From assembly GCF_025947345.1 (NCBI RefSeq), contig NZ_CP110011.1:3658001-3722000 (forward strand): a DNA stretch of 64,000 nt, read 5' to 3'. This DNA is from Flavobacterium sp. N502536 (GTDB taxonomy: Bacteria > Bacteroidota > Bacteroidia > Flavobacteriales > Flavobacteriaceae). Below the pieces are notes generated by a model. It searched no databases. It had not been told where the DNA came from and saw only the letters and a program-made list of their open reading frames with translations. A program made the translations under genes and the position numbers. The stretch's first letter is position 1, and every line of letters starts with the position of its first letter. Shown here piece after piece: positions 1 to 64,000 of this stretch.

Positions 1-788
1 CCTGTATCCGGAGCAACCGGATTGGCATGGAAGAGATTAAGAAGAAGTTTGTTGCCTGCTTTTAGCCCCGTCTTAAATTTTAAAGAGGCACTGCCTGTGG
101 CCGTATTGCTGCATTCAACAGCAGTTGCTGCTGGTTTTTTTTCTTCCAGTTCGGGCGAGCAGCCAATAATACTGTAAAAAACGGTATTTGTAAATTGTGT
201 TTTATAACCCGCCTGAAAGAAAATTTGAGATTTACCATCGTAATCGCCAATGTCTTTGAGGCTAAAAGTAATGGCCCTTTTTCCCTGAAATTGAGAAGGC
301 ATGGGTTTCCATCCCGTCGCATCATATTGGTATTGCCAGTCCCATCCATTGGTTAAAGTAACAACATCGTCGGCACAAAGGTTATTGGAGGTAGGTTGTT
401 TAAGATGAATGGTCCAGGCTACCGAATTACCCACACAGCCTCCAAAGTTTTCCTGAGTGCTCACTGCCGGGTTGTACGGAATGGTATATTCCTTTGAACA
501 GTTTACCTGGTCGTTGGTTTTTTGTTCGAGCGCTAAGAAATACAATTCATTGATATCTTTAGTGTAAAAAAAGTCATATTGCACCATTTCCTGAGAAATT
601 AGGGGCTGTATATTACGGGTACTAAAAACCAGTACTTCAGTTTTTCTTCCCTCAATGGTGTATCGGGTTGTCTTGGTACCAGGAGTTTTAGGATTCATTG
701 TGGATCGTATCAATAGTCCATACTCATTCTGCCCCTGAACGAACAGGCTTGTTAAAAAGAATAGGAATACGAGTAATTTTTTGTTCAT
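1..788 (-). CDS. Partial exported protein, first of five tandem paralogs (C-terminus beyond left edge)
   Basis: I translated this frame by hand: it opens at an ATG whose complement is 786-788 and has no stop in the stretches I translated, down to about base 300. It begins MNKKLLVFLFFLTSLFVQGQ, a typical signal peptide. The middle (FGGCVGNS, NGWDWQYQYD) aligns with the next-but-one paralog at 1988-3160 (FGGCIGDF, NGWNWQYQFD), so it belongs to the same family. It starts 4 bp after the stop of the preceding gene at 793 and is the last visible member of the operon. The conserved C-terminal half lies outside the window. Function unknown; probably secreted or surface-exposed. Confidence 0.85.
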   Translation of the reverse strand, partial: MNKKLLVFLFFLTSLFVQGQNEYGLLIRSTMNPKTPGTKTTRYTIEGRKTEVLVFSTRNIQPLISQEMVQYDFFYTKDINELYFLALEQKTNDQVNCSKEYTIPYNPAVSTQENFGGCVGNSVAWTIHLKQPTSNNLCADDVVTLTNGWDWQYQYDATGWKPMPSQFQGKRAITFSLKDIGDYDGKSQIFFQAGYKTQFTNTVFYSIIGCSPELEEKKPAATAVECSNTATGSASLKFKTGLKAGNKLLLNLFHANPVAPDT

Positions 789-792
789 TATG

Positions 793-1983
793 TTATTTTT
801 CGATGCAATCAGAATTATCTACTACAATTACTTTGTGGCCACCATCTGTAGTAATGGGGATCTTGTCACCATTGGAAAATCTAATTTTTTTAGGGACTGT
901 CTGGCCGTTTACAACTTCGGTCTGATCGTCTAAAATGTAGTAGTACGGACTTGTTCCACCGGTAGCACTTATTTCTATGAAACCCCTGTCGCCACTGCAT
1001 TCGGGTTGTATCGCCGTTGCCCAAAAAGTTAAGGCTGTATTTTTTTTGATTTCGAATGTACTTATAGTCGACGGAGTAGAGGGAGTACCGTTTCCAAACT
1101 GTGTCTGAAATTTAAAATTATATAAACCTACAGGTATGTTTTTCCATTTGTAACTAAGTGCCGAAATTTTTTCTATGTCAGGATCATTTGAAGTTGCCGA
1201 ACTCGGATTACCATTGCCTACAGGAACGCGATTGAAAAGGAATTTTTCTCCTTTTGCAGTTTCCAGTGGTCTGCTAAACGTAAAAGTTACGCTGCCATTG
1301 CTGTAACTGCAAGTGGTTAAGTTTGGGTCTGAAGTAGCAGCTAGTGTAGGAGAACACGGTATGATATAGTAATTAACCACATTAGAATAAACATTTTCAT
1401 CAGGTGCATTTGGGTCGGAGTCAATTAAAACCCTGAAAATTATAGTTCCCGTATAATCGTTTAGGGCCGGATAATTGGCTTTAACAAATTCGAAGCTTTG
1501 ATTTGGGGTAGTAGTAATGTTCATAGGAGTGAAATTAATACCATTAGTGCTGTATTCCCATGAAAAACGATAAGGCCCCGGGCAGCTTACCGCAGTAAGG
1601 GTTTTTTTATCGCAAAACAAGTTGGTATCTACGTTTGGTTCGGGTAAAACGGCATTGGTTATTCCCCAAAAGCAATCATTCATGTTAATAGTACTTCGCT
1701 CGAAGCAGGCCATAGGATCGCGCCAGGCACAGCCAAAACCGGTATCGGCAGTACTAATAAGTTCAACAAAAGTTGGGATTACATTAAACACATGATAATC
1801 CCCATACTCGGCAATTGGTCCGATAACTGTATTACCAGACATAAAATAATACGATGACAACCAAGCACATTCGTTGACACAGCTTCCCATACTATGACGG
1901 ACGATGTACAGTTTTTGCGAATAACTCTTACTGCCGGATAAGAGCATTACAGTGAATAAAAAAAGATATATTATTTTCTTCAT
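793..1983 (-). CDS. Exported SprB-repeat-like tandem paralog
   Basis: 396 residues with an N-terminal signal peptide (LFLFTVMLLSGSKSYSQ). The N-terminal half is unlike its neighbours. From about residue 215 it carries the shared module: a stretch with CSYSNGSVTFTFSRPLE and FNRVPVGNGNPSSATS, then a final unit with QPEC, GGTSPYYYILD and HKVIVVDNSDCIEK that resembles one SprB repeat. The protein stops right after CIEK, with no extra T9SS-type C-terminal domain visible. It lies 4 bp from both flanking paralogs. Known of the family: SprB repeats occur in Flavobacterium surface adhesins. Inferred: a small surface or matrix protein; no function is assigned. Confidence 0.8.
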   Translation of the reverse strand: MKKIIYLFLFTVMLLSGSKSYSQKLYIVRHSMGSCVNECAWLSSYYFMSGNTVIGPIAEYGDYHVFNVIPTFVELISTADTGFGCAWRDPMACFERSTINMNDCFWGITNAVLPEPNVDTNLFCDKKTLTAVSCPGPYRFSWEYSTNGINFTPMNITTTPNQSFEFVKANYPALNDYTGTIIFRVLIDSDPNAPDENVYSNVVNYYIIPCSPTLAATSDPNLTTCSYSNGSVTFTFSRPLETAKGEKFLFNRVPVGNGNPSSATSNDPDIEKISALSYKWKNIPVGLYNFKFQTQFGNGTPSTPSTISTFEIKKNTALTFWATAIQPECSGDRGFIEISATGGTSPYYYILDDQTEVVNGQTVPKKIRFSNGDKIPITTDGGHKVIVVDNSDCIEK

Positions 1984-1987
1984 AATG

Positions 1988-3160
1988 TTATTTTTCTATG
2001 CAATCAGAGTCGTCTACAACGATCACTTTATGAGCACCATCTGTTGTTATTTTTATGGTATGAGGACTTGTAAAGGCATGTTTTTGTGCTAAAGGCTCAC
2101 CGTCTAAAAGGTAATAGTAAGAGTTCGATCCCCCGGTAGCTGTTATAAGTATACCTTTTTCGTCTGTACTGCAGACTGGCTGTACTGCTGTTGCCGTAAA
2201 AGTTAAGGCTGTACGTTGCTTGATTTCGAACTTCGTTACCGGTGACACTGTAGAAGGCGTATTGTTTCCAAATTGTGTCTGATATTTAAAATTATATACA
2301 CCCGCAGGTATGTTTTTCCATTTGTAACTAAGCGCAGAAATTTTTTCTACTTCAGGTTCCTCTGAAGTTGCAGAACTCGGATTACCATTGCCAACAGGAA
2401 TGCGATTGAAAAGGAATTTTTCTCCTTTTGCGGTTTCCAGTGGTCGGCTAAACGTAAAGGTTACACTGCCATTGCTGTAACTGCAAGTCGTATAGTTTGG
2501 ATCGGACGTATGGTCTAATCTTGGAGAACAGGGTATAATATTATAGGTGACGATTTTGGCAAATTGTTGTTGATATCCGGCTCTAAATCGCACATCACCT
2601 GAAGTTTTATAGTTTGGTAAATCTTTTAGTTGGAATGAAATGGATGCTTTTTCCTGAAATTGCGATGGAAACGGTGCCCAATTCAAACCATCAAATTGAT
2701 ACTGCCAATTCCAGCCATTTTTAAGGGTAATAATATCTTCTACACATTTTTGATTGGTTTCCGGATAAACAGGAATTGGGATGTTCAAACTTAGCACTTC
2801 AAAATCGCCAATACAGCCTCCAAAACCGTCTCTGCTAAAAGTAGTGATATCAAAAGGAGTAGAGTCTTTAATCTGACAATCGGTGCCGTTTTTGTTTCCG
2901 GCTGTTGCACTTCTGTAATCTATTTTGGTAGGATTGTCGGTTACATAGAAAAAATCATATTCAATTTCCTCCTGATCGCCGGTATTACTGCTTTTATGTA
3001 TGGAATGGTTTCCCAACGTCAGGCTTAAGCTGCCCGCATGACTGCCGTCCCATCCTCGTGAGGGTGATAAAGTAGAAATTACAAGAATTCCATAGTCCGT
3101 TTGTCCGTAAACAAACAGATTCCCTAACAAGAATATAAATAAGAGTAATTTTTTTATCAT
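1988..3160 (-). CDS. Exported SprB-repeat-like tandem paralog
   Basis: 390 residues, signal peptide LLLFIFLLGNLFVYGQ. The N-terminal domain resembles the partial gene at 1-788 more than its other neighbours (NGWNWQYQFDGLNWAPFPSQ). The C-terminal half is nearly identical to the paralogs at 793 and 3167 (SRPLETAKGEKFLFNR, GNGNPSSATS, ALSYKWKNIP, QTQFGN) and ends HKVIVVDDSDCIEK. Similarity is also plain at DNA level (about 2300-2480 against 1120-1320), which points to recent duplication or gene conversion. Cotranscribed with its neighbours (4 and 6 bp gaps). Function unknown. Confidence 0.8.
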   Translation of the reverse strand: MIKKLLLFIFLLGNLFVYGQTDYGILVISTLSPSRGWDGSHAGSLSLTLGNHSIHKSSNTGDQEEIEYDFFYVTDNPTKIDYRSATAGNKNGTDCQIKDSTPFDITTFSRDGFGGCIGDFEVLSLNIPIPVYPETNQKCVEDIITLKNGWNWQYQFDGLNWAPFPSQFQEKASISFQLKDLPNYKTSGDVRFRAGYQQQFAKIVTYNIIPCSPRLDHTSDPNYTTCSYSNGSVTFTFSRPLETAKGEKFLFNRIPVGNGNPSSATSEEPEVEKISALSYKWKNIPAGVYNFKYQTQFGNNTPSTVSPVTKFEIKQRTALTFTATAVQPVCSTDEKGILITATGGSNSYYYLLDGEPLAQKHAFTSPHTIKITTDGAHKVIVVDDSDCIEK

Positions 3161-3166
3161 ATAATA

Positions 3167-4438
3167 TTATTTTTCTATACAGTTAAAGCTGTCTACGACT
3201 ATTACTTTATGTTTTCCATCCGTTGTAATGGGTATTAGGTAAGAACCGCTAAACGGGATTCTTTTAGGTACTATAATGTTGTTAACGATTTCCGTTTCAT
3301 CGTCAAGTATGTAATAATATGGGGGCATTCCTCCTTCAGCAGAAATTAGAATTCCGCCTTTATCGGTACTGCACTCAGGCTGCACGTCTGCTGCTTTAAA
3401 AGTTAATGCAGGCGTTCTTGAAGTGATTGTAAAATTGGTAACGGTTGACACTGTAGAAGGTGTATTGTTTCCAAATTGTGTCTGATATTTGAAATCGTAT
3501 TTCCCCGGAGCAATATTTTTCCATTTGTAACTAAGTGCTGAAATCTTTTCAACGTCAGGATCATCTGAAGTTGCCGAACTCGGATTACCATTGCCTACAG
3601 GAACGCGATTGAAAAGATATTTTTCTCCTGTTTCCAGCGGTCGGCTAAAAGTAAAGGTAACTTCACCGTTGCTGTAATTGCAGGCAGTAATGTTTGGATT
3701 TGATGTCGCCTCTAATTTTGGAGAGCAGGATATAATGTTATAGGTCGCAATATCCGACTCATAGATTTCAATTTTAGAAGTATTTAGATTTTCATAGTCA
3801 ACAACAAATTTGATAAACAGGTTTCCTGTGTAATCTTTCAAATCGGGAACATCCTTGAAGTTAAAGTTTAGCCCATTTTCGGTATATTGGGTACCATAGT
3901 TAAAATACTTCCATTGGGTGTCGGTACTTTTTTTGTACTGCCACGAATAACCTGCACCCGACAATTGAACCTGTTTTTGTATGGTAAAATTGCCACAGTT
4001 GCCAATTAAGCCACTTGGTTCCGGCAGGTCTAAAAGCAGGAAGGTAGTATGGCCGTGACAAGCTCCCATAGCGACACTTTTTGGAGCTGCTAAAGTCGCC
4101 TGATCTTTTTGATTGCATTCTGGGCCTCCTAATTGGGTTGGTTTAACAACATTAGAACCGTTGATAACAATTTTAAGAGGGTATTTCGTTTGATCGTACT
4201 GTACTAAATCATAGAAAATCTTTTCATCATCGTCATTATTATTAATGTTATAGGCTTTACCAAAAGCAGGAGCTCCGGTAGCGGAAATGTTTACACTATA
4301 GGTATTGGATTTGAGGTCAGGACCATATCTTGTTAACTTAGTTTCAATTAATATTTTACCCGTTTGACCATAAATCACCGGAGCCGCAAAAAAGGCGGCC
4401 AGAGTCAAAATGTAAATGGTTTTTTGTAAAATATTCAT
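3167..4438 (-). CDS. Exported SprB-repeat-like tandem paralog
   Basis: 423 residues with a signal peptide (TIYILTLAAFFAAPVIYGQ). The N-terminal domain (residues about 25-235) is distinct from those of the other copies. The last 190 residues repeat the shared module: ACNYSNGEVTFTFSRPLE, FNRVPVGNGNPSSATS, then an SprB-like unit with QPECSTDKGG, GGMPPYYYILDDETE and HKVIVVDSFNCIEK at the very end. It has a 2-residue deletion (ETGEK for ETAKGEK) relative to the previous two copies. 6 bp separates it from the next gene. Function unknown. Confidence 0.8.
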   Translation of the reverse strand: MNILQKTIYILTLAAFFAAPVIYGQTGKILIETKLTRYGPDLKSNTYSVNISATGAPAFGKAYNINNNDDDEKIFYDLVQYDQTKYPLKIVINGSNVVKPTQLGGPECNQKDQATLAAPKSVAMGACHGHTTFLLLDLPEPSGLIGNCGNFTIQKQVQLSGAGYSWQYKKSTDTQWKYFNYGTQYTENGLNFNFKDVPDLKDYTGNLFIKFVVDYENLNTSKIEIYESDIATYNIISCSPKLEATSNPNITACNYSNGEVTFTFSRPLETGEKYLFNRVPVGNGNPSSATSDDPDVEKISALSYKWKNIAPGKYDFKYQTQFGNNTPSTVSTVTNFTITSRTPALTFKAADVQPECSTDKGGILISAEGGMPPYYYILDDETEIVNNIIVPKRIPFSGSYLIPITTDGKHKVIVVDSFNCIEK

Positions 4439-4476
4439 TTTTTAATGTTTAAAACAGGTATCGTATTTTTTTTAAA

Positions 4477-5796
4477 TTAGTTTTCCATGCAATCAAAACG
4501 GTCCACGACAATCACCTGATGATCTCCATCGGTTGTAACACTTATGATGTCCGGATTGTTAGTGAGCTCTTTTTTCGTTTCATTATCGATAATGTAGTAG
4601 TAAGGAGGTGTGCCTCCTTTTACTGAAATTTCAACGCCGCCTTTATCAGTGCTGCATTGGGGTTGTATGGCTGTTGCTTTAAAAGTTAAGGCCTCTGTAT
4701 TGTCTATTTTGAAAACCGGAGTTTCTACCGGACTGGAACCAAGTGTGGCATTGGGATCAGAAACGTTTTGCGTTTGGTATTTTATGGTATAAGAACCCGG
4801 AGCAAGCCCGTCCCAGCTATAAGCTCTATTGGAAACCTCTGTATCTTTTGCAAACCGGTGGCTTCTGTAAGCACCATTTTCATATAAGGTAAGAAGCAGT
4901 TTTTGGCCTGACGGAACGTCCGACAGGAAATTTAACGTCACACTGCCATTCGGTTGATTGTAACATTTGACCTGAGCGGTTACCGGTGCACCATTCAGTT
5001 TAGGAGAACAAGGGATAAACCTGTAGGTTAAAATATCAGAGTAATCATTTGCGCCGCCGCTTCCGGTTCTGGTGTATCTCGCCCTCAATTGAAAGTTTTG
5101 ATTCAATTGCAGGTTAGGGATGGAGGTAAACGTTATGGGGATGTATTGCGCCGATCTTGATGCATAAGGAAATAGCTCTTTCCAACCTGCACTGTTTGGA
5201 TCATAATATTCAACGGCAAAAGTCATATAACCGCTTTCACCCACAACGGCTACCGTAAAATTGAAAGTTTCGCATTGTTTTAGTTCTGAATTGGAAACAT
5301 TGTAATTGTTTACCTCCACAAGCGTTTGCAAATAGAAGAATTCGAACTGGGTATTGTGCGTAACTGTAATATTATCAAAGTTATAAGCAAAGTTAGATTG
5401 CCAATAACCGGAATACGGACCTGTCATAAAGGGTGCGTGTTTTTGAAAGAATCCCGAAGATCCGTTATCAACCGCTCCACTAAGACGTAATGGACTAGTC
5501 GAAACAACAACACCGTCCATCGGACTAACGCCTGAATTTTTTATAACATACGAAAATGAACTGCTTCCGGACGTTGCACTTGCATTGGCATAAGTTCCAT
5601 TGAAAGGGTAAGTATCTCCGGTATTTAAATAAAAGTAAACGTTACGGCCGCTGCTTGCCGATTTCCTTAAATCCCACTTCACTTTATACTTGTACGTTGT
5701 TTGTCCATTGATTAGCTGCATACCAAAAACAGTTAAAAACAGGCAGGCTATTTTTAAGGTTTGGAATATGTTTTTGTATGTCATTAATGGTTTCAT
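4477..5796 (-). CDS. Exported SprB-repeat-like tandem paralog, most divergent copy
   Basis: 439 residues; the start may be the ATG at 5796 or the in-frame ATG at 5784. A signal peptide follows (LKIACLFLTVFGMQLINGQ). The shared tail is recognisable but diverged: NGSVTLNFLSDVPSGQKLLL and GLAPGSYTIKYQT are themselves SprB-like, followed by QPQCSTDKGG, GGTPPYYYIIDNETK and HQVIVVDRFDCMEN. It is promoter-proximal among the paralogs, so the nearly identical copies downstream may derive from it or a relative. 4 bp from the upstream FN3 gene, 38 bp from the next paralog. Function unknown. Confidence 0.8.
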   Translation of the reverse strand: MKPLMTYKNIFQTLKIACLFLTVFGMQLINGQTTYKYKVKWDLRKSASSGRNVYFYLNTGDTYPFNGTYANASATSGSSSFSYVIKNSGVSPMDGVVVSTSPLRLSGAVDNGSSGFFQKHAPFMTGPYSGYWQSNFAYNFDNITVTHNTQFEFFYLQTLVEVNNYNVSNSELKQCETFNFTVAVVGESGYMTFAVEYYDPNSAGWKELFPYASRSAQYIPITFTSIPNLQLNQNFQLRARYTRTGSGGANDYSDILTYRFIPCSPKLNGAPVTAQVKCYNQPNGSVTLNFLSDVPSGQKLLLTLYENGAYRSHRFAKDTEVSNRAYSWDGLAPGSYTIKYQTQNVSDPNATLGSSPVETPVFKIDNTEALTFKATAIQPQCSTDKGGVEISVKGGTPPYYYIIDNETKKELTNNPDIISVTTDGDHQVIVVDRFDCMEN

Positions 5797-5800
5797 GTAC

Positions 5801-7882
5801 TTAGAACTTTACAGTGAAAAAATCCATTTTAGAGGTTCTTCCATCTTTAAATGTTGCTCTGATACCGTATTGGTATGTGGTATTAATTGTAATAGTCGGG
5901 TCAGGTAAAAATCGGGTAGTCCCGGTCACAATCTGAATCAGTTGTAACGCATCTTTATCTGAAGCTTTATAAATTTCAAAACCATCGACCTCATTGTTCG
6001 AGTAATCCCATGATAAATCGATCGTATTTGTCGTTTTGTTGGGCTGGGCAAAGAAGCCTTTCACCGCTGGCATAACAGAGTATTTAGGCACAAATAGGGT
6101 TAATCCCGGTGAAGGATTAGAAACTAAATTGCTCTCATCTTTAGCAAAAATGGCGTAGCGATACGTACTCCCTTCAACAGCCGTTTTATCCTGAAACTTT
6201 TCTTCCTTGTTCTTAGTTTCCAAAATCAGCGTCCAGTCCTTTTGGTCATTTTCTTTTCTGTACAATTGGTGTACCGCCACATCTTCACTCTGGCTGTTTA
6301 CCCATTCGAGAAAAATCGAACCTTCTTTAATTTTAAAACTGGTAAAAACAGGTGAAGTAGGAGGGATTACATCCGGTTTTTTAAGAATTAAAACATCTGA
6401 GAAATCAGACATATTGTAATGATAATCTACCGCAATAACTTTGTAGTATACTTTACTATTCAAACTTTTAACAAGCACTTTGTCCTGATAAGAGGTTGGC
6501 TCACTAGGACTTACGGTTAACTGCGTAAGTTCTTCTTCAGCAGTGTTTCCTCTATAGATACGATAGCCCAGTAAATCTTTTTCTTTATTCGGATCCCATG
6601 TTAGTTTTACAACTCCCAAACTGTCTATTACCCCTTTTAAACCAAGTGGTTTCGAAGGCGGGATAGAATCAACCGGCTGCACAAGCATAGCAAATGAAGT
6701 TCTGTTGTTGCCCTGTTTTCCAAGGGCCGTAATGGTAAAATAGTTGGTCGATAAGAGCTTGTTGTACGTCACTGTGCGGCTCTTGGCAGGGATGTTTTTT
6801 ATCACCGTTTTATAACCATCATCATCCGTATCGGAACGATTTAATTCAAATCCTGTAATGTCATCCTCTCCTTCCTTCGGAAATTCCCAGGTTAAGGTAA
6901 CGGTGTTTTCATCCTTAAATTCCTTCACCGTAAGATGCGGAACATATTTTAAGATTTCGACACCTTTTCCGGTGACAACCTGCGAATAGGGACCTAGCTC
7001 ACCAAAAGGAGAAATTCCCTGAATTCTGTAGCTGTACGGTTTATTGTTGGCAATCGAATCCACATAGAAAATCTGACTGTTGTTGGTGTTTTGCTGATTT
7101 AAACTGGTATAAGGCTTATCTGTAATTCTTTCAAAAGTTTTTTTGTCTGACGAGCGCTCTACAAAATAATTGGCATAGGTATGCGACAGTATTTTAAAAT
7201 TCCAGCTTAACATCGCACTGTTGTTCGTAAAGCGAGCAGTAAAATCCATCGGCTTTGGAAGGGGCTGATAATCCTCTAATCCCACAAAGATTCCGCCATA
7301 CGAAATAGTAGCTTCCTTTTCAGGTACATTTGAAATTACACGATAGGCATATTTTTCGTTTGGTTTAACCGTTTTATCTTCAAATCCAAGACCAGCTTTT
7401 TTGGCAATTTCATAATCCCTGTCAGCAGTTAGCAAGGCAAAAGTAAACCTTTGCTCGTTCTCTTCCGAAAGGTTAACGATGTTCTCTAATTTGTCTGTTC
7501 CGGTAACCGAAAAGTTTTCTCCGTAAATGGCTTGTGCCACAATAGCGGCATTGTCATTCTTTTCAATTAGTTTTTCCCAGGTTTCCAGTGGTTCCGGTTT
7601 TAAGGCACTCACTAAAACCACCTTTTCAGGAGTTGCCAGAGTTTTGTTGCTTCGGGTAACGGTGTAACGCTCTACGGTGTACCCGTATGCATTCAGTTTT
7701 TTCCAGGCTATCGCATTGCTGACCGCCCATCGCAACAGAATTCTGTCTTTTTGCACTCTGGCTATAACTTGTATTTCCGATTTTATTTCGTTTGGATTCG
7801 ATTCTCCCGTGGCATTTTTCTCTTGTGCATAGTTCGTACCAGTGATGATAAAAGTAAGGAGAATTAAAAATTTAAGCTTCAT
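5801..7882 (-). CDS. Exported protein with several fibronectin type III-like domains
   Basis: 693 residues with a short signal peptide (KLKFLILLTFIITGTNYAQ). The N-terminal 200 residues hold a domain with KDRILLRWAV and VERYTV. From about residue 210 there are roughly five consecutive FN3-like units, each with a core Trp (SWNFKI, TWEFPKEG, TWDPNKEKDLLGYRIYRG, EWVNSQSEDV, SWDYSNNEVDGFEIYK) and a later Tyr-rich strand. FN3 arrays usually mediate protein or carbohydrate contacts outside the cell. The gene lies between the 1575-residue gene (1 bp gap) and the SprB-like paralogs, so it is probably part of the same assembly. No enzymatic motif seen. Confidence 0.8.
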   Translation of the reverse strand: MKLKFLILLTFIITGTNYAQEKNATGESNPNEIKSEIQVIARVQKDRILLRWAVSNAIAWKKLNAYGYTVERYTVTRSNKTLATPEKVVLVSALKPEPLETWEKLIEKNDNAAIVAQAIYGENFSVTGTDKLENIVNLSEENEQRFTFALLTADRDYEIAKKAGLGFEDKTVKPNEKYAYRVISNVPEKEATISYGGIFVGLEDYQPLPKPMDFTARFTNNSAMLSWNFKILSHTYANYFVERSSDKKTFERITDKPYTSLNQQNTNNSQIFYVDSIANNKPYSYRIQGISPFGELGPYSQVVTGKGVEILKYVPHLTVKEFKDENTVTLTWEFPKEGEDDITGFELNRSDTDDDGYKTVIKNIPAKSRTVTYNKLLSTNYFTITALGKQGNNRTSFAMLVQPVDSIPPSKPLGLKGVIDSLGVVKLTWDPNKEKDLLGYRIYRGNTAEEELTQLTVSPSEPTSYQDKVLVKSLNSKVYYKVIAVDYHYNMSDFSDVLILKKPDVIPPTSPVFTSFKIKEGSIFLEWVNSQSEDVAVHQLYRKENDQKDWTLILETKNKEEKFQDKTAVEGSTYRYAIFAKDESNLVSNPSPGLTLFVPKYSVMPAVKGFFAQPNKTTNTIDLSWDYSNNEVDGFEIYKASDKDALQLIQIVTGTTRFLPDPTITINTTYQYGIRATFKDGRTSKMDFFTVKF

Positions 7883-7883
7883 G

Positions 7884-10800
7884 CTAATTTGTTTTATTGA
7901 ATGTAAAAATTGAACTGGTTCCAGCCTGTCCGCCTGGCAGAATATAATTTAGTCTGACATTATAAGTACCGTCTTTTATCATCGGAAATCTTCCGGTTAT
8001 GATATAGTTGTACTTGTCAATCATAGCCCTATTCTGACTGTTCACATATTTATTGACTACTTTATACTGAATTTTTATAAAATCATCTTTATAGTAAAAA
8101 GGCTGGTTGTAGCGATACGGCAACCTGTCTCTTAAATAAGGACTTTTCGGATTATTGATTAAATCAGCCAGGTAAGAGGTGATGATTTCCATTCCTTTAA
8201 CCGGCGGATTTCCTAGAATACTCGTGTTTCGGTTTAAAGTTAAATCGGCTTCAAGAGGATACCCCTTATAGATCAATGGATAAATATCATTTTTAAAATA
8301 ACTGTCGTCTAACACGGCTTCAACACTTACCAATGGAATGTTCATTGATTGAGGTGTACCGGCGATTTCAATTTCATCAAAAGCTTCAGTTGCGGTGCTT
8401 TCTGCATGCAAGGCATGAATATCGGCCTCAATGATTTCTATGTGCGTTTTACGTGCTTTCTTAGCAGCCATTTTTTCCTGAAAAGTATTGTATTGACTGG
8501 TATTGAAATTATACTGCAGCAATTCAATACCCTGACCACCTGTTAGCGTTTCAGCCAGTTTATTGCTTTTAACTTCTACATTGGCATTTGTACCAAGATC
8601 CTGTTTGTCAAAACTTTCACTCAGGTTTGCATTTGCGTCTTTTACCGTTTCAAGCGTCATTAAGGATAAATTATATGGTTTTACGTTTTCTAAAGCAGGC
8701 ATACTAACGATTACCTTTTTTAACTCCGTATTGTAGCTTATAGCCCCATTTCCTGTTTTAGTTCCGGTTTTATAGTATGCTTTTTGAGATTGTCCCGGTT
8801 TCAGGTCAAATAAATAAGCCTGTCCTATTTTTAGCACTACATAAGCTTCTTTACTCTCGTTTTGATAAACATATTTTTGATCAAAAACAGGATAGCTATA
8901 AGCAATATTAGTTACCGGAATATTGTTTGGCGCCACACCTGTGGTAAAAGTTCGGGTTTCTGTTTCCATTGCAACCTGACCCTGATCCATAATCGTTTTC
9001 CATGCACCATTGGTGTATTCCTGGAAGCTTACTTTCACAGTTAAGGTTAATTCTGATTTCTCAGGTAATATTTCAAATGAATTAAAACTTACCAAATCAC
9101 TTGTTTTGTTCCAGCTTAGCGAACCAATTACCGGAACTCCGGCTTTTTTGACGGTGTATTCTTCCAGTTTGAGTCGGTAGGTTTTAACCCCGTCATCTCC
9201 TTCAATGTTAAAGTTTTTATCGACCGGCATGTTAAATCCAACCTGAGGTACGGTAAAGACATCTACGTCTTTTGTTCCCTGAGCAGGAGTAATATCGGCA
9301 ATAGATTTTAAGCCTTCTAACGGATTCGCTGATATGAATTCGCATTGTTCTCCAAATTCAAGTTTGAAACGGAAACTACCTTTCACGGCACCACCAAGCA
9401 GACTGAATTCACCCGCCATATAGCCTCGAATCCATACTGGATTAGGTAATTTGGCTTGTAGTAAAACGGCACCTCCACCTTTTATAATGGATATTTTCTT
9501 TCGTATAAAAAACAGTTTAATATTAATTCCAAGTTCCCCTTGCATATAGGCATAGGACTGACCGTTGGCATACCAACCGTTTATACCAATTTGCCCCGAA
9601 CCTTTACATTGTGCTTCTCCATAATCTTTCACCATGATGTCAAATCCAAATCCGGCCTGGAAATTGGCGTAAAACATTAAGAAACTTAAGTTCCCCGTTT
9701 TAATGCTAAAATCTGCACCAAAGGCAAATCCTTTTCCTGAAGCAATGCTGTTTTCGTCGCGCATATAATTCAGTTTGGCAACGTCAACTCTTAAAAGTTG
9801 GGCCACAATATCCGGTGGCGGCGGACTGCCCGGGATATCATCTCCAAGCATAAAATAACCTCCGGCTTCTACTTCGATAGATCCAATAGCTATTTTTATA
9901 CCTAATCGGTCGGTAGGATTACCCGCACGGATATACCATTTGTCTGGTCCGAAGTGTAAAACGGCCCAACCGGCTCTGTTTCCTGAAGAACGTCCTTGTA
10001 TGAAACCTCCCGGAGTGTCAATGTATAAATCGAATGTACCGTGTAATGTTTTGGCTCTAAAATCGTATTCTATCGCAGCAAAGGCGTTGATACCCATACT
10101 GTTTTTTACATCATTTGGATAAAGTTGTTCTGCAGCTGCCGATAAATTGCTTGTTTTTAAGGCTTCTGTTGCGATCTGACCCATTATGGATTCATTTTCG
10201 GTAACTGTCTTTAAAGCTTTTGTTATCTCTTCCGCTCCCGGAATTTCAAACGGCTGCATGATATGGCCTTCTCCGTAAATACTAATTCTGTTGATACCGG
10301 AATTATTATTAAAGGCAATTTCAAAACCGGCGCCTCCCCAGAATGCATTGGCTGTGGCAGTACCTGCAAACTTAATCATGGCTTTAACCCCTAATCCTGA
10401 TTCGGCATCAGGAACATAATTTGATTTGGATGCCACAAAAGAAGAACTGAATCCGTCTTTTCTCATGCGGTAGTAGGCACCACCACCAAAACCTTTAAAA
10501 GTAATCGCTCCGGCAGGAATATTTAAATTGTCCACCATAGCATCCACATACCAGTATCTAAAAGTTGTAGATCCAAAAATAGCATTGGCTTCAACTTTGA
10601 TACCTCCTGTAAAATCGGCCGATACACTTCCTTTGAAACCATTTCCATAAACCGGATCATTGTCCATTATGGTAATACTTCCTTTGAATTTTACACCTCC
10701 TAAGTCGGCAGCAACTTTTATTTCCTCAAACTTAATACGTTCGTATTTCCATTTTTGAATTCCTTTTTCTCTGTCGAACGATCCAATCACATAAAATTTG

Positions 10801-12611
10801 GTTTGACCGCTAAACTGATTTTGCATGATGTTAATGGCAACGTCTACTTTCAGACTTGCAGATACATCGGTAGCAACCAAAGAGATTTCGTTGATGGTTA
10901 CAGGGAAATTACTAACCGCGGCATCTTTCTCCTGAATGTGTTTGTAACCAAAATAATCAGCCGTTAGGTAAGGCACGACTGTTTGTAAGGTTAAATTCTG
11001 GAAGATGATTCCTTTAAAATTAAGAGCTTCCTTTTTCTCACCATCAGCATTAGTGGTTTCAGAAGATTTAATTGGTGAGGCAGCCAGTTCGGCTGCAGTA
11101 GTATTTTTATTGCTGCCTTTTAAAGCTAAACTTCCGTAAAGAACGGCTTTAGGTAAAAACTTACCGTCTTTTACCCTTAATTCCAAATAGGAGTTTTTTT
11201 CTAAAGAAGCCGTTGATTTAAAAGCCTGGAAGCAAATATTGTTGGTTACATCAGCTTTAAGGATATATTCGTTGTCTACAGGGTTTATGATCGCATTGTA
11301 CGCTAACCTTCCTCTTGATTTAGGATCACACTGGGTGTTATCTTCCGAAGAAAGGGGTAAAACAATTTCACCATTGAAAGCGGCTGCTGTCAGGGAATTG
11401 GCACGGAACTCCATTTCGATATGGTCTAATGAAAACTGCCAGCCGGAAGCACTTCCTTCTTTAAGGCTAAAAACATTATCACCGATGAATTTTCCGGAAA
11501 CCCCCATTCGGTCAATTAAAAGATTGGCGGCTTCAAATTTGACCCTTTTGTTTTCGTCTCTTTTATTGAACTGTTCCGGTAATACAACTTTCAGAGATTT
11601 TACATAAAAACCTCTCCATAAATTTTCATTGCCTGGTACCAGATAATCTTTGACATAATCGGCATCGGGCCATTCGATTTTATCAGAGTTTCTAATGTCA
11701 CTCAAATCGATTACGGCATTATTTAGTTCAAAGGCAGGTCCTTTGCCCTTATAAGACGTCAGTTGAAATTTGGGTAATGAAATTTCAATCAGTATATCAT
11801 TCCAGTTGGATACTATTGTCTTGAAGGAACCTGTTACGCGGGTAGGAGCGGGAATAAGCTTGTACTGATCATCGACGGGTTCTAGATAATTTCTTGAAAA
11901 CTCAACGTCTGCGGTAATTCCAAGTTCCTTGAAACCGTTACAGTCAATCGTTACATACGTCTTTTTTTCTACAAGTCCGGTAGACATTTCCATGCCTCCT
12001 CTTAAAATAAGCAACGAATTCGGACCATTGATGTTAAGTGGAACGTCTCCCAGTAAAACCAGGTTCGTGGCACCAACCAATCCACCTTTGTGCGAAAGTT
12101 TAATACCGTTAGCCCCAAAGAATAACTCTTTAGGTCTTCCAAGTGAATCTTTCTGTGGAATTACGATTTTTACAAAAGCAGTAAGCTCCGTGTATTGCGG
12201 AGTAAATTTGGCGCTGCTGATTCCTAACATGTACTGAATTCCTCCGATGGTTTTCTTTATACCAAGAGGCAGCATGGATAATTTTTTGGGCTCTAAAAAA
12301 TCAGTAAGATTATCGTTTTTAGCAATCTCCTTAAAAACGGACATGGCCAGATCACGATCTTTATTGGTTTCCTGCGAAACCGGAAAATTCTTTTTTAGAA
12401 ACTCATTAGTGAATTCGCTTTCGGGAGCCTGGTAGTAACTCAGCGAATTGTTGAGAAGACCAACATCGTCTTTGGGAAAATTTTTAGAAATAAAAACCTT
12501 CTTTGAATTGGTAATGGTATCGGTATACGTATTAGAAAAGCAATTGATGCTAACTAAAAACAAAATAATACATACGATAAAAGGAAATAACTTAAGAGTA
12601 GTTTTTTTCAA
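7884..12611 (-). CDS. Giant exported protein of unknown function (1575 residues)
   Basis: Begins with a signal peptide (KLFPFIVCIILFLVSINCFS). I do not recognise the family. The body is rich in Gly and alternating hydrophobic residues, as in beta-rich envelope proteins; FKGFGGGAYYRMRKDGF lies near residue 710, a Pro-rich loop DDIPGSPPPPDIV near 925, and IRKKISIIKGGGAVLLQA near 1040. The C-terminal 450 residues look like beta-sandwich modules and end GGQAGTSSIFTFNKTN, without an obvious sorting domain. It is the first gene of the exported operon. An outer-membrane or surface scaffold role for the downstream FN3 and SprB-like proteins is inference only. Confidence 0.7.
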   Translation of the reverse strand: MKKTTLKLFPFIVCIILFLVSINCFSNTYTDTITNSKKVFISKNFPKDDVGLLNNSLSYYQAPESEFTNEFLKKNFPVSQETNKDRDLAMSVFKEIAKNDNLTDFLEPKKLSMLPLGIKKTIGGIQYMLGISSAKFTPQYTELTAFVKIVIPQKDSLGRPKELFFGANGIKLSHKGGLVGATNLVLLGDVPLNINGPNSLLILRGGMEMSTGLVEKKTYVTIDCNGFKELGITADVEFSRNYLEPVDDQYKLIPAPTRVTGSFKTIVSNWNDILIEISLPKFQLTSYKGKGPAFELNNAVIDLSDIRNSDKIEWPDADYVKDYLVPGNENLWRGFYVKSLKVVLPEQFNKRDENKRVKFEAANLLIDRMGVSGKFIGDNVFSLKEGSASGWQFSLDHIEMEFRANSLTAAAFNGEIVLPLSSEDNTQCDPKSRGRLAYNAIINPVDNEYILKADVTNNICFQAFKSTASLEKNSYLELRVKDGKFLPKAVLYGSLALKGSNKNTTAAELAASPIKSSETTNADGEKKEALNFKGIIFQNLTLQTVVPYLTADYFGYKHIQEKDAAVSNFPVTINEISLVATDVSASLKVDVAINIMQNQFSGQTKFYVIGSFDREKGIQKWKYERIKFEEIKVAADLGGVKFKGSITIMDNDPVYGNGFKGSVSADFTGGIKVEANAIFGSTTFRYWYVDAMVDNLNIPAGAITFKGFGGGAYYRMRKDGFSSSFVASKSNYVPDAESGLGVKAMIKFAGTATANAFWGGAGFEIAFNNNSGINRISIYGEGHIMQPFEIPGAEEITKALKTVTENESIMGQIATEALKTSNLSAAAEQLYPNDVKNSMGINAFAAIEYDFRAKTLHGTFDLYIDTPGGFIQGRSSGNRAGWAVLHFGPDKWYIRAGNPTDRLGIKIAIGSIEVEAGGYFMLGDDIPGSPPPPDIVAQLLRVDVAKLNYMRDENSIASGKGFAFGADFSIKTGNLSFLMFYANFQAGFGFDIMVKDYGEAQCKGSGQIGINGWYANGQSYAYMQGELGINIKLFFIRKKISIIKGGGAVLLQAKLPNPVWIRGYMAGEFSLLGGAVKGSFRFKLEFGEQCEFISANPLEGLKSIADITPAQGTKDVDVFTVPQVGFNMPVDKNFNIEGDDGVKTYRLKLEEYTVKKAGVPVIGSLSWNKTSDLVSFNSFEILPEKSELTLTVKVSFQEYTNGAWKTIMDQGQVAMETETRTFTTGVAPNNIPVTNIAYSYPVFDQKYVYQNESKEAYVVLKIGQAYLFDLKPGQSQKAYYKTGTKTGNGAISYNTELKKVIVSMPALENVKPYNLSLMTLETVKDANANLSESFDKQDLGTNANVEVKSNKLAETLTGGQGIELLQYNFNTSQYNTFQEKMAAKKARKTHIEIIEADIHALHAESTATEAFDEIEIAGTPQSMNIPLVSVEAVLDDSYFKNDIYPLIYKGYPLEADLTLNRNTSILGNPPVKGMEIITSYLADLINNPKSPYLRDRLPYRYNQPFYYKDDFIKIQYKVVNKYVNSQNRAMIDKYNYIITGRFPMIKDGTYNVRLNYILPGGQAGTSSIFTFNKTN

Positions 12612-12947
12612 GTCTTAGTAGGTTTGGTTGGTATTAAGCAATATAGTGACGCGTAAGCGGATCTAAAGCAACTTATTCAGGGGCACCCAAATAGAGGTGA
12701 TTTTAACAGAAAAGAAATCGTTTTGAGGCTGCAACTTTTCTTTTCATAACATTAGATTTCAGGGACAGAGCCGTAAAGTAATAGGCTCCTTTTCTTTATG
12801 TTCATTAGATTATCAAATGTTAGTTTTGTTAAATTTTTGCCAAACATAAACAATCTCTGACTTTATTCTTTACGGGATTCCACATTATGGCAAAAAAAAA
12901 CTCCTGATTGCTCAGGAGTTTGATTTATACTATAAAAATGTAAGTAT
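12612..12947. other. Intergenic leader region of the exported operon
   Basis: 336 bp without a gene, upstream of the 1575-residue gene and downstream of yebC. It contains the yebC terminator (12892-12922). A weak minus-strand promoter candidate is present: TTTG (complement of 12841-12844), an 18-nt gap, and TAACATTTG (complement of 12814-12822), one base longer than the consensus TAnnTTTG. If real, the operon has a 5' leader of about 200 nt. No ORF or clear RNA structure was recognised in it. Confidence 0.3.
12892..12922 (-). terminator. Rho-independent terminator of yebC
   Basis: On the minus strand a perfect 9-bp stem (AACTCCTGA / TCAGGAGTT) with a 4-nt loop is followed by a run of nine T residues. 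It lies 26 bp after the yebC stop codon. Confidence 0.9.
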
Positions 12948-13661
12948 TTACTCTTCTTTCATGGTGTGATAAACGTTCATCACATCGTCATCTTCTTCGA
13001 TTTTTTCGATTAGTTTTTCAACATCCGCAATTTGAGCTTCGGTAAGCTCTTTTGTAATTTGAGGAATACGTTCAAAACCTGAAGATAAAATTTCAAGACC
13101 TCTGTTTTCCAGTTCTTTTTGTAAAGCTCCAAAGCTTCCAAAAGGAGCATAGATTAAGATTCCGTCTTCGTCTTCGAAAACTTCTTCAGCACCAAAATCA
13201 ATTAGTTCTAACTCTAATTCTTCAGCATCGATTTCACCTTTTGCAATTCTGAAATTACAAGTATGGTCAAACATAAATTCAACTGAACCCTGAGTTCCCA
13301 TAGTTCCGTTGCATTTATTAAAATAGCTTCTGATGTTGGCTACTGTTCTGTTATTGTTGTCAGATGCTGTTTCAATTAAAATCGCAATTCCGTGAGGAGC
13401 GTATCCTTCAAACAGAATTTCTTTATAGTTGGCAGTATCTTTATTACTTGCATTTTTTATCGCACGCTCCACATTGTCCTTAGGCATGTTAGCAGCTTTT
13501 GCATTTTGTATTACAGCTCTTAATCTAGAATTGGCATCCGGGTTTGGGCCACCTTCTTTAACAGCCATAACGATATCTTTACCGATTCGGGTAAATGTTT
13601 TGGCCATTGCCGACCAACGTTTCATTTTTCTTCCTTTTCTAAATTCGAACGCTCTTCCCAT
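12948..13661 (-). CDS. yebC: YebC/PmpR family protein
   Basis: 237 residues, the usual family length. Typical stretches are WSAMAKTFTRIGKDIVMAVK, GGPNPDANSRLRAVIQNAK, MPKDNVERAIKNA and EGYAPHGIAILIE. Known of the family: cytosolic proteins annotated as transcriptional regulators, with more recent work on relatives pointing to a role at stalled ribosomes. The N-terminus reads MGRAFEFRKGRKMKRWSAMAK, close to the usual MGRAFE(F/Y)RK form, which fixes the start. It has its own consensus promoter and terminator, so it is monocistronic. Confidence 0.95.
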   Translation of the reverse strand: MGRAFEFRKGRKMKRWSAMAKTFTRIGKDIVMAVKEGGPNPDANSRLRAVIQNAKAANMPKDNVERAIKNASNKDTANYKEILFEGYAPHGIAILIETASDNNNRTVANIRSYFNKCNGTMGTQGSVEFMFDHTCNFRIAKGEIDAEELELELIDFGAEEVFEDEDGILIYAPFGSFGALQKELENRGLEILSSGFERIPQITKELTEAQIADVEKLIEKIEEDDDVMNVYHTMKEE

Positions 13662-13684
13662 TTCTAATTTTTAGTTTTGTGAGG

Positions 13685-13715
13685 CAAAAATACGGTTATT
13701 CCTTATTTTTCCAAA
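13685..13715 (-). promoter_or_regulatory. Bacteroidetes-type promoter of yebC
   Basis: Minus strand reads TTTG (complement of 13712-13715), exactly 19 nt, then TATTTTTG (complement of 13685-13692). This matches the known Bacteroidetes -33 TTTG / -7 TAnnTTTG consensus and spacing. Expected start of transcription is about 15-20 nt upstream of the ATG. Confidence 0.75.
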
Positions 13716-13764
13716 ATCAATCGTATTCTTTTTTAGTGATTGTTAGGACTTAGAAGTTAAAAAA

Positions 13765-13873
13765 GTTTCAAGTTTCAGGTTTCAGGTGGTTAGTACCCAT
13801 GAAACAAAAGGGCATCTCGTTTTACAAATTGGTCTTTTGTGAACCAAAAAACGTGAAACCTGAAACCTGAAAC
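13765..13873. repeat. Inverted pair of heptamer arrays
   Basis: 13765-13787 is three copies of GTTTCA(A/G); 13854-13873 is its complement (TGAAACC twice plus TGAAAC). The two arms can pair around a loop of about 66 nt. Between them CAAAAG and CTTTTGT give a smaller inner pair. The structure sits just downstream of the S41 protease stop and may serve as its transcript end. Confidence 0.7.
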
Positions 13874-13880
13874 AAAAAAG

Positions 13881-15911
13881 TTATTTAGAAGTATTAAACT
13901 CATTAATAACATTCACCGCTTCATTTAAATACGGATTTGTTTTAAGGTTGTCGATCTGGTACTGGTTGATGGTTTTATCATTGGGATAAACTCCGAGTAA
14001 AAACTGGTTTACCGTTGAATTGTAAACATCTAACGGATTGTTTTCGTCGTTGAAAGTATTGATTTCCTTCCAAAGAGAATTTACGATTTTCTTTTGTTTG
14101 AAAACAGCCTCCAGCGTCATCGGAATTTCTGCTTTTGGTTTATTGACCAGCTGGTCAATTTTTTGATTGATTTCTTTTATATTATTAAAAAAGTAATTGT
14201 CGGCCAGTCTTGTTGTACTGTTTTTGGCCAGTTTGTCGATCAGCACGCGCTTTACATAAGGTTTGAACTTTAAGAACGGTGTGATACTATCATTTTTAAT
14301 GGCAGTAGGGAAATCACTTTCTTTTTGATAAACATCTTCGTAAAATTCCGGAAGAACGACATCGGGTTTCACGCCTATATATTGGTGACTTTTACCTGTA
14401 ACTCTGTAGAATTTATTAATGGTGATTTTTAAAAAGTCGGTATTTTTAGTTTCGTCAAGCGAAAGAATGGTTTGCATCGTAGCTTTTCCAAGCGTATTAC
14501 TCCCTAATAATAAAGCACGGTTGTAATCTTGTAATATCGTGGAGAAAAATTCGCTTGCAGAAGCGGTGTTGCTGTTTACCAATATTACAATCGGACCTTT
14601 ATAAATCAATCCTTTATACGGGTCATTGATAACCGATTTCCCCTGATTGCGGTCTACAACAATAGAAAGCGGCCCGTAATCGATAAACATTCCTGCCAGT
14701 TTTATGGCTTCTTCCATCGATCCGCCACCGTTGTCAATCAGGTCGATTACCAGTCCTTTAATATCGTCTCTTTCGAGTTTTATAACCTCGCGTGCCACAT
14801 CATCGGCACAGCCTTTACGGCTATTACCTTCTAAATCGGCATAAAAACTTGGGATTTTGATGTACCCAATTTTACTGTCTTTCCCAATAATAAAGCTGAA
14901 AACAGAGTTCTCCTCGTCTTTCATCACCTTCTTTTCGATATAAACATCAAAGCTTTTGCCTGAATTTCGTTTTAAGGTTAGTGTGATGCTTTTATTGGAT
15001 TCCGATAAAATCAAAGTCGAGATGGATTCCAGCGAAGCACAGGAAACCTGCAAAGTTTCTTTTTGATTGGATATCGAAATGATCTGATCGCCTTTTTTAA
15101 TCTGCCCCGTCTGATAGGCAGGACCATTAGGATCAATTTCGGCTACAATGATCTCATTTTTTTCATTGAGATTCACGGTCATTCCCAATGAAAGATGTTC
15201 TTTTGAGAGTGAGGCCACAAAGCTCGTTTTAGAATCGTCACTAAAATAGGCCGTATGCGGATCAAAATAGGTACAGAAGAAATTATAGAACTTTTCCTCC
15301 TGTTTGGTATTCGTTTCCAGTAACGTGTTAATTCGGCAGATCTCGTTTGTCAGAATTAGTTTTTTTGACTTGAGTTCGATAGATTGGAAATTGGCTTTGA
15401 TCGAATCTAAGTTATCACTTGTTTCGGCTATCTCGTCCAAAATCTGATAGCGGATTTTTTTGAGCCATACTTTTTCGATATCTTCTTTTTTCAGGTAAAA
15501 AGGAAATGATTTTTTATAAAATCGTATCGTATCGTTTTTGTTGTAATCAATAGGGTTGGCCTGAATTTTTTCGAGAACCTGTTTGGTTCTCAAAAGCCCT
15601 TCTTTGTATTTGGAAGTAATATCGGCGAGAAAACTACAATCGTTACTTAGAATAAAATCATCTAAGTTGGTACGGTATTTTTCGGCCATTTTATCGTATT
15701 CCGTTTTGAAAAAAATATTTCGGGAGGGATCCAATTCGTTAATCAGATTATCAAATACGAAAATCGACAAACTGTCATCTACCGGTTTAGGTCTGATATG
15801 TTCCTCCTGAATAACTGCATTTATTTTGTTGACTATTTCACAGGTTGGGTCACTACTTTGACTAAACAGAAAGTTTGTGGTTAACATCAATGCCAGTGCA
15901 ATTTTTTTCAT
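13881..15911 (-). CDS. Exported carboxy-terminal processing protease (S41 family)
   Basis: 676 residues with a signal peptide (KKIALALMLTTNFLFSQ). A PDZ domain lies at about residues 245-330 (LGMTVNLNEKNEIIVAEI, KKGDQIISI). The S41 catalytic core follows, with GYIKIPSFY, DLIDNGGGS, the serine in NTASASEF (about 450) and the lysine in GKATMQ (about 475). The length fits the long Prc/Tsp subgroup. Likely a periplasmic Ser/Lys protease that trims or degrades proteins from their C-termini. It stands alone, about 300 bp downstream of gcvT. Confidence 0.9.
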   Translation of the reverse strand: MKKIALALMLTTNFLFSQSSDPTCEIVNKINAVIQEEHIRPKPVDDSLSIFVFDNLINELDPSRNIFFKTEYDKMAEKYRTNLDDFILSNDCSFLADITSKYKEGLLRTKQVLEKIQANPIDYNKNDTIRFYKKSFPFYLKKEDIEKVWLKKIRYQILDEIAETSDNLDSIKANFQSIELKSKKLILTNEICRINTLLETNTKQEEKFYNFFCTYFDPHTAYFSDDSKTSFVASLSKEHLSLGMTVNLNEKNEIIVAEIDPNGPAYQTGQIKKGDQIISISNQKETLQVSCASLESISTLILSESNKSITLTLKRNSGKSFDVYIEKKVMKDEENSVFSFIIGKDSKIGYIKIPSFYADLEGNSRKGCADDVAREVIKLERDDIKGLVIDLIDNGGGSMEEAIKLAGMFIDYGPLSIVVDRNQGKSVINDPYKGLIYKGPIVILVNSNTASASEFFSTILQDYNRALLLGSNTLGKATMQTILSLDETKNTDFLKITINKFYRVTGKSHQYIGVKPDVVLPEFYEDVYQKESDFPTAIKNDSITPFLKFKPYVKRVLIDKLAKNSTTRLADNYFFNNIKEINQKIDQLVNKPKAEIPMTLEAVFKQKKIVNSLWKEINTFNDENNPLDVYNSTVNQFLLGVYPNDKTINQYQIDNLKTNPYLNEAVNVINEFNTSK

Positions 15912-16214
15912 AGATGGAAATCTTCGTTCAGATTAAAATTACGCTTATTTTTTCATAAAAGGCTATACTTTTCTAAAAATTCTTACATTCATATGATTTT
16001 TATTCTGGAGAGTTTTTGCCACGAATTCACGAATTTGTTTAGTTTTTTTATGTCTAATCGTACCGGAATTTTTGACGATGAAACTTGTTACGTTCTATAG
16101 ATTCATTAGAATCAAAAAGAATCAATTTAATCCTTTTAATCTGTGGCAAAAAAAAACTAAAAAAAAAATGCATCACTTGTAAGTAATGCATTTTTAAAAT
16201 ATTAGGATGGAATA
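15912..16214. other. Intergenic region between gcvT and the S41 protease gene
   Basis: 303 bp with no gene. It contains the gcvT terminator at its right end and a widely spaced inverted repeat, TTTGCCAC (16015-16022) and GTGGCAAA (16143-16150). Next to the left arm is an octamer duplication (CACGAATT twice). The -7-like TAATTTTA for the protease gene (minus strand, around 15938) is one base off consensus. Confidence 0.4.
16160..16197 (-). terminator. Rho-independent terminator of gcvT
   Basis: On the minus strand the arms ATGCATTACTT and AAGTGATGCAT pair with a 3-nt loop (one G-T wobble), followed by a run of about ten T residues. It is 18 bp after the gcvT stop. Confidence 0.85.
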
Positions 16215-17297
16215 TTATTTCTTATAAAAAGGTAATTTGACCACTTTTGCAGCTACATCATTTTTTCTGATTCGGATAAAGATATCACTGTCAACAGCAC
16301 TATTAGGTACGGTTACATATCCTAATCCAATACCTTTATTCATAGAAGGTGACATTGTTCCTGAAGTTACGATACCAATTACAGCACCCGAAGCGTCTAC
16401 AATTTCGTAATCGTGTCTTGGTACTGCACGCTCCTGCATTTCAAAAGCAATTAATTTGCGGCTAACACCTTCTTCTTTTTGTTTTTTCAGATTTTCTGAA
16501 TTGGTAAAATCTTTAGTGAATTTAGTAATCCAGCCTAATCCTGCTTCTAATGGTGAAGTGGTATCGTTAATATCGTTTCCGTACAAACAGAATCCCATTT
16601 CAAGACGTAAAGTATCACGTGCTGCCAGTCCGATAGGTTTAATTCCGAAAGCTGCACCCGCTTCGAAAACTTTCTTCCAAATAGCTTCGGCATCAGCATT
16701 TTTGCAGTAAATTTCAAATCCACCAGAACCGGTATAACCCGTTGCAGAAATGATTACATCACTAAAACCAGCAAAATCAGCTACTTCAAAATGGTAATAA
16801 GTAATAGCTGCAAGGTCTATAGAAGATAAAGGCTGCATAGCCTCAACCGCTTTTGGTCCCTGAATAGCCAGTAAAGAATAGTCATCAGAAAGGTTTTTCA
16901 TTTCAACACCCAAATCATTGTGTGAAGAAATCCAGTTCCAGTCTTTTTCGATATTTGAAGCATTTACAACCAGTAAATACTCTTCTTCTTTCATTTTATA
17001 TACAATCAAATCATCTACAATTCCACCTTCATTGTTTGGCAGACAAGAATATTGTGCTCTTCCAATAGTCAAAGTTGAAGCATCGTTTGAAGTTACTTTT
17101 TGAATCAAAGCCAAAGCATTTGGGCCTGTCAGTAAAAATTCTCCCATATGCGAAACGTCGAAAACGCCCACGCTGTTGCGAACTGTTTCGTGTTCAGCAT
17201 TTACACCCTCATAGGTAATGGGCATATTATAACCGGCAAAAGGTAGCATTTTCGCTCCCAAACTCTCATGTATGTGCGTAAGCGCAGTATTTTTCAT
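16215..17297 (-). CDS. gcvT: Aminomethyltransferase, glycine cleavage system T protein
   Basis: 360 residues, normal for GcvT. Diagnostic stretches are [48 protein letters not shown] and [13 protein letters not shown]. It transfers the methylene group of the aminomethyl-lipoyl H protein to tetrahydrofolate, releasing ammonia. The other gcv genes are not in the window, so the system is split in this genome, as is common in Bacteroidetes. No glycine riboswitch was recognised upstream. Monocistronic, with its own promoter and terminator. Confidence 0.95.
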
Positions 17298-17322
17298 TGT
17301 GTTGTTTTATAAAATTGTGTCG

Positions 17323-17330
17323 CAAATTTA
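17323..17330 (-). promoter_or_regulatory. -7 promoter element of gcvT
   Basis: TAAATTTG on the minus strand, a perfect match to TAnnTTTG, ending 25 bp upstream of the ATG. No clear TTG lies at the expected -33 distance. Confidence 0.6.
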
Positions 17331-17555
17331 TTTAAAAAATACCGAAGATTTATATACTAAATTATTAAAATTCGCAATATTCTTGCCTAATTTATGCATA
17401 CGTAGCAATATCCTCTAGTTTGGGCAGCCTGTTGTGTTTTTGTTTTTTAGGGATTAAGAGAAACAGCACAGCGGTAATACAATCTGAATTTTAGGGCTGC
17501 ATGAAGTGTCTCTTTCTTCATTTTTTATGTAACTTTAAGACATTAAATCAGTTCG

Positions 17556-18404
17556 ATGAAAGATCCATTTTTAATCACAAAAGAAGAGATTCTGAAATTC
17601 TACAAACCGGTAAATCCGTTGACACATAAAGGACTTCAGGGGCATGCGGTTATAATTGCGGGAAGCTATGGCAAAATGGGAGCAGCGGTTTTGGCCTCAA
17701 AATCCTGCTTAAAATCGGGTTGTGGACTCGTAACTGCTTTTATACCCAAATGTGGTTATCAAATTCTGCAAATCTCGATTCCCGAAGTGATGGTGCTTAC
17801 CGATGAAAACACCAATTTTATGACTAGTATTCATCTTCCGTTACTGCCTCAGGCCATTGGACTAGGTCCGGGAATCGGGCAGGAGCTGGGTACGCAAAAG
17901 GCTTTATTTGAATTTCTAAGAGTTAATAAATCTCCTTTAGTACTGGATGCCGACGCTTTGAATATTCTGGCGGAAAACCTCTCCTGGTTAGAACTGCTTC
18001 CCGAAAACACGATTCTCACACCACATCCCAAAGAACTGGAACGTTTAATTGGGAAGTGGAATTCGGAATCCGAAAAATTTCAAAAGACGATTGCTTTTTC
18101 AGAAAAATACAAAGTTATTATGGTCATGAAAGGAGCACCGACCTATATCATCATCAAAACTGAAATCTACGAAAACACGACCGGAAATGTAGCTTTAGCC
18201 ACTGCCGGAAGCGGAGATACTCTCACCGGAATGATTACAGGCTTATTGGCTCAGGGCTATGAACCTAAGTATGCAGCAAAATTGGGTGTTTTCCTTCACG
18301 GATTAACCGCCGATATTACACTGCCAGAAACCGGTTACCAGTCGTTTATAGCATCAGATATCATCGAAAATCTTGGGAAAGCCTTTTTGTTTTTAGAGCA
18401 TTAG
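17556..18404 (+). CDS. nnrD: ADP/ATP-dependent NAD(P)H-hydrate dehydratase
   Basis: 282 residues covering only the ribokinase-like dehydratase domain ([58 protein letters not shown]). The enzyme dehydrates damaged hydrated NAD(P)H in a nucleotide-dependent repair reaction. The N-terminal epimerase domain (NnrE) that is often fused to it is absent; the length fits the stand-alone form known from Bacillus. TAACTTTA at 17530-17537, one base off the -7 consensus, precedes the ATG. Divergent from gcvT. Confidence 0.92.
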
Positions 18405-18425
18405 GTTTTTAGATTGTCAACATCT

Positions 18426-18657
18426 AAACCCGACAGGTTTTTAAAACCTGTCGGGTTTGATAACGGTTTGTTATGACGAGGATATTAGTTTTCAATTTTT
18501 TAAAATGTGTCGCCCCTATAGGGCTCTTTAAATTTGAGGTATGCATTTGAAACCGGATTAAAATCCGGTCTTACAATATCTAGTCGAGCCAATGGCTCTT
18601 TTTATCCAACTAAAGCAACACTCTAAACCCGACAGGTTTTTAAAACCTGTCGGGTTT
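18426..18657. repeat. Cluster of five palindromes bounded by two identical 33-bp palindromes
   Basis: 18426-18458 and 18625-18657 are identical perfect palindromes (arms AAACCCGACAGGTTTT around one T). Between them lie GCCCCTATAGGGC (18512-18524), ACCGGATT with its inverted arm (18552-18569) and GAGCCAATGGCTC (18586-18598). The cluster fills most of the 347-bp gap between nnrD and the HipA-like gene. The first palindrome may terminate nnrD, but the set as a whole looks like REP-type repeat elements. Confidence 0.8.
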
Positions 18658-18738
18658 GCTACATTACGGTATCAAACATTCCACATCAAACATTTCACAT
18701 TTCACATCTTACCTTTAAAATCTGCAATCAAAAATCAG

Positions 18739-18746
18739 TAAGTTTG
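18739..18746 (+). promoter_or_regulatory. -7 promoter element of the HipA-like gene
   Basis: TAAGTTTG, a perfect TAnnTTTG match, ends only 5 bp before the ATG at 18752. If used, the transcript would be leaderless or nearly so. Confidence 0.5.
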
Positions 18747-18751
18747 TATCT

Positions 18752-19534
18752 ATGAAAAATACTTTTGATCTGAGAACGGTAAATGTTACCCGTTACATCA
18801 CGCCTTTGCGCGAAGGCGGTTCCTTACCCGCTTTGGCAGAAGCCGATGACGATTTTAAATACGTCTTAAAATTCAAAGGAGCCGGTCATGGCGTAAAAGC
18901 TTTGATCGCCGAATTGGTAGGCGGACAAATAGCCAAAGCTTTGAAACTGAAATTGCCGGAGCTGGTTTTCGCCAATCTTGATGAAGCTTTTGGAAGAACG
19001 GAAGCCGACGAAGAAATTCAGGATTTACTGCAAGGAAGTCAGGGATTAAATCTGGCGCTTCATTTTTTATCGGGAGCGATAACATTCGACCCTGTTGTTA
19101 CAACTGTAGATGCCAAACTGGCTTCGCAAATTGTTTGGCTGGATGCTTATATTACAAACGTCGACCGTACCTTCAAAAATACAAATATGCTGATTTGGCA
19201 TAAAGAATTATGGTTAATTGATCATGGTGCATGTTTGTATTTCCATCATTCCTGGAACAATTGGGAACAGCATGCCAAAAGCCCGTTTGCTTTGATTAAA
19301 GACCATGTTTTATTGCCACAAGCGTCACTTTTAAAGGAAGTTGATGCCGAATTTAAAGCGCTTTTATCACCGGAAATACTAGAAGAAATCGTAAACACAA
19401 TTCCGCTGGAATGGCTGCAATGGGAAGATACCGACGAAACGCCGGAGACCTTGCGCAACGTATATTTACAGTTTTTGCAGACCCGATTAAATCATTCAGA
19501 AATCTTTGTAAACCAGGCACAAAATGCAAGATAG
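18752..19534 (+). CDS. HipA-like kinase-fold protein
   Basis: 260 residues resembling the HipA-like kinase family found beside DUF3037 proteins. Visible kinase-type motifs are YVLKFKGAGHG (nucleotide-binding strand with Lys), AELVGGQIAKAL, the catalytic-loop-like NVDRTFKNTN and the DFG-like LIDHGACLYF. It is shorter than toxin HipA (about 440 residues) and lacks the HipA N-subdomain; no HipB-type antitoxin is adjacent. The 11-bp overlap with the DUF3037 gene suggests translational coupling and joint function. Whether it phosphorylates anything is not shown by the sequence. Confidence 0.7.
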   Translation: MKNTFDLRTVNVTRYITPLREGGSLPALAEADDDFKYVLKFKGAGHGVKALIAELVGGQIAKALKLKLPELVFANLDEAFGRTEADEEIQDLLQGSQGLNLALHFLSGAITFDPVVTTVDAKLASQIVWLDAYITNVDRTFKNTNMLIWHKELWLIDHGACLYFHHSWNNWEQHAKSPFALIKDHVLLPQASLLKEVDAEFKALLSPEILEEIVNTIPLEWLQWEDTDETPETLRNVYLQFLQTRLNHSEIFVNQAQNAR

Positions 19535-19907
19535 TCACTTATATGAGTATGCCGTAATTCGCGTGGTGCCTAGAGTAGAACGTGAAGAGTTTCTGAATAT
19601 CGGAATCATTTTGTTTTGCAAAAAAAGCAAATTTATAAAGGTTCTTTTTCGTTTGAATAAAGAAAGAATACAAGCTCTTTCTGCCGATTTTGACATCGAA
19701 CAGTTAGAATGTAATTTAACGTCATTAGAAAAAATTGTTAGGGGTACTAAAGATGGAGGACCGATCGCTGCATTTGATATTCCGGAACGTTTTCGATGGT
19801 TGACCGCAATTCGAAGCTCGGCCATACAAACCTCAAGGCCACATCCGGGTTTGTGTCAGGATTTAGAAAAAACGATCCAAAGATTATTTGAAGAATTAGT
19901 TCTTTAG
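19524..19907 (+). CDS. DUF3037 family protein
   Basis: 127 residues with the family pattern YEYAVIRVVPRVEREEFLNIGIILFC near the N-terminus and LCQDLEKTIQRLFEELVL at the end. Its ATG lies 11 bp inside the upstream HipA-like gene in another frame. Genes of this family are often found directly after HipA-like kinase genes, as here; the molecular role is unknown. Ends at the bidirectional terminator shared with the pectate lyase gene. Confidence 0.75.
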   Translation: MQDSHLYEYAVIRVVPRVEREEFLNIGIILFCKKSKFIKVLFRLNKERIQALSADFDIEQLECNLTSLEKIVRGTKDGGPIAAFDIPERFRWLTAIRSSAIQTSRPHPGLCQDLEKTIQRLFEELVL

Positions 19908-19910
19908 GAG

Positions 19911-19934
19911 AGGTTCAAAGGTTCAAAGGTTCAG
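19911..19934. repeat. Octamer tandem repeat
   Basis: AGGTTCAA, AGGTTCAA, AGGTTCAG in direct tandem, starting 4 bp after the DUF3037 stop. It runs into GGTTCAGAGTGGCAAAGGTT (19928-19947), which recurs exactly at 29431-29450. Confidence 0.7.
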
Positions 19935-19982
19935 AGTGGCAAAGGTTTTATACTCTTTGTCTTTTCTTTACTGTTTTGCCAA

Positions 19983-20067
19983 TAAAAAAAACAACCACAT
20001 AAATAATTTAAGAATTTGTAAGGCTAACGGCCTGACAGGCTTAAAAAATTTATGTGGTAAAAAAAAC
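19983..20067. terminator. Bidirectional terminator between DUF3037 and pectate lyase genes
   Basis: Arms ACCACATAAAT (19994-20004) and ATTTATGTGGT (20048-20058) are perfectly complementary and are flanked by an A-run on the left and an A/T run on the right. An inner stem (AGGCTAAC / GGCCTGACAGGCTT region) adds a second hairpin. Placed between convergent genes. Confidence 0.7.
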
Positions 20068-20083
20068 TAAGTTGGATTTCTAA

Positions 20084-21196
20084 TTAAAAGGACCCGCAGA
20101 TATTGCCGCCTAAAGTTGCTCCTGCATTGGCAGAGATATCAGCTTTAACAGCAGTTTTGTTCAATTTTACGATCGAATAGGGTGGAGTAAAAGCAGTGCC
20201 GCTTCCGGCTTGATTTCCGGTTGTATTGGTAAAAACATTGTCCGTTGCTGTAACAGCAGTAAAACCGCTCATTAGATCGATTGGAGTTTTTACACCTTCA
20301 AAAACGTTGCTTTCTACATTTAAATTAGCTTCAAAACCTGCCGCAATACATTTATTACTTACCGTGCTGTTAAAGAAGTTGTTTACCAGATGTACTTTTC
20401 CAAAACGAACTCTTGGCATTCTTTCTTTGCAACCAGGAGCCCACCAGCAGCGAGCGAAAGTGATTCTTAATTTTCCGCGATCGGCAGTTGCACCGTCACT
20501 GGAACCAATCAAATTAGAGTACCTGTGATCGTCAGAACCTCCGGGACCTCCGGCTTTGGGAGCTTTTAAATAACCGAATTTTGTATAAGATACCGTAATG
20601 TAATCTGATTTATTTTTGATGTCGAAGTTTCCGTCAACTCCATCTCTGAATTCACAATGGTCCACCCATACATTTTGACAATCATCTAAAATAGCATTGT
20701 CCCAGCCATCTGTATCATAAGCTCCGGGTCCTTCAAAAATAAGGTTTCTGATAATTAGATTCGTGCATCTTTTGATGTTGATGATACCCGAACCATCTTT
20801 CGTTTGATTGGTAGAAACCAGTTTTGCACCGCTTGCACCGTAAATGGTTTTACCGCTTTGGTCCTGTAGTGATAATCTTGTAGTAACCGTAATTGTACCA
20901 CTAACTTTGATCACTTTTACAGCACTGTTTTCAATAGCCGATTTCAATTGAGCATAATTCGTTACTACTTCTTCTGCTGATGTACCTCCACCAGTCGTTC
21001 CTCCATTTTGAGAAGCCCATCCGGGAACCTGAGCACAGTTTCCAATTTTTGCCGTCAAATTGCCTGAGGCAGTTGTGGTGGTTTCTAAAAGAGCATTTTC
21101 ACTGCTTTGTGGTGTTGCAATTTCTTCGGTATTACAGGCTGCAAAACCGAGAACCAGCGTTAGTAAAAACGCTGAGAATGTTGATTTAAATTTCAT
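20084..21196 (-). CDS. Pectate lyase, exported lipoprotein (PL1-like)
   Basis: 370 residues. The N-terminus FLLTLVLGFAACNTEE is a lipoprotein signal with lipobox Cys at about 20. The parallel beta-helix follows, with the family signatures VWVDHCEFRDGVDGNFDIKN (calcium-site region) and a CWWAPGCKERMPRVRFGKVHLVNNFF stretch holding the catalytic Arg. It cleaves polygalacturonate by beta-elimination; as a lipoprotein it would sit on the envelope. No SusC/SusD or uronate genes are nearby, so it is outside a full pectin locus. Palindromes upstream (21259-21272, 21343-21354) are possible operators. Confidence 0.9.
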   Translation of the reverse strand: MKFKSTFSAFLLTLVLGFAACNTEEIATPQSSENALLETTTTASGNLTAKIGNCAQVPGWASQNGGTTGGGTSAEEVVTNYAQLKSAIENSAVKVIKVSGTITVTTRLSLQDQSGKTIYGASGAKLVSTNQTKDGSGIINIKRCTNLIIRNLIFEGPGAYDTDGWDNAILDDCQNVWVDHCEFRDGVDGNFDIKNKSDYITVSYTKFGYLKAPKAGGPGGSDDHRYSNLIGSSDGATADRGKLRITFARCWWAPGCKERMPRVRFGKVHLVNNFFNSTVSNKCIAAGFEANLNVESNVFEGVKTPIDLMSGFTAVTATDNVFTNTTGNQAGSGTAFTPPYSIVKLNKTAVKADISANAGATLGGNICGSF

Positions 21197-21258
21197 AATA
21201 ATTAAGTTTGGTTAAATAGTTAATAGTGCAAATCTGCTTATAATTAGTATGAAAAAAG

Positions 21259-21272
21259 TTGAACTTGTTCAA
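21259..21272. promoter_or_regulatory. Inverted repeat upstream of pectate lyase
   Basis: TTGAAC-TT-GTTCAA, perfect 6-bp arms, 63 bp upstream of the lyase ATG. The position fits an operator or activator site for the lyase promoter. Confidence 0.35.
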
Positions 21273-21333
21273 TGTTTTGAAAATATTTTACTATTAATTG
21301 TGCCCGCAGTAACCTTTACATTACAAAAAAGTA

Positions 21334-21354
21334 TATTTTTGCGTAATCGATTAC
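21334..21354 (+). promoter_or_regulatory. Crp-like gene promoter with LacI-type palindrome at the start site
   Basis: TATTTTTG (21334-21341) matches TAnnTTTG. It is followed at once by the perfect 12-bp palindrome GTAATCGATTAC (21343-21354), which would cover the transcription start. Palindromes with a central CG of this form are typical LacI-family operators. No LacI gene is in the window. Confidence 0.5.
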
Positions 21355-21414
21355 ATTATTTTTCATTCATTCACATACTTACGCCCCTGAGTAAGAATAA
21401 AAAGTAAAAACCAC

Positions 21415-21984
21415 ATGTATAAAAACCTACGATTGAGTATTGAGCGCAAGATTCCGTTAACGGACGAAGAATGGAATTTGGTGGTGGAAAAAGTAAAGTT
21501 TATTAAACTTAAAAAAAATGAATTTCTGCAGATTCAGGATTCAAACAGTTCTTATGAAGGTTTTATTTTAAAAGGTACTTTCAAAACGTATATTCTAAAT
21601 GATAATGGTACCGAAAGTGTCATTTTCTTCTCTTTCGAAAACGAGTGGATCTGCGATCTCGAAAGTTTCTATCATCAAAAACCAACCACCTATAATATTA
21701 AAGCGATTGAAGACAGCGAGATTTTAGTGATTAGTAAAGCCAACAAAGCGCTTTTGTTTGAACAGGTACCCAAGTTGATTCAGTTTCACATTTTAATGGT
21801 TGAAAGGGCCAATATTGCCATTCAGCAGAGACTTATTGATGTACTAAACAAAACTTCAAAGCAAAGATACCTCGAGTTTATAGCACGGTATTCGCACAAG
21901 GCGGAGAAAATCAATAATCGAAATTTATCCTCTTATCTTGGGGTTTCACATGAATTTTTATCGAAGATTAAGAGGAGTTGCTAA
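21415..21984 (+). CDS. Crp/Fnr family transcriptional regulator
   Basis: 189 residues: an N-terminal cyclic-nucleotide-binding-type beta-barrel (KLKKNEFLQIQDSNSSYEGFILKGTFKTYI, ESVIFFSFENEWICDLESF) and a C-terminal helix-turn-helix (NRNLSSYLGVSHEFLSKIKR). Members of this short Bacteroidetes group usually lack the residues that bind cAMP. Divergent from the pectate lyase gene, 218 bp away, so the two may share control elements; this is inference. Confidence 0.85.
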   Translation: MYKNLRLSIERKIPLTDEEWNLVVEKVKFIKLKKNEFLQIQDSNSSYEGFILKGTFKTYILNDNGTESVIFFSFENEWICDLESFYHQKPTTYNIKAIEDSEILVISKANKALLFEQVPKLIQFHILMVERANIAIQQRLIDVLNKTSKQRYLEFIARYSHKAEKINNRNLSSYLGVSHEFLSKIKRSC

Positions 21985-22166
21985 GGTTCTAAGGGGTTAA
22001 GTTTTTTTTGTAGTGTGGTTTTGAAAAATAGAGGCAAGAAGAAAGAAGCAAGAAGCATAAACTTTGCGTCTTCGCGTCTTTGCGAGCATATGCTGTACCA
22101 ACCAAAAAAACTTTGCGAATCTTTGCGTAACCCTTCGCTAACGTTGCGGTTAAATTCATTCCGGGA

Positions 22167-22715
22167 TTAAAAATCCAATATCCCAAACAGACATTTATCA
22201 GAAAAGTGAAGTGTTATATTTTCCTTTTCCGGATTTTCAATTACCAACAAATCATAAGACTTTAGATCGTATGATTTCTCATTAATTTTGATAACTGCTG
22301 TATGTAACGAAAATAAAAGTACTATTTGAGCATTACAACTTTGATTGCCATCTGTTACTTTCAGCTTGTGATGGGATGTTTTTTCAGAAACCATCCAATT
22401 AAAGTCAATGCCTTTTGTATAAGAAGTCACTTCATCATCCGAATTAAATTCCATGATTTCATATTGTTTATATTCTTTTTTTTCTTTGTTTATCTCAACA
22501 TGTAATTGGTTGTCAAGCATAACCAAGTATCGATGATAGCCCTTAAATTGGGTAAACTCTGAAGGCTCTTTCTCTATGGTGGCACTGCTTATTCTGAATG
22601 TAAAATCTCTATCGGCATAATTTGCTGTTTTCGGATAGATCATATATTCGTAGGTCAATCCACCACTCCAAACAGAGGCTTTACTATTTTCTTTAGGTAA
22701 AAGGTGTAGGTTCAT
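22167..22715 (-). CDS. HutD/Ves family cupin protein
   Basis: 182 residues fitting the HutD family: LPKENSKASVWSGGLTYEYMIYP near the N-terminus, FTFRISSATIEKEPSEFTQFKGYHRYLVMLD (typical TPFS.F.G..R.. block) and a second cupin half ending DKCLFGILDF. HutD proteins often accompany histidine-degradation genes and are thought to influence that pathway; hutH lies about 10 kb away here, not adjacent. Preceded and followed by repeat-rich spacers. Confidence 0.8.
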   Translation of the reverse strand: MNLHLLPKENSKASVWSGGLTYEYMIYPKTANYADRDFTFRISSATIEKEPSEFTQFKGYHRYLVMLDNQLHVEINKEKKEYKQYEIMEFNSDDEVTSYTKGIDFNWMVSEKTSHHKLKVTDGNQSCNAQIVLLFSLHTAVIKINEKSYDLKSYDLLVIENPEKENITLHFSDKCLFGILDF

Positions 22716-22824
22716 TTTTTATTATTGGAGGTTCAGAGTGGGATAATAACAAAGGTTCAAAGGTTTTTATGAGGTACTAAGGTCCTAAGGTGCTGAGTTG
22801 TTAAGTTTTTTTAGCTTTTACTCT

Positions 22825-22892
22825 CAAACCTGAAACCTGAAACTTGAAACCTGAAACTTGAAACATTAAACATTAAACTTGAAACTTGAAAC
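22825..22892. repeat. Heptamer tandem array of about nine units
   Basis: A run with strict 7-nt period: units TGAAACC, TGAAACT, TGAAACA and TTAAACA/T follow each other without gaps. It ends 9 bp before the stop codon of the GNAT gene. The same unit occurs inverted at 13765-13873. Confidence 0.85.
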
Positions 22893-22900
22893 AAATAAAA

Positions 22901-23407
22901 CTAAATAATCTTCTCTAAGAAAATAAACTCCAGAGGATTCTCTGAAATAGTAACGTGAATCTCGCTTTCAGGAAAAGCTTCTCTTTCGCCTGTATCAACA
23001 TAGCCATGACGTTTATACCAGGCAATAAGCTCTTCGCGAACCGATATCACCGTCATGATAATACTTGACAATCCTAAAGCTTTTGCATGATTTTCGGCTT
23101 CCGACAGCATCTTTTTTCCGATACCGCTATTTTGTAATTCCGGTGAAACCGTTAACATTCCCAAATACAATTGATGTCCTTTTTCGACTAGTAAAACCGA
23201 ACCAATAAGGGTATTATTCTCCGTATATTTCAGAATTGTGTTCTTAGGATTTTGAATTGTTTGGGTCAATTCTTCTTCGTTGGTTCTTTTTCCTTCTAAT
23301 AAATTGGCTTCGGTCGTCCAGCCTTTTTTAGAGGTTTCGCCTCGATATGCTGAATTGATTAAGATATTCAAAGCAGGAATATCGGCTAATGTTGCTTTTG
23401 AGATCAT
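22901..23407 (-). CDS. GNAT family N-acetyltransferase
   Basis: 168 residues with the acetyl-CoA motif V-SPELQNSGIGKKMLSEAENHA (Q-x-x-G-x-G/A) at about 90-110, preceded by YLGMLTVSPEL and followed by IMTVISVREELIAWYKRHGYVDTGERE. The cytosolic enzyme transfers an acetyl group from acetyl-CoA; the substrate cannot be read from the sequence. Lies 105 bp downstream of the S10 peptidase gene, separated by a hairpin. Confidence 0.9.
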   Translation of the reverse strand: MISKATLADIPALNILINSAYRGETSKKGWTTEANLLEGKRTNEEELTQTIQNPKNTILKYTENNTLIGSVLLVEKGHQLYLGMLTVSPELQNSGIGKKMLSEAENHAKALGLSSIIMTVISVREELIAWYKRHGYVDTGEREAFPESEIHVTISENPLEFIFLEKII

Positions 23408-23448
23408 GAAATGTGTTCTGTAATTATAAAGTATATTTTAAAAAATTT

Positions 23449-23480
23449 TTCTTGCCTCCAGCTTTAGCCGGAGACAAGAA
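23449..23480 (-). terminator. Hairpin terminator of the S10 peptidase gene
   Basis: A nearly perfect 32-nt hairpin (outer arms TTCTTG / CAAGAA, inner CTCC-AGCTTTAGC-GGAG) followed on the minus strand by an A/T-rich run. The inner part belongs to the AGCTTTAGC palindrome family also found at 25.2-25.4 kb. Confidence 0.6.
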
Positions 23481-23512
23481 AATTGCATTAGAAGATGGCT
23501 TTAGCCTCATCT

Positions 23513-25039
23513 TTAGTATTTTGCAGGTTGCCCGGCTTTAGGTAAGGATTGTTTTATAAAGGTTCTGATGTCTTCGTTTGCAGCTTCTAAGTCTGCTTTT
23601 CTTAAATACATCATATGACCGCTTCTATACCCTTTCCATGACATTCTACCGGTTAGTTTTCCACTTGGGTCCATTTGCCATAAATCGTATTTAGAATTAA
23701 AGTAGTCACATGCACCATCATAATATCCGGATTGCACCATTACATGCAAATATGGATTTTGTGCCATAGCTTGTCTCAGGTTTTCTCCTGTTCTGTCATT
23801 AGATCTGTCCCAAGGATGCACAGAGCCAAACATATTGTATTTAAAATCAGTTTTGTAATTCAGATTGTTGCGCAAGTACATATTGATGGCCGGTGTAAAC
23901 GAATGCAACCAGGAAGTAAGTTCGGCATTAAAATCAGGGCTTTCGCCTGAATCTTTGCGGTCAATTCCTTTGTATCTGGAATCAAGTCTTCCTACCGTAT
24001 AGCCCTTATCTCTCAATAATTCTTTCCAAAAATAATCGTAAGGAACATCTAAATTGTTTTGCTGGATTACTTTCTCCGGAATACCTGAATAACGTGCTAT
24101 TTTAGCACCAATTTCTTTTCTTTTTTGTTCGTCCAGAGAGCCTCCTTTGGTCAATGCAGGAAGAAGCTCATTTACGGTAAAATCTTCAACTTCGGGTAAC
24201 ATATCAGTTAAATCTTTGTTTTGCAGATCAGGAGGAAGCATCTTGTGATACCAGGCAGTAGCTGCAAAATAAGGCAATTTAAGAGCAGCATCAGAAACGA
24301 CTCCGCGTGTTATTCCTAATTCAGTTGGGGAAACCAAAATCACTCCGTTAAGATACATCCATTGGTTGTTTTGCAATTGAAGCGCTAATCCCGAAACGCG
24401 GGTAGTACCATAACTTTCGCCTATCAGGTATTTTGGTGAAGCCCAGCGATTGGTGCGGGTTACAAACCCATTGATCCAGTCGGCCAGGTATTTAATGTCG
24501 GCATTTACACCAAAGAATTTTGTAGTAGGAATGTCTTTGCTGGTAGGTCTTGAATAGGCTGTATTAACAGGGTTAACAAAAACGATATCAGCAACGTCTA
24601 AGATCGAATACGGATTTTCCTTTATTCCGTAAGGCTGCAAGGGGTAGCCCTCATCATCAATATTCAACAAACTTGGCCCTGTATAAGCAATCTGCATCCA
24701 AACCGAAGCAGAACCCGGACCACCGTTAAATGAAATAACCAAAGGACGCGAAGTCTGATCTTTTACATCCGAACGCTCATAATAAGTATAGAACAATCCG
24801 GCAATGGCTTTTCCGTCTTCATCCCAAACCGGCATCGTACCCGTTGTGGCTTTATAAGGAACTTTTTGTCCTTTTATGGTAGTCGTATGATTTGTGATGA
24901 CATTAGAATCCGGATTGAAAGTAAGATTAGAAGGCGAATTTTCTTCTTTTGCAGGGGCTTGGGGAGCTTTTGGTTTTGATTCCTGAGCATAGGAAGCAAA
25001 AAATCCAGCCAGAAGGAATGTAATTAGTGTTTTTTTCAT
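23513..25039 (-). CDS. Exported serine carboxypeptidase (S10 family)
   Basis: 508 residues with a signal peptide (KKTLITFLLAGFFASYAQ) and a Pro/Ala-rich linker. S10 landmarks: FNGGPGSASVW (oxyanion region), YLIGESYGTTR (catalytic Ser), YYDGACDY (Asp region) and SGHMMYLRK (His). These enzymes remove C-terminal residues from peptides. Likely periplasmic, feeding peptide catabolism. Monocistronic by spacing. Confidence 0.92.
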   Translation of the reverse strand: MKKTLITFLLAGFFASYAQESKPKAPQAPAKEENSPSNLTFNPDSNVITNHTTTIKGQKVPYKATTGTMPVWDEDGKAIAGLFYTYYERSDVKDQTSRPLVISFNGGPGSASVWMQIAYTGPSLLNIDDEGYPLQPYGIKENPYSILDVADIVFVNPVNTAYSRPTSKDIPTTKFFGVNADIKYLADWINGFVTRTNRWASPKYLIGESYGTTRVSGLALQLQNNQWMYLNGVILVSPTELGITRGVVSDAALKLPYFAATAWYHKMLPPDLQNKDLTDMLPEVEDFTVNELLPALTKGGSLDEQKRKEIGAKIARYSGIPEKVIQQNNLDVPYDYFWKELLRDKGYTVGRLDSRYKGIDRKDSGESPDFNAELTSWLHSFTPAINMYLRNNLNYKTDFKYNMFGSVHPWDRSNDRTGENLRQAMAQNPYLHVMVQSGYYDGACDYFNSKYDLWQMDPSGKLTGRMSWKGYRSGHMMYLRKADLEAANEDIRTFIKQSLPKAGQPAKY

Positions 25040-25441
25040 AGAAATAGAGAGTTGTTTTAATGATGGGATTTCAATGCTCTAAACTGGTAAATATTTAGAG
25101 TTTTTAAAGATATAAAAATAATAATAAGTGATGATTTTTAATTTTTAGGATAGACCAGGTAATTTTAGGAAGGATGGTGCAGGGTAGGGATGTGCATGTT
25201 TTTTTTGAATGACCTCCCGCTCAATGTCATTTGGCTAAAGCCCAATTCTTATTTTGAATACAAAACCCCCAGCTGAAGCTGAGGGCAATTGAATTGACCT
25301 GTTTTAAGGTTTATTTTTCAGATTTTTTTGAATAGCCTCCAGCTTCAGCTGGGGGAAAAAGGAAAAAGATCGAATAGGGTAGAATGGCTTTAGCCGAAAT
25401 TGTTGCGATTGTTAGCCCGATGAGAAACAAATTGCTATATT
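25040..25441. repeat. 402-bp gene-free spacer with AGCTTCAGCT/GGCTAAAGCC palindromes
   Basis: No ORF. Contains GGCTAAAGCC (about 25231-25240), CCCCCAGCTGAAGCTGAGGG (about 25266-25285), CTCCAGCTTCAGCTGGGGG (about 25337-25355) and TGGCTTTAGCC (about 25385-25395). The two long ones are reverse complements of one another apart from single mismatches, so they can pair with each other or fold individually. The rest is AT-rich. Confidence 0.65.
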
Positions 25442-25672
25442 TCATTTTTTTTGTGATTCAAAATAAGCCAAACGGGTTTTAATTCTTTCGACGATATTTA
25501 AGTCACTGTCGCCATGAATATCTCTTATGTTGTAATTCGGATTTCTCGGATCAGTAGTTTCCTGAAATTCATTTACGCCAAGATTAAAAAGCGCTTGTCC
25601 AAATCTTTGACTTGGATTTTTTTCTAAATAAGATTCTATTAGGTCCAGTATAAGTTTATGTTCTTTTTTCAT
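25442..25672 (-). CDS. Small conserved-looking protein, possible immunity-cluster member
   Basis: 76 residues: a hydrophilic helix (HKLILDLIESYLEKNP), then QRFGQALFNLGVNEF and NIRDIHGDSDLNIVERIKTRLAYF. I do not assign a family with confidence, but proteins with this RFGQ...NLG.NEF...RDI..DSD pattern are frequent in Bacteroidetes near toxin-immunity genes. The reading frame overlaps the upstream gene by 17 bp, so the two are translationally coupled. Confidence 0.6.
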   Translation of the reverse strand: MKKEHKLILDLIESYLEKNPSQRFGQALFNLGVNEFQETTDPRNPNYNIRDIHGDSDLNIVERIKTRLAYFESQKK

Positions 25673-26180
25673 TGGAGGTGTTTTGACTTAAATTTTCTAA
25701 AAATTTTATTGGGTCAGTGAGAAAGGATGTTGCATTTGAAGTTTTGATACTTTTAAGAATATCTTCTAATTGTGGTTGAAAAATAGCTCCTTTTAAATCG
25801 ATTAAAACAAATTGATTTTTTTTGCAGAGGTTTAGAATAGATTGAAGGACTTTTATAATATTTGATTCCTTTCTTAAATCAATTCGAAACTGAAATTCTT
25901 CAACTTTGGATTTATCGGCACTTAAACAGATACAGGCATCATTATCTTCATCATTATCTGCATTTCCTTTCCAGCTTAAATAAGTTTCATCGTTCCAGTC
26001 AGCTTTTGGAATAATTTGATCAAGTTCAGAAATAATCGAAGAAATATCACCATTGAAATTTTTCCATAAAGAATTTGTAGGAGGTAAAAAATCTGATTTG
26101 TTATTTTTGAAAATGCATTTATAGTTACTATCAATTGAATTTTGAGGAACTACAATTAAAAGATATTGCCAGATTGCCAT
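25656..26180 (-). CDS. Hypothetical protein, immunity-like
   Basis: 174 residues, no signal peptide, starting MAIWQYLLIVVPQNSID. A WQ(Y/F)...(V/I)P opening followed by an acidic, Trp-containing body is seen in some polymorphic-toxin immunity proteins; this is a resemblance, not a match I can prove. The middle holds an acidic stretch (NADNDEDNDACICLS). It lies 8 bp after the lipoprotein gene and overlaps the 76-residue gene. No toxin gene is adjacent. Confidence 0.6.
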   Translation of the reverse strand: MAIWQYLLIVVPQNSIDSNYKCIFKNNKSDFLPPTNSLWKNFNGDISSIISELDQIIPKADWNDETYLSWKGNADNDEDNDACICLSADKSKVEEFQFRIDLRKESNIIKVLQSILNLCKKNQFVLIDLKGAIFQPQLEDILKSIKTSNATSFLTDPIKFLENLSQNTSNEKRT

Positions 26181-26188
26181 TAGTTATA

Positions 26189-26782
26189 TTATTTAGGAGT
26201 GCTCTTTATTATTTTCTCAATCAATGCGTTTTGATTCTTAATGACCTTTTCGAATGAGGATTTCTTAGGGATATTTTCATTCTGATATTTTTCCATTACC
26301 GGAATTGTCAGAATAATTTTTAAGGCCGTATGATAATCACTAATAGCTTTACGTTTTTGATAAATTGTTTTGAGTAATTGGTTTAGTTCAGTTGTTTTTT
26401 GAATGTATTTTTCATTACTTTTTTCTAAAACATTAAGTATTTTGTTTTTTAAAATGGTGTCTCTTATTAGATTTACTTTACTATCTGCGTATCGATAATA
26501 ATCTTCTGATTTTTCATTATAATTATCAAATAGATTTAAAGTGTCTTTTGGATTAAATTTTTCTAATTCACTCTCTAAGGTTTTCAGTTCAATAGAATTA
26601 CTTACAAGTTCTTGATAAATTTCTTCAGATAAATCATCGTGGCTTCGATATCTTCCAATACTTATAGTTGTTTGTTCTTGCAAGGCTTCTGGGATTTGGT
26701 TTTTCTGAACTTTATGAGTTGGCTCAGTTTTATTGCAAGAGATTAAGGTTAATATCGATAGGATAACTATTTTTTTTAGCAT
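26189..26782 (-). CDS. Hypothetical lipoprotein
   Basis: 197 residues. The N-terminus KKIVILSILTLISCNKTEP is a lipoprotein signal with lipobox LISC. The mature part is highly charged and helical (LETLESELEKFNPKD, NKYIQKTTELNQLLK), probably coiled coil. I do not recognise the family. First gene of the three-gene unit 26782-25442. TATGTTTG (complement of 26815-26822) is a perfect -7 element 32 bp upstream of the ATG. Confidence 0.65.
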   Translation of the reverse strand: MLKKIVILSILTLISCNKTEPTHKVQKNQIPEALQEQTTISIGRYRSHDDLSEEIYQELVSNSIELKTLESELEKFNPKDTLNLFDNYNEKSEDYYRYADSKVNLIRDTILKNKILNVLEKSNEKYIQKTTELNQLLKTIYQKRKAISDYHTALKIILTIPVMEKYQNENIPKKSSFEKVIKNQNALIEKIIKSTPK

Positions 26783-26814
26783 TTATATATTTTTTACATT
26801 AATTAATTCTAAAT

Positions 26815-26822
26815 CAAACATA
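26815..26822 (-). promoter_or_regulatory. -7 promoter element of the lipoprotein/immunity-like unit
   Basis: TATGTTTG on the minus strand matches TAnnTTTG. A TTTG lies 23 nt further upstream, inside the thrC terminator stem; the spacing is a little long. Confidence 0.45.
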
Positions 26823-26836
26823 AGAAACTTATAAAA

Positions 26837-26885
26837 AGAAAGCCACAAATTACGGTAAAATAAATTTCTGTAATTTGTGGCTTTA
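26837..26885 (-). terminator. Terminator of the thr operon
   Basis: Perfect 14-bp arms AAGCCACAAATTAC (26840-26853) and GTAATTTGTGGCTT (26870-26883), followed on the minus strand by TCTTTTTAT. It lies about 25 bp after the thrC stop codon. Confidence 0.85.
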
Positions 26886-26906
26886 AAATTTTATAAAGAG
26901 ATGAAA

Positions 26907-28196
26907 CTACCCCAAAAAGGCTTTCAACTCTTCATAACTCTTAATCTTCACACTAACTTTCTCCTCATTGATAACACTCTCAATTTGAGCAGGAATAGGA
27001 AGTGTAATTCCTAAAGCGGGTTCAACCACATCCAGGAACTTGATAGGATGTGCTGTTTCTAAGAAAATACCAATTGCATTGGGGTGTTTTTCCAATTCTT
27101 TTTTCAAACCTAAATAGCCAACAGCACCGTGTGGTTCTGCAATATAGCCGTCTGTGGTATAAATATTTTTTAGAGCAATAAGTGTTTCTTCGTCGGTATA
27201 ACTATATGAAGAGAAGTCTTTTTCGAAAGCTTTTAAGTCGTTGTTATACAATTCCTGAATTCGGATAAAGTTACTTGGATTTCCAACGTCCATAGCGTTT
27301 GAAATTGTTGTTTTTGAAGGTTTTGGATCGTATTTTCCGTTTTCTAAGAATCGGGGTACGGTGTCGTTTACATTGGTAGACGCTACAAAATGTTCGATGG
27401 GTAATCCTAATCTTTTTGCCATGATTCCGGCGCAGATGTTTCCGAAGTTTCCACTTGGACAAGAGAAAACCAACGGTTTGTTTTGACTTTTCAAAGCTTT
27501 ATAAGCAAAGAAAAAATAGAACATTTGCGGTAACCAGCGCGCAATATTGATAGAATTGGCCGAAGTCAGATTTTTATGTGCTAACGTTTCATCTAAAAAC
27601 GCTTTTTTGACCATATCCTGACAATCATCAAAAACTCCGTCAACTTCAAGGGCTTTAATGTTTTGTCCTAAAGTGGTCAATTGTTTTTCCTGAATGTCGC
27701 TGACTTTACCTGATGGATATAAAATCACGACATCTACACCGTCAACGCCCAAGAAACCACTGGCAACAGCACCCCCGGTATCTCCGGAAGTAGCTACAAG
27801 GACAGTGTTTTTACTGTCTTTTTTGTCTTTGTTAAAATAGGCCAGACAGCGTGACATAAAACGTGCTCCAACATCTTTAAAAGCCATGGTTGGGCCGTGG
27901 AATAATTCCAGGGAATAGATATCTTTTTCGACTTTCACCACCGGAAAATCAAAACATAAAGTCTCGGCAATAATTTCTTTTAACGTCGAAGCGGGAATTT
28001 CGTCGCCAACGAATTGCTGGATAGCTTCAAAAGCAATTTCTTCATTGCTTAAATTTTCAATGGTGTCAAAAAAGGAGACGTCTAAAGCGGTGATGTTTTC
28101 GGGGAAGTACAATCCTTTATCACTCGCAAGTCCTTGTATTACGGCTTCCTGAAACGAAACCTTTGGAGCATTATGGTTTAAACTATAGTATTTCAT
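26907..28196 (-). CDS. thrC: Threonine synthase
   Basis: 429 residues. MKYYSLNHNAPKVSFQEAVIQGL is the usual N-terminus; the PLP lysine is in FHGPTMAFKDVGARFM (about 105), with ATSGDTGGAVASGF binding the phosphate and FSCPSGNFGNICAG further on. It converts O-phosphohomoserine to threonine, the last step of the pathway. Third gene of thrA-thrB-thrC, about 300 bp after thrB with a large palindrome in the gap. Confidence 0.96.
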   Translation of the reverse strand: MKYYSLNHNAPKVSFQEAVIQGLASDKGLYFPENITALDVSFFDTIENLSNEEIAFEAIQQFVGDEIPASTLKEIIAETLCFDFPVVKVEKDIYSLELFHGPTMAFKDVGARFMSRCLAYFNKDKKDSKNTVLVATSGDTGGAVASGFLGVDGVDVVILYPSGKVSDIQEKQLTTLGQNIKALEVDGVFDDCQDMVKKAFLDETLAHKNLTSANSINIARWLPQMFYFFFAYKALKSQNKPLVFSCPSGNFGNICAGIMAKRLGLPIEHFVASTNVNDTVPRFLENGKYDPKPSKTTISNAMDVGNPSNFIRIQELYNNDLKAFEKDFSSYSYTDEETLIALKNIYTTDGYIAEPHGAVGYLGLKKELEKHPNAIGIFLETAHPIKFLDVVEPALGITLPIPAQIESVINEEKVSVKIKSYEELKAFLG

Positions 28197-28285
28197 TGTT
28201 GTTTTTGCTTTAGGCTTTAGGCAGTAAGCTTTAAGCTTTTTTGCCTTGCATATAATTTATTCAATTCGTTTTAATCGTATTTTTT

Positions 28286-28457
28286 GTCAGACTGAGCGAA
28301 GTCGAAGTCTGGGCTAAATAGGTAATTCCACAATCTTGTCATTTCGAGGAACGAGAAATCACATTAGGAACTCGCCAACAGTGCGTCATCATTGGTGTGA
28401 TTTCTCCTTCGTCGAAATGACAAACTAGGCGTGGACTTCGACTTCGCTCAGTCTGAC
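28286..28457. repeat. 172-bp nested palindrome between thrB and thrC
   Basis: The outer arms are 24-bp perfect inverted repeats (28286-28309, beginning GTCAGACTGAGC, and 28434-28457). A second pair of about 26 bp sits inside (28338-28363, beginning GTCATTTCGA, and 28396-28421), with small mismatches. The whole could fold into one long two-tier hairpin in DNA or in the thr mRNA. It resembles mobile REP/MITE-like repeats; no ORF is present. It explains most of the 303-bp gap. Confidence 0.85.
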
Positions 28458-28499
28458 AATCTATCTCTATATTTTTTTAATTCTAAATTATTTATTGCT

Positions 28500-29423
28500 T
28501 TAAAGAATCCTCACGCCATCGGGATTAATCTTCGAAACATGAATTTCATATGGCAAATTCATTTTTTTATAAACATCGCTCATGGCTTTGGCGATTTGAT
28601 CGGCGGTATTTTTTCCTCTGCTTAAAGCGAAAATCGAAGGACCAGAACCTGAAATTCCTGAGCCTAAAGCACCGTTTTCAAGCGCCGTTTGTTTGATTTG
28701 ATCAAATCCCGGAATCAAGACACTTCTTAAAGGTTCAACGATTTCGTCATGAAGCGATCTTCCAATCAAATCGTAATCTTTGGTGTATAAGCCTGCTACA
28801 AGCCCGCCTACATTTCCCCACTGCATGATGGCACTTTTGAGTGAGACGTTTTGTTTTAGTACCGAGCGCGCATCCGAAGTTTTCAATTCAATTTGAGGAT
28901 GAACCACGGTAGCGAACAATTCTTCGGGGCTGTCAATTCGAATAATGTCTAAGGGCGCGTAACTTCTTACGAGCGTAAAACCGCCCAAAAGGGCAGGAGC
29001 CACATTATCGGCATGCGCATTTCCGCTGGCTAGTTTTTCACCCTGCATGGCAAATTGTACCAAATCTTTACGGGAATAAGGACGTCCCAGGAGCTCATTG
29101 ATTCCAAAAACCGCTCCGGCAGAACTGGCAGCACTGCTTCCAATTCCGCTTCCGGCTTTAATATGTTTGTAAATTTCGATTTCGAAACCAAAATCCAGTT
29201 CGTCTAAAGTTTCCAGCATCGCCAGAGCCGCAACCCCTGAAACATTTTTATCGGTTTCTAAAGGCAAATTGGCTCCTTCAATTTTAGTAATTCGGACTCC
29301 TTTCTGAGCGACTTTTCGAACAATCATTTCGTCGCCCGCATTGTCTAAGCAAAGCCCAAGCACATCAAATCCACACGAAAGATTCGCAATAGTTGCTGGG
29401 CAAAATAGTTTTATTTCTTTCAT
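28500..29423 (-). CDS. thrB: Homoserine kinase
   Basis: 307 residues from the ATG at 29423 (MKEIKLFCPATIANLSCGFDVLGLC). The frame is open 25 codons further upstream, but that part encodes repeat-derived sequence and lacks family similarity, so the inner ATG is preferred. GHMP-kinase motif: KAGSGIGSSAASSAG (about 85-100). It phosphorylates homoserine with ATP. Second gene of the thr operon, 144 bp after thrA with a repeat-filled spacer. Confidence 0.95.
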   Translation of the reverse strand: MKEIKLFCPATIANLSCGFDVLGLCLDNAGDEMIVRKVAQKGVRITKIEGANLPLETDKNVSGVAALAMLETLDELDFGFEIEIYKHIKAGSGIGSSAASSAGAVFGINELLGRPYSRKDLVQFAMQGEKLASGNAHADNVAPALLGGFTLVRSYAPLDIIRIDSPEELFATVVHPQIELKTSDARSVLKQNVSLKSAIMQWGNVGGLVAGLYTKDYDLIGRSLHDEIVEPLRSVLIPGFDQIKQTALENGALGSGISGSGPSIFALSRGKNTADQIAKAMSDVYKKMNLPYEIHVSKINPDGVRIL

Positions 29424-29430
29424 TTTTATA

Positions 29431-29566
29431 GGTTCAGAGTGGCAAAGGTTCAAAGGTTCAGAGGTTTTACTACTCATTATTTTTATTTTAAGATTCAAAG
29501 AGACAAAGGATCATAGGTTGAAAGCTTTTAACTTTGTTGCTTTGAACCTTTGATCCTTTGTACCTA
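29431..29566. repeat. Repeat-filled thrA-thrB spacer
   Basis: Contains GGTTCAGAGTGGCAAAGGTT (29431-29450), identical to 19928-19947, plus further AAGGTTCA units. An inverted pair follows (ACAAAGGATCATAGGTT near 29503-29519 and AACCTTTGATCCTTTGT near 29547-29563), which can fold into a hairpin in the thr mRNA. Confidence 0.65.
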
Positions 29567-29567
29567 A

Positions 29568-32015
29568 CTAAACGTTTCCAATACGAATCACATCCGCAAA
29601 AATTCCTGATGCGGTTACGGCGGCACCTGCTCCGGCGCCTTTGATCAGTAATGGCTGATCTACGTAGCGATCGGTGTAGAAAAGTACAATATTGTCTTTT
29701 CCTTCTAAATTGTAAAAAGGATGCTCTTTTGGAATGAATTGCAGACCAACACTTGCTTTTCCGTTTTCGAATTGTGCTACATATTTCAATCTGGAATCTT
29801 TGCTCAATGCTTCGTCATATATTTTAGCAAAATGAGGAGCATGTTGCGTTAAAGAAGCAAAGAAATCTTCGTTGTTGGTTGTGGCAAGACATTCGGCTGG
29901 TAGGAACGATTCGTTGGCGATTGCATCAATATCCATTTCGTAACCGCTTTCGCGAATCAGGATCAGGATTTTACGGGCTACGTCGATTCCGCTTAAGTCA
30001 ATTTTAGGATCCGGTTCGGTAAAACCTTGTACTCCGGCTTCTTTTACAACATCATGAAAAGAATTGTCTTTGTCGAAATTGTTGAATATGAAGTTCAGAC
30101 TTCCGGATAAAACAGCCTGAATTTTATGTACTTTATCTCCCGAAGCAATTAAGTTTTTTACCGTATCTATAATTGGTAATCCAGCGCCAACATTGGTTTC
30201 AAACAAAAATGGAGCGTTGTATTGACGGGATAAGTTCTTTAATTTTTTATAATTGTCATAGGCAGACGAACAGGCAATTTTGTTGCAGGTCACTACCGCA
30301 ATACTCTGTTTTAAGAAATTTTCATAGGTTTCAGAAACACTCGCATTTGCAGTGATGTCGACAAAAATGCTGTTGCGTAAATTCAGTTCTTTCGCACGGG
30401 CGATAAAGGCTTCTTTATTGGCGTTTTCACCTTTGTCGAGAGCCGATTGCCATTCTTTTAAGGAAATTCCGTCCTCGTCAAAAAGCATTTTTCGGGAATT
30501 AGACAAAGCGATCACGCGTACGTTAATCTTCAAATTGTCTTTTAAAAACCTTCTTTGATTGTGAATTTGCTCGATGAATTTTTCACCCACATTTCCAACA
30601 CCCATCACAAATAAATTGAGCTGTTTGGTGTTTTCTTCAAAGAAGTTTTCGTGTAAAGTGTTCAATGCTTTTTTAACGTCTCTTTCGTTGATTACTGTAG
30701 AGATATTGCGCTCAGATGCTCCCTGTGCAATAGCACGGATGTTGACATTGTTTTTTCCTAAAGTACTAAACATTCTACCACTCAAACCTTGATGGTTTTT
30801 CATGTTTTCACCTACCAAGGCAATAATGCAAAGGTCTTTTTCGACAATACAAGGATCGATTTTGTTTTGTGAAATCTCTACTTCAAAAGCTCTGTTGATT
30901 GCAGCCTCTGCATTTTCGGCATCCGAATTAAGGATTCCGATACAGATAGAATGCTCAGAAGAAGCCTGAGTAATAAAGATCACGTTGATTTTTTCCTGCG
31001 ACAATACTTCAAACAAACGTTTTGACGAACCCGAAACTCCGATCATTCCAGGACCTTCAAGTGTTACTAATGAAATATTATCGATATGACTGATCCCTTT
31101 TACAACCGTATCTTTCGACGAAACCTGATCGGAAATTAGCGTTCCTTCGGCTTCCGGTTCAAACGTGTTTTTGATTAAAATGGGAATGTTTTTTCTTAAA
31201 ACAGGCTGAATGGTTGGCGGATACAGCACTTTGGCTCCAAAATGCGATAACTCCATCGCTTCCTGATACGAGATGGTAGCAATAGGGTGGGCCTGCTTTA
31301 CGATTTTAGGATTGGCAGTAAACATTCCGTTAACATCCGTCCAGATTTCCAATTGTTCAGCTTCAAGTGCTCCGGCAATAATGGCCGCAGTATAATCAGA
31401 GCCTCCACGACCCAAAGTAGTAGCGATTCCGTCAAGAGTTAAAGCAATAAATCCCGGAAGTATATTGATTTTGGATTGGTTTTCGGCAAAATATTCCCTG
31501 ATCAGCTGGTTGGAAACTTCGAAATTAACAACTGCTTTTCCAAAATTGTTGTTGGTCTTAATCAGTTCACGGCTGTCTTTGTAAACCGCATTTTTATTCG
31601 TTTGCTGGTACGCCTGTGCAATGATGTAAGACGAAAGTAATTCTCCAAAACTTAAAATGGTATCTGAAGTTCGGGGAGATAATTCGCCCAGTAAAAAACA
31701 GCCGTCCAATAAAGTTTCTAAGTGATTGATGATTCTTTTTACATGGCTTAACAAGCTGCTTTGCTCGCTAACCGGAATCAATTCTTTTAAAGTGTCAAGG
31801 TGTTTTTTCTCGATTTCGGCAACAATTTCTCTGAAACTTTCATCGTTAGCTGCCGCTTTTGCAGCTGCCAATTGCAGTAAATCAGTGACTTTGCTTAACG
31901 CAGATACTACCACAACCAATTGATCCTGCTTCGATTTTTGGTTTATAATTTCGAGAACTAGTTTTATATTTTGTGCATTGGCAACCGAAGTTCCGCCAAA
32001 TTTTAATACTTTCAT
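29568..32015 (-). CDS. thrA: Bifunctional aspartokinase / homoserine dehydrogenase
   Basis: 815 residues. The N-terminal kinase starts MKVLKFGGTSVANAQNI and has GRGGSDYTAA (about 205); two ACT-type regulatory segments occupy about 310-460 (VTLEGPGMIGVSG, IIALVGENMKNHQGL). The C-terminal dehydrogenase starts near LNLFVMGVGNVGEKF (Rossmann) and includes GLPIIDTVKNLIASGD and QGFTEPDPKIDLSGIDVARK. It catalyses the first and third steps from aspartate to homoserine. First structural gene of the operon, 185 bp after the Thr-rich leader ORF. Confidence 0.96.
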   Translation of the reverse strand: MKVLKFGGTSVANAQNIKLVLEIINQKSKQDQLVVVVSALSKVTDLLQLAAAKAAANDESFREIVAEIEKKHLDTLKELIPVSEQSSLLSHVKRIINHLETLLDGCFLLGELSPRTSDTILSFGELLSSYIIAQAYQQTNKNAVYKDSRELIKTNNNFGKAVVNFEVSNQLIREYFAENQSKINILPGFIALTLDGIATTLGRGGSDYTAAIIAGALEAEQLEIWTDVNGMFTANPKIVKQAHPIATISYQEAMELSHFGAKVLYPPTIQPVLRKNIPILIKNTFEPEAEGTLISDQVSSKDTVVKGISHIDNISLVTLEGPGMIGVSGSSKRLFEVLSQEKINVIFITQASSEHSICIGILNSDAENAEAAINRAFEVEISQNKIDPCIVEKDLCIIALVGENMKNHQGLSGRMFSTLGKNNVNIRAIAQGASERNISTVINERDVKKALNTLHENFFEENTKQLNLFVMGVGNVGEKFIEQIHNQRRFLKDNLKINVRVIALSNSRKMLFDEDGISLKEWQSALDKGENANKEAFIARAKELNLRNSIFVDITANASVSETYENFLKQSIAVVTCNKIACSSAYDNYKKLKNLSRQYNAPFLFETNVGAGLPIIDTVKNLIASGDKVHKIQAVLSGSLNFIFNNFDKDNSFHDVVKEAGVQGFTEPDPKIDLSGIDVARKILILIRESGYEMDIDAIANESFLPAECLATTNNEDFFASLTQHAPHFAKIYDEALSKDSRLKYVAQFENGKASVGLQFIPKEHPFYNLEGKDNIVLFYTDRYVDQPLLIKGAGAGAAVTASGIFADVIRIGNV

Positions 32016-32200
32016 TTTTGATGTTTTTTAATAAGGTGCAAAGATTTTTAGTAACAAAGGTTCAAAGGTTATCAACTGTGAACTGAAACTGAAAACTGCG
32101 ACTATTTTTTTCTTTGTAAATGTTTTTTATGTATCCAATAACTCTCTTCTTCTTAGAAAAAAGTACTAGGTAACCTGGATGATATGTAAAATGTATACCC

Positions 32201-32299
32201 CTAAGGGGTAGTAGTTGTTGTAGAAATGGTTGTAGCAGCAATTGCAACTCCGGTTTGAGTTGTTAGTGTAGAATGATATTTTGCGCTGTTACTTTTCAT
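32201..32299 (-). CDS. thrL: thr operon leader peptide (32 residues, attenuator candidate)
   Basis: A hand-translated ORF, ATG at 32299 and TAG at 32201, upstream of thrA in the same orientation. The product begins MKSNSAKYHSTLTTQTG, has 11 Thr and 2 Ile in 32 residues, and ends TTISTTTTTP, closely like the E. coli ThrL peptide. The last Pro codon and stop lie inside a perfect hairpin (TACCCC-TTA-GGGGTA, 32194-32208). In proteobacteria such leaders make ribosome stalling on Thr codons control a terminator. Here a classical terminator is not clear: a weak stem AGGTTACCT before six T residues (about 32158-32176) is the best candidate. Confidence 0.8.
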   Translation of the reverse strand: MKSNSAKYHSTLTTQTGVAIAATTISTTTTTP

Positions 32300-32309
32300 T
32301 TAGGTTTTT

Positions 32310-32317
32310 CAAAAGTA
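32310..32317 (-). promoter_or_regulatory. -7 promoter element of the thr operon leader
   Basis: TACTTTTG on the minus strand, a perfect TAnnTTTG match, ends 10 bp upstream of the leader ATG. Expected transcription start is within a few bases of that ATG, leaving almost no 5' leader before the peptide. Confidence 0.5.
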
Positions 32318-32453
32318 CAGTTTTTTATAAAAGTTAAAAATCTTTCGGGCCTTTTTGTGAATATTTTAAAAAATCAAATGGCATCAAATTAATATTGAGC
32401 TTTTGTCAGAATTGAGTCTGTTAAATTATTGGATTCGTATAAATATACGGGTT

Positions 32454-32461
32454 TATATTTG
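32454..32461 (+). promoter_or_regulatory. Possible promoter element of hutH
   Basis: TATATTTG matches TAnnTTTG, with a TTG 22 nt upstream. It would give hutH a leader of about 270 nt containing the inverted repeats at 32578-32648. Weaker alternatives nearer the gene cannot be excluded. Confidence 0.35.
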
Positions 32462-32577
32462 GTGTGGACAGAGTTAATAGGTTGATTTTTAATCCCAAAT
32501 AACACTGAAAAACGTCATTAGTCTATAAGTTTACTAGGAATTGAGTGCTTTTTTTAATTTTCTTGTTAAAATTTGAA

Positions 32578-32648
32578 GGGATCATTTTGACATAGAAAAA
32601 ACGATCCCGATTTTGTATGATTACTATTGTGAAAAGAACAAAATCGGG
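32578..32648 (+). promoter_or_regulatory. Two overlapping inverted repeats upstream of hutH
   Basis: GGGATC (32578-32583) pairs with GATCCC (32603-32608). Overlapping this, CCCGATTTTGT (32606-32616) pairs perfectly with ACAAAATCGGG (32638-32648). The three C residues 32606-32608 are shared, so the two stems exclude each other. They lie about 90-160 bp before the hutH ATG; an operator or an RNA switch is possible, and no known riboswitch was recognised. Confidence 0.4.
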
Positions 32649-32740
32649 GAATTTGTGAGAATCAAATTTTAATTATTAGGAATAAATGTTGCTTTTTAAT
32701 ATTGATTTGCTGAATTTTGAAGTCTTAAATTTAAAACAAC

Positions 32741-34255
32741 ATGAGAGAAATCCATTATATAAGTACGGAGACCTTAAGTTTAGAAGCTTTACAGGAAATT
32801 ATTGTCAACCAGAAAACGCTTGAGCTATCAGAAGAAGCAAAAGTAAACGTTCAGAAATGTCGTGATTATTTAGATAAAAAAATGGCTTCCCATTCAGAAC
32901 CTATCTACGGAATCAATACTGGTTTTGGATCACTTTGTAATGTGAAAATTTCAAATGAAAACTTATCTCAGCTTCAGGAAAATCTGGTAAAATCGCATGC
33001 TTGCGGAACCGGAGAAGAAGTTCCTGCTGAAATTGTAAAGCTGATGTTGTTGCTTAAAATTCAGTCTTTGAGCTACGGACATTCCGGAATTCAATTGCAG
33101 ACCGTAGAGCGTTTAGTCGATTTTTACAATAATGATATTCTTCCTGTAATCTATACTCAGGGATCCTTGGGAGCTTCAGGAGATTTAGCGCCTTTAGCAC
33201 ATTTATCTTTGCCTTTATTAGGGGAAGGAGAGGTTTTATTTGAAGGAAAAAAAACAGCTGCTGCTGAAGTTTTAAAACATTTTGGATGGGAACCTATCGT
33301 TTTACAGTCCAAAGAAGGTTTGGCTTTGCTAAACGGAACTCAGTTTATGAGCGCTTATGGAGCACATATTTTATTAAAAGCCTATAAATATTCGTATTTG
33401 GCAGATTTAATCGGAACTATTTCATTAGAAGGTTTTGATGGAAGAATTGAGCCTTTTAACGAGTTAATTCATTTTATCCGTCCTCACAAAGGGCAAATTG
33501 TAACGGCACAACGCATTACGGAGTTTTTAGAAGGAAGCCAGATCATTGCTCAGGAGAAAAAACATGTACAGGATCCGTATTCTTTCCGTTGTATGCCACA
33601 AGTTCATGGTGCTTCAAAAGATGCCATTGATTATGTTAGAAAAGTATTTAAAACCGAGATCAATTCGGTTACAGACAATCCAAATATTTTTATAGAAGCC
33701 GATCAGATCATTTCAGGAGGAAATTTCCACGGACAACCTTTGGCTTTGGCATTGGATTTCATGGCAATTGCTTTGGCTGAATTGGGAAGTATTTCTGAAA
33801 GAAGAACGTATCAGTTGATTTCAGGACTGCGTAATCTTCCTGCGTTTTTAGTAGATAATCCGGGATTGAATTCAGGATTTATGATTCCGCAATATACTGC
33901 TGCCAGTATCGCAAGTCAGAACAAACAATTGGCAACTCCGTCAAGTATCGACAGTATCGTTTCAAGTAACGGACAGGAAGATCATGTGAGTATGGGAGCC
34001 AACGGAGCTACAAAAGCATTGCGTGTTATGGATAATCTGGAACGTATTTTGGCAATCGAATTGTTGAATGCTTCTCAGGCGATTGCTTACAGAGCACCTT
34101 TAAAATCAAGCGATTTCATCGAAATGTTTTTGAACAGTTACAGAGAGGTCGTGCCGTTGGTTAAAGAAGACAGAATTCTGCATTATGATATTAAAAAAAC
34201 AGTTGAATTCCTTGACAGTTTCCAAATTGAAAACGATTTGTTAACAATGGCTTAA
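32741..34255 (+). CDS. hutH: Histidine ammonia-lyase
   Basis: 504 residues, normal for HutH. YGINTGFGSLCNVKI precedes the MIO-forming Ala-Ser-Gly in GSLGASGDLAPLAHLSLPLLG (about 143). SVTDNPNIF and SANGQEDHVSMGANGA-like blocks complete the active site. It deaminates histidine to urocanate, the first step of histidine degradation. The other hut genes are not adjacent. A tyrosine-specific lyase cannot be wholly excluded, but the SHACGTGEE and YRAPLKSS regions favour histidine. Confidence 0.92.
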   Translation: MREIHYISTETLSLEALQEIIVNQKTLELSEEAKVNVQKCRDYLDKKMASHSEPIYGINTGFGSLCNVKISNENLSQLQENLVKSHACGTGEEVPAEIVKLMLLLKIQSLSYGHSGIQLQTVERLVDFYNNDILPVIYTQGSLGASGDLAPLAHLSLPLLGEGEVLFEGKKTAAAEVLKHFGWEPIVLQSKEGLALLNGTQFMSAYGAHILLKAYKYSYLADLIGTISLEGFDGRIEPFNELIHFIRPHKGQIVTAQRITEFLEGSQIIAQEKKHVQDPYSFRCMPQVHGASKDAIDYVRKVFKTEINSVTDNPNIFIEADQIISGGNFHGQPLALALDFMAIALAELGSISERRTYQLISGLRNLPAFLVDNPGLNSGFMIPQYTAASIASQNKQLATPSSIDSIVSSNGQEDHVSMGANGATKALRVMDNLERILAIELLNASQAIAYRAPLKSSDFIEMFLNSYREVVPLVKEDRILHYDIKKTVEFLDSFQIENDLLTMA

Positions 34256-34276
34256 CATGGCAAAATAATATTGAAG

Positions 34277-34284
34277 TAATTTTG
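34277..34284 (+). promoter_or_regulatory. -7 promoter element of the phosphate transport operon
   Basis: TAATTTTG matches TAnnTTTG and ends 19 bp before the DUF47 ATG. It lies just after the hutH stop, so the two units are probably transcribed separately. Confidence 0.55.
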
Positions 34285-34303
34285 CACTATCAAAAATATA
34301 AAA

Positions 34304-34948
34304 ATGTCAATAAACAGTATTTTCCAATTTTTAGTGCCGAAAGACAAGAAATTCTTTCCACTTTTTGAAGAAGCTTCAAGCAATCTAATTGAGTTAGCTT
34401 CTAATTTACACGAAGCTGTAAACCTTCCATTAAAAGAAAGAGAAGTTCTTTTTCAAAAAATTGATGAGTTAGAGCAAAAAGGAGAAGACATTACACGTCA
34501 AACCAATCTTGAATTGAGTAGAAATTTTATCACTCCATTTGACAGAGAGGATATTCATACATTAATTACTTCAATTGATAACGTTGCCGATTACCTTCAT
34601 GGTGCAGCAAGCAGAATGAAATTGTATCAGGTAGATAAGATTACAAAATCGATCAGAAAAATGACCGAAATCAACCTTGAAGCTTGTCAGAATATTGACA
34701 GCGCTGTAAAAGAGTTGAGTAACTTAAAAAACATGAACATTATTAAAGAAGCTTGTGCCAGAATTAATAAACTGGAGAATAAGTCGGATAATGTTTATAA
34801 CAAAGCAGTTTTTGAAATTTTTGAAAACGAAACAGACGCTAAAAATATTATTAAATATAAAGAAGTGTTATCTGTTTTAGAATCAGCAACAGACAAATGT
34901 AAGAGTGTTGCGAACATACTGGAATCTATTTCTGTAAAACATTCTTAA
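34304..34948 (+). CDS. DUF47 family protein, PhoU-like partner of Pit transporter
   Basis: 214 residues, all-helical and PhoU-like: FFPLFEEASSNLIELASNLHEAV, LEQKGEDITRQTNLELSRNFITPFDREDIHTLI and CKSVANILESISVKH. Genes of this family lie directly before pit genes in many bacteria and are thought to modulate phosphate uptake. 32 bp separates it from the transporter gene, so they form an operon. Cytosolic. Confidence 0.92.
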   Translation: MSINSIFQFLVPKDKKFFPLFEEASSNLIELASNLHEAVNLPLKEREVLFQKIDELEQKGEDITRQTNLELSRNFITPFDREDIHTLITSIDNVADYLHGAASRMKLYQVDKITKSIRKMTEINLEACQNIDSAVKELSNLKNMNIIKEACARINKLENKSDNVYNKAVFEIFENETDAKNIIKYKEVLSVLESATDKCKSVANILESISVKHS

Positions 34949-34980
34949 TTCAATTTATTTCATTCTGAAGTTATAATTTT

Positions 34981-36321
34981 ATGACGCTACTTATAATTAT
35001 TATAGTATTAGCTTTAATTTTTGATTACATCAATGGTTTTCATGATGCAGCAAATGCTATAGCTACCGTTGTTGCGACAAAGGTTTTGACGCCCTTTCAG
35101 GCCGTTCTTTGGGCAGCATTTTTTAACTTTCTGGCCTATTGGGTTTTTGGATTTGGTGTTGCCGATACTGTTGCTAAAACAGCGCACACCATGGAGATTA
35201 ACCTGGTTGTAATTCTTGCCGGTGTTATTGCGGCTATTTGTTGGAACTTATTGACCTGGTGGTTAGGAATTCCTTCAAGTTCTTCGCATACTTTGATCGG
35301 TGGTTTTGCCGGAGCAGCAATTGCGCATGCGATTGCAGTGCACGGATTCTCAGGATATGTTGGTGAAGACGGAACAACGCACTACTGGTACGAAATCGTA
35401 AGCTGGTACAAAGCTGGTAAAGACGGTGGAATGCCTTCGGGAGTTCTTATTATTATTGCTTTTATTGTCTTAGCACCATTATTGGGGGCTTTGGCTTCTT
35501 ACTTAATTTCGATTTGGTTGTTAAATGCTTCTCGTAAAAGTATTGGTCCAAAAATATTTACAGTGGCCTTAATGATAGCAACAATCTGGATGGTGAGCAG
35601 TTTAATGGTTCCTTATGAGGAGATTGTTAAGCATGGAAAACCACGTTTCGAATCTCATTTTTGGAGTGTAGCTTTTGATCCGCATAATATTAAATGGTTT
35701 TTAGTTGCTTTTATCATCTTAACGGTAAGTTTGTTTTGTTTGATATTCAGTAGTTTGAATCTTCATCAGGCAGACGCAGCGTTGAAAAAAATGCAATTGT
35801 TATCTTCTGCGGCTTTTAGTTTGGGTCACGGAGGGAATGATTCTCAAAAAGTAATGGGTATTATTGCAGCTGCAGTAGCAGTTTATATCAACACCAATCC
35901 GGGTGTGCATATGGATTCCTGGTTAGATGTTGTTTTACCAAACGATGATTTAGGTGTAAAAGGAGTAATGCCGGGATGGATTCCTTTGGCTTGTTATTCT
36001 GCAATTGCAGCCGGAACTTTAAGTGGTGGATGGAAAATTGTGAAAACAATGGGTTCTAAAATCACAAAAGTAAGCTCGTTTGAAGGAGTTGCAGCTGAAA
36101 CTGCGGGAGCTTTGACACTTTATTTTACAGAGCACTTAAAAATTCCGGTAAGTACAACACATACCATTACAGGTTCTATTATTGGAGTTGGATTAACAAA
36201 ACGTGTTTCCGCTGTTCGTTGGGGAGTTACCGTAAGTTTAATCTGGGCCTGGATACTAACGATTCCTATTTCGGCTATATTAGCTGGTTTGGTTTACTTT
36301 GTATTGAGCGTATTTATGTAA
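34981..36321 (+). CDS. pit: Inorganic phosphate transporter, PiT family
   Basis: 446 residues with about ten to twelve membrane segments. The duplicated PiT signature appears near both ends: DYINGFHDAANAIATVVATK and later SAAFSLGHGGNDSQKVMGI; GIPSSSSHTLIGG and IPVSTTHTITGSIIG are the matching second motifs. It carries phosphate (usually with metal ion) across the inner membrane using an ion gradient. Followed by a strong terminator. Confidence 0.95.
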   Translation: MTLLIIIIVLALIFDYINGFHDAANAIATVVATKVLTPFQAVLWAAFFNFLAYWVFGFGVADTVAKTAHTMEINLVVILAGVIAAICWNLLTWWLGIPSSSSHTLIGGFAGAAIAHAIAVHGFSGYVGEDGTTHYWYEIVSWYKAGKDGGMPSGVLIIIAFIVLAPLLGALASYLISIWLLNASRKSIGPKIFTVALMIATIWMVSSLMVPYEEIVKHGKPRFESHFWSVAFDPHNIKWFLVAFIILTVSLFCLIFSSLNLHQADAALKKMQLLSSAAFSLGHGGNDSQKVMGIIAAAVAVYINTNPGVHMDSWLDVVLPNDDLGVKGVMPGWIPLACYSAIAAGTLSGGWKIVKTMGSKITKVSSFEGVAAETAGALTLYFTEHLKIPVSTTHTITGSIIGVGLTKRVSAVRWGVTVSLIWAWILTIPISAILAGLVYFVLSVFM

Positions 36322-36374
36322 TAAATGATTATTGTGAAATGTGAGAGGTAAATCACATTTTATCGAAATATTTT

Positions 36375-36407
36375 AAAGCCGATTTCAAATTGAAATCGGC
36401 TTTTTTG
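36375..36407 (+). terminator. Rho-independent terminator of pit
   Basis: AAAGCCGATTTCAA / TTGAAATCGGCTTT stem with a tight loop, then a T-run. It lies 53 bp after the pit stop. Confidence 0.88.
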
Positions 36408-36477
36408 TTTGTTAAAACGGGTTATTTTGAAGTATAATGTATTTATATTTACTTAAAAATAAAGAAAGAAATACAGA

Positions 36478-37887
36478 TTGAAAACAGACCTATTGAATCA
36501 GATAGAAAGAATAAAAAGAAAGTTGCTCCTGGCGAAAAATGCAGACAAAGGCTTAAAGGTTTTTGGGGCTGACAGCCATAAATATACCATTGGAAAAACG
36601 GTTAATGCCGATCAGATTATCCGTTTTGAAACCGAATACAATCTCGAGCTTCCGGACGATTATAAAGCCTTTTTACTGCATATTGGCAATGGTGGAATAT
36701 CTTATCAGGATTCAGCTGCAGGGCCGTCTTATGGAATATTTCCTTTTGGGAAAAATCTGGAGGAATTTGTCTATAGTAATCCCGAAAATTGCTTAAAGCA
36801 GGATTGTAGAGTTTATCCAAAAATGAGTGATGAATTCTGGGTAGAACTGACACAAAATATTGAAGAGAATGAGGGTATTTCTCAAGAAGATTTTGATGCG
36901 GAACTTGGTAAATTGTTTGGCGGAATACTGCCAATCGCTAGTCAGGGCTGTTCGTATTATTACGGACTTGTTTTAAATGGAGAATTTAAAGGACGGGTTG
37001 TAAATATTGATATCGACAGACAGAAACCTTATTTTGCTTTTGAGTCTAATTTTTTAGATTGGTACGAAAGATGGCTTGATGAAATTATCCCAGAAAATAC
37101 CATGACAGAGGAACCTCATTTATTTCGATATACCTTAGGCGGATTGTCAGCTTACATTTTAGAAGTATATTTTTCTACAGAGGATGATGAAATTAAGGAA
37201 GAATGTCTCAACGGAATCTTAAAAAAAGAGATATTAGATGTTGAAACTCTAAGTATTTTAGAAGAGCAGTATAAAATAAGTTCAGGGGAAATTCAAAAAA
37301 CAATACTGCAGCTGCTCACGAAGTTCGATTATGAACGCGCAAAACCGTATTTAATGGACTTTGCAAAAGAGAGTCTGCTGACGGTATTTCAATTCGTATT
37401 TTGGTATGCAAAAAACAAAAGTACAGATTGGCTAGAGGTTATAAAAGCAAATGCTGATGCGATTGAAGAGGAGGAAACCTTCAGATTTTGTACGTACTTG
37501 TTAAAAGAAATGAAGCTGGATTATGGGGCTATTATCATTCCGTTTACGTCTAATAAAAGTGAGTCAATAAGAGTTAGTGCTTATTATTCGCTTGGGCAAA
37601 TGAAGGATAAAAACAAGTACACCGCTGTTTTTATAGAAGGTCTTCATGATAGTTCAAACAGAGTTATTCATACCACTTTGCAAGCATTGGATGGGGTAGA
37701 GGATAAAAGGCTTTTAAAGCATTATAAAAGGATTGCTGAAAAATTCCCCGTAGAAAAAGATTATATTCTGGTAAATCTCAATCATAGACTGAAAGCATAT
37801 GGTTTGACCAATAAAACGATTAAGAAAGTGAATACAGATTTTGAAACCGATAATCAGGGTGTGAAATGGTATCAATTTTGGAAATAA
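36478..37887 (+). CDS. SMI1/KNR4 domain protein with C-terminal HEAT-like repeats
   Basis: 469 residues starting at a TTG codon. The frame is closed upstream by TAA at 36460 and the first internal Met is near residue 115, inside the domain, so TTG is the only sensible start. Residues about 35-200 are an SMI1/KNR4 domain (FETEYNLELPDDYKAFLLHIGNGG, GIFPFGKNLEEF, GRVVNIDIDR). Residues about 220-450 are helical HEAT-type units (SIRVSAYYSLGQMKDKNKYTAVFIEGL). SMI1/KNR4 proteins often serve as immunity proteins to contact-delivered toxins; no toxin is adjacent. Ends at a bidirectional terminator. Confidence 0.8.
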   Translation: MKTDLLNQIERIKRKLLLAKNADKGLKVFGADSHKYTIGKTVNADQIIRFETEYNLELPDDYKAFLLHIGNGGISYQDSAAGPSYGIFPFGKNLEEFVYSNPENCLKQDCRVYPKMSDEFWVELTQNIEENEGISQEDFDAELGKLFGGILPIASQGCSYYYGLVLNGEFKGRVVNIDIDRQKPYFAFESNFLDWYERWLDEIIPENTMTEEPHLFRYTLGGLSAYILEVYFSTEDDEIKEECLNGILKKEILDVETLSILEEQYKISSGEIQKTILQLLTKFDYERAKPYLMDFAKESLLTVFQFVFWYAKNKSTDWLEVIKANADAIEEEETFRFCTYLLKEMKLDYGAIIIPFTSNKSESIRVSAYYSLGQMKDKNKYTAVFIEGLHDSSNRVIHTTLQALDGVEDKRLLKHYKRIAEKFPVEKDYILVNLNHRLKAYGLTNKTIKKVNTDFETDNQGVKWYQFWK

Positions 37888-37923
37888 AAAAAGCTGGTTT
37901 CAATTGCGAAACCAGCTTTTTTG
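37886..37923. terminator. Bidirectional terminator
   Basis: AAAAAAGCTGGTTTC / GAAACCAGCTTTTTT stem with a 6-nt loop, overlapping the stop of the SMI1 gene and serving the convergent hydrolase gene. Confidence 0.92.
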
Positions 37924-37946
37924 TTTGTATTGGTGTGCGGTAAATT

Positions 37947-39263
37947 TTATTCTTTTGTAAATAAATAGTCTTTCCCGCCTTGTTTTAGTGTCATTTCTTT
38001 TTTCTCGGAGTTGAACTCCAGAACAATTCCTGCAGCATCAAATTTAAAGGCATTTGTGGCTGTAGCTTCTAAAGGAAAAGAAGGCTGGCCTGTGGCCTGA
38101 GCAATTAGAATATTATTCTTTTGAGAAATGCTTATTTTTAACGGAATCTGTAAACTGCCATAAGTTCCGGAATAGGAATCCAGAATTGCAGGTGTAACCG
38201 CAACATTACTAAAGACCGGCATTACAAAAGGCTTGTTGAAATACGAATTCAAAGCACATAACATGATGTTATTGTTGTCGTAGCCCATTCCGTTTGAAGT
38301 TAGAGCCAACGCTAATTTTTCATTTGGGAAATAGCCTGCAACAGATCTGAAACCGTCAATTCCGCCAGTATGTCCGTAGCTTTTTCTTTCGTAATACGGA
38401 AATTCTAAAAGTCCCATTCCGAATTTGTCCTTAATGGTTTTCATCTGGTTTAAATGTTCTGTAGAAACTACTTTTCCGGCAAAAAGATTTTCATAGAAAA
38501 GATTTAAATCAGTCGGATTAGAAACTACAGCTCCGGCTCCAAGTGGAATTGATGCATCCGTTTCGCTTTCTTTATTCCATTTCCCTTCAAGCGTATAAGA
38601 ATAACATTCGTTGTTGTTCAGATTGATTTTACCGCCCAGATACGTGTTTTTTAGGTGTAAAGGTTTTGTGATCTTCAGACTTAAAATTTCGCCATAAGAC
38701 TTCTTGTAAAGGTCTTCCAGTATATACGACAAGAGTATGTAATTAGAATTGCTGTACTGGCCTTTTGTGTCAGGTTCAAAAACGATAGTACCGGCAGAAA
38801 TGCGTTCAATCATTTTGGCTCTGGACTGGTACTGAGTGTTCCATTTTAAGTAATCGTCGTCATTGGTAAAGTCGTGTATACCGCTTCTGTGGTTCAATAA
38901 GTTGCCAATGGTGATTGTTTTGGCGTTTTTTACCGTTGGAAAATACTTGTCGATCGTTTGGTTTAAGTTGATTTTATTTTCTTCTACCGCTTTAAGAATT
39001 AAGGATGCCGTAAATGTTTTAGAGATCGAGCCAATTCTGTATTTGGTATTGAGGCTTGATTTTTTTGCGCTTGTAAGGTCATCAAAACCAATAGATTTGG
39101 TGTAAATTGTTTTCCCGTTTTCAGATATGGCAATACTTCCCATGTATTTGCTGTTTTTTTCTAAAAGCGCAAACAGGCTGTCGAGTTTTTTTGAATTGAA
39201 AGTTTGAGAAAAAGCGCTCGTCGTGATAAGAGCAATGCAGTAGCTGATGATGATTTTTTTCAT
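37947..39263 (-). CDS. Exported beta-lactamase-family serine hydrolase
   Basis: 438 residues with a signal peptide (KKIIISYCIALITTSAFSQ). Class C beta-lactamase/DD-peptidase fold: SxxK in GSISKTFTASLIL (about 77), YSN in GQYSNSNYILL (about 165) and HTGG near 315. The C-terminal 100 residues form an extra lipocalin-like segment common in this family. Substrate unknown; relatives act on peptidoglycan, D-peptides or esters. Its ATG overlaps the upstream HAAS gene stop by 4 bp, so it belongs to a PadR-controlled operon. Confidence 0.88.
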   Translation of the reverse strand: MKKIIISYCIALITTSAFSQTFNSKKLDSLFALLEKNSKYMGSIAISENGKTIYTKSIGFDDLTSAKKSSLNTKYRIGSISKTFTASLILKAVEENKINLNQTIDKYFPTVKNAKTITIGNLLNHRSGIHDFTNDDDYLKWNTQYQSRAKMIERISAGTIVFEPDTKGQYSNSNYILLSYILEDLYKKSYGEILSLKITKPLHLKNTYLGGKINLNNNECYSYTLEGKWNKESETDASIPLGAGAVVSNPTDLNLFYENLFAGKVVSTEHLNQMKTIKDKFGMGLLEFPYYERKSYGHTGGIDGFRSVAGYFPNEKLALALTSNGMGYDNNNIMLCALNSYFNKPFVMPVFSNVAVTPAILDSYSGTYGSLQIPLKISISQKNNILIAQATGQPSFPLEATATNAFKFDAAGIVLEFNSEKKEMTLKQGGKDYLFTKE

Positions 39264-39877
39264 GATGATGATTTTTGATTGATTGATTTTTTAAGTTTTA
39301 ATAATAGGGTTATAAGTAAATAGGATAATACGGTTGATACTAGCATGACAGGAATAAACCAATTACCAAGAGCCTCGTAAGTGTGGTATTTAATTTGATC
39401 CTCGGGATTCATTATTCCTAATGTGAAAACAGAAATAGAATCTTTATTGATATGAAGACCTACCTGAGAAGGATTCAGGATTTTTGCAAAAATCAGGAAT
39501 ACAAAACCAAACAGGAAAAGGTATAAAATAGAGAAAAAGATGTACGAAATGCCATTGGTAATGTTTAATGCCAAAGCTTTGAAAACATGAACAGGGTTGA
39601 ATGTTTTGGTGGCTTGTTCTAGTTTTTTATCGGCAATAAGGGGTTTCAGAACCTCTTCCGGAGAGCCTAGTTTTTCGATGCTGTCTAAAAGAGAATCGAG
39701 TTCGTTTGTTCCATTTCTATGTTGAATGGCTTCAAAAATATGGCTGTTAAATTCCATATAAATGTCGTCCTGATCTATTTTTGGTAGTGAAGCGGTTGTC
39801 TTTTTGATGCGCTTCATGTAGCTGTTGTAAACGCGTTGTGAAGCTTTTTGTTCGAATTTGATATCTTCTATTCTCAT
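39260..39877 (-). CDS. HAAS-domain (DUF1700-like) membrane protein
   Basis: 205 residues. The first 90 are a helical HAAS-type cytoplasmic domain (YMKRIKKTTASLP, DDIYMEFNSHIFEAI, LGSPEEVLKPLI). Two or three membrane helices follow (about 105-135 and 175-195). Proteins of this type usually sit directly after PadR regulators and are thought to respond to membrane state. Overlaps both neighbours by 4 bp (ATGA-type), a sign of translational coupling. Confidence 0.8.
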   Translation of the reverse strand: MRIEDIKFEQKASQRVYNSYMKRIKKTTASLPKIDQDDIYMEFNSHIFEAIQHRNGTNELDSLLDSIEKLGSPEEVLKPLIADKKLEQATKTFNPVHVFKALALNITNGISYIFFSILYLFLFGFVFLIFAKILNPSQVGLHINKDSISVFTLGIMNPEDQIKYHTYEALGNWFIPVMLVSTVLSYLLITLLLKLKKSINQKSSS

Positions 39878-40209
39878 TGAATGATTTTTTTAATTGATTT
39901 TTCCAGATTTTCCCAGTAAATATTCATTTGGCTCAAAGTGGCGATGCCGGCTTCGGTTAAGGAATAGTATTTCCTTGGGATTCCGGTTTCCTGTTCGACC
40001 CATTTTGAATCTACCAGTTCTTCTGTTTTTAATCGGTTCATTAATGGGTATAGTGTTCCCTCTGCGATTTCTATTTCGGTATGTTTTCTTATTTGTTCGA
40101 TAAGTTCATAACCATAGTACTCTTGATTTTTGAGTACATTAAGGATAATGAAAGTTAAAGTGCCTTTCTTTACCTGAGATTTCCAGTTTGTTACAAATGT
40201 TTCGTTCAT
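39874..40209 (-). CDS. PadR family transcriptional regulator
   Basis: 111 residues from the ATG at 40209 (MNETFVTNWKSQVKKGTLTFIILNVL); an ATG six codons upstream would fall inside the operator and is less likely. Winged-helix features: YGYELIEQIRKHTEIEIAEGTLYPLMNRLKTEELVDSKW and GIPRKYYSLTEAG. It heads the operon with the HAAS protein and the serine hydrolase, and probably represses it through the inverted repeat at 40217-40234. Confidence 0.9.
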   Translation of the reverse strand: MNETFVTNWKSQVKKGTLTFIILNVLKNQEYYGYELIEQIRKHTEIEIAEGTLYPLMNRLKTEELVDSKWVEQETGIPRKYYSLTEAGIATLSQMNIYWENLEKSIKKIIQ

Positions 40210-40216
40210 TTGGCTA

Positions 40217-40251
40217 ATGTATAACAAAATACATAGTATAACAAAGTATAT
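40217..40251. promoter_or_regulatory. PadR-type operator
   Basis: ATGTAT-AACAAA-ATACAT (40217-40234) is a perfect inverted repeat of the ATGT...ACAT kind bound by PadR proteins. GTATAACAAA is repeated directly at 40219 and 40236. It starts 8 bp upstream of the preferred padR ATG, fitting autorepression. Confidence 0.6.
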
Positions 40252-40312
40252 AGCTAAGTTTTTTATTTTAAATATTTAATATATTGATTATTAAGTATTT
40301 AGGTATGTTGTT

Positions 40313-40831
40313 TTATTTTTGCAGATTCTTGCGATTGTGTTTTCGCTTGTAGTGTGTTTGTTTGAGATTCTGCTTTTCTTTTGAAATAATGCTTATAGTG
40401 CCGTCAATTTCCAGCATAGCAAGCTTAATATCGGTCAAATGTTCGAGGCCGTGCTCACGTGCCGCTTCTTTTAATTCTTCGTGTGAAATGTCTAGTCTGC
40501 TTAAAGCTTTAAAGTCCAGTTCGCCGTCATGAATCAGGATTTCGGGCTTGTCCAGTAGTAAATTGCTGAGACCTTTGTATTTGTGAGTCAGTTTCTTGAT
40601 GATGTAATTGATGATGAACAATGCCAAAGCAGCAACCAAACCTCCCCAAAGACTGGTATCCGGACCAACCATTGCATTTTGAACGGAGTTGCTAATCAGT
40701 AAAATCAGAATAATATCGGCAGTGTTTAGCTGTGAAAGTTCTTTTTTGCCGAAAATTCTCAAGGCAATGGTCATGAAAAAATAAACGGAAAGACTTCTTA
40801 AAATAATATCTAAATAGGGGGATAGCATCAT
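40313..40831 (-). CDS. DUF421 (YetF-like) membrane protein
   Basis: 172 residues: two or three N-terminal membrane helices (LRSLSVYFFMTIALRIFGKKELSQLNTADIILILLIS, GGLVAALALFIINYII) and a cytosolic alpha/beta domain (LLDKPEILIHDGELD, ISHEELKEAAREHGL, IKLAMLEIDGTISII). This is the YetF/DUF421 layout; the function of the family is not settled. Monocistronic, downstream of the rimK-like gene and its terminator. Confidence 0.88.
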   Translation of the reverse strand: MMLSPYLDIILRSLSVYFFMTIALRIFGKKELSQLNTADIILILLISNSVQNAMVGPDTSLWGGLVAALALFIINYIIKKLTHKYKGLSNLLLDKPEILIHDGELDFKALSRLDISHEELKEAAREHGLEHLTDIKLAMLEIDGTISIISKEKQNLKQTHYKRKHNRKNLQK

Positions 40832-40849
40832 TTCTTTTAGTGTTTGGAT

Positions 40850-40888
40850 TAAAAAAAAACTTTGTCAAAGCAAGACTTCAACAAAGTT
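40850..40888 (-). terminator. Terminator of the rimK-like gene
   Basis: On the minus strand AACTTTGTTGAAG pairs with CTTTGACAAAGTT (two wobbles, 5-nt loop), followed by eight or nine T residues. About 58 bp after the gene's stop. Confidence 0.82.
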
Positions 40889-40946
40889 CCTAAATTAATG
40901 TTTAGACATGAGGTCTAAATGAATATTTTTACTGAAAAAGAAGCGA

Positions 40947-42314
40947 TTATAATTTAAAGTTCTTCTCGATGGCTTTAATCATTTCACCTGCAACATCTTT
41001 GTTGGTAGCGCCTTCAATTCCTTCAAGACCCGGAGAAGAGTTTACTTCAAGCAGCAAAGGTCCTTTTGACGAGCGGATAATGTCAACACCGGCTACTTTT
41101 AAATCCATAGCTTTTGCGGCTTTTATGGCGATTTTTTTCTCCTCGGCAGTCACTTTTATAACAGATGCTGTTCCACCTAAGTGAATATTGGCCCTGAATT
41201 CACCCGGCATCGCTTCACGTTGTATTGCAGCTACCACTTTACCGTCGATCACAAAACAGCGAATGTCTTTTCCGTTGGCTTCCTTAATAAATTCCTGAAC
41301 AAGGATGTTAGCATTTAAGCTTTTAAAAGCATTGATTACACTCTCTGCGGCTTTTTTGGTTTCTGCTAAAACAACACCTTTTCCCTGAGTTCCTTCCAAT
41401 AACTTCACGATCAAAGGCGAACCTCCAACCATTTTAATTAAATTGTCGGTATCCAGTGGTGAATTGGCAAACCCTGTAGTAGGAATGTCGATTCCGCTGT
41501 TTAAAAGCAGTTGTAACGAATAGAGTTTGTCACGCGATTGAGTGATGGCTGTTGCTGAATTTAGTACAAAAACCTTCAATGCTTCAAACTGACGCGTTAA
41601 AGCACAACCGTAAAAAGTAATGCTTGGTCGGATTCTAGGAATAATAGCATCAAACTGGTTTAGTATTTTTCCGCCGCGATAGTGAATCTCGGGAGTTTTG
41701 GCATCCAGTTTCATATAACATTCTTTGATGTTTAAAAAATGCATTTCATGTCCGCGCATTTCACCCGCTTCCATGATTCTTTTATTGCTGTACAATTCGG
41801 GATTACTGGCCAAAAGCCCAATTCTTAATCCTGAGCTTGCTTTTTCAGAGTTTTGGTACAATTCTTTTAAGGCTTCAGGGCTCGGCTGTCCTAAAAGGTA
41901 TTTTTCTTCGGGATCAACCAATACACGTCCGCTCATGGCTTCACGGCCTAAAAGCATTCGGAAACCCATAGAATCCCTGTTGGTCAGGGTCATTTCGATA
42001 GGCCATTTGATGTCGCCAATTTTTAAATGGGTCTGAATCACGTAGCGGTGTTCTCTGAAACCACTTGAGCTTTTTACAATTCTTTTGTCAACCAGCGGCG
42101 CTTCACAATGAATGATGGTTTTAATATTATTCTGAATAGGATTAATATCGAATTTCACCCAATTGGCATCATTTTTTATAAAAGGAGCTATGTTTATAGC
42201 GTGCATTGCCGAAGTTTTGGCACCAGAATCCACACGAGCCTTGATTGTCGGGATTCCTAGTTCTGGAAATGAGCACCATTCTTCGCTACCTAAAATGACT
42301 TTGTTTTGAAGCAT
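40947..42314 (-). CDS. rimK: RimK-like ATP-grasp ligase fused to an N-terminal RimK-associated protease-like domain
   Basis: 455 residues from the ATG at 42314; the frame is open 11 codons further, but that would start within the promoter. Residues about 1-135 are the ATP-dependent zinc protease-like domain usually encoded beside rimK ([37 protein letters not shown]). Residues about 165-455 are RimK-type ATP-grasp ([51 protein letters not shown]). RimK adds glutamates to ribosomal protein S6; related enzymes use other substrates. The fusion argues that the two activities work on one target. Confidence 0.85.
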
Positions 42315-42344
42315 ACGTTGTTTTTTATTATAGAATTTAATAGC

Positions 42345-42352
42345 CAAAAATA
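42345..42352 (-). promoter_or_regulatory. -7 promoter element of the rimK-like gene
   Basis: TATTTTTG on the minus strand matches TAnnTTTG, 30 bp upstream of the preferred ATG. It supports the start at 42314 rather than 42347. Confidence 0.55.
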
Positions 42353-42386
42353 GCTATTTGCTTTTATTAAAGATAGCAAATTTTCC

Positions 42387-42427
42387 AAAAAAAATGCCCG
42401 TTATGTTATGAAAACGTAACGGGCATG
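42387..42427 (-). terminator. Terminator of clpC
   Basis: ATGCCCGTTA / TAACGGGCAT stem, then eight T residues on the minus strand, about 28 bp after the clpC stop. Confidence 0.88.
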
Positions 42428-42454
42428 TTATTCTTGTTATAAATTAAAACTAAT

Positions 42455-45001
42455 TTATTGATTAGTCGGCTCTTCGGCTTTGTGGATTTCTACAGATAGT
42501 TCCTGAGAATCATCTTTCAGATCCATTAAGATTTCATCACCTGAATGTATTTTTGAAGTGATGATTTCTTCTGCTAACAAATCTTCGACATATTTCTGAA
42601 TCGCTCTTTTTAGAGGTCTTGCACCAAATTGTCTGTCAAATCCTTTTTCGGCAATAAATGCTTTCGCTTTATCGGTAAGACTTAAAGTGTATCCTAATTC
42701 TGAGATTCGGCTGTACAATTTTTTAAGTTCAATTTCGATAATCAAATCAATATCAGCTTTTTCTAAGGCATTGAATACGATTACGTCATCAATTCTGTTT
42801 AAGAACTCAGGAGCAAAGGTTTTCTTCAATGCATTTTCGATAATGCTTTTTGAGTTTTCATCGGCCTGAGCTACTTTTGCAGCAGTTCCGAATCCTACGC
42901 CTTGTCCAAAATCTTTTAACTGACGCGCTCCAACATTAGAAGTCATGATGATAATCGTGTTTTTAAAGTCGATTTTGCGGCCTAAACTATCCGTTAAGTA
43001 TCCATCATCTAAAACCTGAAGCATCATGTTGAATACATCCGGATGCGCTTTTTCGATCTCGTCTAACAGCACAACACAATAGGGTTTTCTGCGAACTTTT
43101 TCAGTCAGCTGTCCACCTTCTTCGTATCCTACATATCCCGGAGGCGCTCCAACTAAACGAGAGATCGCAAATTTCTCCATGTATTCACTCATGTCGATAC
43201 GGATTAACGCATCTTCAGAATCGAATAATTCTTTTGCTAAAACTTTTGCCAATTGTGTTTTACCAACCCCAGTCTGACCCAGGAAGATAAACGAACCAAT
43301 TGGTTTGTTTGGATCCTTAAGTCCGGCTCTGTTACGTTGAATAGAACGTGCAATTTTTAAAACAGCTTCATTTTGTCCGATTACTTTATTCTGAATCAAT
43401 TCAGGTAATTGGGCCAATTTATTGCTTTCTGTTTGTGCAATACGGTTAACAGGAATTCCGGTCATCATCGAAACAACATCGGCTACGTTATCTTCTGTAA
43501 CTTCAATTCTGTTGTTTTTAGAGTCTTCTTCCCATTGTTCCTGAGCGACAGCCAGGTCTTTTTCGATACGTTTTTCATCGTCGCGAAGTTTGGCAGCCTC
43601 TTCGTATTTTTGTTTCTTAACTACCATGTTTTTCATTTCGCGAACTTCTTCTAACTGACGTTCCAAGTCTAAAATTTGTTTCGGAACATCAATGTTAGTG
43701 ATGTGTACGCGTGATCCTGCTTCGTCCAGTGCATCGATAGCTTTGTCCGGTAAGAAACGCTCAGACATATATCTGTTTGTTAATTTAACGCAGGCTTCAA
43801 TAGCTTCCTGTGTGTAAGTAACATTGTGGTGATCTTCGTATTTGTCTTTTACATTGTTTAAGATGGCAATTGTTTCTTCAACAGAAGTTGGTTCCACAAT
43901 TACTTTTTGAAAACGTCTTTCAAGAGCACCGTCTTTTTCAATATATTGTCTGTACTCGTCAAGAGTAGTAGCTCCAATACATTGAATTTCACCTCTTGCC
44001 AAAGCAGGTTTGAACATGTTCGAAGCATCAAGTGAACCTGTTGCTCCACCAGCGCCTACGATGGTGTGAATTTCGTCAATGAAAAGAATGATATCATCGT
44101 TTTTCTCCAGCTCGTTCATTACGGCTTTCATTCTTTCTTCAAACTGACCGCGGTATTTTGTTCCGGCTACTAAACTGGCCAGATCAAGTGTAACCACACG
44201 TTTGTGGAAAAGAATACGGGATACTTTTTTCTGAATAATGCGCAGAGCCAGTCCTTCCGCAATAGCAGATTTACCAACTCCAGGCTCTCCAATAAGAAGC
44301 GGGTTGTTCTTTTTTCTACGGCTTAGAATTTGAGAAACGCGTTCGATTTCTTTCTCGCGTCCTACAACCGGATCCAGTTTTCCTTCCTCTGCCATTTCTG
44401 TTAAATCTCTCCCAAAATTGTCCAGAACCGGAGTCTTGGATTTTTTGTTTGACTTATTGGCGGGATTGTTAAAACTACTTTCTTTAAGACTGTCATCTTG
44501 TCCTGAATCGTCATTATACGATTCGTTTCTTGGCAAGTTTTCTAAGAATTCTTCTTCGTTTGGAGTCATATTTAAATATTGTTCTTTAGCTATGTCATAA
44601 TCTATTTTTAGTTTATTCAATAGCTTGGTTGTTGGATCGTTTTCGTTTCGTAAGATGCATAGAAGCAGGTGCGCCGTGCTAATCGACGAGCTTTGAAATA
44701 CTTTTGCTTCCAGAAAGGTGGTCTTCAGGGCTCTTTCCGCCTGACGCGTGAGATGAAGGTTTTTCTTTTCGGCATTTACTTCAACGCTTTGATTGGCTGG
44801 ACTAAGTATTTCTACCTTCCTGCGTAAATGATCTAAATCGACTGCAAGGTTATTAAGTATATGAATAGCTTTTCCGTTTCCATCTCTTAAAATGCCTAGC
44901 ATTAGATGTTCAGTACCAATAAAGTCGTGGCCCAAACGTAAGGCTTCCTCTTTACTGTAGGTAATAACATCTTTTACTCTTGGTGAAAAATTATCATCCA
45001 T
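42455..45001 (-). CDS. clpC: ATP-dependent Clp protease ATP-binding subunit ClpC
   Basis: 848 residues. Clp N-domain ([34 protein letters not shown]) to about 150; first AAA+ module with [13 protein letters not shown] (about 238); UVR-type coiled segment [19 protein letters not shown] (about 470), the ClpC hallmark; second AAA+ with [12 protein letters not shown] (about 579) and a C-terminal D2 domain. It unfolds proteins for ClpP or acts as a disaggregase. No CtsR/McsAB genes are nearby, as usual in Bacteroidetes. Divergent from gyrA, with TAAATTTA (one base off) preceding its ATG. Confidence 0.96.
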
Positions 45002-45258
45002 AATATATAATTGGTATTGTAAATTTAGTGAATTACTGTTTGAAAAACAAAAACCGTACCCATCAGCATCTCCTGACAGCTAAGTGACAAAAAAAATAAC
45101 AATAAAAGCGTTAAAATACGCTTAATTTATTAACTAAAACCTAAAATAAAGTTGTTAATAAATCATTGAAATAAGTGTAAGCAAATAGCTGAAAAAATTT
45201 CAAAAAAACGTATCTTGGCACGCTTTGAAACTAATATAATTATTTAATATAACAACTT

Positions 45259-47904
45259 ATGTCTGAAGGAGAAAAGTTAATTCCTATTAACATAGAAGAT
45301 GAAATGAAATCAGCTTACATCGATTATTCGATGTCAGTAATCGTATCGAGAGCACTTCCAGATGTTAGAGATGGCTTGAAACCAGTGCATCGAAGAGTTC
45401 TTTACGGAATGTATGACTTAGGAGTAACATCAAGATCTGCCCACAAAAAATCTGCAAGAATCGTAGGAGAGGTTCTGGGTAAGTATCACCCGCACGGAGA
45501 TACCTCGGTATATGATGCGATGGTACGTATGGCTCAGGAATGGAGTATGCGATATTTATTAGTGGATGGTCAGGGTAACTTTGGTTCTGTTGATGGTGAT
45601 AGCCCGGCAGCAATGCGTTATACTGAGGCCAGAATGCGTAAGATTTCTGAAGATATCATGGCAGATATCGAAAAAGAAACGGTTGACTTTCAGTTGAACT
45701 TTGACGATACTTTATATGAGCCAAAAGTAATGCCAACAAGAGTTCCTACTTTATTAGTAAACGGAGCTACAGGTATTGCCGTTGGTATGGCAACCAATAT
45801 GCCACCACACAATTTAACCGAAGTAATCAACGGTACCTTGGCGTATCTTGATAATAACGATATTGAAGTTGACGAATTAATGACGCATATTAAAGCTCCG
45901 GATTTTCCAACCGGTGGTGTAATATACGGTTATGAAGGAGTTCGTGAAGCTTTTAAAACCGGTAGAGGACGTATTGTAATGCGTGCTAAAGTAGGTTTTG
46001 AAGAAGTGGATGGAAGAGAATGTATCATTGTTACCGAGATTCCATATCAGGTAAACAAAGCCGAAATGATCAAGCGTACGGCTGATTTGGTTAACGATAA
46101 AAAAATTGAAGGTATTGCGAATATTCGTGACGAGTCGGATAGAAACGGTATGCGTATCGTTTACATTCTGAAACGTGATGCTACGCCAAACGTAGTATTG
46201 AATACCTTATATAAATATACTTCATTACAATCTTCTTTTAGTGTAAACAATATTGCACTGGTAAAAGGTCGCCCACAAATGTTGAATCTGAAAGATATGA
46301 TTCATTATTTTATTGAGCACCGTCACGATGTAGTAGTAAGAAGAACGCGTTTTGAATTGCGTAAAGCTGAAGAAAGAGCGCATATTTTAGAAGGTTTAAT
46401 TATTGCTTCGGATAATATCGACGAAGTAATTGCGATCATCAGGGGGTCTAAAAATACCGAAGAAGCCCGTGAGAAATTAATCGAAAGATTCAATTTGTCA
46501 GACATTCAGGCCAGAGCAATTGTTGAGATGCGTTTGCGTCAGTTAACAGGTCTGGAGCAGGATAAGTTAAGAGCTGAGTTTGACGAATTAATGAAGTTAA
46601 TCGAACATTTGAAAGCCTTATTGGCAGATGTCGATTTAAGAACCAATTTAATTAAAGAAGAACTGGAAGAAATCCGTGAAAAATACGGGGATGAGCGTCG
46701 TTCTACTATCGAATACTCAGGCGGAGATGTTAGTATCGAAGATTTAATTGCCGATGAAAATGTGGTGATTACAATTTCACATGCCGGTTATATCAAACGT
46801 ACCAACCTTACCGAATATAAAACTCAAAACAGAGGAGGAGTTGGACAAAAAAGTGCAGGAACAAGAGATCAGGATTTCCTTGAGCATATGTTCGTGGCAA
46901 CCAACCACCAATATATGATGTTCTTTACGCAAAAAGGAAAATGTTTCTGGATGCGTGTTTATGAAATTCCGGAAGGAAGTAAAACGGCAAAAGGTAGAGC
47001 AATCCAAAACCTGGTAAACATTGAAAGCGATGATAAGGTAAAAGCTTTCATTTGTACACAAGACTTAAAAGACAAAGATTATATCAACAGTCACAATCTT
47101 GTAATGGTAACCAAACAAGGACAGGTTAAGAAAACATCTTTAGAGAAATATTCTAAACCAAGGGTAAATGGTGTTGCTGCTATTACGATTAAAGAAGGTG
47201 ATGAGTTATTGGAAGCTAAATTAACCAACGGAGAGAGCCAAATTATTCTGGCAGTTAAATCAGGTAAACTGGTTCGTTTTGAGGAAACTAAAACGCGTCC
47301 GATGGGAAGAACAGCTTCAGGAGTTCGTGGAATTACTTTAAAAGACGATACCGATGAAGTAATTGGAATGGTAACCATTGATAAAGAGAATGTTAACGAT
47401 TCTCAGATTTTGGTGGTAACAGAAAACGGATACGGAAAACGTACTAAATTAGTTGACGACGATGGTGAGGATGTTTACAGAATTACAAATCGTGGAGGAA
47501 AAGGAGTTAAAACCCTTAATATTACCGAGAAAACAGGAAAATTAATCTCTATCAATGCGGTAACTGATGCTGATGATTTAATGATTATCAACAAGTCTGG
47601 ATTAACGATTAGAATGGCTATTGAAGATTTACGTGTAATGGGTCGTGCTACTCAGGGAGTTCGATTGATTAACTTAAAAGGTAAAGATTCTATTGCTGCG
47701 GTAACAAAAGTAATGAAAGATGATGTTGCCGAAGTTGTTGTAGACGAAGACGGTAACGTGATTGAATCGGTTATTGAGAGAGTGAAACCGGACTTAGAAG
47801 TTCTTGAAGATGATGGTGTTGTTGAAGACGATGACGACGATGATGATTCAGAAGAAGAATTAGAGGATGAAGATGATTCTGAAGAAGAGGAATCTGAAGA
47901 ATAG
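45259..47904 (+). CDS. gyrA: DNA gyrase subunit A
   Basis: 881 residues. [22 protein letters not shown], the quinolone-resistance region [18 protein letters not shown] (Thr at the E. coli Ser83 position, Asp at 87) and the catalytic Tyr in [10 protein letters not shown]. The C-terminal beta-pinwheel has [11 protein letters not shown] in the position of the GyrA box. The last 35 residues are nearly all Asp/Glu (two blocks, DDDDDDD and SEEEESEE), unlike most GyrA. With GyrB it introduces negative supercoils. TATCTTGG (45211-45218) is a near-consensus -7 element. Confidence 0.97.
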
Positions 47905-47947
47905 TAGAAAATAAACCACTTATAATTAAATACACAAATTGAATATT

Positions 47948-49219
47948 ATGAAAAGTAAATATGTAATACTTGCGTCAGCATTATTGATTTCAGTAGCTAC
48001 TTTTGCTCAGAAGGATCAGATTAAGAGTGCTGAAAAGGCATTAAAAAGCGGAGATGCTCAGGGAGCACTTACGATATTAAAAGATGCTGAAAATATGGTA
48101 GTAAATGCCAAAGATGTTGAACAAGCACAATACTATTTTGTAAAAGGTAATGCTTATTTAGATTTGGCAAATAAAAAAGTAGAAGAAGGGAAAAACCTTT
48201 CTCTTGCTGCTGAGACTTACAAAAAACTAATTGATGTTGAAAAAGCATCTGGAAAAGTTAAATACTCTACTCAGGCTGCAGCTTCTATTACTGAAATAAA
48301 AGGAAAATTGATTAACGCTGCAATTGCAGATTCTCAGGCAACCAAACATGCTGATGGAGCAAAAAAATTGTATGATGCTTATTTGTTAGACAAAAAAGAT
48401 ACAATCAATTTATACTATGCAGCTTCTACAGCAGTAAATGCTCAGGATTTTGATCTTGCTTTACCAATGTACGAAGAGTTAAAAAAATTAAACTATTCAG
48501 GAAAAGGAACAAGCTTCACGGCTGTTAATAAAATTTCTGGTAACGAAGATGGTTTTAACAATGGTAAAGAAAGAGATTTAGCGGTAAAATTAGGAACTCA
48601 CGAAAAACCTAAAACAGAAGCTATTCCTTCTAAAAGAGGTGAAATTTACAAAAACCTGGCTTTAATCCTGGTTCAAAAAGGACGTAGTGAAGATGCTAAG
48701 AAAGCTATTGCAGATGCAAGAAAAGCAAATCCGGAAGATTCTTCTTTGATTTTGACAGAAGCGAATTTGTATTTAGAATCTAAAGATTACGAAACATACA
48801 AAAAGTTAGTAGGTGAGGCTTTGCAAAAAGATCCAAACAATGCTGATTTAGTTTTCAACTTAGGAGTTATCAGTGCTAATGCAAAAAATACTGCTGATGC
48901 TGAGAAATATTACCTAAAAGCCATCGAAATCAATCCAAACTATGCTAATGCTTACCTTAACCTTGCAGCATTAAAATTAGAAGCTGAAAAACCAATCATT
49001 GATGAAATGAACAAATTGGGAACTTCTGCTAAGGATATGAAACGTTACGATGTATTGAAAGCACAAAGAGAAGGTGTTTTCAAAGGAGTTATTCCTTTCC
49101 TTAAAAAAGCAAACGAGTTAGATCCTAAAAACGAGGATGTTGCTAAAACTTTATTAGGAGTTTACAAAGCGTTAGAAATGACTGCTGAAGCAAAAGCGTT
49201 GAAAGCTACAATGAATTAA
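47948..49219 (+). CDS. Exported tetratricopeptide repeat protein
   Basis: 423 residues from the ATG at 47948; an in-frame TTG three codons earlier is less likely because the signal peptide (MKSKYVILASALLISVATFAQ) begins here. TPR-like units appear at about 25-110 and especially 210-420 (IYKNLALILVQKGRSEDAKKAI, ADLVFNLGVISANAKNTADAEKYYLKAIEINPNYANAYLNLAALKLE). Likely periplasmic scaffold. 43 bp after gyrA, so it may be cotranscribed; followed by the triple hairpin region. Confidence 0.88.
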   Translation: MKSKYVILASALLISVATFAQKDQIKSAEKALKSGDAQGALTILKDAENMVVNAKDVEQAQYYFVKGNAYLDLANKKVEEGKNLSLAAETYKKLIDVEKASGKVKYSTQAAASITEIKGKLINAAIADSQATKHADGAKKLYDAYLLDKKDTINLYYAASTAVNAQDFDLALPMYEELKKLNYSGKGTSFTAVNKISGNEDGFNNGKERDLAVKLGTHEKPKTEAIPSKRGEIYKNLALILVQKGRSEDAKKAIADARKANPEDSSLILTEANLYLESKDYETYKKLVGEALQKDPNNADLVFNLGVISANAKNTADAEKYYLKAIEINPNYANAYLNLAALKLEAEKPIIDEMNKLGTSAKDMKRYDVLKAQREGVFKGVIPFLKKANELDPKNEDVAKTLLGVYKALEMTAEAKALKATMN

Positions 49220-49253
49220 TAAGAGTTCATAAAACTCAATAGTTTTAAATTCC

Positions 49254-49492
49254 AAATCCAAATTCCAATGATACCAAGTATTGTTGGAATTTGGATTTTT
49301 TTATTGCTATGTTGAAATCTCAATAATTTAAAATTCCAAATTCCAAATCCCAAAATCCAATGATGTCAAATATTATTGGATTTTGGAATTTTAAAGTTTG
49401 GAATTTTTCTATTGGATAAAAGCTCAATACTTAAAGAAAACAAATTCCAAATCCCCAAAACCCAATGATACCAATTATTGTTGGAATTTGGG
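49254..49492 (+). repeat. Three consecutive hairpins sharing one 15-nt loop
   Basis: Hairpin 1 (49254-49298): 15-bp perfect stem, loop TGATACCAAGTATTG. Hairpin 2 (49352-49384): stem AAAATCCAA/TTGGATTTT, loop TGATGTCAAATATTA. Hairpin 3 (about 49454-49492): imperfect stem, loop TGATACCAATTATTG. Stem bases differ between copies but remain paired, while the loop keeps length and most bases. Heptamer units (AATTCCA) flank them. The first hairpin with its T-run may end the TPR transcript. Fills the 328-bp gap. Confidence 0.8.
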
Positions 49493-49547
49493 ATTTTAGA
49501 GTTTGGAATTTGGATTTTAAGATTTGGAATTTATTTAAGTTTTAATC

Positions 49548-49967
49548 TTAAGCGACTAGTGTAACAGTTAGTGTGATAGTCGTATTCAAAAGTTTGGAAA
49601 TCGGACAAATTTCTTTTGCTTTTGCTGCTGTTTTTTCGAATTCCTCTGTTGAAATACCAGGTACTTTTCCTTTTAAATCTAAATGAATCAAAGTGATGGA
49701 GCCGTCTTCAAATGTTACTGCGGCTTCTGTAGTTAAATCATCTGCTGTGTAACCGCCTTCGTTTAGTAAAAAGCTCAATTGCATCGTAAAACATCCGGAA
49801 TGAGCTGCAGCAACAAGTTCCTCGGGATTTGTTCCAACGCCGTCTGCAAATCTTGTTTTAAACGATAGCTGTGCGTTGTCTAAAGTGGTGCTTTGCGTAC
49901 TGATTGTTCCTTTTCCTTCCATGCCTGTTCCTTTCCAGTTGGCATTTGCTTTTCTTGTAAATTTCAT
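49548..49967 (-). CDS. osmC: OsmC family peroxiredoxin
   Basis: 139 residues; starts MKFTRKANANWKGTGMEGKGTIS and contains the two redox cysteines in AAAHSGCFTMQLSFLLNE (about 60) and KEICPISKLLN (about 125). These enzymes reduce organic hydroperoxides through a Cys-Cys pair. The length and the GTGMEGKGT motif favour OsmC over Ohr. Cytosolic. TATATTTG (complement of 50034-50041) is a consensus -7 element about 67 bp upstream. Confidence 0.9.
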   Translation of the reverse strand: MKFTRKANANWKGTGMEGKGTISTQSTTLDNAQLSFKTRFADGVGTNPEELVAAAHSGCFTMQLSFLLNEGGYTADDLTTEAAVTFEDGSITLIHLDLKGKVPGISTEEFEKTAAKAKEICPISKLLNTTITLTVTLVA

Positions 49968-50033
49968 TGTAATGTAATTTGAATTAATAATTAATTTGAT
50001 ATTTTATGGATTGTCACTGGATAATGTGACTTT

Positions 50034-50041
50034 CAAATATA
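50034..50041 (-). promoter_or_regulatory. -7 promoter element of osmC
   Basis: TATATTTG on the minus strand, perfect TAnnTTTG match. GTCAC and GTGAC form a small inverted repeat just downstream (about 50013-50030), close to the expected start site. Confidence 0.5.
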
Positions 50042-50109
50042 GTTAATTTTCTTACATAATTGCATTTCGAAGTTGAATAAAACGTTAAATTTTTGTTTTA
50101 TAGGCGGAA

Positions 50110-50545
50110 GGGATTGAAGGTTTTACCGCAAAGTGCGCAAAGATTTTTTATCAGTTACGCCTGTATAACGCAAAGTTCGCAAAGCTTTCTGTTGCTATAA
50201 CTTGGTGTGTTTTGCCTGCTTTGGTGTCAATAATGCGGATGTAGTTGTGAAGTCCCTACGGGACAGTTTTATATTAGGGAGAGCTGTGTGGTTACCAATG
50301 TGCAATCTCTACGAGATTTTTTTAGGCTTCTATTGTAGTAAAGTAAAGCGTTTAGTTTCAGCCAAAGTGCTCCTTTAGGAGTTTAATGTTTAAAGCGCTC
50401 CTTTAGGAGCTTAATATTGTTAGTTTAGTTATTATGGTATTTTTCAGATACAATGCTCCTTTAGGAGCTAAATATTTATAGCGCTCCATTAGGAGCATAA
50501 TATAGCTAAGCAGTCATCCCTAATAGGGAAATGTCCCGTAGGGAC
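50110..50545. repeat. Palindrome-rich spacer (GCTCCTTTAGGAGC and GTCCCTACGGGAC families)
   Basis: Within the 730-bp gap 49968-50697 there is no gene. Seen: GCAAAG-type tandem words (about 50128-50180); GTCCCTACGGGAC (50252-50264); AATCTCTACGAGATT (50304-50318); four copies of GCTCCTTTAGGAGC or a close variant (50370-50381, 50397-50410, 50455-50468, 50483-50496); and GTCCCGTAGGGAC (50533-50545), the exact reverse complement of the first. Confidence 0.8.
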
Positions 50546-50624
50546 TACATATCGGTGGCCGGAATAATTTACGTTAAGCCGCTTTCAAAGACAGAGTAAA
50601 GTTCTGATGAAGATTTTAAAGCAT

Positions 50625-50659
50625 AAAAAAAACTGCAGCGAATTTCTTCACTGCAGTCT
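50625..50659 (-). terminator. Terminator of the DUF349 gene
   Basis: On the minus strand ACTGCAG and CTGCAGT pair around a 12-nt loop (with TGAA/TTCG extending partly), followed by eight T residues; about 40 bp after the stop. Confidence 0.8.
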
Positions 50660-50697
50660 TTGTATTTAAATGGTTTCAACTTTGATCGATCTGATAA

Positions 50698-52689
50698 TTA
50701 TTCCTGATTTAAGTTGCGCAATTGTTTTAGCTTTTCTTTCCAAACGTCAAGGCTTTCTTTGTGAATGGCAATGTTTTTGCGAACTTCAAGTACAATCGAA
50801 TTTTCTTTTTTGGCATTTTTTGTATTGGCGAAGAACTGAATGTTGTTTTCCAATTGGAAAATTTCATTTTGAACTTCTTCAATTTTGCGCATTAAGAAAA
50901 TCTTTTCATTGTCTAATTTACGTGTATCGTTACTGTCAGACAAAGAATCAATTCGGTTGGAGAAACGCATCATTTCAGTTTCCTTTTTACTCAAACTTAG
51001 TTTTTCAAAAAGAGCATCTAAAATTTTATTGAATTTCCCTTCTATATGACGTCTTGCAAAAGGCACTTTTCCGTATCCTTTCCAGATTTCGATGTGCGCT
51101 TTAATCGCATCCAGATCTGTTTTGTGATCACCCGTTAGCTGGTAAGCTCTCAGGATGTCTAAATATGCTTTTTTGTTGTCGAAAGCAGCTACTTCATCAA
51201 CGTTTTCTTCTGATTTGTGCTCTTTTAATTTATCAAAATAGTGATTGCAGGCATCTTTAAATTCTTTCCAGATTTTATCAGAGTATTTTTTAGGAACGTG
51301 GCCAATTTGTTTCCACTCTTCCTGAATTTGTTTCATGATAGGGGTAGTGGCAGTAAAATCGGTGCTTTCCTGTAGTTCTTTGGCTTTTGCTACCAACGCC
51401 ATCTTTTTGTTTAAATTGTCGTTTTGGTCTTTTTTAATGTCTTTGTAAAATGAATTTTTAAAAGAATTAAAGTTTCTAACGGCAGTTTTAAAAGCGGCCC
51501 AGGTTTCTTCATTTACTTCTGAAGGGACTTTTCCGGCAGCGAAAAACTCATTTCTAAGGCCTTCTACTTTTTGAATTTGTACCAGCCATTGTGAGTGAGA
51601 GTTTACTTTTTCGGTTCCTAAAACCTCAATTTTTGCAATGATCTCTTTTTTAACGTCAAGGTTATTTTGTTCGTTTGCTCTTTGGCTTTCAAACAAAACT
51701 TCTCTTTTGTCGTGAATTTTTTTAGTAAGCTCACTAAATCTGTTCCAGATCGTATCGCGGTGTTCTTTAGAAACCGGTCCGATATCTTCCTTCCAGATGC
51801 GGTGTAAGTCCTGTAGTTCACGGAATGATTTGCTAATGTCGGTTTCGTTAACCAATTCTTCAACACGAGCAATTATCTTTTGTTTTTGTTCCAGATTGTG
51901 TTTAAAATCTAAATCTCTGGCTTCACGATCTAAATGCAGATAATCATAAAAATTTTCTACATGAAAATGATAGTTGTTCCAAACATGATTGTATTTGTCT
52001 TTCGGAATTGCACCGGCATTCTTCCATCTTTCTCTTAAATCATTAAAATGTTTAAGCGTGTCTTTGATGTTTTCCTGCGGGTTGATTAGTTCTTTTAACT
52101 CTTCAACGATGGCAAGTCTGTTTTCTAAATTTGATTTCAGGTTGGTTTGTAAATGTTTAAAATGAGCATTTCTTTTCTCTCTGAAAACATTATAGTACTC
52201 GTCAAATTTAGATTTTAAAGGAGAGTGGTATTCGAATTCTTCATTCGGATCTTGTTTAGAAGCGTTGAATTCTTCTTTTTTCTCTTCTATAAGGTGGTTG
52301 TATTGTAATAAAAACGACTTCTTGATTTCTTCGATATGATCTTTTACCGACATTACTTTGTCAGTATTGATCAGTTTTTTCAATTCATCAACAAGCGCAT
52401 CCAAAGAAAAAGTGTCATAATCCTGCATAGGAATTTCGTGGCGCTCTTTAAGCGTCTCGTCTTCACTTTCTTCGGCATTCGAATTTGTTATGGCATCTAA
52501 TGCAGTTTGATGATTGACTTCAATAGCTTCAGCAGGGATTTCTGATTCAATTTCAGGGTCTGAAATTGTATTTTCAGTTACTGCATCGGCATCAGCCGTT
52601 TCAATTGCACTATTTTGAGTAGAATCGTTAGTGTCGATTTCTAATTTTCCGTCTGCTTCTTGCAGGTTATCATTCTTTTCTTCTAACAT
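50698..52689 (-). CDS. DUF349 repeat protein
   Basis: 663 residues. The first 100 are acidic and low-complexity; then come at least five DUF349 helical units, each with a W+..G..P+....-.W..F pattern (LRERWKNAGAIPKDKYNHVWNNYHF, LHRIWKEDIGPVSKEHRDTIWNRF, IQEEWKQIGHVPKKYSDKIWKEF, HIEIWKGYGKVPFARRHIEGKF). A C-terminal coiled coil follows. Cytosolic; the function of the family is unknown, though it is near-universal in Bacteroidetes. Has a clear promoter and terminator, hence monocistronic. Confidence 0.92.
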   Translation of the reverse strand: MLEEKNDNLQEADGKLEIDTNDSTQNSAIETADADAVTENTISDPEIESEIPAEAIEVNHQTALDAITNSNAEESEDETLKERHEIPMQDYDTFSLDALVDELKKLINTDKVMSVKDHIEEIKKSFLLQYNHLIEEKKEEFNASKQDPNEEFEYHSPLKSKFDEYYNVFREKRNAHFKHLQTNLKSNLENRLAIVEELKELINPQENIKDTLKHFNDLRERWKNAGAIPKDKYNHVWNNYHFHVENFYDYLHLDREARDLDFKHNLEQKQKIIARVEELVNETDISKSFRELQDLHRIWKEDIGPVSKEHRDTIWNRFSELTKKIHDKREVLFESQRANEQNNLDVKKEIIAKIEVLGTEKVNSHSQWLVQIQKVEGLRNEFFAAGKVPSEVNEETWAAFKTAVRNFNSFKNSFYKDIKKDQNDNLNKKMALVAKAKELQESTDFTATTPIMKQIQEEWKQIGHVPKKYSDKIWKEFKDACNHYFDKLKEHKSEENVDEVAAFDNKKAYLDILRAYQLTGDHKTDLDAIKAHIEIWKGYGKVPFARRHIEGKFNKILDALFEKLSLSKKETEMMRFSNRIDSLSDSNDTRKLDNEKIFLMRKIEEVQNEIFQLENNIQFFANTKNAKKENSIVLEVRKNIAIHKESLDVWKEKLKQLRNLNQE

Positions 52690-52723
52690 TTTAAATGTAT
52701 AAGGTTTTTATTTTAAACAGAGC

Positions 52724-52754
52724 GAAAGATAGTAAAGGTGTTTCTAACTACAAA
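52724..52754 (-). promoter_or_regulatory. Bacteroidetes-type promoter of the DUF349 gene
   Basis: Minus strand TTTG (complement of 52751-52754), 19 nt, then TATCTTTC (complement of 52724-52731), one base from TAnnTTTG, with correct spacing and about 34 bp from the ATG. Confidence 0.6.
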
Positions 52755-52994
52755 ATAATTCGTTTGTTTATACGTTATTTTACGATGAAATTCTTACTAA
52801 TTGGTTTAATTTAAAGATATCATGCGGGTTTTTTTGTTGATTTTTTGAAGTTAATTTAAATTATAAATTACCGGAATTTTTAGAAATGAAAAAGAAAATG
52901 ATAGTATTGAGACATCTTAGTTCGTTTTATTTCGATTAGGGATAAGGAAATCGGGAAGGAATAACTGTTTTATAATATTAGGTATAAAAACAAC

Positions 52995-53026
52995 AAACCC
53001 GACAAGTTTTTGAAAACTGTCGGGTT
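52995..53026 (-). terminator. aroE terminator, diverged copy of the CCCGACAGG palindrome
   Basis: AACCCGACAAGTTTT / GAAAACTGTCGGGTT with one mismatch, T-rich on the minus-strand 3' side. It is a diverged form of the two identical palindromes at 18426 and 18625. Confidence 0.7.
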
Positions 53027-53059
53027 GAGATATTTGAAATACTGTTGTGTCTTAAACTT

Positions 53060-53809
53060 TTATTTGTTCCAGATTTTCCATGCTTTTTCTGCCTGAAAAA
53101 TAAGCATATCGTAGCCGTTTTTTATGATGGCACCCTTTTTCTTAGCTCTTTTTAAAAACTCGGTTTCTGCCGGATTATAAATTAAGTCATAAGCGATATG
53201 TTTGTCTGTAAAAAACTCGTACGGAATATCAGGGCAAGCGTCAGTGTCAGGAATTGTTCCTACAGGCGTACAGTTGATGATGATCTGGAAATTATCAAAA
53301 GTAGTCGCATTGATTAAGTTATAATCGATGATGTTTTCTTTGGCTTCTCTCGAAACAAAAGTATAGAGTATACCTAACTCATCCAGCGCAAAAGCGACCC
53401 CTTTTGAGGCTCCACCTGTTCCCAGAATCAATGCTTTTTTATGATGCGGTTCTAATAAAGGTTCTAATGACTTTTTGAAGCCGTAATAATCGGTGTTGTA
53501 TCCTTTTAATTTCCCGCTTTTGGTAAACTTAATAGTGTTGACAGCACCAATTAAGGCTGCTTTTTTGGATAGCTTGTCTAAGAATGGAATGACTTGTTCT
53601 TTATAAGGAATTGTAACATTTAAACCTTTTAAATCGGGATTGTTTTTCACTAATTCGGTGAAATAATTGATTTCAGAAATGTCGAAATTTTCGTAGCTGT
53701 TGCCGGCAAAAACTTCATCGCTAAATTTTTCTGTAAAATATCCTTTTGAAAAAGAGTAACTAATATTACGGCCTAGCAAGCCAAAACGTCTTCTTAAAAT
53801 ATCAATCAT
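53060..53809 (-). CDS. aroE: Shikimate dehydrogenase
   Basis: 249 residues. N-terminal substrate domain with FGLLGRNISYSFSKGYF (Ser pair), LKGLNVTIPYKEQVIPFLD (catalytic Lys) and GYNTDYYGF (Asp); then the NADP Rossmann domain (LILGTGGASKGVAFALDELG) and NGYDMLIFQAEKAWKIW at the end. Reduces 3-dehydroshikimate to shikimate in aromatic amino acid synthesis. Slightly short, normal for Bacteroidetes. The gene begins 2 bp after the TPR gene stop, so the two are cotranscribed. Confidence 0.95.
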   Translation of the reverse strand: MIDILRRRFGLLGRNISYSFSKGYFTEKFSDEVFAGNSYENFDISEINYFTELVKNNPDLKGLNVTIPYKEQVIPFLDKLSKKAALIGAVNTIKFTKSGKLKGYNTDYYGFKKSLEPLLEPHHKKALILGTGGASKGVAFALDELGILYTFVSREAKENIIDYNLINATTFDNFQIIINCTPVGTIPDTDACPDIPYEFFTDKHIAYDLIYNPAETEFLKRAKKKGAIIKNGYDMLIFQAEKAWKIWNK

Positions 53810-53811
53810 TA

Positions 53812-55206
53812 TTATTTTCTGTGTTTTTCAATGTAATTTTGAACCGTTTTTTTCGACCATACTACCGGAAATAAATCTTCGATTAAAATGTAATTATCAA
53901 AGTTTAAACGCAAACCATTACTCAAATGAAATTTAGCTTTGGTAGTGTCCTGAATCATGAAATACAATCCTGCCAATCGGTATTCGATTTCGTTTTCTTC
54001 CGGGAAATATTCAGTGGCCTGCAGCAGGGTCTGAATGGCACTTTCAAATTCACCCAGAAACTGCAAAATGTCAACCCAGAATAACCAGGTGTCCAAAGCG
54101 TAATCTCCAAATTCAACCGCTTTTCGGTATCCAAATTCAGCTTCTTCAAAAAAGTTCATTTGTTTGTTGATCGTTGCATAACGTTTCCAGTACAAACGAT
54201 TTTGATTGTCGATTGCAAGTGCTTTGTTGACAAAAAACAGGGCTTTTTGAAAATTTTTCTGGCGTACATGAAAGTCTGTAATGGCGATCCATCCTTTGTC
54301 TAAAAGCGGATCCTCATGTACTGTTTGATTGTAGTATTGTAACGCTTTTGCCGAATTTCCGAGTTTTTCATAGCATTTTCCAATACGCAATAAAGCATAG
54401 GAAGTGGCATCGTCAAGTTCGATAGTACGGTTGTAGCTTTCGATAGCTTCGTTGTATTTTTTTAAACGTTCGTAAGCTTTTGCTTTTTCCATGAAAGCGC
54501 CCAAAAACTCATCGTCAATCAGCGTTGCATAATCAAAAGCGCGAATGGCGTTTTCGTATTCTTTTACACCATAATGCAAACGTCCAAGCTGGTGCCAGGC
54601 AATTTCGCTATACGGGTTTTTGTTGATATAATTGTTAAGATACACAATGGCTTCCTGGTTTTGATCTAAAAATTCAAAACAATACACCACGTTGTAAAGA
54701 GCAGACTGATCTTCTAAGTCTTCTTCAAGACATTTGATGAAGCTGTCTTTTGCCATCTCGAGGTTATCCATAAAAAGATACTCCATTCCAATCAGGTTGT
54801 ACACGTCGGCGTAATCATCTGTAAATTGCAGGGCAATCTTAAGCAATTCTACCGCTTTCTCGTGTTGATCTCTCTTAGAACAGATATTGGCTTTCTGGAT
54901 GTAAATTTCCTCGTTATTCGGTTCAATTGCATACAACTCATTTAAGAGTTTTTCGGCGATTTCCAGTTTATCGTCGTAAACCAGCATTTCTACTTGTACT
55001 AATTTTAAGCCTGTAGATTTTGGGTGTTGGTCTAATGCAAGTTTTAAGGCCTTCTTTGCTAAATTAGCCTTACCTATGTCTAAATAATGAAGAATAATTT
55101 CTTCGAATTCTTCAGAATCAAAAAAGAGTACTTTGTTAGTTTTTAACATCGACTCAAATTTGGATAGGGATAGGTTATAATCTTCTTCTTCGTTGCTTAA
55201 TTGCAT
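53812..55206 (-). CDS. Cytosolic tetratricopeptide repeat protein
   Basis: 464 residues, no signal peptide. TPR units run through most of the protein with clear W/LG/Y/A/A/P spacing, such as EIAWHQLGRLHYGVKEYENAIRAFDYATLIDD, FLGAFMEKAKAYERLKKYNEAIESYNRTIELD and SYALLRIGKCYEKLGNSAKALQYYNQTVHEDP. Acts presumably as a protein-interaction scaffold. Upstream partner of aroE; the link between them is positional only. Confidence 0.9.
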   Translation of the reverse strand: MQLSNEEEDYNLSLSKFESMLKTNKVLFFDSEEFEEIILHYLDIGKANLAKKALKLALDQHPKSTGLKLVQVEMLVYDDKLEIAEKLLNELYAIEPNNEEIYIQKANICSKRDQHEKAVELLKIALQFTDDYADVYNLIGMEYLFMDNLEMAKDSFIKCLEEDLEDQSALYNVVYCFEFLDQNQEAIVYLNNYINKNPYSEIAWHQLGRLHYGVKEYENAIRAFDYATLIDDEFLGAFMEKAKAYERLKKYNEAIESYNRTIELDDATSYALLRIGKCYEKLGNSAKALQYYNQTVHEDPLLDKGWIAITDFHVRQKNFQKALFFVNKALAIDNQNRLYWKRYATINKQMNFFEEAEFGYRKAVEFGDYALDTWLFWVDILQFLGEFESAIQTLLQATEYFPEENEIEYRLAGLYFMIQDTTKAKFHLSNGLRLNFDNYILIEDLFPVVWSKKTVQNYIEKHRK

Positions 55207-55417
55207 ACTCTCTTTATTTGAAATTAGCCTGTTATAAATTTAGGCAACCATATTATTGCTGTGGGGAAAGGAAATTAATTGTTTTGAACAATTTAATTAA
55301 CAATATGGACAGAATTCCGATTCTGTTTTTAGTCATAATCTTCTGATTTATAAAAAGATTATTTGTTATTATTTTTAGATACCGATGGGAAACAAATCCC
55401 GGTTATCATGCGTTTTA

Positions 55418-56614
55418 TTAAACTTGTTGTTTCTTTTTCAGGATTTCATCCATAACCTCTAAAATTATGGCACAGCCTTCTTTGATTTCTTCTTCAGAAA
55501 TGGTTAATGGAGGTGTTATTCTTATGGCGCATCCTTCAAAAAGCAACCAGAATAATATAAGCCCTTTGTCCTGACAGTTTAAAATAACTTCATTGGTTAT
55601 TTCGGCAGTTTCGGTCATCGCGGCAAGCATTAGTCCTTTTCCTCTAACTTCCTTTATCAAAGGATGTACCAAAAGCGATCTGAAGAGTTTTTCTTTTTCT
55701 AAAGCCTCCTGCATTATGTTTGTTTCAGTTAATTCCTGCAAAGTAGCCAGGCAGGCTGACGCAATGACAGGGTGGCCTCCAAAAGTGGTAATATGTCCCA
55801 GTTTCGGATTTTCGGTCAAAAGATCCATTTTTTCTGCCGAAGCTGTAAAAGCACCTACGGGCATTCCGCCTCCCATTCCTTTTCCCATCACTACAATATC
55901 CGGAACGACATCGTAATTCTGAAAGCCAAATAGTTTTCCCGTTCGGCCAAAACCAGGCTGGATTTCGTCAACGATCATCAGGGCACCAACTTCATCACAA
56001 CGCTTTCTGACTTTTTGAAGAAAATTGTTGTGAGGTTCAATAAATCCGGCACCTCCCTGAATGGTTTCTAATAATATTGCAGCAGTTCTGGTCGTTATTT
56101 TTTGTAAATCTTCTTCGTTATTGAAGGTAATAAAATCAACATCCGGCAGCAGGGGTCTGAAGGCCTGTTTGCGCTCTTCAAAGCCCATAACACTCATAGA
56201 TCCCATAGTATTGCCATGATAGGCATTGTGGCAGGAAATGAGCTGGCTGCGGCCTGTTGTTCGTTTGGCTAGTTTTAATGCGCCTTCAATCGCTTCTGTT
56301 CCTGAGTTAACCAAATACGTTTTGCTTAAAGATTCAGGCAGGAGCGAAGCCATTAGTTTGCAATATTGTACCGCCGGACTTTGAGAATATTCGCCATAAA
56401 CCATCACATGCGAATACTTGTCGAGCTGATCCTTAATGGCCTGATTGACTCTCGGGTGCTGATGCCCAAGTGTACAGGCAGAAACACCTGCTACAAAATC
56501 TAAATATTTTTTATCGTTAGTGTCGTAAATGTACGAGCCAATGGCGTGTGAAACCTCCATTCCCAATGGGTATGGTGAAGTTTGTGCCTGGTATTTTATA
56601 AAATCTGGATTCAT
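55418..56614 (-). CDS. Class III PLP aminotransferase (acetylornithine/aspartate aminotransferase family)
   Basis: 398 residues. FVAGVSACTLGHQHPRV, VNSGTEAIEGALKLAKRTTGR, AILLETIQGGAGF, MIVDEIQPGFGRTGKLFGFQ and the PLP lysine in VMGKGMGGGMPVGAF (about 240). The fold type I class III family includes acetylornithine, GABA and ornithine aminotransferases; the substrate cannot be decided here and no arginine genes are adjacent. Lies downstream of the OstA-like and 162-residue genes with gaps of about 77 bp. Confidence 0.88.
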   Translation of the reverse strand: MNPDFIKYQAQTSPYPLGMEVSHAIGSYIYDTNDKKYLDFVAGVSACTLGHQHPRVNQAIKDQLDKYSHVMVYGEYSQSPAVQYCKLMASLLPESLSKTYLVNSGTEAIEGALKLAKRTTGRSQLISCHNAYHGNTMGSMSVMGFEERKQAFRPLLPDVDFITFNNEEDLQKITTRTAAILLETIQGGAGFIEPHNNFLQKVRKRCDEVGALMIVDEIQPGFGRTGKLFGFQNYDVVPDIVVMGKGMGGGMPVGAFTASAEKMDLLTENPKLGHITTFGGHPVIASACLATLQELTETNIMQEALEKEKLFRSLLVHPLIKEVRGKGLMLAAMTETAEITNEVILNCQDKGLILFWLLFEGCAIRITPPLTISEEEIKEGCAIILEVMDEILKKKQQV

Positions 56615-56692
56615 TTTTTTTTAAGTTTCTAAGTTGCTTAGGTTCTAAGAATCTAAGTTTTTTTAGTTTTATATGCAGGAAAAACGAATGCT

Positions 56693-57181
56693 TTAATCGT
56701 TCTTAATTTTTTCAAGTGTTTCAATATCCAATACATCGCTAAGTCGGTTTAGACTTTGTTTAGATAATTTTCTGAATGTAAATTCAATAAATATATATCG
56801 AATCATTAAACATTCAAGCATCGCTATTAAGATAAAAAGGATTAAAAATTTGTTGTCTTGAGAAATTGCTTGCAAAATTAGTCCTGCCAGAGGAAGACAA
56901 ATGAAGAAGCTTAATAAAATTTTAAACGCTTTATTTATTTCTACATTAATAACCCCATTGTTGTCAACAATTTCGCCGCTTAATACACAAAATGCGCCTT
57001 TACCTATTTCAGATGAAATTATTGTAAATGCATTATTGTTGATTGTTCCAATAAATGATTTATCCGTTATTTTTGAAGCCAAACTTTCACTGCTTTCTGT
57101 TCTTCTTTTTAAGCGATCGAGAGATTCTGATTGTTCTCCAATGATTTTGAAAGTATAATTACTTGCTGGAAATAAGTTCAT
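56693..57181 (-). CDS. Hypothetical membrane protein
   Basis: 162 residues, no family recognised. A soluble N-terminal part (SNYTFKIIGEQSESLDRLKRRTESSESLASK) is followed by two adjacent membrane helices at about 85-105 and 110-130 (ILLSFFICLPLAGLILQAI, FLILFILIAMLECLMIRYIF) and a short cytosolic tail (LSDVLDIETLEKIKND). Sits between the OstA-like and aminotransferase genes, each with a repeat-containing spacer of about 77 bp. Confidence 0.6.
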   Translation of the reverse strand: MNLFPASNYTFKIIGEQSESLDRLKRRTESSESLASKITDKSFIGTINNNAFTIISSEIGKGAFCVLSGEIVDNNGVINVEINKAFKILLSFFICLPLAGLILQAISQDNKFLILFILIAMLECLMIRYIFIEFTFRKLSKQSLNRLSDVLDIETLEKIKND

Positions 57182-57210
57182 TTTTTTAAGTTTCTAGGTG
57201 ACATTAGCCT

Positions 57211-57259
57211 CAGTTTTCAGTTAGTGAAAACTGCGACTGAAAACTGAAAACTGAAAACT
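57211..57259. repeat. Heptamer array abutting the OstA-like gene stop
   Basis: ACTGAAA repeated three times plus ACT (57236-57259), with its inverted form CAGTTTTCAGTTAG at 57211-57224, so the unit can fold back. The last bases of the array are part of the stop codon of the gene at 57258. GAAAACTGCGACT also occurs at about 32090-32103. Confidence 0.75.
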
Positions 57260-58922
57260 ATTTTTTACTCTTAGCATTAGTAGTTTTCTTCACCGCGGGT
57301 TTCTTTTTGTCGTAATCCAGCGTTTCTTTTCTGACTTTTATTGGAGTATCTTTATCTTTAGCCTCTTCGTCTTTTCCTTCCTGGACTAATTTATCGTTCA
57401 TTTCATTGTCTTCAGCGGTAAAAATATCGTCTTTCGACTTTATTCGTTCGTCGCCTCGCCAACGTAAGCCTTTTAGTTTACGGGCATTTTCAGGTAAATC
57501 GGCTTCAGGATATACGTCACCGTCTACTTTGTTGAAAAAAGTAATGGTTTCAATATCATTGTTTTCTATGATCAGATTGATTTTACTGCTTACATTTTTG
57601 TTGATTCCGATTAACTCATTGTCGTCATTGCGCATGTAATAGATCACCTCAGTGTTTTTGATCACGTCGACATCGTGTAGTTTTCCTTCCTTGAATTTTC
57701 CAAACAAATTGAGTCCCTTGACCTGATTGTAGCCGGTTCCGAGGGTATCCCGTGAGACAATAAAGGTGTTGTTGAGGACTTTTAAAGAGTCCAGTTTTTG
57801 GGTATTTTTATCGCCAATAAGGTGCATTACATCTCCGGTAATCTGACTTTCTCCGTTCCAAAGAATTGGATTTCCAATCAGTTTTGTCAAAGCGGTTTTA
57901 GAATTCGAATGAATAGAATCACATTTTCCACTCATGTCTATTTTGTAAAAACGCACGTTGTTGTAAGCTCGTAAAATACGCTCGCCTTCTTTTCCGGTCA
58001 CCATCAGTTTTTTTCCATGAATATAAACCGAATCTTTTTCGACCAGATTTATGGCTACCGCTCTTTTGGTCACGAACATTGAATCTTTAAGTTTGTAAAT
58101 TTCGGCATAATGGCCTTTTACAATCCCCCGATTGATGGAGTCTGTGATTTTTACATTTCGGGTCGCAGAGGCAAATTCGATATTTCGATTGTAGTACAAA
58201 CTATCGCCTTCTATGAGACGGTCATCGTATTTGATATAGGATTTCCGCAGAAAATGCGCCAAATTTTTCTTGGTATCATAAAAGCCTCTTTCGGTATAAA
58301 TGTAATTGGCTTTACTGGTAATGGTGGAAGGACCAAGTAAATAAGAGTGTCCTGAATTGCTATAATAATCCAAATGGTTCGATTTTATAACATATTTTGG
58401 GTTGGTAATGGTAACGGCAGTTAAGAATTGAAATTTTTTCTCGGCAACATAATACCTTCCCGATTTACTAACCAGTGTATTGTCTTTGTTGATGATAGTA
58501 CCTTTTGTGTTGTAGAATACCTGTTGAATATTTCGGTCAAAGTTTATGGTATCGGTGCTTAAAGTGGCATCGGGAGAACTCATTACGGCATCCCCGGTTG
58601 CAAAGGCTTTTTTTACATTTCCGCTGTATTCGGCATATTTACTGTTTAGAAACAAGGTGTCACCTTGCACTAATTGTACATTTCCAAAGGCTTTTAGATA
58701 GTTTTCTTTTTGAAAAAAATAAGCGCGATTACAGGTAAGCACAACGCCATCGTGATTTACTTTTACGTTTCCAATTAATAGTAAAGCACCCGGGATTTCG
58801 TTTTCGTTGATTTCTTGAAAATCAGCATTTTCAACAATTATTGTTTTAGGTTTTTGAGCAAAAAGGACTTGTACGCTTAAAAAAAGCAAACAATAGGATA
58901 TGAAAAATAGTAATTTCTTCAA
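57258..58922 (-). CDS. OstA-like protein (LptA family)
   Basis: 554 residues beginning at a TTG codon (58922): the frame closes with TGA five codons upstream, and the signal peptide (KKLLFFISYCLLFLSVQVLFAQ) follows at once. The OstA/LptA region, about 25-330, shows VENADFQEINENEIPGALLLIGNVKVNHDGVVLTCNRAYF and many repeats of the Y..(S/N)..(A/T)..G.. strand type. The C-terminus is Lys-rich. Known of the family: periplasmic bridge for lipopolysaccharide transport to the outer membrane. TAAATTTG lies 17 bp upstream. Confidence 0.88.
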   Translation of the reverse strand: MKKLLFFISYCLLFLSVQVLFAQKPKTIIVENADFQEINENEIPGALLLIGNVKVNHDGVVLTCNRAYFFQKENYLKAFGNVQLVQGDTLFLNSKYAEYSGNVKKAFATGDAVMSSPDATLSTDTINFDRNIQQVFYNTKGTIINKDNTLVSKSGRYYVAEKKFQFLTAVTITNPKYVIKSNHLDYYSNSGHSYLLGPSTITSKANYIYTERGFYDTKKNLAHFLRKSYIKYDDRLIEGDSLYYNRNIEFASATRNVKITDSINRGIVKGHYAEIYKLKDSMFVTKRAVAINLVEKDSVYIHGKKLMVTGKEGERILRAYNNVRFYKIDMSGKCDSIHSNSKTALTKLIGNPILWNGESQITGDVMHLIGDKNTQKLDSLKVLNNTFIVSRDTLGTGYNQVKGLNLFGKFKEGKLHDVDVIKNTEVIYYMRNDDNELIGINKNVSSKINLIIENNDIETITFFNKVDGDVYPEADLPENARKLKGLRWRGDERIKSKDDIFTAEDNEMNDKLVQEGKDEEAKDKDTPIKVRKETLDYDKKKPAVKKTTNAKSKK

Positions 58923-59286
58923 TGGATTAATTTTTTGTCAAATTTATGAAAAAGGTTAGAACCTTTATGGATATTAAGATTAATTTATCAACGCCAATTT
59001 ATTTTTAGAGAGGCAAGAGCGCAAGAGCCGTAAAGCCTGATGGTTTCCGTAATTTTAAGTCATTTCAAAGGCTAACCTTGTACTATTTATCCATGTAGTT
59101 TTGAATCTAATTTATCAACAAAACATCTTACTCTTACGTTGTAGTTCATAATTTTGAAGGGGTGCACTAACAAAAATGTTTTTAGTTTTCTGATGAATTT
59201 AAAAATTAGCCTAAATTTAGGAAGTGATTTCCGGAATTAGAAGTATAATTTTTAGTCAGGAAACAAATCAGATTATTAAAGTAAAT
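58923..59286. other. Divergent intergenic region between the OstA-like and amylase genes
   Basis: 364 bp without a gene. The OstA-like gene has TAAATTTG on the minus strand (complement of 58939-58946), a perfect -7 element 17 bp before its TTG start. AAGGTTAGAACCTT (about 58952-58965) is a short inverted repeat. On the plus side CCTAAATTTAGG (about 59211-59222) is a perfect palindrome about 65 bp before the amylase ATG and could be an operator. No other structure is clear. Confidence 0.45.
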
Positions 59287-61158
59287 ATGATAAATAAGAA
59301 AATTTTTGTTGCAGGAATGTCTGCCGTCCTGTTGTTTTCAGCATGTAAAACCAAAGATCTAAAAATGAACGCAAGTAAAGAAGAGGTTGCTAAAGAGAAT
59401 AAGATTGTGGTGTATCAGGTCTTCACGCGTTTGTTCGGGAATAAAAATACCACCAATAAACCCTGGGGGACTATTGAAGAGAACGGTGTTGGAAAATTTA
59501 ATGATTTTACCGACAAAGCACTTCATGAAATCAAAGATTTAGGAGTAACCCATATTTGGTACACGGGTGTCCCGCATCACGCATTGGTTGGGGATTATAA
59601 AGTCTATGGGATTTCGGATGATGATCCAGAGGTGGTAAAAGGCCGTGCCGGATCTCCGTATGCGGTAAAAGATTATTACAATGTTAACCCCGATTTAGCA
59701 GTGAATCCGGCAAACCGATTGCAGGAATTTGAGGCTTTAATCAAACGTACACATCAGGTGGGATTAAAGCTGATTATTGACATTGTACCCAATCACATTG
59801 CACGGAAATACGAAGGAAAAAGCAATCCGGTCGGAGTGAAGGATTTTGGCGCTGCTGATGATGTCCATGTGGAGTACAAACGAGATAATAACTTTTACTA
59901 TATCCCAAACAATCATTTTGAAATTCCGGATGGAGATATTCCGTTGAACGGAGAGAAAAATGTTCTTGTGAATGGTGTGTTTGATGAGAATCCTGCAAAA
60001 TGGACGGGAAATGGCTCGCGAAAAGTAAAACCGGACCAAAATGACTGGTATGAGACGGTGAAAGTAAATTACGGAATCCGTCCTGATGGTTCAAAGGATT
60101 TTGCTGAACTGCCTGCCGGATTTGATCAAAAATCGTATCAGGAGCATTTTGCTTTTTGGAAGGACAAAGACGTTCCGGATTCCTGGAAGAAATTCAGGTC
60201 GATCGCTTTGTATTGGATCGATAAAGGAGTAGATGGTTTTCGCTATGATATGGCCGAGATGGTTCCGTACGAATTTTGGAGTTATATGAACTCGGCGATC
60301 AAAATGAAAAATCCAAATGCTTTTTTATTGGCAGAAGTATACAATCCGAATGAGTATCGCAATTACATCCGTTTAGGAAAAATGGATTATCTGTACGATA
60401 AAGTGGAGACTTATGATAAGCTGAAAGATATTATTCGCGGAAAATCGTTGCCAGATGAGTTGTCGGATATTCAAAAAAGAATGGCAGATATTGAACATCA
60501 TATGCTTCATTTTTTAGACAATCATGACGAACAGCGCCTAGCGAGTCCTGAATTTGCGGGAACTCCGGAACGCGGAAAACCTTTAATGGTAGTCTCGGCA
60601 ACCATTAGTACGGCGCCAACGATGATTTATTTCGGACAAGAGGTAGGAGAGGCAGCAAATGAAAATGCTGGTTTTGGAACCCGCTCCCGAACCTCAATAT
60701 TTGATTATATCGGCGTACCAAATCATCAGCGCTGGATGAATAACGGAAAATTTGACGGAGGACAGCTTTCAGATTCAGAGAAAAACCTTCGCGATTTTTA
60801 CAAGAGATTGTTAAACTTCTTGATTACGAGTCCAGCTTTGATGGGGGACTTTCAGGAAATTCAAAGTATAAACCGTCAGAATACGCCCCATTACGATGAT
60901 TTGATTTATTCGTATGTGCGCTGGTCGGCGAATCAAAAGCTAATAATAGTGACTAATTTTTCTTCCGAAAAAACAAGTGAATTTGAGTTGAAGATTCCTT
61001 CGGATATTATTGCAAAATGGAATTTGAAGGAGGGAATCTGCGAACTTAAAGACCAGCTGTATGAAAAGAGTGTCGTGTACTTGAAAGTGAATAATGGAGA
61101 AGGAGTTGTGAAAGTTAAAATAGCGCCTTCTGAGTCATTTATTTATGAGTTGAAGTAG
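59287..61158 (+). CDS. GH13 alpha-amylase family lipoprotein
   Basis: 623 residues from the ATG at 59287; an upstream in-frame GTG would add 21 residues before the signal and is rejected. KIFVAGMSAVLLFSACKTKD is a lipoprotein signal (lipobox Cys about 19). GH13 regions: I DIVPNH, II GFRYDMAE (nucleophile Asp), III LLAEVYN (acid/base Glu), IV LDNHDEQR (Asp). Likely acts on alpha-glucans in the periplasm or at the surface. No Sus genes adjoin it, so it stands outside a polysaccharide locus. Monocistronic. Confidence 0.92.
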   Translation: MINKKIFVAGMSAVLLFSACKTKDLKMNASKEEVAKENKIVVYQVFTRLFGNKNTTNKPWGTIEENGVGKFNDFTDKALHEIKDLGVTHIWYTGVPHHALVGDYKVYGISDDDPEVVKGRAGSPYAVKDYYNVNPDLAVNPANRLQEFEALIKRTHQVGLKLIIDIVPNHIARKYEGKSNPVGVKDFGAADDVHVEYKRDNNFYYIPNNHFEIPDGDIPLNGEKNVLVNGVFDENPAKWTGNGSRKVKPDQNDWYETVKVNYGIRPDGSKDFAELPAGFDQKSYQEHFAFWKDKDVPDSWKKFRSIALYWIDKGVDGFRYDMAEMVPYEFWSYMNSAIKMKNPNAFLLAEVYNPNEYRNYIRLGKMDYLYDKVETYDKLKDIIRGKSLPDELSDIQKRMADIEHHMLHFLDNHDEQRLASPEFAGTPERGKPLMVVSATISTAPTMIYFGQEVGEAANENAGFGTRSRTSIFDYIGVPNHQRWMNNGKFDGGQLSDSEKNLRDFYKRLLNFLITSPALMGDFQEIQSINRQNTPHYDDLIYSYVRWSANQKLIIVTNFSSEKTSEFELKIPSDIIAKWNLKEGICELKDQLYEKSVVYLKVNNGEGVVKVKIAPSESFIYELK

Positions 61159-61194
61159 ATTTACAAGAATTAGGTTTTGCTTCATTTAAGCGCA

Positions 61195-61230
61195 TAAAAA
61201 AAGCTGATACTTAGTGGTATCAGCTTTTTT
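61195..61230. terminator. Bidirectional terminator
   Basis: AAAAAAAGCTGATAC / GTATCAGCTTTTTT stem, 6-nt loop, between the convergent amylase and superoxide dismutase genes. Confidence 0.92.
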
Positions 61231-61235
61231 ATGAT

Positions 61236-62015
61236 TTATACTTTTTTGACTTTTTTCAAAGCCTCGACGTAATATTCGTTTACTTTTTCCCAGTTAATAT
61301 GCTGATAAAAAGCATCAATATAACTTCCTTTTCTATTTTGGTAATCCAGATAATAAGCATGTTCCCATAGATCGATCCCTAAAATTGGCGTTCCGGGAAT
61401 CAGAGCATTTTTCATCAAAGGATTGTCCTGGTTGTCTGTTGTAGTTACCTGAAGTTTTCCGGCCCTGTCGACTACCAGCCAAACCCATCCGGATCCGAAC
61501 TGTTTTGTGGCCTGACCTTTAAACTGACTGGTAAGATTGCTCAAAGAGCCAAATTCCTTGTTAATCGAACCTGCCAAAGTATCTTTTGGCGTTAGTTCTT
61601 TTGGTGTCAAGATATTAAAATATAACGTATGATTGTAATAGCCACCTGCATTTTGACGAAGCTTAGCGTTGCTAAGATCCATTTTTTTAAGAATATCTTC
61701 GATAGGCATATTTTCAAACTCCGTATTCACAATTTCTTTATTAAAATTGTTGGTATAGGTCAAATAATGTTTTGAATAATGTGTCTCTAAAGTAAGTGTT
61801 CTGATTGCAGGAGCCAAAGCATCGTAGGCAAAAGGCAATTTTGTCATTTCAAACGAACCCGGGTCCGCTTTGACATCATTTGGTGATCCAATCGTAATTT
61901 TTTCTTCTTTTGTTGGTAAAGGAACTTCGACAACCTCGGTTAGCTTATTATCATTACAAGAAAATAATAGAAAAAATGAAGCTAAAATGCTGAAACGAAC
62001 AATGTTATTCTTCAT
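61236..62015 (-). CDS. sodA: Superoxide dismutase (Mn-type motifs), lipoprotein
   Basis: 259 residues. Signal FSILASFFLLFSCNDN has a lipobox Cys (about 20), so the enzyme is exported and membrane-anchored. Metal ligands: His in LETHYSKHYLTY, His in GGYYNHTLYF, and Asp/His in GIDLWEHAYYLDYQNRK. GSGWVWLVVD and TTTDNQDNPLM match the Mn-type pattern (Gln in NQD). About 60 residues longer than cytosolic SOD because of the leader and linker. Converts superoxide to peroxide and oxygen. Last gene of the phospholipid operon, 8 bp after the acyl-CoA-binding protein gene. Confidence 0.92.
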   Translation of the reverse strand: MKNNIVRFSILASFFLLFSCNDNKLTEVVEVPLPTKEEKITIGSPNDVKADPGSFEMTKLPFAYDALAPAIRTLTLETHYSKHYLTYTNNFNKEIVNTEFENMPIEDILKKMDLSNAKLRQNAGGYYNHTLYFNILTPKELTPKDTLAGSINKEFGSLSNLTSQFKGQATKQFGSGWVWLVVDRAGKLQVTTTDNQDNPLMKNALIPGTPILGIDLWEHAYYLDYQNRKGSYIDAFYQHINWEKVNEYYVEALKKVKKV

Positions 62016-62023
62016 AATGTTAG

Positions 62024-62293
62024 TTATTTTGATGTTAATGCATTAATGATTGCGATATAATTTTCTTTAGCCTCATCAGCTGTCAAATGACTTATTTGCA
62101 TCCAGGCATTTGTTTTGAAAGCATTTCGTAAATCAAAATTATCCGATTGATTGTACACCGCTGTTCCAAAAGTGGCCTGTTTGTAATAGGCATAAAGCCT
62201 TAACTGCACGTCTTGTGGCAGCGCGGCCTGAGTCATTTTTAAAGCGGTCTCAACAGCCTCTGAAAAACGAGTATCTAAATCTTTTTCGGTCAT
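62024..62293 (-). CDS. Acyl-CoA-binding protein
   Basis: 89 residues, the classic length. FSEAVETALKMTQAALPQDVQLRLYAYYKQATFGTA contains the ligand-binding YxxYKQAT motif, and NAFKTNAWMQISHLTADEAKENYIAIINAL is the helix 3-4 region. It binds long-chain acyl-CoA in the cytosol. ACBPs are uncommon in bacteria; the 1-bp overlap with psd and the nearby cdsA fit a role in supplying acyl chains for membrane lipids (inference). Confidence 0.93.
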   Translation of the reverse strand: MTEKDLDTRFSEAVETALKMTQAALPQDVQLRLYAYYKQATFGTAVYNQSDNFDLRNAFKTNAWMQISHLTADEAKENYIAIINALTSK

Positions 62294-62946
62294 TAAGCTT
62301 TTGTAGCGATGATGGTTTTTCCACCAATTGCTTTTTGGTTTAATACTACATTGATTGGAGTACCTAAAGGTAAAAATAAATCTACTCTTGAACCAAATTT
62401 AATAAATCCTGCATCTGTTCCTTGTACAACCTGCATTCCTTCTTTAGCATAATTAACAATTCTGCGCGCCAAAGCACCAGCAATTTGTCTGTATAATACT
62501 TGTCCGAAAGTTTCGTTTTCAATTACAACTGTTGTTCTTTCGTTTTCTTCACTTGCTTTTGGATGCCAGGCTACCAAAAACTTTCCAGGGTGGTATTTGC
62601 TGAATTTAATAATACCGTCCATTGCGTAACGGGTTACGTGTACGTTTATTGGCGACATAAAGATGGATACTTGAAGACGTTTGTCTTTGAAATATTCCCC
62701 TTCGTAAACTTCTTCAATAACAACAACTTTTCCGTCTACCGGAGCAAGAATGTGATCGCTGTTTCTGATTGCGATTCTTTTTGGATTTCTGAAAAATTGC
62801 AAAATGATAATTAAAACCAATACACCAGCTAGCTGAACTAGTATTCTTAGCCAATTGATATCAATGAATTTCTCAGCAATTAAAAGTACAGCTACTGCGA
62901 AAACAGTGCCTAATAAAATAGATGGGCCTCCTTCTTTATGAAACAT
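62293..62946 (-). CDS. psd: Phosphatidylserine decarboxylase (short, archaeal-type form)
   Basis: 217 residues. An N-terminal membrane hairpin (SILLGTVFAVAVLLIAEKFI, VLIIILQFF) precedes the core (ILAPVDGKVVVIEEV, FMSPINVHVTRYAMDG, NERTTVVIEN). The self-cleavage Gly-Ser is in FIKFGSRVDLFLP (about 185), giving the pyruvoyl enzyme. It makes phosphatidylethanolamine. Overlaps cdsA by 11 bp. Confidence 0.95.
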   Translation of the reverse strand: MFHKEGGPSILLGTVFAVAVLLIAEKFIDINWLRILVQLAGVLVLIIILQFFRNPKRIAIRNSDHILAPVDGKVVVIEEVYEGEYFKDKRLQVSIFMSPINVHVTRYAMDGIIKFSKYHPGKFLVAWHPKASEENERTTVVIENETFGQVLYRQIAGALARRIVNYAKEGMQVVQGTDAGFIKFGSRVDLFLPLGTPINVVLNQKAIGGKTIIATKA

Positions 62947-63823
62947 AGTATAAAATTTGATAAAATAAAAATATAATTGGTGCTACAAATATAACACTAT
63001 CTAGTCGATCTAATACACCTCCGTGACCCGGCATGATGGAACCGCTGTCTTTTACTCCGGCAACTCTTTTGAATTTAGATTCAATCAAATCACCAATCGT
63101 TCCGAAGACACTAACGATTAAAGCAATAATCATCCAAATTAAAATAGATTTAGTACTAAAATCCGGTTTTGGCTGTATGTATAGTTTTGAGATTAAAAAA
63201 CCGGCAAAGGCTGCAAAAACAACTCCTCCGAGAAAGCCTTCAATCGTTTTTTTAGGCGAAATACGTTCAAATAATTTATGTTTCCCCATTGATTTCCCCA
63301 CTAAATAGGCAAACGTATCATTGGTCCAGATCAAAACGAATAATCCGATGATGATTTTTGGATTGTAATCTTTAATTCCGAATGAAATTTTAGTGATAAA
63401 AAGAAAAGGAAGTGTGACATATCCCAGTAAATAGATGTATTTGGACGATTTGCTGATGATTTGTGTGTCATCAAACAAAAACACAATGCATTTTACAGAT
63501 ACAATCAGGGTAATAATAAGCAGTACAGAAAAGAGTTTTTCGGTATCAACCGTAATTTGAATGTTCTCTTTTATGGTTTTACTAATATAATTTTCTGTTT
63601 CGGCTTTGTAAAAACTAATTAAAGCGACAGTGCTGTAGAAAAGAGAAACAAATAAAATAGAAATTATTTTATTGATTCCAACTAAATTACAGAATTCATA
63701 AGTGGCGATGATTAGAAAAATGCCAAAAAGAATAATAAAGCTTTCGGTAGAAAACAGAATAGAAGTTAATAATAAAGCGATATAAACAGCACCAGAAATG
63801 GTTCTCTTGAGTGTTTCGTTCAT
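62936..63823 (-). CDS. cdsA: Phosphatidate cytidylyltransferase (CDP-diglyceride synthase)
   Basis: 295 residues with seven or eight membrane helices. The family signature ESKFKRVAGVKDSGSIMPGHGGVLDRLDS lies near the C-terminus, with AYLVGKSMGKHKLFERISPKKTIEGFLGG before it. It forms CDP-diacylglycerol from phosphatidate and CTP at the inner membrane, the substrate pool for phosphatidylserine and then, via psd, phosphatidylethanolamine. Starts 1 bp after the stop of the partial gene to its right. Confidence 0.95.
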   Translation of the reverse strand: MNETLKRTISGAVYIALLLTSILFSTESFIILFGIFLIIATYEFCNLVGINKIISILFVSLFYSTVALISFYKAETENYISKTIKENIQITVDTEKLFSVLLIITLIVSVKCIVFLFDDTQIISKSSKYIYLLGYVTLPFLFITKISFGIKDYNPKIIIGLFVLIWTNDTFAYLVGKSMGKHKLFERISPKKTIEGFLGGVVFAAFAGFLISKLYIQPKPDFSTKSILIWMIIALIVSVFGTIGDLIESKFKRVAGVKDSGSIMPGHGGVLDRLDSVIFVAPIIFLFYQILYYVS

Positions 63824-63824
63824 C

Positions 63825-64000
63825 TTAAAGGTCTTCTAAGAGCAATAAATACAGATTTTTGGCAACACTTCCGTATTGTGTAAAATCTTCTTCTTTCGCT
63901 TTTTCGAAATATTTTATTGTGGTAATATTAGTAGGATAGTCTCTTTCGTATTTGCGTTTGATAGCGCTAAGGCCATCACTTTTGATCGAAAGTATCTGAC
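63825..64000 (-). CDS. Partial gene, C-terminal 58 residues only
   Basis: The frame from the right edge to the stop at 63825 is open when translated by hand: it reads SIKSDGLSAIKRKYERDYP, then KYFEKAKEEDFTQYGSVAKN and ends LYLLLLEDL. I do not recognise it from this tail. In flavobacteria the gene before cdsA is often a LUD-domain protein, but the tail seen here does not let me confirm that. Cotranscribed with cdsA (1 bp gap). Confidence 0.6.
   Translation of the reverse strand, partial: QILSIKSDGLSAIKRKYERDYPTNITTIKYFEKAKEEDFTQYGSVAKNLYLLLLEDL

Follow-up and report, generated by a model that had tools for sequence, protein, structure and literature searches.

The window, a stretch of 64,000 nt of Flavobacterium sp. 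N502536 (NZ_CP110011.1), carries a thr locus on its minus strand, in which a short Thr-rich ORF lies 185 nt upstream of thrA. In enterobacteria, thrABC is preceded by the thr attenuator (ThrL), whose short leader ORF contains stretches of Thr and Ile codons. The question raised by the locus was whether the Flavobacterium ORF is a leader peptide of this kind and, if so, by which output step it could set the expression of the operon.

The thr locus and its leader ORF

The gene order is leader ORF, thrA, thrB, and thrC (thrABC operon). The features of the locus are as follows.

26907..28196, minus strand: thrC, threonine synthase (profile match)
28500..29498, minus strand: thrB, homoserine kinase (coordinates of the listed ORF; as its profile match starts at residue 31, the true start may be internal)
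29568..32015, minus strand: thrA, bifunctional aspartate kinase/homoserine dehydrogenase I (profile match NF006959, 1061.5 bits, cut-off 726)
32144..32163, minus strand: hairpin H2, with a U-rich 5' arm and no U-run after it
32177..32186, minus strand: conserved segment D1, CATATCATCC, recognized by eye
32196..32210, minus strand: hairpin H1, TACCCC-TTA-GGGGTA, 6 bp, overlapping the leader stop codon
32201..32299, minus strand: leader ORF, MKSNSAKYHSTLTTQTGVAIAATTISTTTTTP, 32 codons with 11 Thr, ATG start and TAG stop
32207..32233, minus strand: control codons TTISTTTTT, adjoining H1
32310..32317, minus strand: -7 promoter box TACTTTTG, Bacteroidetes sigma-A type, 10 nt before the leader ATG

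The initial annotation had described a 32-codon ORF with 11 Thr codons between a -7 box and thrA, and a stop codon within a perfect 6-bp hairpin. Both were borne out when the ORF was re-read at 32299..32201, the TAG being located in the loop and the 3' arm of H1. It had also expected the promoter to leave almost no 5' leader. In PMC9723704, the -7 box is placed at -12 to -5, and in PMC6847099, 4-5 nt are given between the box and the start. With the box taken at -12 to -5, the transcription start is predicted at ~32305 and the 5' leader at ~6 nt, which supports the expectation. Of 142 genus loci, 136 had a TAnnTTTG box in the 70 nt before the leader start, as did 56 of 69 family loci; in 122 of these 136 genus loci, the box was situated 9-12 nt before the start. 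A second promoter between H1 and thrA was considered and rejected, an exact TAnnTTTG occurring there in 3/143 genus and 10/69 family loci.

No Rfam family reached its gathering score anywhere in the 64-kb window. At 31990-32360, the best of five sub-threshold matches scored 21.4 bits against a cut-off of 60, and a riboswitch or T-box was rejected for lack of an Rfam match. When the window's genome was searched for a second copy of the element, the exact pattern CCCC..GGGGT..CATAT matched once, at the thr site itself. The divergent neighbor of the thr operon is hutH (histidine ammonia-lyase; 32741-34255, plus strand). The same genome has a second bifunctional aspartokinase/homoserine dehydrogenase (G000:C1:2261441-2263843; 37% identical), which is situated shortly after an upstream open frame.

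Conservation of the control codons and of hairpin H1

Thr-leader ORFs were found at 144 of 148 Flavobacterium loci. The ORF was present at every one of the 80 named Flavobacterium loci, which were the best 80 of 340 and all came from close relatives, and at 64 of 68 further genus loci (L001-L030 and L111-L148, L001 being the window's own). Some species occurred in both sets, and 121 of the 133 extracted sequences were unique. The 68 loci are nearly all of the clear thrA orthologues among the 101 genus genomes searched; thrA-like matches in the other 31 genomes were distant, partial or absent. The leader ORF was missing at L125, L126, L137, and L143, the last of which is near a contig end. H1 was matched at 143/148 genus loci, and L146 carries a variant H1 outside this pattern count. 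In L097 (F. johnsoniae CI04), the stop codon in H1 is lost and the leader frame extends to 61 codons.

The control codons were conserved codon by codon. In 57 unique eight-codon genus runs, numbered back from the Pro codon, Thr stood at codons -5 to -2 in 50-53 runs, Ile was the commonest replacement of Thr at codons -4 to -2, and codon -1, which forms part of H1, was ACC in 56. The Thr codons varied synonymously in the genus (ACA, ACT, ACC, ACG), and the mean entropy of the three codon positions was 0.61, 0.56, and 0.98 bits over the 57 runs. The alignment proposed in the initial annotation as a check thus gave conserved Thr codons, a conserved frame and synonymous Thr changes; the covarying stems that it had also named were found to a slight degree. 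The pair just outside the H1 core was paired in 41 of 67 sequences vs 30 in shuffles (p 0.004), and farther out one of four levels had a slight excess, in Watson-Crick pairs (p 0.042). The slightness of this covariation is accounted for by the H1 core being nearly invariant.

To cover the family, thrA was matched at 1e-170 in 88 of 120 Flavobacteriaceae genomes, the window's own counted, and the upstream DNA was covered for 86 of the 87 other genera. A Thr/Ile leader was present in 73 of these 86 genera, in 69 by the H1 pattern (69 of 79 family loci with a located thrA start) and in four by eye (L196, L226, L220, and L229). No Thr/Ile leader was seen in 13 of the 86 (L189, L195, L208, L210, L212, L213, L215, L227, L228, L233, L234, L235, and L236). 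At L208, L212, L215, and L228, thrA apparently follows straight after another reading frame, without a leader of its own in the stretch examined.

A suitably placed ORF occurred at all 69 family loci, which the search window (H1 to 40 nt past it) makes likely anyway; therefore, the evidence for a leader in the family is the Thr/Ile content. Thr and Ile made up 6.2 of the last 11 codons vs 0.6 and 0.3 in the other two frames, a contrast that arises partly by choice, as the Thr/Ile-richest qualifying frame was taken per locus. L225 is a poor member of the 69, with hardly any Thr/Ile. In a scan without per-locus choice, a Thr/Ile-rich frame ending on an ACC..GGGT hairpin was found in 49 of the 69 thrA upstream regions, and the same scan of other DNA of ten family genomes, 800,000 strand-bases in all, gave 2 matches. 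A chance ORF was ruled out by the conservation together with this background rate.

The end of the family ORF ranged from 5 nt ahead of the H1 end to 19 nt past it (68 of the 69 listed). Across the genera, the peptide ended in TTP*, TTPLG*, TTPFGV*, TTLWGC* or TTRLGC*, while the RNA kept ACCC-loop-GGGU. The peptide ends differ because the frame register over H1 shifts between genera; since ACCC/GGGU persists through these shifts, H1 seems to be conserved as an RNA element, and the codons for the amino acid that they specify. Judged from the alignments, the control codons of the thr leader are Thr or Ile. Isoleucine is made from threonine, and E. coli ThrL too has Ile codons; Ile as a second cue fits on both counts.

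At the class level, 23 of 27 loci (L242-L268) were examined and about 12 carried a Thr/Ile leader by eye, four of them, all of family f39, with a strong terminator by scan. Thr-Thr-Gly stands near the leader end in L253, L254, and L262, and E. coli ThrL also has it near its end. In the f16 loci L251, L255, and L257, the stop codon of the Thr leader is in the loop of ACGGG..CCCGT, the order opposite to that of H1, which suggests that the structure, not the sequence, matters. Taken by its sequence, the short Thr-rich ORF is very probably a Thr/Ile-sensing leader peptide. We infer that it regulates thrABC and that its mode is attenuation of transcription.

Terminators and RNA pairing downstream of the leader

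The usual GC-rich terminator had been noted as missing downstream, and no GC-rich stem with a T-run was indeed found between the leader and thrA in the window. The terminator scan required a T-run after a stem of 5 or more positions and so misses shorter stems. It gave candidates at just three of the 143 genus loci, scoring 10-13, and at three of the 69 family loci, scoring 14-17. The genus candidates were L001 (the window, 10), L056 (13), and L120 (12), and the family ones were L217 (14), L230 (14), and L232 (17). In L120, L217, L230, and L232, the accepted stem was H1 itself. The window's candidate is a five-position stem with one mismatch, CCAGG-TTA-CCTAG, and had the lowest score. By eye, L220 has a terminator, the scan having chosen another site there, and L255 has a four-pair stem, below the length limit of the scan.

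Three other leaders of the window's genome served for comparison.

L238, before hisG: his leader, MISIQLHHHHFHYCSQAMC, followed by a stem and T-run
L239, before ilvD: ilv leader, GTG start, containing IIIISVITVNVIIT, followed by a stem and T-run
L240, before trpE: trp leader, MKTIMNNTWWWKNLRRTS, followed by a stem and T-run

Like the thr leader, these are short ORFs with codon runs (His, Ile, and Trp) before the matching genes; unlike it, each is followed by a clear stem and T-run, with scan scores of 21, 18, and 22. Therefore, the organism appears to use classical leader-peptide attenuators, and the thr one differs. The thr leaders L229, L252, L253, L254, and L262 scored 17, 22, 26, 26, and 21; L252, L253, L254, and L262 belong to another family of Bacteroidia, and their Thr/Ile leaders have classical terminators. 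The score of L232 equals that of L229, the weakest accepted control. We hold with considerable confidence that Flavobacterium has no classical intrinsic-terminator switch for thr; the thr sensor is conserved, and its output is probably not classical.

In the RNAalifold consensus of 121 genus sequences, only H1 and one short stem inside the ORF were present. D1 reads CATATAATCC in most Flavobacterium rows and approximately YATAT..TCCG in other genera (both by eye). Compared with swapped partners at 79 loci, the pairing of the 5' part of the ORF with the downstream segment (ACGGAC/GTCCGT in L155, L163, and L172) was no better and was rejected; in this comparison, pairing of the Thr run was somewhat stronger than swapped, both to upstream ORF regions (z -2.2 and -3.2) and to the H2 region (z -2.2). 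Since swapping is uninformative for segments conserved family-wide, the pairing was re-tested with shuffles. Internal pairing of the H2 region exceeded the shuffles (t -4.4 in 36 genus loci and -6.0 in 69 family loci), and that of the H1 5' arm with downstream regions in the family was a little better than shuffles (t -2.2 and -2.9).

The H1-to-thrA distance fell into two classes in the genus, below 125 nt in 80 of 142 loci and at least 125 nt in 62. The longer spacing of the window contains the following insert, the only one among the long-spacing loci that was identified as a repeat.

32025..32104, minus strand: ~80-nt insert of a dispersed intergenic repeat, boundaries approximate

The repeat consists of two modules, and partial copies occur in both orientations in several Flavobacterium genomes; a search of 21 genomes gave related pieces in 6, the window's own counted. 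Pieces like AAAGGTNCAAAGG, with one mismatch allowed, occurred 8 times in the window vs 0.62 expected. Extra DNA before thrA is thus tolerated, which speaks against tight translational coupling or a device touching the thrA start.

Four other explanations were weighed against these results. If the leader were a classical attenuator of the E. coli type, a stalled ribosome would let segment 2 (GGGGUAUA) pair with segment 3 (UAUAAUCC) and so block a 3:4 terminator. By eye, GGGGTATA and TATAATCC are pairable at 7 of 8 positions in most Flavobacterium rows, a downstream GGRTRTAT is able to pair with segment 3, and single sequences can partly be folded as 1:2/2:3/3:4; the terminators of the his, ilv, and trp leaders and of the five thr leaders named above fit such a device as well. 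However, the candidate 3:4 stem has no U-run, the scan results were as sparse as given above, and the consensus was limited to H1 and the short stem inside the ORF. Moreover, the classical 2:3 pairing, here between the H1 3' arm and the segment downstream, was slightly worse than in shuffles (paired t +2.5 in 36 genus loci and +2.4 in 69 family loci). We consider this explanation unlikely, and the suggestion of the initial annotation that the mechanism may differ from that of E. coli gains support from the pairing tests and the terminator scan. The Flavobacterium thr leader thus resembles ThrL in being a short ORF with Thr/Ile codon runs ahead of thrABC, and it differs in lacking both a GC-rich stem with U-run and a supported 2:3 antiterminator, in the overlap of its hairpin with the stop codon, and in its short predicted 5' leader. 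In an equally unlikely explanation, H1, perhaps together with the next segment, would cause pausing or weak intrinsic termination, which a ribosome stalled over the 5' arm would abolish. H1 is the most conserved structure, and as the control codons abut it, a stalled ribosome would cover its 5' arm; in the four loci where the scan accepted H1, a T-rich stretch directly follows it. Against this, the scan did not accept H1 at the remaining genus loci (142) and family loci (66), H1 is mostly followed by a mixed A/U stretch, and its distance to D1 varies by several bases.

Translational attenuation, in which the position of the ribosome would change RNA folding at the thrA start and hence translation, is also rather improbable, though it is kept alive by the pairing of the H1 3' arm with the thrA start, which was slightly better than in shuffles (paired t -3.5 in the family and -2.6 in the genus sample). 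When the H1 5' arm was masked, the predicted accessibility of the start rose by more than 0.05 at 23 of 72 genus loci and fell at 3. Nevertheless, the mean predicted accessibility for free RNA, a stalled ribosome, and a ribosome at the stop stayed near constant, at 0.665, 0.695, and 0.677 in these 72 of the 143 genus loci and 0.545, 0.548, and 0.548 in 69 family loci, and the extra spacing before thrA in 62/142 genus loci is a further point against it. It is very improbable that the product of the ORF is a small functional protein with no link to thrA regulation: its N-terminal MKSNS.KY.ST is well conserved among close Flavobacterium loci, but this part is not common across genera, where the Thr/Ile codons and H1 persist, and the position of the ORF is tied to thrA.

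A proposed Rho-linked output and related leaders

At the level of predicted features, the comparison of loci shows a leader, Thr/Ile codons set against H1 at the stop codon, a second hairpin, and a near absence of intrinsic terminators. The model that we favor, tentatively and at somewhat under an even chance as a whole, is that the leader peptide senses charged tRNA-Thr and tRNA-Ile in cis and sets thrABC expression through a Rho-type output. When threonine is ample, the ribosome would reach the stop codon at H1 and leave. The exposed G-poor run of Thr codons, H1 and the next segment would then form a loading site for Rho, which would terminate RNA polymerase before thrA. When threonine or isoleucine is short, the ribosome would stall on the last Thr/Ile codons, cover the Rho site and keep H1 open, and transcription would continue into thrA.

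Rho was our first choice for the output step, a choice held a little more loosely than the model itself, for three reasons: a clear intrinsic terminator is missing, family sequences are rich in C and poor in G after H1, and the Thr run by its nature has the same bias (C 36% and G 5% in the genus). After H1, the median C minus G fraction was 0.083 in 69 family loci vs -0.013 for 119 upstream regions that served as controls, drawn from ten genomes (p 7e-18); this comparison sets one locus against mixed genes. In Flavobacterium, the excess of C over G after H1 was not above that of 27 control regions of the window (medians 0.013 vs 0.026, p 0.41). A rho gene without internal stops was found in 19 of 20 other Flavobacterium genomes searched, with no match in G014. 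In the window's genome, a one-contig assembly, rho (L289, G000:C1:227512-228621) is split over several ORFs; the interrupted frame may be a sequencing error or a real change. D1 and H2 have no proven role in the Rho model.

Taken more broadly, terminator-less ribosome-mediated attenuation of thrABC in Flavobacteriaceae, with Thr/Ile codons abutting a hairpin at or beside the stop codon and termination by Rho or by the hairpin, comes close to an even chance in our estimate without reaching it. As related Bacteroidia have classical thr attenuators, the output would have been exchanged and the sensor kept.

Enterobacterial ThrL is not the only system to which the leader can be compared. In tnaC and the topAI uORF, which are reportedly Rho-dependent and have no intrinsic terminator, the position of the ribosome on a short ORF could likewise decide the access of Rho. 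The difference is that tnaC reads free tryptophan via its nascent peptide, whereas the cue of the thr leader would be scarce charged tRNA, with Rho as the presumed factor. Related predictions may be contained in the work of Lopatovskaya et al. (2010), which PMC4833913 cites. In F. psychrophilum, the available part of PMC9723704 describes strong clues to leader-peptide attenuation ahead of amino-acid biosynthesis operons; regulation of this kind is therefore already known in the genus, likewise upstream of amino-acid operons. That part names no thr leader or terminator-less class, and the word "threonine" is absent from the main text. For Bacteroides thetaiotaomicron, PMC7366714 calls short ORFs in long 5' UTRs reminiscent of attenuation leader peptides, the example there being a hypothetical gene and the Flavobacterium case the threonine operon. 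Among the open-access papers searched, we found no report of a thr leader in Bacteroidetes, nor of the terminator-less form with a hairpin at the stop and its family-wide spread.

Annotation would gain a probable regulatory ORF, present in 73 of the 86 genera of Flavobacteriaceae examined that have such a thrA. If the model is true, one sensor, the Thr/Ile leader peptide, would be joined to different outputs in related bacteria, which would show how attenuators can swap their termination step. The locus would then offer a conserved site at which to probe transcription-translation coupling and the function of Rho in a phylum without Shine-Dalgarno initiation.
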